Positions 1 through 46,270 of a DNA stretch of 46,270 nt are shown piece after piece. A program made the translations under genes and the position numbers. The notes under the pieces were generated by a model. It had not been told where the DNA came from and did no database searches. It was given only the letters and a program-made list of their open reading frames with translations. The stretch is from Candidatus Caenarcanales bacterium. GTDB lineage: Bacteria > Cyanobacteriota > Vampirovibrionia > 2-02-FULL-35-15. Every line of letters begins with the position of its first letter. The stretch's first letter is position 1. The DNA is taken from assembly GCA_020050435.1 (NCBI GenBank), contig JAGVKQ010000018.1:1-46270 (forward strand). The letters run 5' to 3'.

Positions 1-1896
1 ATCACTACTCTACTTAGACTTTCTCTAAACATTGCTGTTACCAGGCTAATTCTTTCTAACGGTTATGCTGGTGAAGTAGTAGAAGCATTTGGACGTTGTG
101 TAGCTGGCGGCAACATGATCGTTGGTATTCTTATTTTCATAATAATCACTGTGGTTCAATTTATAGTTATTACAAAAGGTGCTGAAAGAATTGCTGAAGT
201 TTCTGCCAGATTTGCTCTCGATGCAATGCCAGGAAAACAAATGTCCATTGATGCTGATTTCAATGCTGGACTAATAAGCAGTGAAGGTGCTAAACAAAAA
301 AGAGCAGACCTTGAAAGAGAATCCTCATTTTATGGAGCTATGGATGGTGCAAGTAAATTTATAAAAGGTGATGCTATCGCTGGAATCATCATTACTATAA
401 TAAATATTACTGCGGGTTTAGCCATAGGTGTTTTTCAAAAAGGACTTGATTTAGAACAAGCAGCAACTAAATATACAATTTTAACTGTAGGTGATGCGCT
501 TTCTGCTTCTGTTCCTGCACTTATTTTATCAATTGCAGCTGGTCTCATTGTTACCCGATCAACATCAAATGCAGAAAGTTTAGGACAAGATATTGGAGTA
601 CAAATCTTAAGTAAGCCAAGTGCACTAGCTCTTGCATCTGGATTACTTTTTTTAATTAGCTTTATGCCAGGGCTCCCAACTGGTGCGTTCTTAGTACTTT
701 CATTGCTAATTGGCAGCATGGCATTTTTTGTTTTTAATAAGAGAGCTATTGCTTTAAAAGCAACTGAAGATGAATCTTCTGTTGAACCTAAAGTCAACCC
801 AAGCAGCCCTGATATGATGTATTCACTTCTTGAAGTAGACAACCTTGCAATTTGGGTAGGAAGAAATTTACTTGATATTGCTGATCCATCCAGACAAGGA
901 ACCATGGTTCCTGAAATTGCATCGCTTAGACATCAACTTACATTAAACTTGGGATACGTTTTACCTTCAGTCAGAATTATGGATGCACCAAGTTTAAATT
1001 CAAATGAATATAGAATTGTTATTAGAGATACGACTGTTGCCTCAAGTGAAGCATATCCAGATAGAATGTTGGTTTTAAGAGAGTATTGGGATAGAATTTA
1101 TTCAGAACCACCTCCAGCAGCGCTTCCCGGATGGGATGCTGCACTACAGGAGCCTGCATACTGGATTGATCCTGAATACTTAGAACAAATTGACTGGCAA
1201 TATCCTGCAACTCCTGCAGTAAGAGTAATTACTGCACACCTAGCAGAAGTAGTAAGAAGAAATATTGATGAGTTACTTACCAAGACTGATGTTAAAAGAG
1301 TTCTTGAACAAGCAAAACAAAAAGATGCACAGCTTGTCGACGGACTTATCCCCGGTTTAATTAGTATTGGAGATTTAAGAAGAGTATTTGTAAACCTCCT
1401 CAAAGAAAGAGTTTCTATGCGTGACGTTCAATACATTCTTGAACGACTTGAAGATCTTTGTGCAGGAATTAAAGATCCAGATCTTCTCTCAGAAAAACTT
1501 AGAATTACAATGGGAAGACAAATATGCTTAGAGTTTGCAACACCTGAAAAACAAATTTATTCAGTGGCTTTTCATCCAACATGGGAAAGAAAATTAGAAG
1601 AATCTCTACAACGTGTTGAAAATAATTTAGTTTTAATACTTGATCCAAAACAAATACAACAGCTTGTAACACTTATATCTAAATCATCTAAGAGAATAAA
1701 TGAAAGATATGGAAGAAGACCAGTGTTAATTTGTGGACCAGGATTAAGATTGCCATTGTATAGACTTTTAGAACAGTTTGATCCTCATATACATGTACTT
1801 TCATATGCAGAACTTTCACCTGACTTTAACGTACAAGTATTAGAAACAATTGGAGCAGAAACTAACAGTCAGCCAGGCTCACCACAAGCAGCATAA
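1..1896 (+). CDS. Type III export gate protein, FlhA/SctV family (5' truncated)
   Basis: This is the inner-membrane export gate of a flagellar or injectisome type III secretion apparatus; the family forms a nonameric ring that takes substrates from the cytosolic side. The reading frame is open from base 1, so the true start lies upstream and the first ATG at 115 is internal. The first residues (LLRLSLNIAVTRLIL) and the stretch KGAERIAEVSARF followed by DAMPGKQMSIDAD are the family signature. Further hydrophobic segments run to about nt 730. The remaining ~390 residues are the cytosolic domain, with RRNIDELL and LRRVFVNLLKERVS segments typical of the family. About 631 residues are present and roughly 60 are missing, judged from the usual ~690. 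The ATPase gene follows after 31 bp. Flagellar versus injectisome use cannot be settled from this gene alone. Confidence 0.95.
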   Translation: MTTLLRLSLNIAVTRLILSNGYAGEVVEAFGRCVAGGNMIVGILIFIIITVVQFIVITKGAERIAEVSARFALDAMPGKQMSIDADFNAGLISSEGAKQKRADLERESSFYGAMDGASKFIKGDAIAGIIITIINITAGLAIGVFQKGLDLEQAATKYTILTVGDALSASVPALILSIAAGLIVTRSTSNAESLGQDIGVQILSKPSALALASGLLFLISFMPGLPTGAFLVLSLLIGSMAFFVFNKRAIALKATEDESSVEPKVNPSSPDMMYSLLEVDNLAIWVGRNLLDIADPSRQGTMVPEIASLRHQLTLNLGYVLPSVRIMDAPSLNSNEYRIVIRDTTVASSEAYPDRMLVLREYWDRIYSEPPPAALPGWDAALQEPAYWIDPEYLEQIDWQYPATPAVRVITAHLAEVVRRNIDELLTKTDVKRVLEQAKQKDAQLVDGLIPGLISIGDLRRVFVNLLKERVSMRDVQYILERLEDLCAGIKDPDLLSEKLRITMGRQICLEFATPEKQIYSVAFHPTWERKLEESLQRVENNLVLILDPKQIQQLVTLISKSSKRINERYGRRPVLICGPGLRLPLYRLLEQFDPHIHVLSYAELSPDFNVQVLETIGAETNSQPGSPQAA

Positions 1897-1927
1897 CAAG
1901 GGATAAACGATAAGGGGTAAGGGATAA

Positions 1928-3286
1928 GTGAGCGAAGAAGAAAAAATTAAATTAATTGATCCTGATTATATAAAAAATCTAAGCTTTGCTATTGATACTG
2001 AACTAAGTAAAAACGAACTTCGCAGATGGACTGGTTATGTAAATAAAGTAGTTGGTTTACTTTTAGAAGCTAAATTACCTGGAGCTATGGTAGGTGAACT
2101 TTGTCACATCATAACTGATCATGGAGAGAAAAAAGCTGCTGAAGTTGTAGGTTTTAAAGGAGATATCTCACTACTTCTATTACTTGAAGATGGAAAAGGT
2201 GTTCACCAGGGAAGTAAGATTGTTCAGAGTGGCAGACCTATTGAAGTTTTAGTCGGGGAAGGATTACTTGGCAGAGTAATTGATACATTTGGAAGACCTC
2301 TTGATGGCAGAGAACTAGAAGGTTCACTTTATCCAAAAGCTTTAGATGCAAGTCCACCAAACGCATATGGAAGGCCTAGAATTGATACTGTATTCTCAAC
2401 TGGAGTTAGAGCAATAGATGGAATTTTAACACTTGGTGTGGGTCAAAGAGTAGGGATTTTCGCAGGTTCTGGCGTAGGTAAAAGTACTACGCTAGGGATG
2501 ATTGCAAGATATGGAGATGCAGACATAAACGTAATTGCACTTATTGGTGAAAGAGGAAGAGAAGTTCAAGATTTTATTGAAGTTAGCCTTGGTGAAGAAG
2601 GCTTAAAAAAATCTGTCGTAGTCGTAGCTACATCAGATCAACCAGCAATGGTCAGACTTAAATGTTTATATACTGCAACAACTATTGCAGAATATTTTAG
2701 AGATCAAGGATTAAATGTTTTATTAATGGCAGACTCTGTTACAAGACTTGCAATGTCAGCTCGTGACGTAGGACTTTCTGTCGGTGAGCCACCCACAATG
2801 AAAGGATATACCCCTTCTGTTTTTGCAATGCTACCAAGAATTTTAGAAAGAGCGGGAAGAGATAAATCTGGTTCTATCACTGGAATTTATACTGTATTGG
2901 TAGAAGGTGATGATTTTAATGAACCCATTTGTGATGCTGTAAGAGGTATTTTAGATGGTCACATAATTTTATCCAGATCAATAGCTGCAAAAAATCATTA
3001 TCCCTCAATAGATGTTTTAAATAGTGTTAGCAGAATTTTTACAGAAATTGCAGAGAAAGAGCATCAGGATGCAGCAGGATTTATTAGAAATATGATGGCT
3101 ACTTTTAACAATGCAGAAGATTTAATAGCTATTGGTGCTTATGAAAAAGGCACCGATCCAAGAATTGATAAAGCAGTTTTGTTAAAACCAGTGATAGACT
3201 CATTCCTACAACAAGGTATTTTTGAAACATGTGGATTTGAGGAGACAATTAATTTACTAGTTGATATTTATAGACAAGGCAAATAG
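1928..3286 (+). CDS. Type III export ATPase, FliI/SctN family
   Basis: This is the cytosolic F1-beta-like ATPase that unfolds and delivers substrates to the type III export gate. The Walker A motif GSGVGKST lies at residues ~180-187, followed by the Walker B region VLLMADSVTRLA and the family motif GEPPTMKGYTPSVFA. LLGRVIDTFGRPLDG marks the N-terminal beta-barrel boundary. At 452 aa the length is normal. The segment SDQPAMVRLK...IAEYFRDQG looks slightly more like injectisome SctN than flagellar FliI, which is a weak lean. Translation starts at GTG with AAGGGG-type sequence just upstream. It follows the export gate gene directly, so the two are probably one operon. No other type III gene lies downstream in this window. 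Confidence 0.95.
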   Translation: MSEEEKIKLIDPDYIKNLSFAIDTELSKNELRRWTGYVNKVVGLLLEAKLPGAMVGELCHIITDHGEKKAAEVVGFKGDISLLLLLEDGKGVHQGSKIVQSGRPIEVLVGEGLLGRVIDTFGRPLDGRELEGSLYPKALDASPPNAYGRPRIDTVFSTGVRAIDGILTLGVGQRVGIFAGSGVGKSTTLGMIARYGDADINVIALIGERGREVQDFIEVSLGEEGLKKSVVVVATSDQPAMVRLKCLYTATTIAEYFRDQGLNVLLMADSVTRLAMSARDVGLSVGEPPTMKGYTPSVFAMLPRILERAGRDKSGSITGIYTVLVEGDDFNEPICDAVRGILDGHIILSRSIAAKNHYPSIDVLNSVSRIFTEIAEKEHQDAAGFIRNMMATFNNAEDLIAIGAYEKGTDPRIDKAVLLKPVIDSFLQQGIFETCGFEETINLLVDIYRQGK

Positions 3287-3304
3287 CTCATTTTATTGGT
3301 TATG

Positions 3305-3332
3305 GTCAGTACATTTTAGGAAGTGTACTGAC
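3305..3332 (+). terminator. Stem-loop after the type III ATPase gene
   Basis: A 9-bp perfect stem (GTCAGTACA at 3305-3313 with TGTACTGAC at 3324-3332) encloses a 10-nt loop, 19 bp after the stop codon. There is no U-tract after it, so it is either a weak or factor-assisted terminator or an mRNA 3'-end stabiliser. Confidence 0.45.
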
Positions 3333-3409
3333 AAAAGAGCCGTAATTATCAGCAATAAAGGGATGATTTTTTATCTCTTAACCCCTATGCCTGATAAACT
3401 TAAATACTT

Positions 3410-6031
3410 ATGGCTTCTATTTCAAACGAAAAAAGTTTAGAGACTAATCAAACAGAACTTAGTACAGAATACAAGCAAGAGTTATTTCCTCAGGTTGACG
3501 AGATTTTAATTAAATCAAGACGTGCTGCTGCTGTTTTTACTCAATATTCTCAAGAACAAGTAGATAAGATTGTTTATGCAGTAGCAAGAGTAGCTCTTTC
3601 TCATTCCAGGGAATTTGCAAAGCTAGCTGCTGAAGAAACAAAAATGGGAGTTTTTGAAGATAAGGTTTTAAAAAACCTTGTTGCCAGCGAGTTTCTTTAC
3701 TATCAGATTAAAGATAAAAAAACAGTCGGCGTAATTAAAGAAAACATTGAAGATCAAATGGTTGAAGTAGCAGAGCCAGTTGGAGTAATTGCTGCTCTTA
3801 CTCCTGTTACAAACCCAACCAGTACAGTAATTTATAAAATACTAATTACATTAAAAACTAGAAATGCTATTGTATTTAGCCCACATCTAATGTCCAGTAA
3901 ATGCGTAGCCCATACAGCTGAAGTTCTTTATAAAGCTGCTATAGAAGCAGGTGCCCCTGAAGGTTGCATAGCTTGGTTAAAAAGAAATTCAAAACTTAGA
4001 GTTCAAACTGAATATTTAATGCACCACCCTGAAGTTGATCTTGTTTTTGCAACTGGTGGAACATCAATGGTAAAAGTAGCCTATAGCTCTGGAAAACCAG
4101 CTCTAGGAGTAGGTTCTGGAAACACACCTGTATACATTCATAAAAGTGCAGATATTGAATCTACAGCAATGGATATATGCATTTCTAAAACATTTGATAA
4201 TGGAAATGAGTGTCCTTCAGAACAAACACTTGTAATTGACAAAGAAATTTATGAAGAAACTTTAGAAGAATTTAGAAAATTGAACTGTCATATATGCTCA
4301 AAAGAAGAAATAAAAAAATTAACACCAGTAGTTATTGACCCACAAACAGGTTCAATGAACTATCGATTCGTAGGCAAAGAAGCATCTAAAATAGCTGAGG
4401 CCGCACAAATAGAAGTATGCAAAGATGTAAAGATTCTTATGTGTGAAATAGATCCTTCAGACATCAATCACCCTCTCTTAAAAGAAAAATTAATGCCTGT
4501 CCTTGCTGTAATGAAAGCAGAATCTGAAAATGAAGCATTAAATAAATGTTTACTTGTAAACCATTCTGGCGGAACAGGTCACACCTCTGGAATATTTGCA
4601 AATGATGAATCAGTTATTTTAAGATTTCAAGATTTGATTAATGCAGGTAGAGTAATAGTAAACCAACCCACTTCTCTAGGTGGATTAGGTGGAATTTATA
4701 ATAATCTATCCACCACTCTTAGCTTTGGATGCGGCACTGGAGGCGGAAACAGCACTACTGAAAACGTCAACATTTACAACTTGTTAAATATAAAGCGCGT
4801 ACCCAGAAGACAATCTACCCCAATGATGGTAAATGTACCTAATAAGATTTATTTTAATCCGGGATCACTATCAAATTTAAAGAATGTAAGTGCTAAGAAT
4901 GTTTTTATACTTGCTTCAAAAAGCAGCGAGAGAAATGGTTCACTACAAAAAGTAATTGAAAACCTTTCCCCGACCGTTAAAAAGTACAGAGTATCTACTG
5001 AGGTTAAAGCTGAACCAGAAATTGAAGCTATTAAAAAAATAGCTAGTGAAATAAAAGATAGTGAAATTGATTTGTTTATAGCCCTGGGTGGCGGTTCAGT
5101 TATTGATGCTGCAAAGGTTTTAAGACTTTACTATGAAGCTCCTGAAATTAGTTTTGAAGAGTTATCAGTAGATTTTGCAGATTTTAGAAAACGTGCTGTT
5201 AATTTCCCAAAACTTGGAAAAACAAAACTTATTGCTATTCCTACTACCAGTGGAACAGGGAGTGAAACAAGTCCTGCTTCAGTAATTACTAATAAAGCAA
5301 CAAATAGCAAAATATCACTTTTTGATTTTAGCTTAACCCCTGACATGGCAATTGTAGATGGAGAATTAGTAACTAGCTTACCTATTCATATCACTACTGA
5401 TACGGGAATTGATGCCCTTACACATGCATTAGAAGCATTTGTTTCTGTTTTTGCCTCAGATTATACAGATGGACTTTGCCTAGAAGCTATAAAATCTATT
5501 TTTGATGTTTTACCAAAAGTTTTAAAAAATCCTGAAAACGTAGAACTAAGACAGACCATGCACAATGCAGCCACATTGGCTGGAATGGCATTTAGTAATG
5601 CATCAGTAGGTATAAATCATGCTATGGCTCACTCTCTTGGAGCAAAGTTTAACATTCCGCATGGACGTGCAAACTCTGCATATTTACTTAGTACAGTTAC
5701 ATTTAATTCAGGCGTTCCTAAGAAATTTATGCCATTCCCTACCTACAGAAAATATGTAGCCAGAGCTAAATATGCTCAAGTAGCAAGACTATTAGGAATA
5801 GATGGAAGTGATGAAAAAGAATTAATTGAAAAGTTTAAGTTAAAATTAAGTGCTTTCCTTAAAGCATGTTCAATGCCTACTAGAGTCAGTGAATTAGGAA
5901 TTAAGCTAGATGAATACCTGGCTTATATTCCAGAAATGATTGAAAAGGTAAGCACAGATTTAAGCATTAGATCAAACCCCAGAATGCCCATGGTAGAAGA
6001 ACTTGGCGAAGTATTAAAAGGTGCATATTAA
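3410..6031 (+). CDS. adhE: Bifunctional acetaldehyde-CoA/alcohol dehydrogenase (AdhE)
   Basis: This is the fermentative enzyme that reduces acetyl-CoA to acetaldehyde and then ethanol, regenerating NAD+; family members assemble into spirosome filaments. At 873 aa it has the full two-domain layout. The N-terminal aldehyde dehydrogenase half (to ~residue 430) has the catalytic cysteine at ~268 (DNGNECPSEQ), then SGGTGHTSGIF and GRVIVNQPTSLGG. The C-terminal iron-dependent alcohol dehydrogenase half has GGGSVIDAAK near residue 560, PTTSGTGSETSP, and the metal-binding stretch MAHSLGAKFNIPHGRAN near 740-755. The ATG at 3410 has no clear Shine-Dalgarno sequence. The stop codon overlaps the start of the next gene (TAATG), so the downstream STAS protein is probably translationally coupled. 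Confidence 0.96.
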   Translation: MASISNEKSLETNQTELSTEYKQELFPQVDEILIKSRRAAAVFTQYSQEQVDKIVYAVARVALSHSREFAKLAAEETKMGVFEDKVLKNLVASEFLYYQIKDKKTVGVIKENIEDQMVEVAEPVGVIAALTPVTNPTSTVIYKILITLKTRNAIVFSPHLMSSKCVAHTAEVLYKAAIEAGAPEGCIAWLKRNSKLRVQTEYLMHHPEVDLVFATGGTSMVKVAYSSGKPALGVGSGNTPVYIHKSADIESTAMDICISKTFDNGNECPSEQTLVIDKEIYEETLEEFRKLNCHICSKEEIKKLTPVVIDPQTGSMNYRFVGKEASKIAEAAQIEVCKDVKILMCEIDPSDINHPLLKEKLMPVLAVMKAESENEALNKCLLVNHSGGTGHTSGIFANDESVILRFQDLINAGRVIVNQPTSLGGLGGIYNNLSTTLSFGCGTGGGNSTTENVNIYNLLNIKRVPRRQSTPMMVNVPNKIYFNPGSLSNLKNVSAKNVFILASKSSERNGSLQKVIENLSPTVKKYRVSTEVKAEPEIEAIKKIASEIKDSEIDLFIALGGGSVIDAAKVLRLYYEAPEISFEELSVDFADFRKRAVNFPKLGKTKLIAIPTTSGTGSETSPASVITNKATNSKISLFDFSLTPDMAIVDGELVTSLPIHITTDTGIDALTHALEAFVSVFASDYTDGLCLEAIKSIFDVLPKVLKNPENVELRQTMHNAATLAGMAFSNASVGINHAMAHSLGAKFNIPHGRANSAYLLSTVTFNSGVPKKFMPFPTYRKYVARAKYAQVARLLGIDGSDEKELIEKFKLKLSAFLKACSMPTRVSELGIKLDEYLAYIPEMIEKVSTDLSIRSNPRMPMVEELGEVLKGAY

Positions 6032-6312
6032 TGAACGGAATCCAAGAACAATTAAAAGGTGAATTAACTTCAAGTGAAGTGATTGAAAATATTTTTAACG
6101 CTTTAGAAAACAATTTGATGGATGGTAAAAGAGCAGATCTTGATTTTAAAAATGTAACTTTTATAAATGTTCATTTCCTGGAAAGACTAGAAAAACTTGT
6201 TCAAAAAGCAAAAGAATTAAACATCGAAGTGAAAATAAAAAATGTAGTTCCTAGTATTTATAAAGTTTTTCACGTGGCTAGAGATAAAGATATTTTAAGT
6301 GTGGTTAGTTAA
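6031..6312 (+). CDS. Small STAS-domain protein coupled to AdhE
   Basis: This 93-aa protein looks like a single STAS (anti-sigma-factor-antagonist-like) domain. The segment LDFKNVTFINVHFLERLEKL matches the 'hydrophobic strand - loop - helix' core of the fold, followed by LNIEVKIKNV, a predicted strand, and a C-terminal helix ending KDILS. The position where classical antagonists carry a phosphorylatable Ser/Thr next to an Asp reads FINVHFL, so the usual D-S pair is absent. Its ATG overlaps the adhE stop codon, which implies coupled synthesis. A role in regulating AdhE or sensing metabolic state is inference from position only. No partner anti-sigma kinase is seen nearby. Confidence 0.72.
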   Translation: MNGIQEQLKGELTSSEVIENIFNALENNLMDGKRADLDFKNVTFINVHFLERLEKLVQKAKELNIEVKIKNVVPSIYKVFHVARDKDILSVVS

Positions 6313-6318
6313 GAAATC

Positions 6319-7110
6319 TTAAACCAAACACGCTATTAATCCTTGTCTGCCGCCTCTAGTAGGCTGAATACGGTGTGAATAAAGCTTAGCGTGATTAGAT
6401 GCAGTATCTAATTCAGTTACATAGATTTTCATGACTCCACACTTTTCAAGCTGTAATTTATTTGCAAGTTTTAAATCGGCTTTTGGTTTTTTACCTAATC
6501 TATCTAATATCTCGTCACTTTCACAAGCATCTGATAATTTTTTAGCAACATCTTCATCCACTTCATAGTTTTTCTGTCCAATAGCAGGACCAATGGCAGC
6601 AGTAATTTGAGATGGGCGAACCTGATAATTTTCACTCATAGCTAAAACTGTTTTTTCTACGATATTTGCTGCTGTCCCTTTCCATCCTGCATGAACAATG
6701 CCAAGAACTTTTTTATCTTCAGCGTAAAGTAAAATAGGAACACAGTCAGCATAAGTGACTAATAAAGGAATATTTGTAAGTGTAGTTATTACAGCATCTG
6801 AAGGTAAAATTTCTTTAGTATCATATTTTAAATCTAAGACTGTATCAGAATGGGTTAACGGTAAAACAACTAAATTCTCATAATTTATACTTAATAGCTT
6901 GCAAAGTGTTTCTCTGTTTTTATCTACACCTTTATCAGGAAAAACTGTCGGTCGATGTTTGGCTAAATTGAAATCTCCTGACTTACCTGTAAATAGATGT
7001 TTTACATTGGGGGATTTTAGAAATGGTGTACATTGCCAACCTTTAACCTGACCAAGATTAACTTCTTCCCAAATCTCTCTTACTGGCTCTTTTTTATTAA
7101 AGAAAAACAT
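6319..7110 (-). CDS. pgeF: PgeF/YlmD/LACC1-like multicopper-oxidase-fold protein
   Basis: This 263-aa protein belongs to the Cu-oxidase_4 (DUF152) family, known as peptidoglycan editing factor or as purine nucleoside phosphorylase/adenosine deaminase. The metal-binding motifs are present: His in PLTHSDTV, Cys in TYADCVPILL and His in VHAGWKGTAA. GPAIGQKNYEV and the terminal YSHR...GRQGLIA are also typical. The usual 'QxH' is replaced by 'LTH', a small deviation. The start codon has no evident Shine-Dalgarno sequence and lies only 19 bp from the divergent SbcD-like gene. It is convergent with adhE-STAS with a 6-bp gap. Confidence 0.9.
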   Translation of the reverse strand: MFFFNKKEPVREIWEEVNLGQVKGWQCTPFLKSPNVKHLFTGKSGDFNLAKHRPTVFPDKGVDKNRETLCKLLSINYENLVVLPLTHSDTVLDLKYDTKEILPSDAVITTLTNIPLLVTYADCVPILLYAEDKKVLGIVHAGWKGTAANIVEKTVLAMSENYQVRPSQITAAIGPAIGQKNYEVDEDVAKKLSDACESDEILDRLGKKPKADLKLANKLQLEKCGVMKIYVTELDTASNHAKLYSHRIQPTRGGRQGLIACLV

Positions 7111-7129
7111 AAGGTAAAATATAACACAA

Positions 7130-8365
7130 ATGATTAAAGTAGTACATTTTAGTGATCTTCATTTTGGTTCTGGTGAACGATACGGCTCAATTAATCCAGA
7201 AACAGGTTTAAATAAACGTTTTGAAGACTTTGCAAAGGCCTTAGATAAAGCTATAGATTTTTCAATTGAGAGTGATGTTGATATTGTTATATTTACTGGT
7301 GATACTTATAAGCATGCTACCCCAGAGCCCATCTATCAAAGAGAATTTGCTAGAAGAATTAAAAGATTATCTAACCATAAAATTCCTACCATTTTACTCA
7401 TAGGAAATCATGACATTTTATACAGAATAGATGGATCTGATGCTTTAGATATTTATAGTACTTTAGCCATCGACCATATAACTGTTTTTAATAAAATTGA
7501 ACTAAAAGAAATAAGCACTAAAAGTGGCTCATTACAAATCATAGCTCTTCCACATATTACTAAAAGTAGATTGTTGACAAAAGAAGAATATAGAAATTTT
7601 TCCACCAAAGAGCAAGATGATTTAATGATTAAAAAAGTAAAAGAAGCTATTGAATCCAATATTCAAAAATTAAATCCTAAGTTGCCAAGTATTTTAATAG
7701 GACATGGGACATTAGAAACAGCACAGTTTGGGTCTGAACAGGATCTATCAATAGGAAAAGTTTTAAGTTATCCACTGGGTTATTTTAAACATAATGAATT
7801 AGATTACGTAGGATTCGGTCACATTCATAAACATCAAGTTTTATGGGGTAAGAATAAAGATGAGAAGCCTGTAATTTTATATGCAGGCTCTTTAGAAAGA
7901 GTAGATTTTGGTGAAGAAGATGAAGAAAAAGGATTCATTTATTTAGAGCTGGAAAAAGGTAAAACCAGCATTGAAAACATTAATTTCAAATCCAGTAATC
8001 CAAGAAAACTTCAAACAATTTCGTGTGACCTGACAGAGTCCACAAATCATCAATTAGACCTTGAGACTGAAATAAAAAAACATGATTTAGCAGGTGCCAT
8101 CATAAGAGTTAGATATAAGATAAAAGAAGAAGATTCACAGAGAGTAGAAGAAGTGAAAATAAAAGAACTTTTAAAAGACTGTTTTTCCTATGTTATACAA
8201 AAAGAAATAGCTCACAAAGAAAGAAATTACAGAATAGCTGAATTAGACTCTAATCTTGCTACAAATCCAATAACAGCACTTGATAAATATTTATTTGATC
8301 AAAGCGAAGAAGACAAGAAAGTATTAATTCAAAAAGCTAAAGAGTTATTGAATGGATCCCAATAA
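7130..8365 (+). CDS. SbcD/Mre11-like metallophosphoesterase, predicted DNA exonuclease
   Basis: This is a calcineurin-like phosphoesterase of the DNA repair exonuclease (SbcD/YhaO) group. All metal-binding motifs are visible: SDLHFG near the N-terminus, GDTYKH, GNHD, GHGTLE and GFGHIHKH. At 411 aa it matches SbcD-like proteins with a C-terminal capping region. No SbcC/Rad50 ATPase is adjacent, so it may act with a distant partner or alone. A TAAAAT hexamer at 7115-7120 lies 9 nt before the ATG and there is no Shine-Dalgarno sequence, so the transcript may have almost no leader. The last 21 bp overlap the 3' end of pilT on the other strand. Confidence 0.88.
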   Translation: MIKVVHFSDLHFGSGERYGSINPETGLNKRFEDFAKALDKAIDFSIESDVDIVIFTGDTYKHATPEPIYQREFARRIKRLSNHKIPTILLIGNHDILYRIDGSDALDIYSTLAIDHITVFNKIELKEISTKSGSLQIIALPHITKSRLLTKEEYRNFSTKEQDDLMIKKVKEAIESNIQKLNPKLPSILIGHGTLETAQFGSEQDLSIGKVLSYPLGYFKHNELDYVGFGHIHKHQVLWGKNKDEKPVILYAGSLERVDFGEEDEEKGFIYLELEKGKTSIENINFKSSNPRKLQTISCDLTESTNHQLDLETEIKKHDLAGAIIRVRYKIKEEDSQRVEEVKIKELLKDCFSYVIQKEIAHKERNYRIAELDSNLATNPITALDKYLFDQSEEDKKVLIQKAKELLNGSQ

Positions 8366-9412
8366 TTTTTCCAATTCATCTGCTCTGGAGCTCTTAGATA
8401 AAGCATCCTCTACTCTAATAAGTTTTTTCTTAACCAACTCAGCTAAACTATTTTCTAAGCTGACCATTCCTAATTTCCCGCCAGTTTGAATAGCTGAATA
8501 AATCTGTGCTGTTTTTCCTTCTCTGATTAGGTTTGCTATAGCTGGAGTATTTACTAAGATTTCCATTGCCATGACTCTTCCAGAGATTTCGCCCTGAGGA
8601 TTAACTTTTGGAATAAGAGTTTGACTAAAAACAGCAACTAAGCCATTACTTAACTGTATTCTTATTTGTTGTTGCTGGTCAGGAGGAAAAACATCTACGA
8701 TACGATCTACGGTTTGTGCAGCAGAACTAGTATGTAACGTAGCAAAGACCAAATGTCCTGTTTCAGCAGCTTTTAATGCAAGTGAAATTGTTTCTAAATC
8801 TCTCATTTCACCGACCAATATCACGTCTGGATCTTCTCTAAGCGCAGCTCTAAGAGCATTATTAAAGCTATGAGTATCACTACCGACTTCTCTTTGATTA
8901 ACTAGAGATTTTTTACTGGAGTGAATATATTCTATAGGATCTTCAATTGTTAAAATATGGTCTGTTCTGTTATCGTTAATCCATCCCACCATAGAAGCCA
9001 ATGTAGTACTTTTACCTGAACCGGTGGGACCAGTCACCAATACAAGTCCACGAGGTTTAGCGACAATTTGCTGACAAACTTTTGGTAGATTTAATTCTTC
9101 AAGAGTAGGAATCTTAGTCGTAATTGTTCTAAGTGCAGCAGCATAGCCATTTCTATCTTTGTAAACGTTAACACGAAATCTACCGAGTCCTTCAACGCCA
9201 TAGCTGCAATCCAGTTCTAGTTTTTGCTCAAGAGTCTTTTTTTGTTCCAATGTAAGGATGCTATATATAAGTGCTTTTGTATCTTCTGGGCCTAAAGATT
9301 CATATTCTGTTTGGATAAGCTTTCCATCTACCCTCAACACTGGAGGTAAACCAACAGCTATATGCAAGTCACTTGCTTTTTTTTTAACTACTAATTCAAT
9401 CAACTCTCTCAT
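8345..9412 (-). CDS. pilT: Type IV pilus retraction ATPase PilT
   Basis: This is the cytosolic hexameric ATPase that depolymerises type IV pili, driving twitching motility and DNA uptake. At 355 aa it has the N-terminal PAS-like domain (KASDLHIAVGLPP), Walker A GPTGSGKST at residues 128-136, the Asp box ILTIEDPIEY, and Walker B/His boxes in DPDVILVGEMRD and GHLVFATLHT. The C-terminal segment AIANLIREGK corresponds to the AIRNLIRE retraction motif that separates PilT from PilB. It lies 6 bp after the membrane-Roadblock gene and pheT is upstream, so the three are likely co-transcribed. No other type IV pilus assembly gene is in the window. Confidence 0.95.
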   Translation of the reverse strand: MRELIELVVKKKASDLHIAVGLPPVLRVDGKLIQTEYESLGPEDTKALIYSILTLEQKKTLEQKLELDCSYGVEGLGRFRVNVYKDRNGYAAALRTITTKIPTLEELNLPKVCQQIVAKPRGLVLVTGPTGSGKSTTLASMVGWINDNRTDHILTIEDPIEYIHSSKKSLVNQREVGSDTHSFNNALRAALREDPDVILVGEMRDLETISLALKAAETGHLVFATLHTSSAAQTVDRIVDVFPPDQQQQIRIQLSNGLVAVFSQTLIPKVNPQGEISGRVMAMEILVNTPAIANLIREGKTAQIYSAIQTGGKLGMVSLENSLAELVKKKLIRVEDALSKSSRADELEKLLGSIQ

Positions 9413-9418
9413 ATAAAA

Positions 9419-11047
9419 TTATTCTCCAGAGTCCTCTAACTCAGATAGAGTCCTTAATATCTGACCTGAAAATACTTCTCCAGTTCCCTCAGAATGAATA
9501 CAAAGAACTTTATTACCCTTAGCAGCTAAAACTAAAGTCCCTTGATCTGTTTCTAAAAGTAAATGATTCAATTGACCTTGATTTATATTACTTGTTTCAT
9601 TTTTAAACTTTTTAAATAAATGTAATATGGCTAATTTAACGTTATCTAAATTAAAAGAGTTTCCATTCCATTCTTCTACAAGTACGTTTCCTTTATCATC
9701 TAAAAGAAATGAACCCAATACACTTTTAACCTTATTAACATTTTCTAAAGTGTTTTTTATATCAAAGTTATCAGCATTATCGGCATCATCTTCGTCAACT
9801 TCTTCCGACTCAACAATTGGAAGGTTTTGTTTCATTTCATTCTTAAAACTTTCTCTAAGTTCTTCCTTTAGCTCATCTTTTATAGACTCTATAAGCTCTT
9901 CTCTAGATTCTTTTTTCAAAGATTCTTTAATTTCTTCTATTTGTTCTTCAGCCTGAGAAAGTGGTCTAAAAGTAGCTTCATGAACATCTTCAAAAATCAC
10001 TTTTTTTGAAAGCTTTCTTTCCCTACTTAATTTGTGCTTTTCTGAAATGCCTGTAGTTAGTTTTTTCACTGCATTTAATGAAGAATATTGTTCAAAAATA
10101 GCAGCTAAATCTTTTTTTGCATCAGAGGGAAGCTTAATAGAGGACTCTATATTTATTGGTTTAGGTTTTTCAATTTTTTCTTCTGTTTGAGCAAGTTTTC
10201 CACCCGACGGGGATCCACTTTTGGCGGAAAATTCTACCTTTTCCTCTTCTTCATCAAAATTAGAGACTCTTAATTCTTCATCCTGAAAGAAAGGAGAATT
10301 GCCAAATACATCTCCAGAATCTAATCCTTCATTATTTGGCTTATATGTTTTTTCTTCTACTCTTATTTCACTCTCAGCAACAAAAAGCTTGCCAGAGCTT
10401 TCTTCAGGCAATTTATCTGCACGAACTTCTGCCTCGTCTGGAGTAAAGTCAAAAGGTTTACCAAAATCATCATCACTTTCTCTTTTTTGTTTATTTGAAA
10501 AAGAAGTAGATGTAGAACCTCCAGATGAAGATGATGTTCTCTGTGAAAAACTTGTAGTTGATCCAGGATCTGGTCTTTTAAGAAGTGGCTTTTTAAAACC
10601 TCTAAAAGCAGGTCTACCTTTCTTGCCATTGTGAAAATTCTTAGTCAACTCTTCATCATAAATAAGTTTGAAGTTGATAACAAGTGAAGCTAAAGAAACT
10701 ATATTTGCAACAAATAATGAGTAGGTGTTTACGTAGAATTCGTTATCTTTCCATTGAAAAGCAAAATCTCCAGGCCAACCAAGGGAATTTACTCCCCAGG
10801 AAGCAACACACATAATAAAAGTACTTATAAAGAAAATAAAAGCTAAGATTATTGATTGGGAAGGATTTGCTTTAGGATACAAAGCAATAATAGGAATAAA
10901 ACTCATTCCAAGCTCACCAATAATGAGGGAAATAAAAGATAAAATTCTCGTAGAACCAAAGTAATTAGGAGTAGCTGATGTAAGTATTATTCCTACAACA
11001 ATTACAATACTGAGAATTAAAAAATTTGGAGCTGATATTCGATACAT
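9419..11047 (-). CDS. Membrane protein with C-terminal Roadblock/LC7-like domain
   Basis: This 542-aa protein has three parts. The first ~150 residues hold four predicted transmembrane helices (e.g. FLILSIVIVVGIILTS, IILAFIFFISTFIMCV, FVANIVSLASLVINF). Residues ~150-430 are Ser/Glu/Lys-rich and probably disordered, with a charged helical stretch (EEQIEEIKESLKKESREE). The last ~110 residues (VLGSFLLDDKGNVLVEEW through GQILRTLSELE) fit the Roadblock/LC7 fold, which in bacteria binds Ras-like MglA GTPases. It precedes pilT by 6 bp. A plausible role is a membrane platform linking a GTPase switch to pilus retraction, which is inference. Residues of the Roadblock part were assigned by pattern, not by a profile search. 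Confidence 0.7.
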   Translation of the reverse strand: MYRISAPNFLILSIVIVVGIILTSATPNYFGSTRILSFISLIIGELGMSFIPIIALYPKANPSQSIILAFIFFISTFIMCVASWGVNSLGWPGDFAFQWKDNEFYVNTYSLFVANIVSLASLVINFKLIYDEELTKNFHNGKKGRPAFRGFKKPLLKRPDPGSTTSFSQRTSSSSGGSTSTSFSNKQKRESDDDFGKPFDFTPDEAEVRADKLPEESSGKLFVAESEIRVEEKTYKPNNEGLDSGDVFGNSPFFQDEELRVSNFDEEEEKVEFSAKSGSPSGGKLAQTEEKIEKPKPINIESSIKLPSDAKKDLAAIFEQYSSLNAVKKLTTGISEKHKLSRERKLSKKVIFEDVHEATFRPLSQAEEQIEEIKESLKKESREELIESIKDELKEELRESFKNEMKQNLPIVESEEVDEDDADNADNFDIKNTLENVNKVKSVLGSFLLDDKGNVLVEEWNGNSFNLDNVKLAILHLFKKFKNETSNINQGQLNHLLLETDQGTLVLAAKGNKVLCIHSEGTGEVFSGQILRTLSELEDSGE

Positions 11048-11121
11048 TTTTACACGTAAATTCTAAGTTATTTCTTCATAAAATACATTATAAACAGAGA
11101 ATTCGTTATTCCCTGCTTGGA

Positions 11122-13578
11122 TTACCCCCTAAATTTAGCTTCGAAATTTGATGTTAAGTGGGCTTTTAATTTATTAACCTCATCTTCGATCTGCTTACTT
11201 GCAAGTGTTTCCTCTTCTCCCTGCATGCTGATCCTGTATGTCAAACTCTTATTATCATTGCCTAATTCATATATGCTGACAATTCCTATATCAAGAACAA
11301 ACGTAGAAAGTATTGATTTTAAACTATTTGTAACCTGGCTTGAATCAAATGATTTAGATATGTCTACAGTCAGATCTCTTTCAACAACTGGCATAGAAGA
11401 TATTTTCTTAAAGAACTTTTGCTTTTTGAATTGTTCTAAGATAGAAGGTAGCTTAATTTCAAAAACAGCTACAGGACCAGTAAAATCTAGTTTCTTTTCA
11501 AGCTTTGGATGAAGGCAACCTATAAAGCCAATATTTTCTACTTTGTTATTTACTTTCAAAAGAAGCTTTAAAGAATAACTTGGATGTAAAAATCCTAAGT
11601 CAACTCTTTCAAAATCATAATCTATATGATTTTTAGCAAATAACCCCTCAACGATACCTTTGACTTCAAAGAAAACCCTTTCATAATCAAGTTTACTTTT
11701 CTTCTCTTTAAGCCAAGTTTCTTTTTCTCCAAAAGCAAGACCTGAAATATTTTGAATTTCATTTACACCAGTATCTTTATCAGAAGGCTTTTGCTCTTTA
11801 TCTATAAAATAAGTTCTTCCAATTTCAAAAAGTCTGATAAATGCAGCTTGGTGATTTTGGTTTAATCTTAAGGTTTCAATTAAACCTGGAATAAGCATTT
11901 GTCTTAAAACTGAATGCTCTTTTGACAAAGGATTTGACATCTTAATAGCAACATCAAAATTGAAAGGAAATTCTTTTATATTAGTAATTTGATCCCCAAC
12001 TAAGCTACTAAGATAAACCTCTGAAAATCCTGAAGATAAGAAGTGACTTTTTAGTTTTTCAATTTCTGAGTTAACTTTTGAGTTTGAAGATACTGAAGGT
12101 GGCGCTTCAACAGGGATATTATCGTATCCATAAAGCCTTGCTATTTCTTCTATTAAATCAATGGGTCTTTGTACATCCTGCTGCCTGTGATCTGGAATCT
12201 TGATATCCAAAGCATCTTTTACTTCTGTAATCTTAAATTCAAGGGGTTCAAGCAAATCTATAATGGTTTTAGTTTCAACATCTATTCCTAGAACACGCTT
12301 TATCTCTTTTTTAGGGAGTTTTACTGTTAACTCCTTTTTTACAGGATCTCCAGCTTTAGAAATAATACTTACTTTAGGAGGACAAGCAGGATCAGAAGCC
12401 AATTCAAGCGTCATCTCTATGGCTTTTAGCATTGCTTTATAAGTGAAATTACTATCTACCCCTCGCTCAAACCTCTTTGATGCTTCAGAAGTTAAACCAA
12501 CGGCTCTTGCTCCTCTTCTTACTTTAAATGGACTAAAAACTGCTGCCTCAAATACAATGGTTTTTGTAGTGCTAGAAACCTCTGAATCAAGTCCACCCAT
12601 AACTCCTGCAACAGCCTGAGGAGATTTTTCATCTGCAATTATTAAAACCCCTTCTTTTAATTCTCTTTCTTTACCGTCTAAAGTTGTAATTTTTTCGCCT
12701 TTAGCAGACATTCTGGCATTTAAAGTCTTACCAATTAATTTGGATTTATCATATGCATGCATGGGTTGCCCATATGTAAAATTTATGTAATTAGTAATAT
12801 CTACAATGTTATTTATAGACCTTACACCACAAGACGTAAGTATACTTTTCAACCATCTTGGACTTTCTTTAATAACAATGTTTTCTATTGTAGCTGTATA
12901 AAAAACATATGTATCCTCAGTTTTTTCAATTTTTGCCTGTATAACTTCTACATCTTTACTAAAGCTTGGCTCTTTAAGATTCAAATCTTTTAGTTTTCTT
13001 CCTGTTAAAGCACTCACTTCTTTACTTAAACCATATACCGATAAAGCATCACCTCTATTAGACCTGGCAGCAACTTCTAAAACTATGTCTTTATGTAAAG
13101 AGAGATAATTTATAACATCTTCACCAATAGGAGATTCTTCAGAAAGAATTAATATTCCGCTTTCTTCTCCATCTACAATCCCAAGTTCACCAGAGGAGCA
13201 GAGCATGCCATTTGACTCAATATCTCTTATTTTTGCTTTCTTTATTTTCAGTTTTGAACCATCTTGTCGATTCACAACCTCTGCACCATCTAAACTTACT
13301 GGGATTACTTGTCCTACACTAATATTTTTAGCTCCACAGACAATTTGAAGCTCATTTTTACCATCAGTAGTAACCTTTGTAACCGATAGCCTGTCTGCGT
13401 TTGGATGCTTTTGAATATCTAGTATTTTACCTATAAGAATAGGTCCTTTTAAGTCATGCCCTACATGGCTAATTTCCTCTACCTCAAAAGAACGCATGGT
13501 CAATTTCTCGGCTAATTCTTCAGGAGAAATACCGTCTAGATTTAAGAAGTTATTTAGGAGTTTTAGTGAGAGTTTCAT
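11122..13578 (-). CDS. pheT: Phenylalanyl-tRNA synthetase beta subunit
   Basis: This is the beta chain of the alpha2-beta2 enzyme that charges tRNA-Phe. At 818 aa it is a full-length bacterial form. The N-terminal OB-fold tRNA-binding domain spans ~residues 40-150 (IQKHPNADRLSVTKV, IVCGAKNI). The B3/B4 editing region includes RSNRGDALSVYGL, the B5 region contains the segment KRVLGIDVETKTI, and the C-terminal anticodon-binding (FDX-ACB) domain begins near SSMPVVERDLTVDI. The alpha-subunit gene pheS, normally just upstream, is not adjacent: the 533 bp upstream hold the speD leader. It is the probable first gene of the minus-strand unit pheT - Roadblock - pilT. Confidence 0.97.
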   Translation of the reverse strand: MKLSLKLLNNFLNLDGISPEELAEKLTMRSFEVEEISHVGHDLKGPILIGKILDIQKHPNADRLSVTKVTTDGKNELQIVCGAKNISVGQVIPVSLDGAEVVNRQDGSKLKIKKAKIRDIESNGMLCSSGELGIVDGEESGILILSEESPIGEDVINYLSLHKDIVLEVAARSNRGDALSVYGLSKEVSALTGRKLKDLNLKEPSFSKDVEVIQAKIEKTEDTYVFYTATIENIVIKESPRWLKSILTSCGVRSINNIVDITNYINFTYGQPMHAYDKSKLIGKTLNARMSAKGEKITTLDGKERELKEGVLIIADEKSPQAVAGVMGGLDSEVSSTTKTIVFEAAVFSPFKVRRGARAVGLTSEASKRFERGVDSNFTYKAMLKAIEMTLELASDPACPPKVSIISKAGDPVKKELTVKLPKKEIKRVLGIDVETKTIIDLLEPLEFKITEVKDALDIKIPDHRQQDVQRPIDLIEEIARLYGYDNIPVEAPPSVSSNSKVNSEIEKLKSHFLSSGFSEVYLSSLVGDQITNIKEFPFNFDVAIKMSNPLSKEHSVLRQMLIPGLIETLRLNQNHQAAFIRLFEIGRTYFIDKEQKPSDKDTGVNEIQNISGLAFGEKETWLKEKKSKLDYERVFFEVKGIVEGLFAKNHIDYDFERVDLGFLHPSYSLKLLLKVNNKVENIGFIGCLHPKLEKKLDFTGPVAVFEIKLPSILEQFKKQKFFKKISSMPVVERDLTVDISKSFDSSQVTNSLKSILSTFVLDIGIVSIYELGNDNKSLTYRISMQGEEETLASKQIEDEVNKLKAHLTSNFEAKFRG

Positions 13579-13785
13579 AGTTCAAATATCCTAAAGAAAA
13601 TTATGGCACAGAATAGAAAAAGATTTTTAAAATAAAGCACAAAAAGCCTAAAATGCATTAAAACACACTTTTTATGCATAGAATATCTATTTCAAAGATT
13701 TTCCTACTGGGAGAAGAAGTAAATTCTTTCTCAATTTCTTGAATAAAAATTTGATTACTAACGTCTATATTCCGGACGAGTATGT
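13579..13785. other. Non-coding gap upstream of pheT and of the speD promoter
   Basis: No convincing coding sequence is seen in this AT-rich stretch. It must contain the pheT promoter on the minus strand, but no clear -35/-10 pair could be chosen with confidence. The plus-strand extended -10 for speD begins immediately after it. Confidence 0.5.
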
Positions 13786-13794
13786 TGATATAAT
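13786..13794 (+). promoter_or_regulatory. Extended -10 promoter for the speD leader
   Basis: TGATATAAT is a perfect TATAAT hexamer preceded by the TGn extension. No good -35 hexamer is seen 16-18 bp upstream, as expected for extended -10 promoters. A transcript from here would start near 13801 and carry a ~310-nt leader before speD. Confidence 0.55.
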
Positions 13795-13875
13795 CATATG
13801 CTTGTTGAAAAGAATTTTTCTAACAGAGAGTTAAATAAAATTTCCTCAAAGCCAAGAAAAATTTTCTAAATAAAA

Positions 13876-14070
13876 TTAGTAATTATGGAGTGAAGCTACA
13901 ATCAATTGAAAGGAGTGAAAACAGCATAATTACTAACACCTGAGGTGACTGCCCAAATCCGGCCAATAAAAAATTTGGTGATCAAAAGAAAATAAAAAAT
14001 AATTTGATTCAATTGGGCAAAAACGGTGGAGTGCAAAACAGATTTAAAAAACAAAATGCTAATAAATCTG
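13876..14070 (+). promoter_or_regulatory. Structured leader upstream of speD (candidate cis-regulatory RNA)
   Basis: Four inverted repeats lie in 195 nt. TTAGTAATTAT (13876-13886) pairs with ATAATTACTAA (13926-13936), 11 bp. TGCCCAA (13950-13956) pairs with TTGGGCA (14013-14019). CCAAAT (13953-13958) can instead pair with ATTTGG (13973-13978), which excludes the previous stem. CAGATTTA (14039-14046) pairs with TAAATCTG (14063-14070). The hexamer GGAGTG also recurs three times (13887, 13912, 14028). The layout suggests a regulatory RNA controlling SAM decarboxylase, but no known riboswitch consensus was matched. Confidence 0.45.
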
Positions 14071-14111
14071 AATTGTGCTAAAAGATAATCGATCGGCTGG
14101 AGGAAATAACT

Positions 14112-14540
14112 ATGTTTGGACCACACTTATTATTAGAAGCGTACGGTGCTACAAAACAGAAGCTCTCTGATATTGCTTTAATTAGCGATTTGCTTGACAA
14201 ATACCCTGAAAAACTAGCGATGCATAAGATTATGCCTCCTTATGTATTCAAATACGATAGCGGCACTATAAAGGAAGATTGGGGCATTAGTGGAATCGTC
14301 TTAATTGCTGAATCTCACATTGCTTTACACACGTTTCCTGAAAAAGGATTTTTTACATTAGATATTTTTTCATGTAAGGATTTTGACGTTAGGAGTGCAG
14401 TAGACATTGCTTTGGACATATTTGAACCAGCTAACTTCGAAGAAATGGTAGTTAACAGGGGCAGAGAATTTCCTAAGTCTATTGGACGCGCTGTAAAAAT
14501 CGTTAGCCAAGAACGTAAGAGAATGGCTGCTGTTAAGTAG
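14112..14540 (+). CDS. speD: S-adenosylmethionine decarboxylase proenzyme
   Basis: This enzyme makes decarboxylated SAM, the aminopropyl donor for spermidine. It is made as a proenzyme that cleaves itself to create a pyruvoyl cofactor. At 142 aa it is the short prokaryotic type. The self-cleavage serine is Ser68 in ESHIALHTFPEKGF, and the conserved His73 and Cys88 (DIFSC) follow. An ideal Shine-Dalgarno sequence, GGAGG at 14099-14103, lies 8 nt before the ATG, unlike most genes here. It is preceded by a long leader rich in inverted repeats and followed by two hairpins, so it appears monocistronic. No spermidine synthase is nearby. A SAM hydrolase gene lies 3.4 kb away on the other strand. Confidence 0.95.
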   Translation: MFGPHLLLEAYGATKQKLSDIALISDLLDKYPEKLAMHKIMPPYVFKYDSGTIKEDWGISGIVLIAESHIALHTFPEKGFFTLDIFSCKDFDVRSAVDIALDIFEPANFEEMVVNRGREFPKSIGRAVKIVSQERKRMAAVK

Positions 14541-14560
14541 AGACGTTTCGAGCAACGTCT
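14541..14560 (+). terminator. Stem-loop at the speD 3' end
   Basis: AGACGTT and AACGTCT form a 7-bp stem with a 6-nt loop directly after the stop codon. It has no U-tract and may act with the larger palindrome 23 bp downstream. Confidence 0.4.
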
Positions 14561-14582
14561 TATAGACACAAATCAAAATCAG

Positions 14583-14610
14583 GTAAGGGCGAGAGAAATC
14601 TCGCCCTTAC
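14583..14610. repeat. Short GC-rich palindrome between convergent genes; possible bidirectional terminator
   Basis: GTAAGGGCGAGA, GAAA, TCTCGCCCTTAC: a perfect 12-bp stem with a GAAA tetraloop, far more GC-rich than its surroundings. It sits between the convergent speD and tandem-STAS genes, 10 bp from the latter's stop. The ends resemble the palindromes at 18766-18787 and 26994-27016, so it is probably one member of a small dispersed repeat family that may serve as a terminator. Confidence 0.6.
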
Positions 14611-14619
14611 GCATTTCTA

Positions 14620-15402
14620 CTATGCTTTTGTCCTAGCTAATCTTAGTGAGTCACTAAATGAGTTATTTCCCTCACTTCTCAAACACGAAGTTCTATCAAG
14701 ACTATCAGATAGATCAGGTCTAAAATTACAAGTAAAAAGTCTTGTTTCTTGACCTTCTCCCCCGCTAATATTATTTCTAAATCTACTTATTTGACTTATA
14801 TTTCTAGGTGTCCAAGATTTAACAGAACCAAAATTCATAACAACAGCTTTAGGTTCTTTATCTTCTAATTCATTAAGCTGAGTTCTTAATAAACCTGACA
14901 TCATGTCACCATCGTCCAGATGGCTTTTCACAAAAGTAACAATATAAACACCATCCGTCGAATCTTTTCTTACATTAAATTGAGTATTTAAAGCTGCTTC
15001 CAAATTAGGCTTAACATTAGTAATGGAATCCAGCCTGGTTAATTTAACGATATCATTAAATTTATTGTCTACTATAAGACATAGTGGTTTATCACGATCT
15101 TTACATTTTTGATTTATCTCTATTAGTTTTGATATTAAACTTTCACGATAAGTGTTTTCAGGTGAACCAAAAGTCTCTGTTCGTGAAAGATCTAAAACTA
15201 TTTCATTGACAGCAGGATCATTTATTAAAAGCTCCATCTCATAATCAATTAAAGATATTGTGGTGCTGTTCTCTGCATCCTTTGAATAAGCTGTAACCAC
15301 ATGCACACCATCTATAATTTCAGTATTTAATAAAGAATACTTTCTTTCATTTCTCAAAACACCAAATGTAGGCAAAATACCAAGAACACTTGCTCCAGTC
15401 AT
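14620..15402 (-). CDS. Tandem STAS-like domain protein
   Basis: This 260-aa protein appears to carry two degenerate STAS domains. The first core is NEIVLDLSRTETFGS followed by a helix (RESLISKLIEINQKC) and a strand (DKPLCLIVDN). The second is PKAVVMNFGSVKSW with helix NISQISRFRNN and strand TRLFTC. Each is preceded by a short 'DGVHVVTAYSK' or 'DGVYIVTFVKS' unit, which supports an internal duplication. The classical phospho-Ser motif is not clear in either copy. AAAGGAGACCT gives a strong ribosome-binding site 5 nt before the ATG. A role as an anti-sigma antagonist or partner-switch component is possible, but no kinase or sigma factor is adjacent. Confidence 0.6.
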   Translation of the reverse strand: MTGASVLGILPTFGVLRNERKYSLLNTEIIDGVHVVTAYSKDAENSTTISLIDYEMELLINDPAVNEIVLDLSRTETFGSPENTYRESLISKLIEINQKCKDRDKPLCLIVDNKFNDIVKLTRLDSITNVKPNLEAALNTQFNVRKDSTDGVYIVTFVKSHLDDGDMMSGLLRTQLNELEDKEPKAVVMNFGSVKSWTPRNISQISRFRNNISGGEGQETRLFTCNFRPDLSDSLDRTSCLRSEGNNSFSDSLRLARTKA

Positions 15403-15550
15403 AGGTCTCCTTTTTTTTAAATTAGTGTGAGTATAACAGGTGAAATGATTGGATTAGTTAAAATGGCTGAATTGGTTAATTAATAGTCTAATTCAATAAT
15501 AAACAGCGTTCTTCATAGGCTCATTGGCTCTTAGGAACGTAGGCTCAACC

Positions 15551-17080
15551 TTAAACCGGCTTCATTGTAGGAAAAGCTATTACATCTCTAATACTGGCTG
15601 AATTAGTTAAAAGCATGACTAAGCGATCAATTCCTATACCTAAACCACCGGTAGGCGGTAAACCATATTCAAGAGCTGTTATAAAGTCTAAATCTAGTGA
15701 ATGAGCTTCTTCATCACCAGCATCTTTTTTCTTAGCTTGTTCTTCTAATCTAGCTCTTTGATCCAAAGGATCAGTTAGTTCTGAGAAGCTATTTGCTATT
15801 TCCCAGCCATTTATAAAAAGTTCAAATCTTTCTGTTAAGCCAGATGTCGTTCTGTGCTTTTTAGCTAAAGGAGAAGTCTCAATAGGATGATCCATTACAA
15901 ATGTAGGCTGAATAAGTTTTGATTCTACCTTTTCCTCAAAAACTTCAGCGATGGTTTCACCGACTGAACCACATTCTGATAAGTTTATTTTAAGATTCTT
16001 GATCTGAGGCAAGTCATGTACTTCTTTTACATTTTTTCCCAACAACGGAGCAAAATCTACACCTGTATGTTCTTTAATTAGATCAAGCATGGTTACTCTT
16101 TTCCAAGGCTTTTCATAGTCTATCGGTTTACCTTGAAACTCTACCTGCAAAGTTTCATTTACATTTTTACAAACAGTTTTAATAAGATCCTCTGTTAAAT
16201 TCATCATGTCATGGTAATCAGCATAAGCTTCATAAAGCTCAATCGAGGTAAACTCTGGATTATGTCTGGTAGAAATACCTTCATTTCTAAATATTCTGCC
16301 TAATTCATATACTTTTTCAAAGCCACCCACGACAAGTCTTTTAAGATGTAATTCAGTAGCTATTCTTAAAAACAACTCAATGTCGAGCGCATTATGATGA
16401 GTAACAAATGGTTTTGCTTCAGCACCACCAGCTTCTGTTTGTAGAACTGGCGTTTCAATTTCAATATATCCAATATTGTTTAAATAATTTCTTATTCCTG
16501 CTGTAATCAATGCTCTTTTTCTGAGTGTTTCTTTAGATGTAGGCGTAACAATTAAATCTAAGTATCTTTGCCTGTATCTAGTTTCAATGTCATGAATACC
16601 TAAATGTCTCCTTTTTCCTTCTATGATTTCAGGAAGAGGCAATAAGGTTTTACAAAGAATAGTAATTTCAGTCACCTTAATAGATAGCTCACCTCTAGGT
16701 GTTCTTCTAACAGTACCAACAGCACCAATCTGATCACCCTTATCTAAAAGAGGTAAGAACTCTACTAATTTCTGATCAAGTTTTTCTTTATCACAATACA
16801 ACTGAATCTTGCCTGAGTCATCATAAAGATCAATAAACATCCAGTCATTTCTCTCATTATGAATTCTGCCAGCCACTGTTACAGAATCAGTGGTCTCCTG
16901 GCTATTTTCCAAATGCTGATATTTTTCCTGTAATTCCTTAGCCTTATGAGTTCTGGTAAATTTATAAGGATATGGATCTATGCCTAGAGACTTTATCTTC
17001 TCAAGCTTACGTAATCTCTCATCTCTTAAACGAGTAGATTCATGATGATCAGTATGTGGTGTTGTTTCTTTTGTTGACAC
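15551..17080 (-). CDS. lysS: Lysyl-tRNA synthetase, class II
   Basis: This enzyme charges tRNA-Lys. At 509 aa it has the N-terminal OB-fold anticodon-binding domain ([20 protein letters not shown]), then the class II catalytic core: motif 2 in [20 protein letters not shown] and motif 3 in [15 protein letters not shown] near the C-terminus. It ends in the usual '[11 protein letters not shown]'-type tail. The ycf23-like gene ends 9 bp upstream on the same strand, so the two are likely co-transcribed. A 148-bp gap follows before the tandem-STAS gene. Confidence 0.97.
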
Positions 17081-17089
17081 GATAGATTT

Positions 17090-17875
17090 TTATATGTTTA
17101 GAGCAAAGGCTTTTGCTGGTGTAAGTTTAGATGCAAAACTGTTTACATTAGCAACGACTTCTTTTACTCTATTTGACATCTCATTTACGCTAGAAGCCTG
17201 AGAGATATAATTTCCTACCCCTATTCCACATGCACCCATGGCTATAGCAAGTGCTGCCGTATTTGCAGTAATCCCTGAAGCACTCATAATATTTGCACCT
17301 GGAACATGCTTTCTAAGCTCTAAAGTATTAGTAAGAGTAGAAGATGCTTTCAGTACATCTAAAAATGAAGAATCATTTCTGTCTGATGAAGGAGTAGAAG
17401 GTGAAAAACCTTCAGTCTGTATAAGATCTACACCTATTTCTAAAAGCTCATCAGCGAGTTTTATTTGATTGTCTATTTCTAGAGTAGCTGGAATAGTACA
17501 TGAAAGAATGACATCTTTAGAAACAGATAATTTTACTTCTCTAACAATACTTAGAATTTCTGAAGGTGTAAATAATTTACCTTCAGCATAAAAGCTTTCA
17601 AAGTTTCCCACTTCTAAAGCATCAGCTCCATTATTTGCAGCTTCAATTAATTTCTTAGCATTTACACTAGAAACAAAAATAGGCAATTTTACTTTTGATT
17701 TAACTGCTTGAAGAATCTCTATATCATCACAAATATCTACTGCTGTGGCTCCGCCAACTTCTGCAGCAATTGCAATGTTTAATGTTTTTTCTTTATCATA
17801 ATTTTTAATTCCAGAAATAACTTTTACAAGGTTTTTATTTTTAATTGAATTTAAGATTGTTTCTCTGTTTGACAT
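17090..17875 (-). CDS. ycf23: Ycf23/DUF561 family TIM-barrel protein
   Basis: This 261-aa protein matches the Ycf23/DUF561 family, found mainly in cyanobacteria and some plastid genomes, with no established function. Visible landmarks are KVISGIKNYD near the N-terminus, GGATAVDICDD, LPIFVSSVN, NGADALEVGNFESFYAEG, GVDLIQTEGF, and the phosphate-binding-like IMSASGITANTAALAIAMG followed by GVGNYI. The repeated strand-helix pattern fits a (beta/alpha)8 barrel. It is the best single clue that this organism is related to Cyanobacteria. It lies 9 bp upstream of lysS. Confidence 0.85.
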   Translation of the reverse strand: MSNRETILNSIKNKNLVKVISGIKNYDKEKTLNIAIAAEVGGATAVDICDDIEILQAVKSKVKLPIFVSSVNAKKLIEAANNGADALEVGNFESFYAEGKLFTPSEILSIVREVKLSVSKDVILSCTIPATLEIDNQIKLADELLEIGVDLIQTEGFSPSTPSSDRNDSSFLDVLKASSTLTNTLELRKHVPGANIMSASGITANTAALAIAMGACGIGVGNYISQASSVNEMSNRVKEVVANVNSFASKLTPAKAFALNI

Positions 17876-17962
17876 GATTTAATTTCCTTTCAAATTTATG
17901 AAATATTAGAACATTTATTTTAACATTTAAAGGGATTAATTGTGTTTTGTACTACAGGAAGA

Positions 17963-18739
17963 TCATATTAAAGCAATCTCAACCTCATCCCCAACATTTA
18001 GATCTGCAAACATCTGAGCATTTCCCTTATAAACAAATAGTTCAAGATATCCACTACTACCTTTTATGGCCGTAAGAGTATTATTTTTCGCCTCTGCAAA
18101 ACTTGATACAAGATCTTGGAAATAGTGATTTTTCAATTTCCCTTTTACTTTTCCATTTATTAATTCTGAAGAAATATTTGTTATTAGATTTCCAAAATGA
18201 TCAATATACTGAATAATACCTTTATAACCGTTATCGGTTTTTATTGGCTTATTTATTTTTAGTTTCACCAAATCAGATCGATTGATCTGTTTACCAAAAT
18301 CATTTACAGCAACACCTTTTGTCAGATGAGCTGCCACCGGTGCAAAGATATCACGACCATGAAAAGTCTGACTTACATTTGATAACCAATATTTTTTCTC
18401 TGTGAGTTCTACTACATTAACAATTTCTTCTTTTTCTAAAACACTTGTAAATAAACCATTATCAGGACCTATAAAAAAATATTTCTTAGTCTGAATTAAA
18501 ACAGGCTTTCTCTGGCTACCCACTCCAGGATCCACTACACAAACATGAATTGTGCCTTCTGGAAAGTAATGGTAGCAAGCACTTAGCAAAAAATTTGCCT
18601 GATAAATATCCTGAGGTAAAACATTATGCGTAAGATCAACAATTTTTACATCAGGGGAAATATTTAATATAACGCCCTTCATAACACCATCAAAAGGATC
18701 GTCATTTCCAAAATCTGTAGTAAGGGTAATTATAGGCAT
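17963..18739 (-). CDS. SAM hydrolase (SAM hydroxide adenosyltransferase, DUF62 family)
   Basis: Members of this fluorinase-related family split SAM to adenosine and methionine using water. The N-terminal ITLTTDFGNDDPFDGVMKG, then IVDLTHNVLPQDI, VVDPGVGSQRK, GPDNGLFT and GRDIFAPVAAHL are the family motifs, and the C-terminal half is the usual beta-barrel domain. The frame stays open to 18781, but the upstream residues come from a palindromic repeat and do not fit the family. The ATG at 18739 puts the conserved MPIITLTTDFG at the N-terminus (258 aa). Together with speD, it gives two SAM-consuming enzymes within 5 kb. Confidence 0.9.
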   Translation of the reverse strand: MPIITLTTDFGNDDPFDGVMKGVILNISPDVKIVDLTHNVLPQDIYQANFLLSACYHYFPEGTIHVCVVDPGVGSQRKPVLIQTKKYFFIGPDNGLFTSVLEKEEIVNVVELTEKKYWLSNVSQTFHGRDIFAPVAAHLTKGVAVNDFGKQINRSDLVKLKINKPIKTDNGYKGIIQYIDHFGNLITNISSELINGKVKGKLKNHYFQDLVSSFAEAKNNTLTAIKGSSGYLELFVYKGNAQMFADLNVGDEVEIALI

Positions 18740-18765
18740 CACAAAGATTATAACGTGCCTGAGCG

Positions 18766-18787
18766 TAGGGGCGTATTGCAATACGCC
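18766..18787. repeat. GC-rich palindrome (GGCGTATTGCAATACGCC)
   Basis: An 18-nt perfect palindrome at 18770-18787, preceded by GTAG, fills the 49-bp gap between two minus-strand genes. It resembles the palindrome at 26994-27016 (GTAGAGGCGTATT...AATACGCC) and the ends of the one at 14583-14610. In the minus direction it immediately follows the upstream gene's stop codon. Confidence 0.65.
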
Positions 18788-18788
18788 A

Positions 18789-19592
18789 TTATTTTATATC
18801 AGCTTCTCCACTGTCAGAAGTCTGAGCATTTTCATTAGAAACTGGTGACGATTCAGCAGTAACTTCAGCAGCACTTAAGTCTTGCTTACGGTCTAAAACT
18901 ATTTCCATCTCTTGACCTGAAGCTATCATAACTTCTTGCCCATGCTTTCTAAGTCCTAGATAAAGTCCTGTGGCACCACCTATAACAGCTGTAGAAGTTA
19001 GACTCCAACCACCACTAAATACAGCTCCCGTAGCAGCAGCACCGACAGCTGCAGTTTTTACTGCTTTATTTCCTGGAAGAAAAGTAAGACTAGCTCCTTT
19101 CAATACACCTAATCCAACACCTCTAGCTAAACCATTTCCTTCACCCTTTAGATTTTTTTTTACATTTGTATATTTCCCACTACTAGCAAACATAGCACCA
19201 GTCAGAGAAATATATTTACCATCTGGCAAAAGGATCTTATCAAAAGCAATATCAATAGTCCCTTGCATGCTGGCTTTCCCTGCATGTGTAATTCCACCTA
19301 CATGTCCTACTAAAATACTGCCAACAGGAATTATATTTTCATCCCCTGAATTTAAATCATTTAAAACCGTAGCTGTAAATTCATCGCCTAACTGTATCTC
19401 TTCACCATTTATTTCTTCATTTATTGATATCTTTAATTTTGTATCTTTTGGTAATACATCTGTTACTGCAGCCATTCCCTGGAGAGTAACACCTTCATTT
19501 ATTTTCATGTCATCTTCTTCAGATTTTACTGACAATAAAAATCCATTTGCTATCATTAATGTGCTTAGTAAGATTATAGTTATGGGTTTCAT
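18789..19592 (-). CDS. Secreted glycine-zipper protein (paralogue of the 33411-34514 product)
   Basis: I chose the ATG at 19592, which has AAAGGTG about 3 nt upstream. A TTG at 19607 would add five residues. The N-terminus MKPITIILLSTLMIANGFLL is a signal peptide. A beta-rich segment follows (GDEFTATVL, IPVGSILVGHVGGI, IDIAFDKILLPDGKYISL), reminiscent of the barrel of VirB10/TrbI-type proteins. Then comes a Gly/Ala-rich glycine-zipper stretch (GLGVLKGASLTF, AAVGAAATGAVFSGG) and a strand with GQEMEIVLDR. The tail is Ser/Glu-rich. The order 'IP.G....GH' strand, 'i..PdG..I.L', glycine zipper, 'GdE.dI.l' is shared with the second protein. An envelope-associated location is inferred; function is unknown. 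Confidence 0.6.
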   Translation of the reverse strand: MKPITIILLSTLMIANGFLLSVKSEEDDMKINEGVTLQGMAAVTDVLPKDTKLKISINEEINGEEIQLGDEFTATVLNDLNSGDENIIPVGSILVGHVGGITHAGKASMQGTIDIAFDKILLPDGKYISLTGAMFASSGKYTNVKKNLKGEGNGLARGVGLGVLKGASLTFLPGNKAVKTAAVGAAATGAVFSGGWSLTSTAVIGGATGLYLGLRKHGQEVMIASGQEMEIVLDRKQDLSAAEVTAESSPVSNENAQTSDSGEADIK

Positions 19593-19679
19593 GGACACCT
19601 TTGTCAATGCTTACCATACTATTCATACCCTAAAACCAGCTCCCCTAACGGGTTACAGAATCTTAAGACATTCTCCCAA

Positions 19680-20399
19680 ATGAAAAAAAGAAATGTTAAA
19701 AAATTTAAGAATACAGTAGTCCTTTTATCGGGGGGACTGGATTCTAGCACTTGTGCTTACTATGTTAGACACATAGGAAAATCTCAGCCAAACCAAAAGA
19801 TTTTCACATTAACTTTTAATTATGGGCAGAAACATAAGAAAGAACTTACCTCAGCAAGATTGATTGCCAGTGAGATAAAATCAAGCAAACATGCAATTAT
19901 AAAATTCAACCTGGGTGAATGGGGCGGATCAGCTTTAACAGACCTTAATATCAAGGTCCCAAAAAACAGAAATTTAAAAGAGAAATCAATACCCATAACC
20001 TATGTACCAGCCAGAAACACTATCTTTCTAGCCTTTGCTCTTAGTTATGCTGAAGCAGTAAATGCCAGTGAAATTTACATTGGGGTAAATGCTTTAGATT
20101 ATTCAGGGTATATTGACTGTCGCCCTTCTTTTATAAAGAAATTTCAGGAGCTTACGAAAGTAGCCACGGTAGCTGGTTCTAAAGAAACGATTAAGATTAA
20201 AACTCCCTTAATTCATTTAACAAAGGCTGAGATTGTAAAGCTAGGGGAAAAAGTTGGAGTAGATTGGTCAAAGACTTGGAGCTGTTATGAAGGGGGCAAA
20301 TTAGCCTGCGGAGAATGTGACAGCTGTAGACTTAGACTTAAAGGATTTAAAGAAGCTGGAGTTAAAGATAGGATTAGGTACAAGGTAAAATCACGATAA
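19680..20399 (+). CDS. queC: 7-cyano-7-deazaguanine (preQ0) synthase QueC
   Basis: QueC converts 7-carboxy-7-deazaguanine to preQ0 with ATP and ammonia, in the queuosine pathway. At 239 aa it has the PP-loop motif LLSGGLDSST at residues 15-24, the family segment YVPARNTIFLAFALSYAEA, and the zinc-binding cysteines CYEGG...CGECDSC near the C-terminus. queD, queE and queF are not adjacent, but a queuosine-precursor transporter lies 4 kb downstream. No Shine-Dalgarno sequence precedes the ATG. The 3' end overlaps the histidine kinase gene on the other strand by 26 bp. Confidence 0.94.
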   Translation: MKKRNVKKFKNTVVLLSGGLDSSTCAYYVRHIGKSQPNQKIFTLTFNYGQKHKKELTSARLIASEIKSSKHAIIKFNLGEWGGSALTDLNIKVPKNRNLKEKSIPITYVPARNTIFLAFALSYAEAVNASEIYIGVNALDYSGYIDCRPSFIKKFQELTKVATVAGSKETIKIKTPLIHLTKAEIVKLGEKVGVDWSKTWSCYEGGKLACGECDSCRLRLKGFKEAGVKDRIRYKVKSR

Positions 20400-21615
20400 A
20401 CTTGCTTCCTTTGCCTAATTCACTTTCTACAGTAATTTTCCCACCTAAAGTTTCAACAATTTCTTTGGAAATAGTAAGCCCTAACCCACTACCAGGAATG
20501 CTTTTAATTTCTGAATTAGAAGACCTATAAAACCGATCAAACAATCTAGACAACTCTTCTTTCCTCACCCCTACTCCACTGTCAGCAATTGAAAAAACAA
20601 CTTCTGATTTATCCTTATTTACTCCAAGCTTAACAGCAACTTCTTTTTTATTTACTGAGTATTTAATTGCATTAGAGATTAAATTGTCGATTACTTGCCT
20701 GATTAGTTTTGAATCAGATTTGATTTTTGGAAACTCAGAAGATGCTTCATATTTAATTTTAAAATCTTTTTTTAAAAGTGAGAATTCCTCTACTGAATCT
20801 TTTGCAATTTCATTAATATCTATCAATTCCCAATTCACAACCCAACTATTATGAGATCCTGTAGCCTGCACAAGATCACAAACCAAATTAGATAGCCTAC
20901 TGGCTGAATCCTGAATATGCTTAGCAATGTCTTCTTTTGATTCTGCAGTATCTTTATTTGATGAGAGTATTTTACTAAAACCAAGAATCCCTGAAAGAGG
21001 AGTTCTAAGTTCATGACTAATATTATTTATAAAATCTGTTTTTAGCCGTTCTTGTTCACGTAATAGTTCATTTTGCAATCTTAATCTTTTTGAGTCTCCA
21101 ATTGATTTTTCTAACAATTCAAGTCTTAAACAACACTTTTTAAACTCACCAAGAAGAAGAAGAAGAAAATCAATTTCATCCTGAGTTAATGAAATTTCGT
21201 CTTCAGAACAAAGTAAAAGAAAACTTTCATAGGAGTTGCTGCCACCTAAATCAAAGGCAAACAGAGAATGAATGTCATAAGAATTTAAAAAATCATCTTT
21301 TATGTTAGACAGTTTGACTGTTTCATTATTTAGTTCTTTCAAGTTCTTGTAGACACTACCAATTCTCATTGCAAGCATTGATCTTTCAGAGCTTGTAATT
21401 TCATATAAAACTGTAAATTGGTTAATATCTTTTATTTCTCTTAAGACCTGAACCTTCGATAGATTTTTAAAATTTAAGTAAATTAATTTTAAGAAATTCT
21501 CAAACAAATAATCAACATCAAAGGCATTATTAAAAAGTTGATAACAACCTAGGAGTAATTCTTCTTTATTTTTCATTGGAGAAATAGCATCCATATGGCT
21601 TAAGTATACTTCCAA
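20374..21615 (-). CDS. Soluble sensor histidine kinase
   Basis: This is a cytosolic two-component kinase of up to 413 aa with no transmembrane helix. Residues 1-~165 may be a degenerate GAF-like sensor. A short coiled coil (LLREQERLKTDFINN) leads into the HisKA H-box ISHELRTPLSGILGFSK with His201. The ATPase domain shows DNLISNAIKYSV (N box), DSGVGVRKEELSRLFDRFYR (G1/F boxes) and GSGLGLTISKEIV (G2). The longest frame starts with TTG right after the mpg stop codon, and an ATG 21 bp later (21594) is an equally good start. No response regulator is adjacent. Confidence 0.9.
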   Translation of the reverse strand: MEVYLSHMDAISPMKNKEELLLGCYQLFNNAFDVDYLFENFLKLIYLNFKNLSKVQVLREIKDINQFTVLYEITSSERSMLAMRIGSVYKNLKELNNETVKLSNIKDDFLNSYDIHSLFAFDLGGSNSYESFLLLCSEDEISLTQDEIDFLLLLLGEFKKCCLRLELLEKSIGDSKRLRLQNELLREQERLKTDFINNISHELRTPLSGILGFSKILSSNKDTAESKEDIAKHIQDSASRLSNLVCDLVQATGSHNSWVVNWELIDINEIAKDSVEEFSLLKKDFKIKYEASSEFPKIKSDSKLIRQVIDNLISNAIKYSVNKKEVAVKLGVNKDKSEVVFSIADSGVGVRKEELSRLFDRFYRSSNSEIKSIPGSGLGLTISKEIVETLGGKITVESELGKGSKFIVILPCT

Positions 21616-22176
21616 TTATCTAATCAATTTTGATACAGACTTGTTATCTTCTACATACCATCTCCATGGGTGTTCTTTAGCATGGGATATCCCTACTCTT
21701 TTTGTCTGTACTATTGAAAAATCCTTTAACAAATTAGTCTTTGTAATTACTAAAGGGCTATCTTCCCGGCAACAATCAATCTTGTTGTAATCCTTTGTAA
21801 TATTCAAATACATACATAGTTTCCCTGGTCCACTAGCAATTCTTTCATCTTCATTACCACTGACTTCCAAAGCCCTTATTAGTACAGCTCCAGGGACACC
21901 GTTTACCTCAGTTACAAAATTTAAACAAAAATACATTCCATAAATAAAGTAAATATAACTATATCCACCTGGTCCAAACATTGGCTCATTTCTTTTAGTT
22001 AGACCTTTTGATGCATGGCAAGCAGGATCATCTTTTGTATAGGCCTCAACTTCAACAATTACACCTTTTTTCTTTTTCAACTTAGTATTATTAAAAATAA
22101 TTTCTCTTCCAAGTAATTCTGGTGCAACTGTTAACGTGTCTCTTTCAAAAAATGGTCTTTTTAAAAATCTTGTCAT
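21616..22176 (-). CDS. mpg: 3-methyladenine DNA glycosylase (AAG/MPG family)
   Basis: This base-excision repair enzyme removes alkylated and deaminated purines from DNA. At 186 aa it matches the bacterial family. Landmarks are LGREIIFNNTK, the catalytic EVEAYTKDDPACHASKG with its conserved Glu, FGPGGYSYIYFIYGMYFCLN, GAVLIRALE and GPGKLCMYLNITK. The start is 67 bp from the divergent gatC start. The downstream histidine kinase begins immediately after this stop codon on the same strand, so the two probably share a transcript. Confidence 0.93.
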   Translation of the reverse strand: MTRFLKRPFFERDTLTVAPELLGREIIFNNTKLKKKKGVIVEVEAYTKDDPACHASKGLTKRNEPMFGPGGYSYIYFIYGMYFCLNFVTEVNGVPGAVLIRALEVSGNEDERIASGPGKLCMYLNITKDYNKIDCCREDSPLVITKTNLLKDFSIVQTKRVGISHAKEHPWRWYVEDNKSVSKLIR

Positions 22177-22227
22177 TCTTTATGATATTTTAATATATTT
22201 ATTACCAATGGGGGGCTTGTATTCAAA

Positions 22228-22236
22228 TGCTACAAT
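22228..22236 (+). promoter_or_regulatory. Extended -10 promoter placed 7 nt before gatC
   Basis: TGCTACAAT matches the TGn-extended -10 consensus with one mismatch. The hexamer ends 7 nt before the gatC ATG, so the transcript would start at or next to the start codon. There is no Shine-Dalgarno sequence, which fits a leaderless or near-leaderless mRNA. Confidence 0.4.
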
Positions 22237-22243
22237 ATACTCT

Positions 22244-22528
22244 ATGATTACCAAACAACAAGTCGAACACGTTGCCAAATTAGCAATGCTTAGTTTAAGT
22301 GAAGAAGAAAAAGAATTGTACACAAAACAACTCTCTTCAATTCTTGCTTATATTGATCAATTAAATGAAGTTAAAACTGATGGAATAGAACCTATGACAC
22401 AACCAATTCCTACAGTTAACGTAATGAGAGAAGACATTGTTAAGAAACAGTATGATAGACAAGAAATGCTAAAAAACTCTCCTCATGAAGAGTATGGATT
22501 TTTCAGGGTTCCTAAAATAGGTGAATAA
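22244..22528 (+). CDS. gatC: Asp-tRNA(Asn)/Glu-tRNA(Gln) amidotransferase subunit C
   Basis: GatC is the small subunit that stabilises GatA in the GatCAB enzyme, which converts misacylated Glu-tRNA(Gln) or Asp-tRNA(Asn). At 94 aa from the ATG at 22244 it has the family pattern: EHVAKLAMLSLSEEEKELY, then QLSSILAYIDQLNEV and the C-terminal PTVNVMREDI and FFRVPKI. The open frame continues upstream to 22136, but those residues overlap the divergent mpg gene and are not family-like. pyrG starts at the very next base after its stop. gatA and gatB are not nearby. Confidence 0.93.
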   Translation: MITKQQVEHVAKLAMLSLSEEEKELYTKQLSSILAYIDQLNEVKTDGIEPMTQPIPTVNVMREDIVKKQYDRQEMLKNSPHEEYGFFRVPKIGE

Positions 22529-24193
22529 ATGACGAAATATATTTTTGTTACAGGTGGTGTTGTTTCCTCTCTTGGAAAAGGAATTTTAGCTGCTTCTTTG
22601 GGGTGTCAGCTTAGAGCAAGAAAATTTTCTGTCACCATTCAAAAATTAGATCCTTACTTAAACGTAGATCCTGGAACCATGTCACCATACCAACATGGCG
22701 AAGTCTTCGTTACTGAAGATGGAGCTGAAACAGATTTAGACCTTGGACATTATGAAAGATTTATTGGGAACGACTTAACTCAAATTAACAACATTACTGC
22801 TGGGAAAATTTATCAGTCTGTTATTGGAAAAGAAAGAGCTGGAGATTACCTAGGTGGAACAGTACAAATGGTTCCACACGTATCAAATGAAATTAAAGAA
22901 AGAATTAGAAGAGCTGCTACAAGCTCTGGGGTAGATATCGTTATCGTAGAAGTCGGTGGAACAGTTGGGGATATTGAAGGTTTAATTTTTCTTGAAGCCA
23001 TCAGACAATTTAGAAATGATGTAGGGCGTGAAAATGTAGCTTATATTCATGTAACTCTACTTCCAAACTTAAAAGCTGCTGGAGAATTAAAAACAAAACC
23101 CACTCAACACAGTGTTGAAATACTTAGAGGGAAAGGGATTCAACCTGACATCTTAGTTTGCAGAACAGAAAAATCTATAACCAAACAATTAAAAGAAAAG
23201 CTATCACTTTATACTGACGTTGCAACTGACTGCGTTATTGAATGTAAAGATCAAAAGTCAATTTATGAAGTTCCGTTAGCTCTTGAGAAAGAAGCTCTTG
23301 CTGAAAGAATCTTGGATAAGCTTTGTTTAGTTAGCCCACAACCAGATTTAAGCAGCTGGCAAGAGATGGTAAATAAATTAAGAAAGCCAGAAGGGGTAAA
23401 TGGCAAAAAGCTTGTTAAAATTGCCATAGTAGGAAAGTACATCAAGCTTTCAGATTCCTACATAAGTGTAGTTGAGTCAGTAAAACATGCAGCTGTTCAA
23501 GCAGGCGTTGAAGCAGAAATCAAGTGGGTCCTTTCTGACGACTTAGATAACACCGCAGATTTAAAATCTATTTTTTCAGATGTAGATGGCATTGTAGTTC
23601 CTGGTGGTTTTGGTGACAGAGGAGTTGAAGGAAAAATTAATGCTATCCAATATGCCAGAGAAAATAAGATTCCTTTCCTTGGATTATGCCTTGGCATGCA
23701 GTGTGCAGTAATTGAATTTGCAAGAAACGTATGTGGCTTAAATGGAGCTAATAGTACAGAGTTTGCACCTGATACATTACATCCAGTTATTGATTTGATG
23801 CCTGATCAGGAAAATGTCACCCAAAAAGGCGGCACAATGAGACTTGGGAAATATCCATGTACACTTTTACATAACACAAAAGTATTTGATGTTTATGGTG
23901 AAGAACTAATCAATGAACGTCATAGACATAGATACGAATTTAATAACTTTTACAGAGAAAGACTTAGTTTAAATGGAATGACTTTTTCTGGGGTTTCACC
24001 CGACAATAATTTAGTAGAACTTGTCGAGTTAAAAAATCACCCTTGGTTTGTAGCCAGCCAATTCCACCCTGAGTTTAAATCACGCCCTGAAAAGCCACAT
24101 CCACTTTTCTTAGGGTTTATAAAAACCATATTGGGATTACCATTGAAAGAAGTTGAGACCACGAGAACTTATATAGTCAATGAAATCGTATAA
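22529..24193 (+). CDS. pyrG: CTP synthase
   Basis: PyrG aminates UTP to CTP using glutamine. At 554 aa it is full length. The N-terminal synthetase domain opens [17 protein letters not shown], with [20 protein letters not shown] and a [12 protein letters not shown] segment. The C-terminal class I glutaminase domain has the nucleophile Cys387 in LGLCLGMQ and the His/Glu pair in FHPEF. It starts at the base after gatC's stop and overlaps the transporter start by 14 bp, making a tightly coupled three-gene operon. Confidence 0.98.
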
Positions 24194-24854
24194 ATATTTA
24201 GACATTGCAATGGTAGCTTTTGTTGTAATATTACTTCTTTCAAATTTTGTAAGTAATAGCAAAGTCATTCATTTCGGGATTTTTACATCTACAGCAGGGA
24301 TAATTTTATTTCCTGCTTCATACTTACTAGGAGACATTTTAACTGAAGTATATGGCTATGCAAAAAGCAGAAGAGTTATCTGGGTAGGATTTGGAGCACT
24401 TATTATTTCTAGTATACTTGTTCAATTAATGATTTGGATGCCACCTTCTTCCGAATGGCACAATCAAAAAGCTTTTGAAATTATTTTTGGAAATGCACCT
24501 AGAGTAGTTTTTGCATCGATGCTTGCTTTCTGGTGCGGAGAATTTACAAATTCTTTCACATTAGCAAAAATGAAAATATTAACTAAAGGAAAACACTTAT
24601 GGTCTAGAACAATAGGATCAACGATTATAGGTGAAGCAGTAGACAGTATAGTTTTTTATCCAATTGCCTTTGCAGGACTAGCAGCATTTTCATGGCATTT
24701 AATTTTTACCATTATGGCCTCTAATTATTTCTTAAAAGTGATGTGGGAAGTATTAGCAACACCTTTTACATATAAAATAGTGGCTTACTTAAAGAAAAAA
24801 GAAAATGTAGATTATTTTGATTATGAGACGGATTTTAATCCTTTTGCGAAGTAA
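24180..24854 (+). CDS. Queuosine precursor transporter (YhhQ/DUF165 family)
   Basis: This inner-membrane protein of the QPTR (Vut_1/DUF165) family imports queuosine precursors such as preQ0/preQ1. At 224 aa it has about six predicted transmembrane helices ([56 protein letters not shown] and others). The motif [16 protein letters not shown] and the later [12 protein letters not shown]...[15 protein letters not shown] are diagnostic. It overlaps pyrG by 14 bp. With queC nearby, the cell may both make and salvage queuosine precursors. Confidence 0.88.
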
Positions 24855-24929
24855 TACATATTTTAACTTTCAAAGTATATAATATTCACACTTTAATATT
24901 TTATTTTCTCTATATAAAAAATCTATTTT

Positions 24930-26234
24930 ATGTCAACTATTTCAGCATCACTTAATCCAAGTATTACTGCACAGAAAAGTTCTTCTTGGCAGTTAGCAAA
25001 AGGTTATGCAGGGATTATTGATTCAAGGGAATCTACTTATAGAACCTATTTAGATTTAACAGGTTATTTCCTTCCAATGACTGCGGCATCAGCTTTTAGG
25101 AATGTATACAATTTTATTGAAACAGGATTTGAAACTTCTCTTGATGCAGCATTTGTATTCACAGCTCCTCATGTAACAAAATTCAATGCTAGCTTATGGA
25201 GTAAATTTTTACTAAAGGAAAGTGAGCAAAAAGATTACTTAAATTACTTATCATTCCAATTCCCAGATTTAGATAGTGCCGAGAATTTTGAAAAAGCAAA
25301 AGAGAGAATTATAAAAGAAGAACCTTTGGATAGAAGAAGAATTGGCGAGCTATATGAAAGTGCAGGGAAAAAAGATAAAGCTCAAGAATATTATAAAAAA
25401 GCACAGGAAATAAAATCTTTTTCAGAATCATTAAAATGTACCGATGAAATAAGAGAAAAAATTGTTAACTTAAAAGAAAAAGTAATTATCACAGAAAGCT
25501 TAATAGAAGGAGCGTTTTTTGCTGGCGAAGGCTTATTAACTAGAGCGTTTAGAAAACACATTTTAAGACAAGATCAATACACAGGAACACTTTCATACAC
25601 TGAAAATAATAATGGAACAGATAGTTATTCTATATTACAGAAAATTGGAATAGGAGCTTCATTTATAGCGGCTCCCCTATCGAGCTGGGGACTACTACAG
25701 TACGGAAAAGGAAAAAATAACAATAGTAAGGCTGTTAGACGAGAGATTGACATGACTCATGGAATATTTCCAAAACTAGGATTATTATTCACATACTTAC
25801 AAGTACCATTTTATATAGGGAAGATCGCTTCAGCCCAGGACAAATTTGAAATTTTTGACTTTGTGTTTAAACAATTTTTCATGACTCCTTCTTGGTGGCT
25901 TGGTCATAGAGCAACCAACGGAATACTAGCTAAAAACGCTGACATAGAATTTAAAAAAGAAAATGGAATAGATGGTGTATTTGTAGAATCTAAAACATAT
26001 GAAAAAAATAATTCTGATTCAACCTGGGAAAAAATTAAAAAATACTGTCCAGAACCTACAAAAGTTCAACATGTCATAGACAAAACGGAACATGACCCGA
26101 CTCTAAAAGAAAAAGCTTTAGATAAACATGCAGGGGTTTTCTACAAAGGATTTGGATTACATTCTTTTATTATATGGGTGTTTATGATGGCTGGAAATCA
26201 AGCTACGAGGATTTTGGCGGAAAGTGAGAATTAA
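24930..26234 (+). CDS. Hypothetical protein with hydrophobic segments, not recognised
   Basis: I do not recognise this 434-aa protein. It has no signal peptide. The N-terminus is Ser-rich and is followed by YLDLTGYFLPMTAASAF. A helical charged stretch near residues 130-160 contains one TPR-like unit (RRRIGELYESAGKKDKAQEY). Later hydrophobic segments (KIGIGASFIAAPLSSWGLL, LGLLFTYLQVPFYIG, FGLHSFIIWVFMMAG) suggest membrane association. Codon use looks like its neighbours. The 75-bp gap upstream contains a TATATAATA sequence that could be a -10. An exported or inner-membrane role is possible but unsupported. Confidence 0.5.
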   Translation: MSTISASLNPSITAQKSSSWQLAKGYAGIIDSRESTYRTYLDLTGYFLPMTAASAFRNVYNFIETGFETSLDAAFVFTAPHVTKFNASLWSKFLLKESEQKDYLNYLSFQFPDLDSAENFEKAKERIIKEEPLDRRRIGELYESAGKKDKAQEYYKKAQEIKSFSESLKCTDEIREKIVNLKEKVIITESLIEGAFFAGEGLLTRAFRKHILRQDQYTGTLSYTENNNGTDSYSILQKIGIGASFIAAPLSSWGLLQYGKGKNNNSKAVRREIDMTHGIFPKLGLLFTYLQVPFYIGKIASAQDKFEIFDFVFKQFFMTPSWWLGHRATNGILAKNADIEFKKENGIDGVFVESKTYEKNNSDSTWEKIKKYCPEPTKVQHVIDKTEHDPTLKEKALDKHAGVFYKGFGLHSFIIWVFMMAGNQATRILAESEN

Positions 26235-26261
26235 GGATAGGCACTATTAAATCAATTAAAC

Positions 26262-26873
26262 CTACATTGCCCCTTTAGTAGACCTAGATCCTTCTATTCT
26301 TCCATCAATTTGTTTAGCCTTATCAAAAGCTAGTGCAAATGCTTTAAATCCAGATTCTATAATGTGATGAGAATTTATACCTGAGATTTGTCTTAAGTGC
26401 ATTGTAAATGGTGCATTAAATGCGAAGGCTTTCCAAAACTCAATATTCAATTCAAGCTCAAAATTATTTATTCTTTCCTTGTTAAATTTAAGATCATAAT
26501 GTAAGTAAGGTCTTGTACAAAGATCGATCACACATTCTATACATGCTTCATCAAGAGGAACTCTAGCATCAGAATAACGAACAATTCCTGCTCTATCTCC
26601 CAGGGCTTCTTTAAATGCCATTCCTAAAACTATTCCTACATCTTCAACTGTATGGTGTGCATCTACTTCTAAGTCTCCACTAGCACTTAAATCCAAATCT
26701 ATAAAACTATGTTTTTTTAGTGCCGTTAACATGTGATCAAAAAATGGAATCCCTGTAGCAATTACACCTTTTCCTGTACCATCTATGTTTAGACTACATG
26801 TAATGCTTGTTTCATTTGTCTTACGTTCTATTCTTGATTTGCGTTCTTTTGTAATTTTTTCTTGACCTGGCAT
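26262..26873 (-). CDS. hisB: Imidazoleglycerol-phosphate dehydratase
   Basis: HisB catalyses the sixth step of histidine synthesis. At 203 aa it is the monofunctional form without the phosphatase domain. The duplicated metal-binding motifs are clear: FFDHMLTALKKHSF, then DAHHTVEDVGI in the first half and NSHHIIESGFKAF in the second. It ends with the family's EGSRSTKG tail. It stands alone, with no other his gene in the window. The ATG at 26873 is preceded, in the minus direction, by AGGGAAAT (Shine-Dalgarno-like). Confidence 0.96.
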   Translation of the reverse strand: MPGQEKITKERKSRIERKTNETSITCSLNIDGTGKGVIATGIPFFDHMLTALKKHSFIDLDLSASGDLEVDAHHTVEDVGIVLGMAFKEALGDRAGIVRYSDARVPLDEACIECVIDLCTRPYLHYDLKFNKERINNFELELNIEFWKAFAFNAPFTMHLRQISGINSHHIIESGFKAFALAFDKAKQIDGRIEGSRSTKGAM

Positions 26874-26977
26874 TTTATTTCCCTCAAAGTAGATTATATT
26901 ATTTATATTCCACGTTTAGCTTAGACGCAGGAATTTTTATAAAGATCTAATATTTACATAAAAATAAGAGAGAAAAA

Positions 26978-27074
26978 ACATGCAAGATAACTGTAGAGGC
27001 GTATTTTAATACGCCTTTATATGCAAATAAACACAATATTCTATTAAAGGAGACAAAAACGACATGCAAGATAA
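26978..27074. repeat. 13-bp direct repeat (ACATGCAAGATAA) flanking a palindromic element
   Basis: Identical 13-mers at 26978-26990 and 27062-27074 bracket a 71-bp insert. The second copy contains the real start codon of the aminotransferase gene. The first begins a nine-codon decoy frame (ATG...TAA). The insert carries the palindrome at 26994-27016 and the ribosome-binding site AAAGGAG now used by the gene. It looks like a target-site duplication or a template-switch duplication. Confidence 0.6.
26994..27016. repeat. GC-rich palindrome (AGGCGTATT-TT-AATACGCCT)
   Basis: A 9-bp inverted repeat with a 2-nt centre at 26997-27016, preceded by GTA. It shares GGCGTATT...AATACGCC and the GTAG-type edge with the palindrome at 18766-18787. 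Its GC content contrasts with the AT-rich surroundings. Confidence 0.6.
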
Positions 27075-28170
27075 ATCCTTCCTAATGATTCCAGGACCAA
27101 CTCCAGTACCAGAAAGCGTTTTAGTAGAGCTGGCTAGACATCCTATTGGACACAGATCAAAAGAGTTTTCTGATATTTTTATGTCTTGTACTGAAGATTT
27201 AAAATGGTTAGCTAAGACTAAAGATTCAGATGCATTTATTTATACAGCCAGTGGTACTGGTGCCATGGAAGCTGCTATTTCAAATATTATAAATCCTGGC
27301 GATAAAGTTTTATCTCTAGTCATTGGAGTTTTTGGAAAAAGATTTTCACAAATAGCACAGATCTATGGTGCTGATGTAGAAGTAATGAATGTTGAGATGG
27401 GAAAGATCATAGACCCTAAAGCACTAGAAGAAAGACTAGGAAAGGATAGTAAAAAAGAAATCAAAGCAGTAACTGTTACTCACAGTGAAACATCTACAGG
27501 TGCAGCTAATGATTTAGAAAGAATTGCAAAGATAGTTAAAACCCATGGGGCATTGTTATTAGTCGATGCAGTAACTAGTCTTGGTTGTATGAATCTAGAT
27601 ATAGACGGTTGGGGATTAGATGTAGTAATTTCTGGATCTCAAAAAGGGTTTATGATTCCACCTGGACTTAGTTTTATTTATGTCAGCCCTAAAGCATGGG
27701 AAGTAAATAAAAAGGCAAAAGCTCCTAGGTTTTATTTTGATTTTGCAAGGCATAAAAAATCTCTAGCAGAAGAAACTACTCCATGGACACCAAATGTTTC
27801 TTTAGTTTGTGTATTAAAAAAAGCATTTGACATGATGAAAAAAGAAGGATTAGAAAATATTTTTTCAAGACATAAAAGATTAAGAGATAATCTTAGATCT
27901 GGAATGAAAGAATTAGGACTAAAGCTTTTAGTAGAAGTAGATAAAGATGCTAGTTGTGCTATTACTTCTATTTATCCACCTGAGGGGGTTTCAGTTCCAG
28001 ACATTAGATCAGCCTATAAAAAAGACTGGGATATCACTGTAGCTAATGGTCAGGACATTTTAAAGGATAAGATTTTTAGAATAGGGCATCTGGGCTTTGT
28101 CTCTGATAGGGACATAGAGATGACTTTAGCAGTGACTCAGAAGATTTTTGCAAAGCTTAGAAAAAATTAA
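27064..28170 (+). CDS. Class V aminotransferase, alanine-glyoxylate/serine-glyoxylate type
   Basis: This PLP enzyme of the alanine-glyoxylate aminotransferase group is common in cyanobacteria, where it acts in glyoxylate/serine metabolism; it has also been annotated as the 'small subunit of soluble hydrogenase'. At 368 aa it opens FLMIPGPTPVPESVL, with HPIGHRSKEFSDI, the phosphate-binding ASGTGAMEAAI, the cofactor Asp in LLLVDAVTSLG, and the PLP lysine K194 in SGSQKGFMIPPG. The ATG at 27064 has AAAGGAG 13 nt upstream. The promoter region was altered by the 13-bp direct repeat and palindrome. Confidence 0.9.
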   Translation: MQDKSFLMIPGPTPVPESVLVELARHPIGHRSKEFSDIFMSCTEDLKWLAKTKDSDAFIYTASGTGAMEAAISNIINPGDKVLSLVIGVFGKRFSQIAQIYGADVEVMNVEMGKIIDPKALEERLGKDSKKEIKAVTVTHSETSTGAANDLERIAKIVKTHGALLLVDAVTSLGCMNLDIDGWGLDVVISGSQKGFMIPPGLSFIYVSPKAWEVNKKAKAPRFYFDFARHKKSLAEETTPWTPNVSLVCVLKKAFDMMKKEGLENIFSRHKRLRDNLRSGMKELGLKLLVEVDKDASCAITSIYPPEGVSVPDIRSAYKKDWDITVANGQDILKDKIFRIGHLGFVSDRDIEMTLAVTQKIFAKLRKN

Positions 28171-28206
28171 TCTTAGATAATTAAAATTAATTTTATACTA
28201 GACTGT

Positions 28207-29430
28207 ATGCTAACACCCCTTGTTGAACCTCCTGGATTACGATCTCAAGTATTTAATTTCCTAAGAGGGAATAGGAATACCACGTTTAATAGCCATTCGT
28301 GGGGGGGGAAATATGAAAATAGTTTACAAGGCTCTAACGCTGTTTGGCTTGGAGGAACTATTGGTTCAGCTTCAGGTGATAATGGTGTAAGCAGACCCAT
28401 TACTCCAGCGGATTTTGCGTCTTCTTTAATTAGTAGCGTGTCATGCCGTGCCCGATTAAAACCAAACATTTATGCATTTGCTTACTTGATTATGAACAAT
28501 AGCAGAAGAATTCTCACATGCTTTAGTGAAGATTTAAAGATGCAAGACCTCAATAAAGCAATTGAAGGAATAATTGAAGCTGTAAAATCCACAGAAGAAG
28601 GGAAAGAAGTTTATGTTATGGCTGGCTCGGATAAATTAATTGCATTAGTTGAAAAGTGTAATGAAAATAAAGAACTAAAAGAATTGATGTTGCAAAAAGG
28701 TGTGGATTTGGTTTTTCTCCATAGTATGAATTGTGTTAATGAATCATATTCTGATGTCCCAGATGTTATTGATAGAGTTGTTGAAGCACCAGAGTTTCTT
28801 AAGCATCAAGATGAACCCAATATTTATGTTCAGTCAAGTAAAATGAACGGTGTAAGTGAAGGAAAGATTTCTCCATTTATTCTTGCTGATGAATTAGTTA
28901 TCCTCCCTTGGAATGGAATTGCTCCTGGATTTGCCTCTATATATGATCCTTACTATATTCAACTTTTAGATCAAAAAAATGAAAAGATAAGAAGATTAGT
29001 AAATGAATTTGAACAAAAAATAGGTCCCAAAGCTAATTCAGATGAAGTTGCAGTTCTTGATGCCACAGAAATTGTGCCTGACTATAATGATTTTATAAAT
29101 GACTTAAGAGCAAAAAATGCAAAAGCAGTAGCTATTACAACATGCCATTCTGGCAGTGTTTGCGGTGTAGGGGATGCTTCTATACCTGAGTTAATAAAAA
29201 CAGTAAAAGCAGAATTTGGAATTGATTGTTATGGTGCGCCTGTAAATGGACAACCAGCTACCAGCAGATATCCCTCAGGTAATGCTGCTATAGATGCGGG
29301 GTTAAAAATGGTTAACACTTTCCCAGAACTCTTGGTAGAAAAAATGCTGAGGTATATCCATCTTGGCTTAAATTCAAATGACTTGGCTAACAGAATATAT
29401 ACTCCTGTTGCAGATGAAATGTCAGCTTAA
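28207..29430 (+). CDS. Divergent L-asparaginase/glutaminase-fold protein with an internal G8 tract
   Basis: This 407-aa protein aligns by pattern with the whole asparaginase I/GatD family. The first catalytic-Thr motif TGGTI appears as LGGTIGS (T51). The second motif HGTDT appears as AGSDK (S141, D142), so Thr is Ser and the last Thr is Lys. A C-terminal domain follows with AVAITTCHSGSVCGVGD and YPSGNAAIDAGLKM, like the family's 'GxGSGN...Y..G..l..G' pattern. Eight consecutive G (28301-28308) in codons 32-34 precede the GGTI motif. It starts 36 bp after the aminotransferase, with no Shine-Dalgarno sequence. Asparaginase activity is doubtful; a modified amidohydrolase is possible. Confidence 0.6.
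   Translation: MLTPLVEPPGLRSQVFNFLRGNRNTTFNSHSWGGKYENSLQGSNAVWLGGTIGSASGDNGVSRPITPADFASSLISSVSCRARLKPNIYAFAYLIMNNSRRILTCFSEDLKMQDLNKAIEGIIEAVKSTEEGKEVYVMAGSDKLIALVEKCNENKELKELMLQKGVDLVFLHSMNCVNESYSDVPDVIDRVVEAPEFLKHQDEPNIYVQSSKMNGVSEGKISPFILADELVILPWNGIAPGFASIYDPYYIQLLDQKNEKIRRLVNEFEQKIGPKANSDEVAVLDATEIVPDYNDFINDLRAKNAKAVAITTCHSGSVCGVGDASIPELIKTVKAEFGIDCYGAPVNGQPATSRYPSGNAAIDAGLKMVNTFPELLVEKMLRYIHLGLNSNDLANRIYTPVADEMSA
28301..28308 (+). repeat. Homopolymeric G8 tract in the asparaginase-fold gene
   Basis: GGGGGGGG encodes part of Trp-Gly-Gly at codons 32-34. One extra G puts a TGA three codons after the tract, and one fewer G leads to a TAA about 24 codons on. Gain or loss of a base would therefore switch the gene off. 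Confidence 0.85.
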
Positions 29431-30362
29431 CCAATCCTCGGATCAATCTTTCTATACAATCCATCAATTACTACATTCAATGTAGTTAATAAAAAAGAAA
29501 AAACAATTGCTGTTCCTGTTATAAGGAAGTAATCTCTATTAGTAAATGCAGTGATGAAATATCTACCCATCCCTGGAATAGCAAAAATAAACTCCACTAC
29601 AAATGACCCCGTAATTAAAATAGCCATGATCGGTCCAAGAATAGTAACAATTGATATAAGAGAATTTTTCAGTGCATGCTTAAAAATTATATCCCTAAGT
29701 TTAAGTCCATTTGCCATTAACGTTCTTATATACTCTTCACCAAATTCATTGATCATTTGTGTTCTAACTATTCTAGCTATGTATGCAGCAGGAAGAAAAG
29801 ATAAAGTTATCACCGGCAAGATCATATGATATGGACTTTCCCATAAGGCCACTGGTAAAAGTTTTAATTTTAAAGCAAAGATATTTATTAAAAGTGCTGC
29901 TATTAAGAAGTTAGGAAGTGAAATACTAACAGTTAACAATAGCAAAGAAATATTTCCAAAGAACTTATAGACCTTAGGAATACTGCTAGTAGAAGAGAAA
30001 GCAGATGTAATTCCAAAAAATAGTCCAGCAGGAATTGCTATTAACAATGCCATAACTCCAAGTAAAAAGGAAATCGGCAAAGAAGCAAACAAAATCTCAT
30101 TTACTGATCTGTTTATGTATTTTAAAGAAGGACCAAGATCACCTTTTAAAAGTCCTTTAAGGTATAAAGCATACTGACTAAGCAGGGGTTCATTTAAATG
30201 ATATTTTGATTCTAGATTTGCAATTATTTCTGGTGGAAGAGTTTTATTTCCAGTACCCGTAAATGGACCTCCAGGAATTAAACGTAAAAGTAAAAAAGTA
30301 ATAGTTGCCACTAAAAATGTAGTAAAGAAGACTTTAAATATTCCGATTAAAATGTTTTTCAC
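29427..30362 (-). CDS. ABC transporter permease, DppB/OppB family
   Basis: This 311-aa inner-membrane permease belongs to the dipeptide/oligopeptide (or nickel) ABC importer group. The N-terminal TITFLLLRLIPGGPF is the family opening, then YALYLKGLLKGDLGPSLKY, several transmembrane helices, and the ATPase-contacting EAA loop YIRTLMANGLKLRDIIFKHALKN. The C-terminus IDGLYRKIDPRIG is typical. It is an orphan: no OppC permease, binding protein or ATPase lies beside it. Its 3' end overlaps the asparaginase-fold gene by 4 bp in a convergent arrangement. Confidence 0.93.
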   Translation of the reverse strand: MKNILIGIFKVFFTTFLVATITFLLLRLIPGGPFTGTGNKTLPPEIIANLESKYHLNEPLLSQYALYLKGLLKGDLGPSLKYINRSVNEILFASLPISFLLGVMALLIAIPAGLFFGITSAFSSTSSIPKVYKFFGNISLLLLTVSISLPNFLIAALLINIFALKLKLLPVALWESPYHMILPVITLSFLPAAYIARIVRTQMINEFGEEYIRTLMANGLKLRDIIFKHALKNSLISIVTILGPIMAILITGSFVVEFIFAIPGMGRYFITAFTNRDYFLITGTAIVFSFLLTTLNVVIDGLYRKIDPRIG

Positions 30363-30510
30363 GGCTCCTATTATAAGCCAAGTTTACAAAGCAAATATTT
30401 AGAATAACGCTTACAAACCTAATTATTTGGCACTTTAGGGAAAAGATAACAAGAAAGGGACATCCCTATTATGATATGTACATTAAAAATGTGGAATATT
30501 GTTTTCAAGT

Positions 30511-31293
30511 ATGGGTGAATCTACAAAAATATTATTAATTGAAGACAATCCTGGAGATGCAAGGATTGTAAAGGAAGAACTTTCTGAAGAAATTGATTTT
30601 TTGTTTGAACTTTTAATTGCTGACAGACTGTCTTTTGGAATCGATCTTATTAAGTCAGAAAACATTGACTTAGTTTTATTAGATCTTTCCCTCCCTGATT
30701 CTAACGGGTTAAATACATTTTTAGAAATCAATAAAACAGTAAAGAATATACCAATTGTCATTTTAAGTGGTAATAGAGATGAAGATGTAGCTAGAAGTGC
30801 AGTAATTCAAGGCGCACATGATTATCTTGTAAAAGGTGAAATAGACAGTACTATTCTAGTTAAAACAATTAGAAATGCTCTTCAAAAACAAAGAGATAAA
30901 GAAAAGTTAGAAAAGCTTACTGACACAATTACTAATAGTTCACTAGAAGAGCTTGTTATTTTAACCGATATAAATGGGGTTATCTTATTTACAAATGAAG
31001 GATTCAAAAAAACAACTGGACACAATGATGTAATAGGGAAGAATATAAATATTTTAAAATCAGATAAGCATGAAAGTAATTTTTTCAAAATCATGTGGGC
31101 AACTATTCTAAGTGGTGAAGTATTTGAAGGAGTTTTTATAAATAAAAACTCTTATGGGAATCATTATATTGAGCAAAAAATAATTACTCCAATCAAGAAC
31201 AAAGATGGAGAAATAACACATTTCATCTCATGCGGAAAGAACTTATCCTCTCTAATATCACTCAAAGCAGATTTAAACAGCGCTGAAGTTTAA
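30511..31293 (+). CDS. Response regulator with receiver and PAS domains
   Basis: The ATG at 30511 (260 aa) is preferred to a TTG at 30499. Residues 1-~125 are a receiver domain with ILLIEDNPGD, the phospho-acceptor Asp58 in LVLLDLSLPDSNG, IVILSGNRD and the conserved Lys in DYLVKG. A linker helix leads to a PAS domain (LEELVILTDINGVILFTNEGFKKTTGH...GKNINILKSD). No DNA-binding or enzymatic output is present, so it may work as a signal relay. The histidine kinase gene starts 4 bp after its stop. Confidence 0.9.
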   Translation: MGESTKILLIEDNPGDARIVKEELSEEIDFLFELLIADRLSFGIDLIKSENIDLVLLDLSLPDSNGLNTFLEINKTVKNIPIVILSGNRDEDVARSAVIQGAHDYLVKGEIDSTILVKTIRNALQKQRDKEKLEKLTDTITNSSLEELVILTDINGVILFTNEGFKKTTGHNDVIGKNINILKSDKHESNFFKIMWATILSGEVFEGVFINKNSYGNHYIEQKIITPIKNKDGEITHFISCGKNLSSLISLKADLNSAEV

Positions 31294-31297
31294 ACAA

Positions 31298-32974
31298 ATG
31301 ACGAATCTTCCTGCTAAATCAGAGAGAGTAAGACTGCCTAATGAATTCATTTGGACAATTGTTTTCATCTGTATTTTTCCAACTGTTTTAAATTCTCTTG
31401 GCTTTAATTTCGGATCTAACAAAGTAACATTACATCCAACAATAGGATTAGATTTACAAAGAGTTGCTGATGTCTTACAGCTTTCATTAGCGGGCAGTTT
31501 CCTTGTCACAATACTAGAGTGGAGTGCATTTTGGACAGCAATGTTTACTGTCATACTTGCATTTACAAACTATAAAATAACTGGCGATGTAACAACTCCA
31601 ATAATTGGTACAGTTCTTTTTTGTGCCGGAGCAATGGATGGTTTTCATACCTTGATTATTTATCAATCATTAAATGGCAGGCAAATTGACCCAAACTTAA
31701 TTCCTTTAACATGGGCAATATCTCAGCTTTTCTATGGACTACTTATGTTAATTACAACAAGTCTCTTTGTAGCTAAAGATAAAAGACATATAATGTGGGA
31801 GAGAGAAAAGGGATTTGGATTTGCAATTACAATTAGTCTTCTTTTTTGTATCATTGCTTATGGAGTAATTAGCCTTGTAGTAAAAAGCCCTCACCTACCG
31901 ACAGCCATATTTCCATACTCAGCAATTAGTCGTCCATGGGATACAGGTCCTTTAGTTTTATTCCTAATTACAGGAATATTTATACTGCCTAAATTTTACA
32001 AAAGACATGAAAGTATTTTTTCACACTCTTTACTTGTTAGTATTATCCCCCAAATATTCAGTCAAATACATATGGCATTTGACTCAACAGCGATATTTGA
32101 TAATAATTTTAATATTGCACATTTTCTAAAAGTCATTTCATATTTAATACCATTTTGCGGACTTGTCTTGGATTATCACAGAACATATAGAGAAACAGAA
32201 AGTATAAATTCCAGATTGATTATTGAAATTGCTAATCATAAAGCTACTGAAGAAAAACTAAAACATCAAACTGTAGAACTTAAAAGGTCAAATGAAGAAT
32301 TACAACAGTTTGCTTACGTAGCATCACATGACTTGCAAGAGCCTCTTAGAATGGTAGCAAGCTTTACTCAGCTATTAAAAAGGAGATATAAAGACAAGCT
32401 TGATGCTGATGCAAATGAATTTATTGACTTTGCTGTTGACGGAGTCAAAAGAATGCAAGGATTAATAAATGATTTACTTCAATTTTCAAGGATAACAACA
32501 CAAGCAAAAAGTCTAGAAAGAATCAGTTCAAATTCTGCATTAGAAACAGCTATAAATAATCTTAAAGTTTCAATTGAGGAAAGTAAAGCAAAAATCACCT
32601 ATGACAAACTCCCAGTTATAGTTGCCGATGACTTTCAAATGGTACAACTTTTCCAAAATCTAATCGGCAATGGAATTAAGTACAGAGGAGACAAATCACC
32701 AGAAATAAAGATTACTTCTTGTGAGCATGATAATAAATGGCAATTTTCAGTAGCTGATAACGGGATTGGGATTGAAAAGCAATATTTCGAAAAAATATTT
32801 TTAATATTTCAAAGGCTTCATACAAAAAACGAATACTCGGGAACAGGAATTGGGCTTGCAGTATGTAAGAAAATCATTGAAAGGCATTCTGGAGAACTTT
32901 GGGTTGAGTCTGAATTAGAGAAAGGAACAATTTTTCATTTCACGATTCCAATGAACTTAGGTAAGGCTAACTAA
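31298..32974 (+). CDS. Membrane sensor histidine kinase (MASE-like sensor)
   Basis: This 558-aa kinase begins with about eight predicted transmembrane helices, including FLVTILEWSAFWTAMFTVIL and a GAMDGFHTLIIYQS segment, resembling MASE-type integral-membrane sensors. A coiled coil (KLKHQTVELKRSNEELQQ) leads to the phytochrome-style H-box YVASHDLQEPLRMVASF with His344. The ATPase domain has LIGNGIKYRG, DNGIGIEKQYFEKIF and GTGIGLAVCKKIIE. It lies between two response-regulator genes (gaps 4 bp and 1 bp), so the three form one signalling operon. The signal it senses is not evident. Confidence 0.9.
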   Translation: MTNLPAKSERVRLPNEFIWTIVFICIFPTVLNSLGFNFGSNKVTLHPTIGLDLQRVADVLQLSLAGSFLVTILEWSAFWTAMFTVILAFTNYKITGDVTTPIIGTVLFCAGAMDGFHTLIIYQSLNGRQIDPNLIPLTWAISQLFYGLLMLITTSLFVAKDKRHIMWEREKGFGFAITISLLFCIIAYGVISLVVKSPHLPTAIFPYSAISRPWDTGPLVLFLITGIFILPKFYKRHESIFSHSLLVSIIPQIFSQIHMAFDSTAIFDNNFNIAHFLKVISYLIPFCGLVLDYHRTYRETESINSRLIIEIANHKATEEKLKHQTVELKRSNEELQQFAYVASHDLQEPLRMVASFTQLLKRRYKDKLDADANEFIDFAVDGVKRMQGLINDLLQFSRITTQAKSLERISSNSALETAINNLKVSIEESKAKITYDKLPVIVADDFQMVQLFQNLIGNGIKYRGDKSPEIKITSCEHDNKWQFSVADNGIGIEKQYFEKIFLIFQRLHTKNEYSGTGIGLAVCKKIIERHSGELWVESELEKGTIFHFTIPMNLGKAN

Positions 32975-32975
32975 T

Positions 32976-33410
32976 ATGGATAAATATTTTGAAATTCTAT
33001 TAATCGAAGATAATCTCGGAGATGTAAGAATAGCAATAGAAGCATTTAAAGAAAGCAAGATTCCAGTAAATGTAAATCATGTTACGGATGGTATTAAAGC
33101 CTTTGATTTTTTAAAAAAGGCTAGCGAGTATAAAAACAAGCCAACACCTGACTTAATTTTACTAGATTTAAACTTACCAAAAATAAGCGGATTTGAAATT
33201 TTATCAAAGCTAAAATCTAATGATGATTTAAAACAAATCCCCATAGTAATTTTCACCACATCACACACACAAGAAGACATTGAAAAGTGTTATAAGCTAG
33301 GGGCTAACTCATTTATTTCAAAGCCAATTGACCTAGATTCATTTATCGATACAATTAGAGTAATAGGGAATTATTGGTTTCATTTAGTAAAACTACCAAA
33401 TAAAAGCTAA
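32976..33410 (+). CDS. Rcp1-like single-domain response regulator
   Basis: This 144-aa protein is a stand-alone receiver. LLIEDNLGDVRIAIEAFKE, the phospho-acceptor Asp64 in LILLDLNLPKISGFE, IPIVIFTTSHTQEDI and the Lys in SFISKPIDLDSF are conserved. The insertion KASEYKNKPTPDL and the C-terminal IGNYWFHLVKLP are hallmarks of the Rcp1 group, which partners cyanobacterial phytochrome kinases. The upstream kinase has the matching H-box type. Its stop abuts the 3' end of the next, convergent gene with no gap. Confidence 0.94.
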   Translation: MDKYFEILLIEDNLGDVRIAIEAFKESKIPVNVNHVTDGIKAFDFLKKASEYKNKPTPDLILLDLNLPKISGFEILSKLKSNDDLKQIPIVIFTTSHTQEDIEKCYKLGANSFISKPIDLDSFIDTIRVIGNYWFHLVKLPNKS

Positions 33411-34514
33411 TTATTTTTTAGCTATAACTTCCCATCTGCCAATTTCTTTATTGAAGCTTTTATCCCTTAAAATAAGCCAGTGCTTAGCTTTAGGATGATC
33501 AATATCATACTCAAGGGAAGATGTTGTAGTTTCATTAGAAGGAAATCCAGCAAAGATGTCATCTTTAAAGTCCAGAAAAGAAGGATAGTACTCTTTACCT
33601 TGAGAATCTTTAAGCGTAAAGTTATTTAGCTTATAAAGTACTTTTGAATTATTTTCAACCTTAACTGTTATTTTAAGTCCAACTTCACCAAAGTCATTTC
33701 TTTTTTTCTTAACAGAAAGAATGTCAACCTTCAAATCGGTAGGAATTTTATTATTAACCAAATTCTCATCAATTGAATTACAAGTGATTTGTTGCAATTC
33801 GCCCAGCCCAGTCTCACTTGCAGGCAAAATATCCAATTCATCACCAGGCTCTACTCTTGCAGACTTTCCTTTTGATGCAAAACCTGCTATCGAGCCAATT
33901 AACCCACCTGCTGCTGCTGCTCCTGCAAGTGAATATCCATTCGATGCTGCAATAAGTGGGATCCCACCTAATTTATAAGACAACAAGGCTCCAACAACAG
34001 CACCACCTAAAAGCCCTAAAGTTGTTTTACCAATTTGACCAGCTGGAGCATATGCCATCATCTTTGATTTTGAAGTTATGGAAGACTGTAAAGAAATTGT
34101 TTCATTATTAGGACAAATCACTTTGTCTATTTTTACTTTAAAAAATCCTCTTCTATTAAAACTTTTTTCAGGGACAATTTCACTAATATGTCCTAAGAAC
34201 TTTGTACCTTTTGGGATAAAGATTGCAATGCCAGAAGAGTTTAAGTTGTAGTCTTCAGGAAGCTCAGCCTTCATCATTAGATTTACATAGGGGGAAATTG
34301 AATTATCCTCTAAATTTCTTTCCGTCAGATAAAATGATTCTTCATCAATATTAAGTATTTGAAGTTTTATTGGTAATATTCTTTTATTAGATATATATCC
34401 TTTTAAAGACAAGTCCTGATCTTCTGCATTTTTTTCAAGACTTGCATAAGAAATATTTCCTGTTAATAAGAAAATAAAAATATAAAATATTGAAATTAAT
34501 AATTTATTATTCAT
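33411..34514 (-). CDS. Secreted glycine-zipper protein (paralogue of the 18789-19592 product)
   Basis: I place the start at the ATG at 34514, or the ATG two codons earlier, so that MNNKLLISIFYIFIFLLTG forms a signal peptide; the frame is open further upstream. A beta-rich part (AIFIPKGTKFLGHISEIV, FFKVKIDKVICPNNETISLQ) is followed by a Gly/Ala-rich glycine zipper (TTLGLLGGAVVGALLS, GAAAAGGLIGSIAGF) and VEPGDELDILP. A C-terminal domain of ~120 residues, absent from the shorter paralogue, resembles an extracellular beta-sandwich (LKITVKVENNSKVLYKLNNF; YYPSFLDF), possibly DUF4352-like. It lies between a two-component operon and the Tad locus. Function is unknown; an envelope role is likely. Confidence 0.6.
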   Translation of the reverse strand: MNNKLLISIFYIFIFLLTGNISYASLEKNAEDQDLSLKGYISNKRILPIKLQILNIDEESFYLTERNLEDNSISPYVNLMMKAELPEDYNLNSSGIAIFIPKGTKFLGHISEIVPEKSFNRRGFFKVKIDKVICPNNETISLQSSITSKSKMMAYAPAGQIGKTTLGLLGGAVVGALLSYKLGGIPLIAASNGYSLAGAAAAGGLIGSIAGFASKGKSARVEPGDELDILPASETGLGELQQITCNSIDENLVNNKIPTDLKVDILSVKKKRNDFGEVGLKITVKVENNSKVLYKLNNFTLKDSQGKEYYPSFLDFKDDIFAGFPSNETTTSSLEYDIDHPKAKHWLILRDKSFNKEIGRWEVIAKK

Positions 34515-34606
34515 AAACATAATAATCTTGACGTAAGCTAATAAACTTATTTCCTCAAGAAGGGAAATACTACACAAATTTAGGGGTTTTACTAATTAAG
34601 GAATGA

Positions 34607-34615
34607 CCCTAAGGG
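34607..34615. promoter_or_regulatory. CCCTAAGGG palindrome upstream of the tad operon
   Basis: CCCT-A-AGGG lies 157 bp before tadZ, in the 257-bp gap between divergent genes. The same CCCTwAGGG core occurs in front of the Flp pilin gene (45232-45240). It may be an operator shared by the Tad genes. The gap also holds a TTGGAC (34706-34711) that could be a -35, without a good -10. Confidence 0.3.
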
Positions 34616-34771
34616 GTAATCTACAAAAAGATAAGCCATCAGACCTACATGATAGCCCCCATTTTTCCTCAAAAAAAATTTATCAAAACTATTCTTTATT
34701 TAGTGTTGGACGAATAAGAATATAGGGAAAATAAATAATGTTAGGTTGGGATACCCTCAAGAGGTTAATTT

Positions 34772-35968
34772 ATGCTTAAAGTATCGATCATCACGCAACA
34801 ATTAAATGAAGGACAATACTGGCAAGAGACTTTTTCAAATGCATGGTCAGGCCAGCTTGAATTGACTTTACAAAAAGAATTCGTTATAAAAAAAGAAGCG
34901 GACTTAATAGTTCTAGATTTTACTGGACATGAAAAAGCTCATGAAACACTTACGGATATATCTTCCATGCTGACAGGTAAGCATTTTTTAATTGTCTCCG
35001 ATGTAAAAGATATAGATCTTGCAATGGATGCAATGAAATTCGGAGCTATTGGATTCCTTGTAAAACCATTTAAAAGATCAGAATTACTTGCCACATTAGA
35101 ACGCTTACGCCATGTTCCAGCAGGGGGAGCGGCAATTCAAAAAAGTGCAAAAGTAATTGCTATGCTGAGTTATAAAGGTGGTACAGGTGTTAGCACAGGA
35201 GTGGTTAATCTAGCTTATGCACTGTCACATGTATACCAAAAGAAGACCTTAGTTATTGACGCGGCAGGTTTCTCAAATCACGTAACAGTTCTTTTAAATG
35301 TAATTCCAAAATGTACACTAGCAGACGTTTGTAGACAAGGTGAGGTTGATGAACAATATTTAAACAGTGCTGTAAGTAACGTTGGTAAAAATCTATCCAT
35401 AATTGGTGGATTGATTAAGCCCAGTGATTACAATGATGTAAATATTGATGTTTTAAATAAATTGATTGAAGTAGCTTCAGAAAACTATGACTTTATTATT
35501 ATTGACACTTCAGCTCATTCACTTGATGAGATGACAATGTTCTTTATTAATAAGGCAACGGACTTACTTCTATTAACAACTTTTGATTTGCTTGCAATCA
35601 GAGATAACAGATTTTACATTCAGACTCTTAAAGAATTGGGAATTTCTGAGCACAAGATCAAGCCAATAATAAACAGACAAAACTGGTATATAGGAAGCTT
35701 AGAACCAGAACTTGTTCAAAAACAAATTAACCATAATATTTTCCATGCATTACCAAATGACTGGCAATTATGCGTAGAATCTTCAAACTATGGAAGACCA
35801 GTTTTAGAACTAGCTCCTGATTCCCAGCTTTCAACTTCATATAAAATTCTTGCAAGTAAATTTGTAAAAAGTGATTCTCCAGAAACAAATCTTGAATTGC
35901 CTACAAAAGAAGCAATTCAATCAGAAGAAAAGAAACAAAAGAAAAAAGGTATTCTCGGTTGGTTTTAA
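34772..35968 (+). CDS. tadZ: Tad pilus assembly protein TadZ/CpaE
   Basis: TadZ/CpaE is a ParA/MinD-like ATPase that places the Tad pilus machine at the cell pole. At 398 aa it has an N-terminal atypical receiver domain (residues ~1-115; ADLIVLDFTG and IGFLVKPFKRSELL) and a MinD-like domain. The deviant P-loop is YKGGTGVST at 134-142; the usual P-loop lysine is Val, in keeping with CpaE proteins, which often have Ala here. DFIIIDTSAH is the Walker B region. AGAGG lies 7 nt before the ATG. It is the first gene of the plus-strand Tad operon, 18 bp ahead of tadA. Confidence 0.93.
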   Translation: MLKVSIITQQLNEGQYWQETFSNAWSGQLELTLQKEFVIKKEADLIVLDFTGHEKAHETLTDISSMLTGKHFLIVSDVKDIDLAMDAMKFGAIGFLVKPFKRSELLATLERLRHVPAGGAAIQKSAKVIAMLSYKGGTGVSTGVVNLAYALSHVYQKKTLVIDAAGFSNHVTVLLNVIPKCTLADVCRQGEVDEQYLNSAVSNVGKNLSIIGGLIKPSDYNDVNIDVLNKLIEVASENYDFIIIDTSAHSLDEMTMFFINKATDLLLLTTFDLLAIRDNRFYIQTLKELGISEHKIKPIINRQNWYIGSLEPELVQKQINHNIFHALPNDWQLCVESSNYGRPVLELAPDSQLSTSYKILASKFVKSDSPETNLELPTKEAIQSEEKKQKKKGILGWF

Positions 35969-35986
35969 AAGAAAAGGATAAAAATT

Positions 35987-37591
35987 ATGGATCCAAACGG
36001 TCAACACTTCTTTAAAAGCATGTTCGCAAAGCCAGCAGCAGAAGCTACAACTCAATCACAACAAACTACTACCCAAGAAAAACCAACTGCACAAGTTACA
36101 GTACAAATAGAAACCCCGGTTGAATCAAAGATTGAGGAGACATCTACAACAAATATAGAAGTCAAAAAAGAAGATGTTGTTGAGGCAAAAACCGAAACAA
36201 AGATTGAGCTAAAAGTTGAACAAGCTAAACCTGCTGAAAAAAAATTAGAGTCTGTTATTAAACCTCAAGAAAAGCCACAAAATCCTTTAGCTCAAAAAAA
36301 ACCCGCTCTTAGAGGTGGAATTAACTATAAAGAATTAAAGAAAAAACTACATACTAAATTAATTGCAGAAATAGATACGACAAAACTCGGCGATGACTTA
36401 CAAAATAAAGAAGTTAGAACACAAATTACATCTTTAATAGAAGCTCTTCTACAAGAAGAAGGACTTCCAATGCCTACTAATGAAAAGAGATTACTTACTG
36501 AAGAGTTAATAGCTGATATTCTAGGACTTGGGCCTCTTGAGCCTTTACTTAGAGATTCCTCTGTAAATGATATTTTAGTAAATGGTCCTCAGAAAATATA
36601 TGTAGAACGTAAAGGGGTACTTGAAAAAGAGCCTCTTTCATTTGATGACGAGGCGCATTTAATGAGAGTCATCACTCGTATTACCAGTGCTGTAGGTAGA
36701 AGAGTTGATGAATCATCCCCTCTCGTTGATGCAAGATTAAAAGACGGTTCACGTGTTAACGCAGTAATACTTCCTATATCAATTGATGGAGCAGCTCTTT
36801 CAATAAGAAAGTTTTCAGAAAAGAAAATTGTAATTGATGATCTTGTAGGATTTGGAGCACTCACTCAATGCATGGCTGACATCCTTAAATCAGCTGTAAC
36901 TTGCAGAATGAACATAGTAGTATCTGGAGGTACTGGTTCAGGTAAAACGACATTCTTAAATGCTCTTTCACGATACATTCCTGATCATGAAAGAGTTGTA
37001 ACAATTGAAGATGCTGCAGAACTTCAGCTTCAAAGAGATCACGTGGTAAGACTTGAAACAAGACCACCAAACCTTGAAGGAAAAGGTGAAATTACACAAA
37101 GAGATCTTGTAAAGAACGCACTACGTATGAGACCAGAAAGAGTAATACTGGGTGAAATTCGTTCTGGTGAAGCCTTAGATCTTTTACAAGCTATGAACAC
37201 TGGTCACGATGGATGTATGGGAACACTCCACGCAAATACTTCAAGAGATGCTTTTTCAAGACTTGAAACAATGTGTCTCATGTCAGGGATAGACCTACCT
37301 CAAAAAGCAATTAGAGAACAAATAGCAACTGCAGTAAATATTATTTGTCAGTTAAACAGGTTCTCTGATGGTTCTAGAAGAATTACACAGATAACAGAAA
37401 TCACTGGAATGGAAAACGGTATTATCACTGCTCAAGATATATTCTTTTTCGAACAAAAAAGTGTAGATGAAAATGGTAAAGTTAAGGGTATATTTAAAGC
37501 ATCAGGGGTAAGACCAAAGTTTGCATCTAAGCTTGAATCAATGGGACATAAGCTGCCAAATCAATGGTTTACTCCTGGACAAATAACTTAA
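35987..37591 (+). CDS. tadA: Tad pilus secretion ATPase TadA/CpaF
   Basis: This hexameric traffic ATPase powers Flp pilus assembly. At 534 aa, residues 1-~105 are a Pro/Glu/Lys/Thr-rich, probably disordered extension. The catalytic part starts near LHTKLIAEID, with LADILGLGPLEPLL, ILVNGPQKIYVERKG, and Walker A GGTGSGKT at 314-321. The Asp box (VVTIEDAAELQL), Walker B (PERVILGEIRSGEA) and His box (GHDGCMGTLHAN) follow. It is clearly of the CpaF branch rather than PilB. AAAGGATAAAA precedes the ATG. tadB follows after 21 bp. Confidence 0.97.
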   Translation: MDPNGQHFFKSMFAKPAAEATTQSQQTTTQEKPTAQVTVQIETPVESKIEETSTTNIEVKKEDVVEAKTETKIELKVEQAKPAEKKLESVIKPQEKPQNPLAQKKPALRGGINYKELKKKLHTKLIAEIDTTKLGDDLQNKEVRTQITSLIEALLQEEGLPMPTNEKRLLTEELIADILGLGPLEPLLRDSSVNDILVNGPQKIYVERKGVLEKEPLSFDDEAHLMRVITRITSAVGRRVDESSPLVDARLKDGSRVNAVILPISIDGAALSIRKFSEKKIVIDDLVGFGALTQCMADILKSAVTCRMNIVVSGGTGSGKTTFLNALSRYIPDHERVVTIEDAAELQLQRDHVVRLETRPPNLEGKGEITQRDLVKNALRMRPERVILGEIRSGEALDLLQAMNTGHDGCMGTLHANTSRDAFSRLETMCLMSGIDLPQKAIREQIATAVNIICQLNRFSDGSRRITQITEITGMENGIITAQDIFFFEQKSVDENGKVKGIFKASGVRPKFASKLESMGHKLPNQWFTPGQIT

Positions 37592-37612
37592 AAAGTTGTT
37601 GAAGGGATAATA

Positions 37613-38653
37613 ATGGGGCCCATATTTTTCTCAATGTTTGTTTTCTTTGCAGTGATTACACTGTGCTTTCTTGGATACTTCATGTATACAAAAGCACAAA
37701 CTCGTAAAGAACAAAGTCAAAGAATTAATCAAGTTGTAAATTATTCTGGTCCTACAGGAATAATCCAGGATACAAGAATTCAAACAGCCAGCATAAAAAT
37801 TGAAGAAGGCAAAAAAGATAATAAAGATGAAAAGGCACAAGGTTCTGCTGGTATTCGACGTGACTCAAGAATAAGTAATATTCCTGTATTGAATTTCATC
37901 TTTTCAAAAATATCTAGTGAAAAAGTAGGATCATTAAAAATATTAATAGAACAAACCGGGCTAAAGATTAAGACTGGGGAATTTTTACTTTTTGTAATTT
38001 GCCTATCCGTAATAGGAATGCTGCTTGTAGATTTATTTCTTAAAATACCATTTGCAGGATTAGCAATAGGGTTTATTCCTTTTTTGGTTCTAAATATTTT
38101 AAAACAAAAAAGGCTTGATGCATTTATAACACAACTACCAGAAGCTTTAGACATGCTTTCAGGAGATCTCAGAGCAGGATTAGATGTTCAAGCTGGTATT
38201 AGACATATTGCGGATGAATTTTCTGCTCCCATTGGTGAAGAATTTGCAAAAATCAATGTTGAGATTGGACTTGGATTACCTATAAGCGAAGCCCTAGGAA
38301 ATCTTGTAAAAAGAATGAACACTATGGACGTTCAGATTCTTTGTACAGGAATAATAATCAATAGAGAACTTGGTGGAAACCTTGGGGAGTTAGTAAGAAG
38401 TGTAGCTGTCACCATTAAAGAAAGATTTAAATTGAAAGGTATGATTAAAACACTAACTGCAGAAAATTCAGCATCAGCATACCTCTTAATGGGATTACCA
38501 GTTGGTTTGTTTTTTCTATTAAGTGGAATGGCTCCAGATACTTATAAAAGCTTCATGGCTGATCCAATGGGTAGAGGTGCTATCTATGGATGTGTTGGTT
38601 CTATGACAGTTGGATTCTTAATAATTAAAAAGGTTACAAAATTAGAGGTATAG
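37613..38653 (+). CDS. tadB: Tad inner-membrane platform protein TadB
   Basis: TadB is one of the two GspF-like proteins forming the inner-membrane platform of the Tad machine. At 346 aa it has an N-terminal helix (FSMFVFFAVITLCFLGYFMY), a cytosolic linker, then a helix pair (FLLFVICLSVIGMLLVD, FAGLAIGFIPFLVLNIL). The T2SSF domain has LPEALDMLSGDLRAGLDVQ and LCTGIIINRELGGNLGELV, and two C-terminal helices end the protein. tadC begins 1 bp after the stop codon, so translation is probably coupled. Confidence 0.94.
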   Translation: MGPIFFSMFVFFAVITLCFLGYFMYTKAQTRKEQSQRINQVVNYSGPTGIIQDTRIQTASIKIEEGKKDNKDEKAQGSAGIRRDSRISNIPVLNFIFSKISSEKVGSLKILIEQTGLKIKTGEFLLFVICLSVIGMLLVDLFLKIPFAGLAIGFIPFLVLNILKQKRLDAFITQLPEALDMLSGDLRAGLDVQAGIRHIADEFSAPIGEEFAKINVEIGLGLPISEALGNLVKRMNTMDVQILCTGIIINRELGGNLGELVRSVAVTIKERFKLKGMIKTLTAENSASAYLLMGLPVGLFFLLSGMAPDTYKSFMADPMGRGAIYGCVGSMTVGFLIIKKVTKLEV

Positions 38654-38654
38654 T

Positions 38655-39623
38655 ATGTCACCCATAGTAATAATCAGTCTTTGTGCTTTTTTGGCTATAT
38701 GTACACTATGTCTAGTAATCTTTAGAATGGCACAAATTTCTAGAGAGTCTCAGACAATAAATAAAAGATTAGAATTTTGGCTATCTGAGCAAAGTTCTAC
38801 TGCAAGAAAATCTGATACAAAAGAATCAGAAGATCCTGATGATGATTTTACTAAAAGAGTTTTAATGCCAATCGGAGAACAAGTTGGTCAATGGATGTCT
38901 GATAAAGTATCGTTTGCTCAGCAATCAAATATAAAAAAACAACTTATTGCAGCTGGATTTCGAGACAAAAAGTCTATACAAATGTTCTATTCAGTAAAAA
39001 TTCTTGCCTCAGTTGGTTTAGCAATAGGTACATTTTTTGCTCTAGGAATTGTAGGTAAAGATCCCTCAAGTGGCATGCTCTTAGCATTAATGGGTTTAGG
39101 TGCAGGGTTTATTTTACCTCAGATATTTCTTGAAGGCATTGCCTCAGGTAGAAGAAAAAAAATAGACTTGATTCTTTCTGATGCTTTAGATCTTTTAGTT
39201 ATTTGTACTGAGGCTGGCATGAGTGTTGATCAGTCATTATTAAGGGTTGCAGCAAATTTAGGAATCTCAGGAAAAGACTTAGCCGAAGAAATTATAATTA
39301 CAAATAGAGAAATTAGTCTTGGCTTGCCTAGAGACGATTGCTGGAATAATTTAGGTGAAAGAACTGGCTCAGAAGATTTAAAGAACTTATCAAGAGTTAT
39401 TTACCAATCTGAAAAAGTGGGTGCTAGTATCGGGGAAGTCCTTAGAGGGCAATCAGATTACATGAGAGTAAAAAGAAGACAAAAAGCAGAAGAGTGTGCT
39501 GCACAAATGTCTGTAAAAATGATGGTCCCTACAGTTTTATTTATTTTCCCTACTGTTTTAGTTGTCACTTTTGGACCACCACTTTTAAAACTTATGACTA
39601 CATTTAGCGGAAGTGCTTTTTAA
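38655..39623 (+). CDS. tadC: Tad inner-membrane platform protein TadC
   Basis: TadC is the partner of TadB in the pilus platform. At 322 aa it has one N-terminal helix (VIISLCAFLAICTLCLVIF), a cytosolic segment, a helix pair (ILASVGLAIGTFFALGIVG, GMLLALMGLGAGFILPQIF), the T2SSF core LSDALDLLVICTEAGMSVDQ and a GASIGEVLRGQSDYMRVKRR segment, and a last helix (PTVLFIFPTVLVVTFGPPLL). The layout matches TadC rather than TadB. A 91-bp gap follows before the secretin. Confidence 0.94.
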   Translation: MSPIVIISLCAFLAICTLCLVIFRMAQISRESQTINKRLEFWLSEQSSTARKSDTKESEDPDDDFTKRVLMPIGEQVGQWMSDKVSFAQQSNIKKQLIAAGFRDKKSIQMFYSVKILASVGLAIGTFFALGIVGKDPSSGMLLALMGLGAGFILPQIFLEGIASGRRKKIDLILSDALDLLVICTEAGMSVDQSLLRVAANLGISGKDLAEEIIITNREISLGLPRDDCWNNLGERTGSEDLKNLSRVIYQSEKVGASIGEVLRGQSDYMRVKRRQKAEECAAQMSVKMMVPTVLFIFPTVLVVTFGPPLLKLMTTFSGSAF

Positions 39624-39714
39624 GAAACAGGAACTTTCATAATTGCATTTTTTTGTTTATTATCATAAGTTTTACATATATATAAGCTAAACAATTGCTT
39701 CCTTATAAAAGGAT

Positions 39715-42453
39715 GTGGAACATTTAAAGTTTTACTTCGTTCTCTATCTTATCGTGAGCTTTTGGAACGAAAATTTTTTATTTTTATTTAAGAAGGTTTT
39801 TAACCCACACTTAATACTTTGTTTTGCATTTTTAATTTGTTCTATTCCAGTACAATCAAAAGTAATATTTCAAGAAGCTGCTTTTTATCAAGACAAAGGT
39901 GTTCAAAAAAAACTAACTCTTGGAAAAGGTGAAATCATTTCAAGTGATAAAGATATTGTCAGAGTAGCTTTAAGTGATCCAAGTATTGTTGACTTACAAC
40001 TTTTAAGTGAGCGACAAGTATTTTTAAGAGCAAAACAACTTGGTTCATGCACCTTATTAATATGGGAAAAAGATAAAGCTTCTCCTGCAAGGTTTGACAT
40101 ACAAGTCTGGCCTGATATTGCTCACTTAACAAAGCAACTACAAGAGCTAGATAAAAACATTATAGTAGAATACATGCCCCCAACTTATTCATTATCAGGC
40201 GATGTTGGAAATCCAACTGCTCCTCCTCCATCCAGCAGTGAAGAAGGAGGCCCAGGGGGTGCAGGTGGAGCAGCTGCTGCAGCTAATGTTCAAAGTGCTG
40301 GGGCAGGAACATCAATTACAAAAGGAAGAATTATATTAAGAGGGAATGTATCCAATGCAGAGGTTATTGCAAATGCCTTACAAATTGCAGGGATTTATGT
40401 AGGCGATACTGGTGTAAAAATCTTAAGTTTACCAGGTGGACAAGTAGTAAATGACGGTACAGGTTCAAATAATTTATTGGTTGTTGGTGATGGAGCATCG
40501 CAAGGACTTTCATCCATGTTTGGGAATAGAGATGGATTTTCATTTACATCAAACAGACTAGCTAATTTAAGCAGAGGCACAATAGTTACCACTCAACAAG
40601 GATTGGTAATAAGTTTTTTAAGAGTAGCTAACGCTCCGCAGATTGCTGTAGCAATAAGATTCTATGAAATAACAAAATTAGCCTCCAGGGGAATAGGAAT
40701 AAACACTACTTTCGGTGGAAATACATTACAAGGTGGTTCACTTGTAGGTGGCTCTGGTGTAAGTTCTATAACAGGAAGTAATACAAGCACTATAACAGGA
40801 ACTACTAGTAAAGGGACGGTAAACACCAAGAGCTCTAACATCCTGAATTCACTAGGCGGTAACGTAACTGCAGCAATATTTAATCCAGAAAATGGTATAG
40901 GATTAGCGATTCAAGCACTTCAAGAAAGAGGTGAAATAAAAGTACTCGCTGAGCCAACACTTATAATTTCAAATGGTGAACCTGCATCATTCCTAGCTGG
41001 CGGGGAAGTGCCTGTTTTATCATCTATTGTTACAGCTGGTGGTGCTGCTCAAAGTGTTAACTACGAACCCTTTGGAATTAAATTCACTATACTCCCAACA
41101 ATTTTAGGGAATAATAAAATTCATTTACAGGTAGTTCCAGAAATAAGAGATATAGACACTGAGCTATCTAACTTTGTAGCGGCAGGATCAACAGCACTTA
41201 GACCTCCTGCATTTAAAACAAGAAGAACACAAACACAAGTAGAACTTGAATCAGGAGAAGCATTTGCAATTAGTGGATTACTTAGAGAAGATAATAGTAA
41301 AGGTTTAAGAAAGGTCCCAGGAGTGGGAGATATTCCAGTAATTGGTACACTTTTTAGAAGTAAAACATTTAGAAAAGGTGAAACAGAACTTTTAGTAGTA
41401 GTTTCTCCTCAAATTGTTACCCCTACAATGGCTAATGAAGGTTCTAAAGTTACAAATCCTCCGACCACAGCTCCAGAATACTTTAACCAAATAGCACCTC
41501 TTATTAAAGCACCAGAGCCTGTAAAAAAAGCTGATGAAGAAGGTCCAGATGGAAGTAAACCAATTGAAGCAGAAAGATTTAATAATAAAGGGTTTTTACC
41601 AACACCGACTCCAACACCTATTAGTACACCCACTCCAGAATTAAAACCCTCTCCTCCAGTAATAAAACCTACACCAACTCCAAAACCAATAGTTAAAAAA
41701 ATATATAAACCTAAGGTTGTAGCTCCAGTTCCAAAGGCAACTCCAGAAATAACTCCTACTCCAATACAAATACCTTCTCCCCAACAAAACCCAAGCCCTT
41801 CACCAGCAGCATCTCCTGAACAAAAAATAGAACAACCTAAAGCCCCAGCGGCTCCTGGTTTATTTCAATTTGATTTATTTAAAATGTTCAATTTAAATAA
41901 GAATGAACCTCCAGCAGCAACAGCAACTCCCATCCCATTAAAAGAAAAAGAGCCAGACCCTGAAATAATCTTTAAAGATAAAGACACTGTAGACTCTGCA
42001 AATGGCATGCTTATGAAGAAAGATGTTGAGAAAGAAGGTAAAACCTCCATCACGACAATGACAACAATGACAACAACTACTACTACAATGACAACAACAA
42101 TATCAAAACCTATCAAAAAAGCACCAACCCCATCTCCAGTACCAAAACAAAAGGCTTCAGTTCAGGATGAACCTCCAGTCCCCAATAAAGAGAAGAAATT
42201 AAAACTGGGTAAAATCTTTAAGAAAGAAAATAAAGAAGAAAATGATTTGACCTCTGACGTAGCCTTATCTAATTTTGATGAAGATTCATTAGCATCAAAA
42301 AATAAGATTTCATTAGATGACTCAATCACAAACAAGAAAAAAAATAAAGCAAATAAAAGTTCTGTAAAAATCAAGAAAATGAAAGAACATGATTTATGGT
42401 TAAGAGACGGTTTGCTAAATGAAGATGACGACAAAGATTTAGTTCTTAATTAA
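39715..42453 (+). CDS. rcpA: Tad secretin RcpA/CpaC with a long Pro/Thr/Lys-rich C-terminal extension
   Basis: This outer-membrane secretin forms the channel for the Flp pilus. It starts with GTG and has a signal-like segment (NPHLILCFAFLICSIPVQS). The CpaC N-terminal domain (TLGKGEIISSDKDIVRVALSDPSIVDLQLL) follows, then a secretin core with IKVLAEPTLIISNGEPASFLAGGE, VNYEPFGIKFTILPTI, VELESGEAFAISGLL and GDIPVIGTLFRS. A Gly/Ala-rich insert (GGPGGAGGAAAAA) interrupts the N-terminal part. The core ends near residue 567. The remaining ~340 residues are low-complexity: PT/PTP repeats, a Thr-Met tract, then a Lys/Asp-rich tail. CpaC secretins normally end soon after the core. The 3' end overlaps cpaB by 4 bp. 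Confidence 0.92.
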   Translation: MEHLKFYFVLYLIVSFWNENFLFLFKKVFNPHLILCFAFLICSIPVQSKVIFQEAAFYQDKGVQKKLTLGKGEIISSDKDIVRVALSDPSIVDLQLLSERQVFLRAKQLGSCTLLIWEKDKASPARFDIQVWPDIAHLTKQLQELDKNIIVEYMPPTYSLSGDVGNPTAPPPSSSEEGGPGGAGGAAAAANVQSAGAGTSITKGRIILRGNVSNAEVIANALQIAGIYVGDTGVKILSLPGGQVVNDGTGSNNLLVVGDGASQGLSSMFGNRDGFSFTSNRLANLSRGTIVTTQQGLVISFLRVANAPQIAVAIRFYEITKLASRGIGINTTFGGNTLQGGSLVGGSGVSSITGSNTSTITGTTSKGTVNTKSSNILNSLGGNVTAAIFNPENGIGLAIQALQERGEIKVLAEPTLIISNGEPASFLAGGEVPVLSSIVTAGGAAQSVNYEPFGIKFTILPTILGNNKIHLQVVPEIRDIDTELSNFVAAGSTALRPPAFKTRRTQTQVELESGEAFAISGLLREDNSKGLRKVPGVGDIPVIGTLFRSKTFRKGETELLVVVSPQIVTPTMANEGSKVTNPPTTAPEYFNQIAPLIKAPEPVKKADEEGPDGSKPIEAERFNNKGFLPTPTPTPISTPTPELKPSPPVIKPTPTPKPIVKKIYKPKVVAPVPKATPEITPTPIQIPSPQQNPSPSPAASPEQKIEQPKAPAAPGLFQFDLFKMFNLNKNEPPAATATPIPLKEKEPDPEIIFKDKDTVDSANGMLMKKDVEKEGKTSITTMTTMTTTTTTMTTTISKPIKKAPTPSPVPKQKASVQDEPPVPNKEKKLKLGKIFKKENKEENDLTSDVALSNFDEDSLASKNKISLDDSITNKKKNKANKSSVKIKKMKEHDLWLRDGLLNEDDDKDLVLN
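42050..42103 (+). repeat. Threonine-rich microsatellite in the secretin gene
   Basis: ACA/ACT/ACC codons alternate with ATG in a run encoding mostly Thr with interspersed Met. The near-tandem unit ACAATGACA invites slippage in multiples of three, changing tail length without breaking the frame. Confidence 0.7.
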
Positions 42454-43328
42454 TTGTCTAGAATTTTATATCCTCTAACATTGCCAAGGATTAACTCTAT
42501 ATTTTTTTTCCTAGATGAAACAGTTCCATCAAAAGCACCAACTTTTTTTCTATTTGGTGATCCACCAGATTCACCAACATAGCCATAAACATCTTCAGGA
42601 TAAATTCCTTCAGAAGCAATAATAGATTTATCACCAAAGGCTCTTAAAGAAAATTGAAATTGACCATTAGTTGAAACTAAAATAAGTTTTTCTGCATCCT
42701 GTGGAGTTACGGCTACAGTAAGTAAGCTTACAATTTTTGGAATGGTATCAGGAACAGCCTTAGGATCTAAGGCTTTCTCACCTGCAGCCAACACTTGAAC
42801 ATTTTCAAATATCGCTTTAGATATTGTTTCATTTTTATTCTTATAGACTGCAATAATATCAACATAGTCACCAGGCTTAACAAACCCACCAACACCTATA
42901 ATATCGTTCACTCTGACGGTAACTCCTCTCATTCCAACAGGAATAAGAGTGGGTAAACCACTAGCAACGACTACGGGGAGAAGCTTAGCTTCAGTTAAAA
43001 CTTCATCTTTTAAAATTGGGATTTTCACTTCTCTTCCTACTATTAAATTAGGACTAGCTGGGCAATCCATTGGAATTGTTTGTGAAGGGAATTCTTTTGT
43101 AGTCAAATCTTCAATTACAATCATTCCTCCAGGAGGAATATCTCTACTTGCCACAACAGCAGCCTTCATTACTGTAAGTTCACTGACTTTAGCTGTCTGC
43201 TTATTTAAATACTGACCAATTCCAAGTGCTGAAACAAGTCCTAAAACTACAGCAAAAGCTCCCATTATAAGAACAGGGTTTACTTTATTCTTCTTCTGTG
43301 GCGTAAACTGTGGCTGATTGATTACCAT
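42450..43328 (-). CDS. cpaB: Tad pilus periplasmic protein CpaB/RcpC (copy 1)
   Basis: CpaB/RcpC is a periplasmic protein that works with the secretin in Tad pilus assembly. At 292 aa it has one N-terminal membrane anchor (PVLIMGAFAVVLGLVSALGI), a SAF domain (KAAVVASRDIPPGGMIVIEDL), and the RcpC domain with GVTVRVNDIIGVGGFVKPGD and VDIIAVYKNKN. It is convergent with the secretin gene (4-bp overlap) instead of lying in the plus-strand operon. The second cpaB copy lies 91 bp upstream on the same strand. The two share the same layout throughout but have diverged considerably. Confidence 0.92.
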   Translation of the reverse strand: MVINQPQFTPQKKNKVNPVLIMGAFAVVLGLVSALGIGQYLNKQTAKVSELTVMKAAVVASRDIPPGGMIVIEDLTTKEFPSQTIPMDCPASPNLIVGREVKIPILKDEVLTEAKLLPVVVASGLPTLIPVGMRGVTVRVNDIIGVGGFVKPGDYVDIIAVYKNKNETISKAIFENVQVLAAGEKALDPKAVPDTIPKIVSLLTVAVTPQDAEKLILVSTNGQFQFSLRAFGDKSIIASEGIYPEDVYGYVGESGGSPNRKKVGAFDGTVSSRKKNIELILGNVRGYKILDN

Positions 43329-43419
43329 ATTAGTTATCTACCACGACTGAAAAGCATTGAATCAATTCTAAGCAAATAGCATTAGAAGATAATAATTATT
43401 CATGTTTATTGTATTTTAT

Positions 43420-44307
43420 TTAAAAATAAAGGGTATTTCTATTGTTTCCAAATATTAAATCAACAGGTTTTCTAATAGGTTTTTGAGGGGTTACAGGCAG
43501 TTGATCTGGTATATCTGCTGAAGCTAAGTATTCATAGACCTCAGCACTCTCAACTCCAGGGTCATCAACGTATTCATTATCTCCGAAGGATCTTAAAACA
43601 AACCTTAAATCACCTTTTTGTGAAGCCAGAGTTAGTTTTTCAGCATCAAACAAGTTTAAAGACAAAGTTATTTGATTTACGCCCTTAGGAGCTGCTGCTT
43701 CTGGCAAAGCATCATCAGTATAAATTTTTTCACCTACTGCTATTACGAAAACATTCTGTAATATACTCCTAGACAATAATTCCCCTTTTTCTTTAGCATC
43801 TATCACAGATAAAATATCCACTTTATCACCAGGATTTATAAATCCTCCTACACCAGTCACATCATTAACTCTTACTGTAATGGCTCTGTTGCCTTTTGGT
43901 ATAACAGCTGCTAGTCCACCTCTTGAGCCCGGATCATTTAAACTTGATTCTAAGACAATGGAATCAGCAGCAATAGTGGTTTTAGTAATTCTTCCAATGA
44001 TTTTATTGGGATTTTTAAATGTGTGACTAGGAATTGATGAGCTTAAGATTTCTTTAAAAGTAATGTCCTCAGGTGTTATCTTCACACCTGACATAATTTC
44101 TCGAGCAGTCACAATAATTTTTTTAGTTACTGCAAGTTTTTTTACTTTTTCTTGTTGCTTACTTAAATATTCCCAAATACCAAATGCTGCTACAAAACCT
44201 AAAACTAAAGACAAACCAGTCATTACTATTAGCGAGCTAAATGGTGATTTTTTCTTTTTTGGAGATTGCATGTAGTCAGAAGAATATGATTCATCATTTA
44301 TATCCAT
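43420..44307 (-). CDS. cpaB: Tad pilus periplasmic protein CpaB/RcpC (copy 2)
   Basis: This 295-aa paralogue of copy 1 has an N-terminal anchor (LIVMTGLSLVLGFVAAFGI), the SAF domain (KIIVTAREIMSGVKITPEDI) and the RcpC domain (AITVRVNDVTGVGGFINPGDKVDILSVIDAK). It differs from copy 1 in the cytosolic N-terminus (SPKKKKSPF) and the C-terminus. Two copies in tandem point to a duplication, perhaps giving two alternative or mixed ring components. A 157-bp gap separates it from the prepilin peptidase gene upstream. Confidence 0.92.
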   Translation of the reverse strand: MDINDESYSSDYMQSPKKKKSPFSSLIVMTGLSLVLGFVAAFGIWEYLSKQQEKVKKLAVTKKIIVTAREIMSGVKITPEDITFKEILSSSIPSHTFKNPNKIIGRITKTTIAADSIVLESSLNDPGSRGGLAAVIPKGNRAITVRVNDVTGVGGFINPGDKVDILSVIDAKEKGELLSRSILQNVFVIAVGEKIYTDDALPEAAAPKGVNQITLSLNLFDAEKLTLASQKGDLRFVLRSFGDNEYVDDPGVESAEVYEYLASADIPDQLPVTPQKPIRKPVDLIFGNNRNTLYF

Positions 44308-44464
44308 ATTTGTTAACCTTTATTGTTTCTTTTTTAAAAAATTTTTGTTCCGAGCATTTTTTAAATATACAAGAAATGTAACAAATTCACAGCCATAAAA
44401 GAAAGGGGATTGTAAACAATCTTTTTATTTTTGCAAAAATAATTCTTATCTAAAACTGTTATCT
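44308..44464. other. Intergenic gap before the second cpaB copy
   Basis: This AT-rich gap contains a short inverted repeat (GATTG-TAAA-CAATC, near 44410) followed on the plus strand by a T-rich run. Its orientation does not suit termination of the flanking minus-strand genes. The cpaB copy-2 promoter presumably lies here, but no hexamer pair stands out. Confidence 0.4.
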
Positions 44465-44953
44465 TCACCAAAATGGGAAGTATTTATATTTCAGAAAAAC
44501 ATATCCTATAGTCCCACACATTATAGCCAGCCCATATGGGACTTTTTCTTTTTTATCCACTGTTGGAAAGACCTGTCCTGTAGAAATTAAAAATTTTAAA
44601 TGACCTGGTCTAGATATAATCCAAAAAATCCCAATAAAAAGTCCTGCAATTGCAGTGTAAAAAAATACAACAACTATGTTTTTATATCCAACCAAAGAAC
44701 CTATAGCAGCAAGAAGTTTAACATCTCCAGCCCCCATCCCTCCAAGGATATATGGGATTAAAAGAATTAAAAGCCCTACAAAAAAACCAACGAAACAATT
44801 AAGAAAAGCATTGAGATTAAATTGAAAAATACTATAAATCAAAGCTAGAAAAAAAGTACCGAATGTTAACCAGTTTGGAATTTTTCTTGTCTTCCAATCA
44901 CTAATTCCACCAATTACTGAAATAATCAACGCAGCAATATGAGTAATAGGCAT
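44465..44953 (-). CDS. tadV: Prepilin peptidase, TadV/CpaA type
   Basis: This short, membrane-embedded aspartyl protease cleaves the Flp prepilin leader. At 162 aa it is of the CpaA/TadV type, lacking the N-methylase half of PilD. The two catalytic aspartates are in SDWKTRKIPNWLTFG and GGMGAGDVKLLAAIG. About five transmembrane helices are predicted. It lies 44 bp downstream of the Flp pilin gene on the same strand, so substrate and protease are probably co-transcribed. Confidence 0.95.
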   Translation of the reverse strand: MPITHIAALIISVIGGISDWKTRKIPNWLTFGTFFLALIYSIFQFNLNAFLNCFVGFFVGLLILLIPYILGGMGAGDVKLLAAIGSLVGYKNIVVVFFYTAIAGLFIGIFWIISRPGHLKFLISTGQVFPTVDKKEKVPYGLAIMCGTIGYVFLKYKYFPFW

Positions 44954-44997
44954 AATTGAATTTTACATTATAAAAAAGAAATTTTATTGACTAATAA

Positions 44998-45162
44998 TTA
45001 ACTTGGTATGGCTGTAGAAGCTTGACTTATAAGATTAGAGATTCTAACAGATAATTGTGATAATCCCACTGCGCCAACAGTAAATATAACTCCAAGAACT
45101 ATTGCATACTCTGCTAATTGCATGCCATCTTCGCTTAAAATAAACTTTTTGAAAATATTCAT
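44998..45162 (-). CDS. flp: Flp-type pilin
   Basis: This 54-aa protein is the structural subunit of the Tad/Flp pilus. The sequence begins MNIFKKFILSEDGMQLAEY, with the cleavage-site region around EDG-MQLAEYA and the conserved Glu-Tyr pair. A hydrophobic helix follows (AIVLGVIFTVGAVGLSQL), with a short polar tail ending in AIPS. A TATAAT on the minus strand (45176-45181) lies 13 nt before the ATG and could be the -10. There is no Shine-Dalgarno sequence. A second Flp pilin gene lies at 46147-46270. Confidence 0.93.
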   Translation of the reverse strand: MNIFKKFILSEDGMQLAEYAIVLGVIFTVGAVGLSQLSVRISNLISQASTAIPS

Positions 45163-45230
45163 ATACTTATATCTAATTATAAACTATAGACAACTACTAG
45201 TATCATATAGATACCCCTAAAAAAATAAAT

Positions 45231-45241
45231 TCCCTTAGGGA
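45231..45241. promoter_or_regulatory. TCCCTTAGGGA palindrome upstream of flp and the SDR gene
   Basis: An 11-nt inverted repeat (TCCCT-T-AGGGA) sits 69 bp before the pilin start and 69 bp before the divergent SDR start. Its CCCTwAGGG core matches the one upstream of tadZ at 34607-34615. It could be an operator for the pilus genes. Confidence 0.3.
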
Positions 45242-45309
45242 GAACCATATTTCTTACAATAAATATCTGAGAAAACCCTATTTAATGGGGTTTAGATTAA
45301 ACTATTTAT

Positions 45310-46086
45310 ATGATTCCAGAAACAATAATAATTACAGGGGCAGGAAGAGGCATAGGAAAAGCAATAGCATTGGATCTTGCAAAAAAAGGCTTGTTCATAG
45401 TCTGCATATCAAAAACAAAGACTTGCAAAGAAACAGCTGATGAAATACTAAGAAATGGTGGTAAAGCTGAGGCACTTATACTAGATGTTGCTAATTATGA
45501 ATACGCAGAAAAAACTCTTCAGACATATTTGAACAGTGCAAATCATAAGAATATAGGACTTGTGTTAGCAGCTGGCATAATCGGACCAACAGGACCGATA
45601 AATGATATCAACCTCTCAGAGTGGGACTCTTGTCATCGGGTGAATGTTCTAGGAAGCTTAGCAATAATAAAAGTATGCTTACCTACAATGCTTAAAAACA
45701 AGTTTGGAAAAATAGTTACATTTGCCGGTGGTGGAGCTGCATATGCTAACCCTATCTTTCCAGCATACTCTGCTACAAAAACTGCTATGGTTAGAATTAC
45801 AGAGAATATAAATGAAGATCTTAAAGATAAAGGAGATCTTTCAATTATTTGTCTTGGTCCTGGGGCTATCGAAACAGACATGTTAAAACAGGTTAAATCT
45901 GCTGGTGGGAAAATTAAAACGCTGGCTCATATTTCAGAACCCATTACTCTTGTAAGGTCATTCATGGAGTCAGAAAAATGTAGTTTTTCTGGCTGTTTTG
46001 TACATGTAAGAAATAATTGGAAGGATTACTTAGATTCTGACAAACAAATCAGTGACTCTTTTTGGAAGCTCAGAAGAGTAGAATAA
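45310..46086 (+). CDS. Short-chain dehydrogenase/reductase, catalytic Ser apparently missing
   Basis: This is a 258-aa classical-type SDR. The nucleotide-binding TGAGRGIG is at residues 9-16 and LVLAAGIIG corresponds to the NNAG region. The catalytic Tyr153 and Lys157 are in YSATK. About 13 residues before the Tyr, where the catalytic Ser belongs, the sequence reads TFAGGGAAYANP, so Ser appears to be replaced. The related 'SGGGA' SDRs keep a Ser just before the glycines, where this protein has Ala. Substrate is unknown. It sits between two Flp pilin genes on the opposite strand, with no evident functional tie. Its ATG lacks a Shine-Dalgarno sequence. Confidence 0.88.
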   Translation: MIPETIIITGAGRGIGKAIALDLAKKGLFIVCISKTKTCKETADEILRNGGKAEALILDVANYEYAEKTLQTYLNSANHKNIGLVLAAGIIGPTGPINDINLSEWDSCHRVNVLGSLAIIKVCLPTMLKNKFGKIVTFAGGGAAYANPIFPAYSATKTAMVRITENINEDLKDKGDLSIICLGPGAIETDMLKQVKSAGGKIKTLAHISEPITLVRSFMESEKCSFSGCFVHVRNNWKDYLDSDKQISDSFWKLRRVE

Positions 46087-46088
46087 AT

Positions 46089-46126
46089 AAAAAAGACCGC
46101 TTACCTTATGACTTACGGTCTTTTTT
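46089..46126. terminator. Bidirectional rho-independent terminator
   Basis: AAAAAAGACCG (46089-46099) pairs with CGGTCTTTTTT (46116-46126), giving a stem flanked by an A-tract and a T-tract. It lies between the convergent SDR gene and the second Flp pilin gene and should stop transcription from both sides. Confidence 0.85.
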
Positions 46127-46146
46127 ATTTGCTCTTCTTTAAAAGA

Positions 46147-46270
46147 TTAGGAAGGAATTGCAGTGACTGCATTTGAAATTGCTCCAGATATTCTGGTTCC
46201 TAGTGCAGTTACTACAGTAACGATTGCCACTGTAATTAAGCCAAGAAGAAGTGCATATTCTGCCATCGAT
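46147..46270 (-). CDS. flp: Second Flp-type pilin (5' truncated at the window edge)
   Basis: The minus strand encodes SMAEYALLLGLITVAIVTVV followed by TALGTRISGAISNAVTAIPS and a stop. The MAEYALLLGLI segment is the Flp signature with its Glu-Tyr pair just after the cleavage site. The N-terminal leader lies beyond the window. It ends in AIPS like the first pilin, but its hydrophobic helix differs, so the two are distinct paralogues. Confidence 0.92.
   Translation of the reverse strand, partial: SMAEYALLLGLITVAIVTVVTALGTRISGAISNAVTAIPS

Follow-up and report, generated by a model that had tools for sequence, protein, structure and literature searches.

SAM-II, SAM-V and preQ1 riboswitches form H-type pseudoknots with a short first loop (L1), in which the Shine-Dalgarno (SD) sequence is the 3' strand, and they control translation. 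The spermidine riboswitch, a SAM-I variant, is found in leaders of genes for polyamine metabolism such as speD and speE (Salvail et al. 2023; PMC10853860), and its authors expect further polyamine classes (PMC10853860). Among the openly licensed papers searched, this SAM-I variant is the only riboswitch described for a bacterial speD leader. Here we analysed a 46,270-nt stretch of DNA (the window; contig C23 of the 2.49-Mb genome of an uncultured melainabacterium), for which a preliminary description had proposed a long structured leader, an uncharacterised riboswitch or attenuator, in front of a speD gene.

The speD leader is a real, conserved and uncatalogued structured RNA element, able to hide the ribosome-binding site, and it is probably a translation switch. 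It resembles the spermidine riboswitch as a leader RNA before a polyamine gene and in its presumed feedback logic; however, the spermidine riboswitch is a close variant of the SAM-I fold, whereas the window leader has an SD pseudoknot and no SAM-family match. With SAM-II, SAM-V and preQ1 it shares an H-type pseudoknot with the SD as 3' strand and a short L1, but it differs in its conserved sequence, in a long L2, in lacking an Rfam match and, in the window's family, in a 62-93-nt L3 region with its own hairpin. A second leader type before a SpeD-family gene, structurally unrelated to the SAM-I variant, makes the expectation of further classes testable in vitro.

The leader and the gene behind it

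The speD homologue (14112-14540, plus strand) scores 80.1 bits against TIGR03330 in a profile search (cut-off 75.65) and matches PDB 2iii with E = 4.6e-12. Upstream of it lies pheT, divergently oriented. A base-by-base check placed the speD Shine-Dalgarno sequence GGAGG at 14099-14103 and the ATG at 14112, and it recovered all the sequence features of the preliminary description with small corrections. The features of the leader are as follows.

13786-13794 (+): extended -10 TGATATAAT, predicted transcription start at about 13800
13841-13854 (+): second anti-SD stretch UUUCCUC..AGCC, window-specific and unconserved in relatives
13876-13936 (+): 12-bp stem TTAGTAATTATG/CATAATTACTAA, lineage-specific, with partial counterparts in few relatives (alignment by eye)
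13909-13915 (+): SD-like AAAGGAG, present in 8/8 family leaders and not followed by a start codon at SD distance
13923-13947 (+): family-specific 5' part of the core, AGCATARTTACTRNCACC and the hairpin CACC/GGTG 13937-13940/13944-13947 (alignment)
13944-13962 (+): conserved core strand GGUGACU-RCCCAA-N-UCCGG, with only two variable positions in 11 genomes
13950-13956 (+): 5' strand of stem S1, UGCCCAA (unsupervised RNAalifold)
13958-13964 (+): 5' strand of stem S2, UCCGGCC, the anti-SD loop (7-mer pairing scan)
13963-13978 (+): hairpin P3, CCAA/TTGG, inside the S1 loop, family-specific (RNAalifold)
13980-14009 (+): insertion of about 30 nt in the S1 loop, with hairpin GATCAAA/TTTGATT, unique to the window genome
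14013-14019 (+): 3' strand of S1, UUGGGCA (sequence and covariation)
14031-14078 (+): hairpin P4 in the spacer from S1 to the SD region, its pairing seen in the six leaders counted
14095-14101 (+): 3' strand of S2, GGCUGGA, overlapping the GGAGG of 14099-14103 (pairing scan and covariation)
14112-14540 (+): speD homologue, class 1b AdoMet decarboxylase family, HTFPEKGFF..FSC subfamily, the controlled gene

The 5' UTR of about 310 nt had been deduced from the extended -10. This -10 is TATAATC preceded by TG, and a CTTGTT-like sequence follows; eight genomes of the family keep both, at a distance of 257-312 nt from the ATG (about 312 nt in the window), and this conservation supports the long UTR. 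The promoter scan of the window did not list this -10, because it has no -35 hexamer.

The leader (13800-14130) folds at -72.6 kcal/mol, and its dinucleotide shuffles at -51.7 +/- 4.2 (z = -4.93); none of 100 shuffles was as stable, and therefore the folding exceeds chance. The terminator scan of the window found no terminator-like site on this strand within the leader, so translation control is favoured and the attenuator half of the original proposal is not supported. That the leader is a transcription attenuator, or a chance structure in an A+T-rich region, is thus hardly credible: attenuation had been raised beforehand and the region is indeed A+T rich, but the missing terminator, the z value and the deep conservation described below all speak against it.

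An Rfam search, proposed in the preliminary description, returned no family for the leader. The window, 20 related loci and two further leaders were searched against Rfam 15 at gathering and permissive thresholds, and no family was recovered; at E <= 10 the window gave only unrelated matches and no SAM family. Identity with SAM-I or the spermidine riboswitch was rejected for want of a SAM-I covariance-model match, and membership in the SAM-II, SAM-V, SMK and preQ1 families on the same ground.

Distribution and conservation of the element

The core of the element reads GGUGACUGCCCAANUCCGGCC...UGGGC (13944-14019). A speD orthologue is present in nine of the 11 genomes of the window's family (f1), and eight of these nine carry the core, one copy each, directly upstream of the gene. 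Across the eight, the core is 97% identical as measured on 24 nt, the speD coding DNA 77% and its third codon positions 53%. Model R1 also matches three genomes of a second family, f6 (E = 3.6e-6, 5.6e-6 and 1.4e-3); there too the element immediately precedes the related speD gene, and it takes up only 65-73 nt from core to ATG. This short version of about 70 nt, together with the clear pseudoknot on the ribosome-binding site of the leader type, would help testing in vitro. Altogether the element occurs in 11 genomes of two families of the class, always single and always directly before this speD homologue; the gene is found without the element in G004 and in one second-family genome (G030). 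As in riboswitches generally, a conserved structured 5' UTR element is tied here to a metabolic gene. None of the f6 cases examined has pheT as its upstream neighbour; the RNA therefore goes with speD.

A pattern scan of 84,980 genomes matched only these speD leaders and six sites in coding DNA, a number no higher than that estimated for chance. The six, in Streptococcus, Robiginitomaculum, Paraburkholderia, Acidobacteria, Planctomycetota and Lentisphaerae, were dismissed as chance, as were weak R1 matches in family f5 (E 0.02-0.09), which lie away from speD and mostly in coding sequence. A search of 386 genomes of the phylum gave no match beyond the family, and the element was absent from the viral contigs searched. 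The long structured leader of the preliminary description is thus both uncatalogued and confined strictly to speD. The closest relatives that bear it are MAGs of Candidatus Melainabacteria, and groundwater is the source of at least one.

Control through an upstream ORF is very improbable. The strongest candidate begins with the GTG within GGUGACUGCCCAAUUCCGG (V-T-A-Q-F-R-P), and an ORF from that GTG is listed in seven of eight family leaders, with the SD-like AAAGGAG upstream in all eight. However, that site is about 30 nt off, which is too far; ORF lengths and stops differ between genomes; and the shared codons vary at first positions (GCC/ACC, TTC/ATC/GTC) with zero synonymous changes in 11 genomes. 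A second candidate, MKGVK, is not common to the leaders. Leader-peptide control was also rejected, as no short ORF was found to be conserved with a start site and a bias towards synonymous change. All eight family leaders have an SD-like AGGAG some 30 nt ahead of GGUGAC, and the leaders of another family, f2, have a similarly placed GGAGG; might this be a ribosome standby site?

A predicted pseudoknot on the Shine-Dalgarno sequence

The 7-bp stem TGCCCAA/TTGGGCA (13950-13956/14013-14019) of the preliminary description is conserved, with pair-preserving changes in relatives, and is S1 in our nomenclature. What that description missed is a pseudoknot between the loop and the SD, a key part of the element: the loop UCCGGCC is complementary to the SD region GGCUGGA and, together with S1, forms an H-type pseudoknot. 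To rank SD partners, every 7-mer of each leader was scanned against its own SD region (170-267 candidates per leader). The S2 loop ranks first in nine of 11 genomes, third in L042 and tied second in L002. In the family, it is top among 214-267 leader 7-mers in seven of eight genomes; its pairing energy in the window is -12.4 kcal/mol.

Loop and SD have changed jointly in f6 (UCCGGG with UUCGGA; UCCGGGA with UCUUGGG), and the two families differ at the S1 pair 13951-14018, with G-C in one and A-U in the other. Over the 11 sequences, the 13 pseudoknot pairs are formed in 90.6% of cells and three pairs have changed on both sides. Seven cells are double-changed, against a shuffle mean of 2.0 +/- 1.0 (0/500 shuffles as high), where the 11 sequences represent two lineages, hence few independent double-change events, and the S2 blocks were picked by eye. 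The pairing score collapses when the partners are slid. The order S1a-L1-S2a-L2-S1b-L3-S2b(SD), read from complementarity and covariation only, is found in 10 of the 11 sequences, and L1 coincides exactly with the variable base that separates CCCAA from UCCGG; a 1-nt L1 across an S2 of 6-7 bp is sterically normal for H-type pseudoknots. At the level of sequence, the pseudoknot on the SD is therefore well supported, and the suggestion that the SD is sequestered, made before the pseudoknot was noticed, gains support as the likely output, the loop being complementary to the SD with compensatory changes. S2 would hide or free the ribosome-binding site, as expected of an expression platform. The exception is L002 (genome G007), in which the loop is kept and the complementary SD is lost, leaving 4 bp.

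The remaining parts of the leader are conserved to different degrees. The 8-bp hairpin reported at 14039-14046/14063-14070 is present, is extended by five outer pairs (14031-14035/14074-14078) and constitutes P4; two of its positions show a G-C/A-U exchange among the six leaders counted without loss of pairing, and it would bring the SD close to the S2 loop. In the covariation check on related speD leaders, S1 and this hairpin held up, while the stem given as 11 bp (13876-13886/13926-13936) did not: it exists, and is really 12 bp long (13876-13887/13925-13936), but it is not conserved and is not supported as a core element. Likewise, the three GGAGTG repeats are there (13887, 13912 and 14028) but are not conserved as such. 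The hairpin CCAAAT/ATTTGG (13953-13958/13973-13978), described as competing with S1, was found by the sequence check.

RNAalifold without guidance finds CACC/GGUG, S1 and P3. The CACC/GGUG hairpin is family-specific, its CACC partner missing in the second family, and P3 shares two bases, CC 13963-13964, with S2. In the minimum-energy fold of the window, computed by a method in which pseudoknots are impossible, the SD pairs with 13841-13854 instead. A long-range stem UUACUA/UAGUAA (P1) recurs in place in several family leaders; it is not claimed, given single-genome p values of 0.04-0.6 and one genome without it.

Conservation, the association with the gene and the pairing of S1, S2 and P4 were computed, and the following mechanism is proposed on their basis. 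S1 would present the loop UCCGGCC, whose pairing with GGCUGGA would close the pseudoknot, block ribosome binding and keep SpeD low; on opening, speD would be translated. Sensing would likely fall to a core made up of the invariant unpaired GGUGACU, the one-base L1 and the UAAA tail that leads into the S1 3' strand. By analogy with SAM-II and preQ1 riboswitches, a polyamine-pathway metabolite probably acts by stabilising the pseudoknot, with feedback repression of the gene as the result. In our judgement, the leader is thus best explained, with fair though not high confidence, as a 5' UTR cis-regulatory RNA of speD that controls translation initiation through the SD pseudoknot, which a metabolite of the polyamine pathway probably closes. 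We conclude that the leader represents a new riboswitch-like family that acts on translation, with candidate ligands only; its reading as a riboswitch proper is plausible, and the proposal of the preliminary description taken as a whole is partly supported.

A constitutive structural leader, whose pseudoknot sets a low level of translation or protects the mRNA without switching, is a rather improbable alternative. We infer switching, its direction and the ligand, and a conserved alternative partner for the anti-SD loop is not established, which leaves room for such a leader; however, the unpaired GGUGACU and UAAA are conserved far beyond the needs of pairing.

The SpeD subfamily, candidate ligands and related leaders

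The window SpeD belongs to an MFGPHL...HTF(P/A)EK..FSCK subfamily, distinct from the canonical HTWPE..YTCG type. It has ESH and the catalytic H and C, and its HTFPE keeps a proline, which we take to be the diagnostic proline described in PMC10407285. A same-class genome (L104) has a tandem speD pair, and the second, non-canonical gene of that pair falls into this subfamily too. Vampirovibrio chlorellavorus has two clustered speD homologues, of which SpeD1 can restore the synthesis of spermidine and SpeD2 acts as an L-arginine decarboxylase (PMC10407285), and we infer that the window subfamily corresponds to SpeD2.

The only other SpeD homologue of the f1 genomes has neither the pyruvoyl serine nor the catalytic cysteine, and a Spermine_synth-family gene (PF01564) is found in 11/11 f1 genomes (in G002 by a weaker match only); because of this, the window gene is probably the working AdoMet decarboxylase in f1. 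An OKR-type decarboxylase scores above the cut-off in 10 of the 11, and in G000 it lies about 3 kb from the Spermine_synth-family gene. In f6, which also has a canonical SpeD, the gene may be an arginine decarboxylase. A paralogue without the pyruvoyl serine and the catalytic cysteine, HTWPE being kept, occurs in both f1 and f4 (G000:C17:22777-23094 = L103:2275-2733; L113-L121, L127-L130, L132). It resembles the trypanosome prozyme, a dead AdoMetDC paralogue that activates the enzyme (PMC5201418).

The conserved, apparently dead paralogue of f1 bears on a further reading, in which a protein (SpeD itself, the dead paralogue, or a ribosomal or RNA-binding regulator) binds the leader and represses translation with no small ligand. 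The strict association with one gene and the restriction to a lineage would also fit such autoregulation. We regard it as unlikely, yet the strongest of the alternatives: a long invariant stretch interleaved with an SD pseudoknot is more like metabolite aptamers than typical protein sites, and the second-family genomes keep the RNA though their other SpeD paralogue looks active.

If a metabolite is sensed, as we prefer to think, a polyamine-pathway product is more plausible than SAM, an argument drawn only from the gene's subfamily: SAM is not favoured because this subfamily appears to include an arginine decarboxylase, and if one RNA controls both enzyme types, a shared product such as spermidine or putrescine fits better. 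We advance only tentatively, at somewhat less than an even chance, the more specific idea that the leader represents a new class of riboswitch, not related to SAM-I, which uses an SD-sequestering pseudoknot to sense spermidine, putrescine or agmatine, controls a SpeD-family decarboxylase and is one branch of a wider set of homologous leaders including the element of f2.

The f2 element (model R2), GGAGG...ACAACGCCCAACUYCCAG-loop-CUGG...UAAGCGUUUCGUGUACCCC and then AGGGGGAAGAAACAUG, was found in 45 genomes of 21 genera, all of f2, one copy each (loci L010, L012, L013, L015, L017, L018, L020, L021 and L133-L162). In 30/30 loci checked, the orthologous gene, which begins with ATGTTYGGNCC, follows 42-120 nt downstream; the f2 loci scanned had no Rfam match. 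Like the window element, it precedes the orthologous gene and places a complementary stretch opposite the SD, its ACCCC facing a GGGGG Shine-Dalgarno; unlike it, it has its own stem AACGC/GCGUU and its own topology, and models R1 and R2 do not cross-match. In the f2 genome L011, the f2 stem is joined to GACUACCCAA, which matches ten f6 core bases exactly; this joint leader hints at common descent of the f2 and f6 elements. In addition, leaders upstream of speD in f4 (L022-L025) share a GGUUAGC-containing block about 20 nt before the Shine-Dalgarno sequence, possibly a third leader type.
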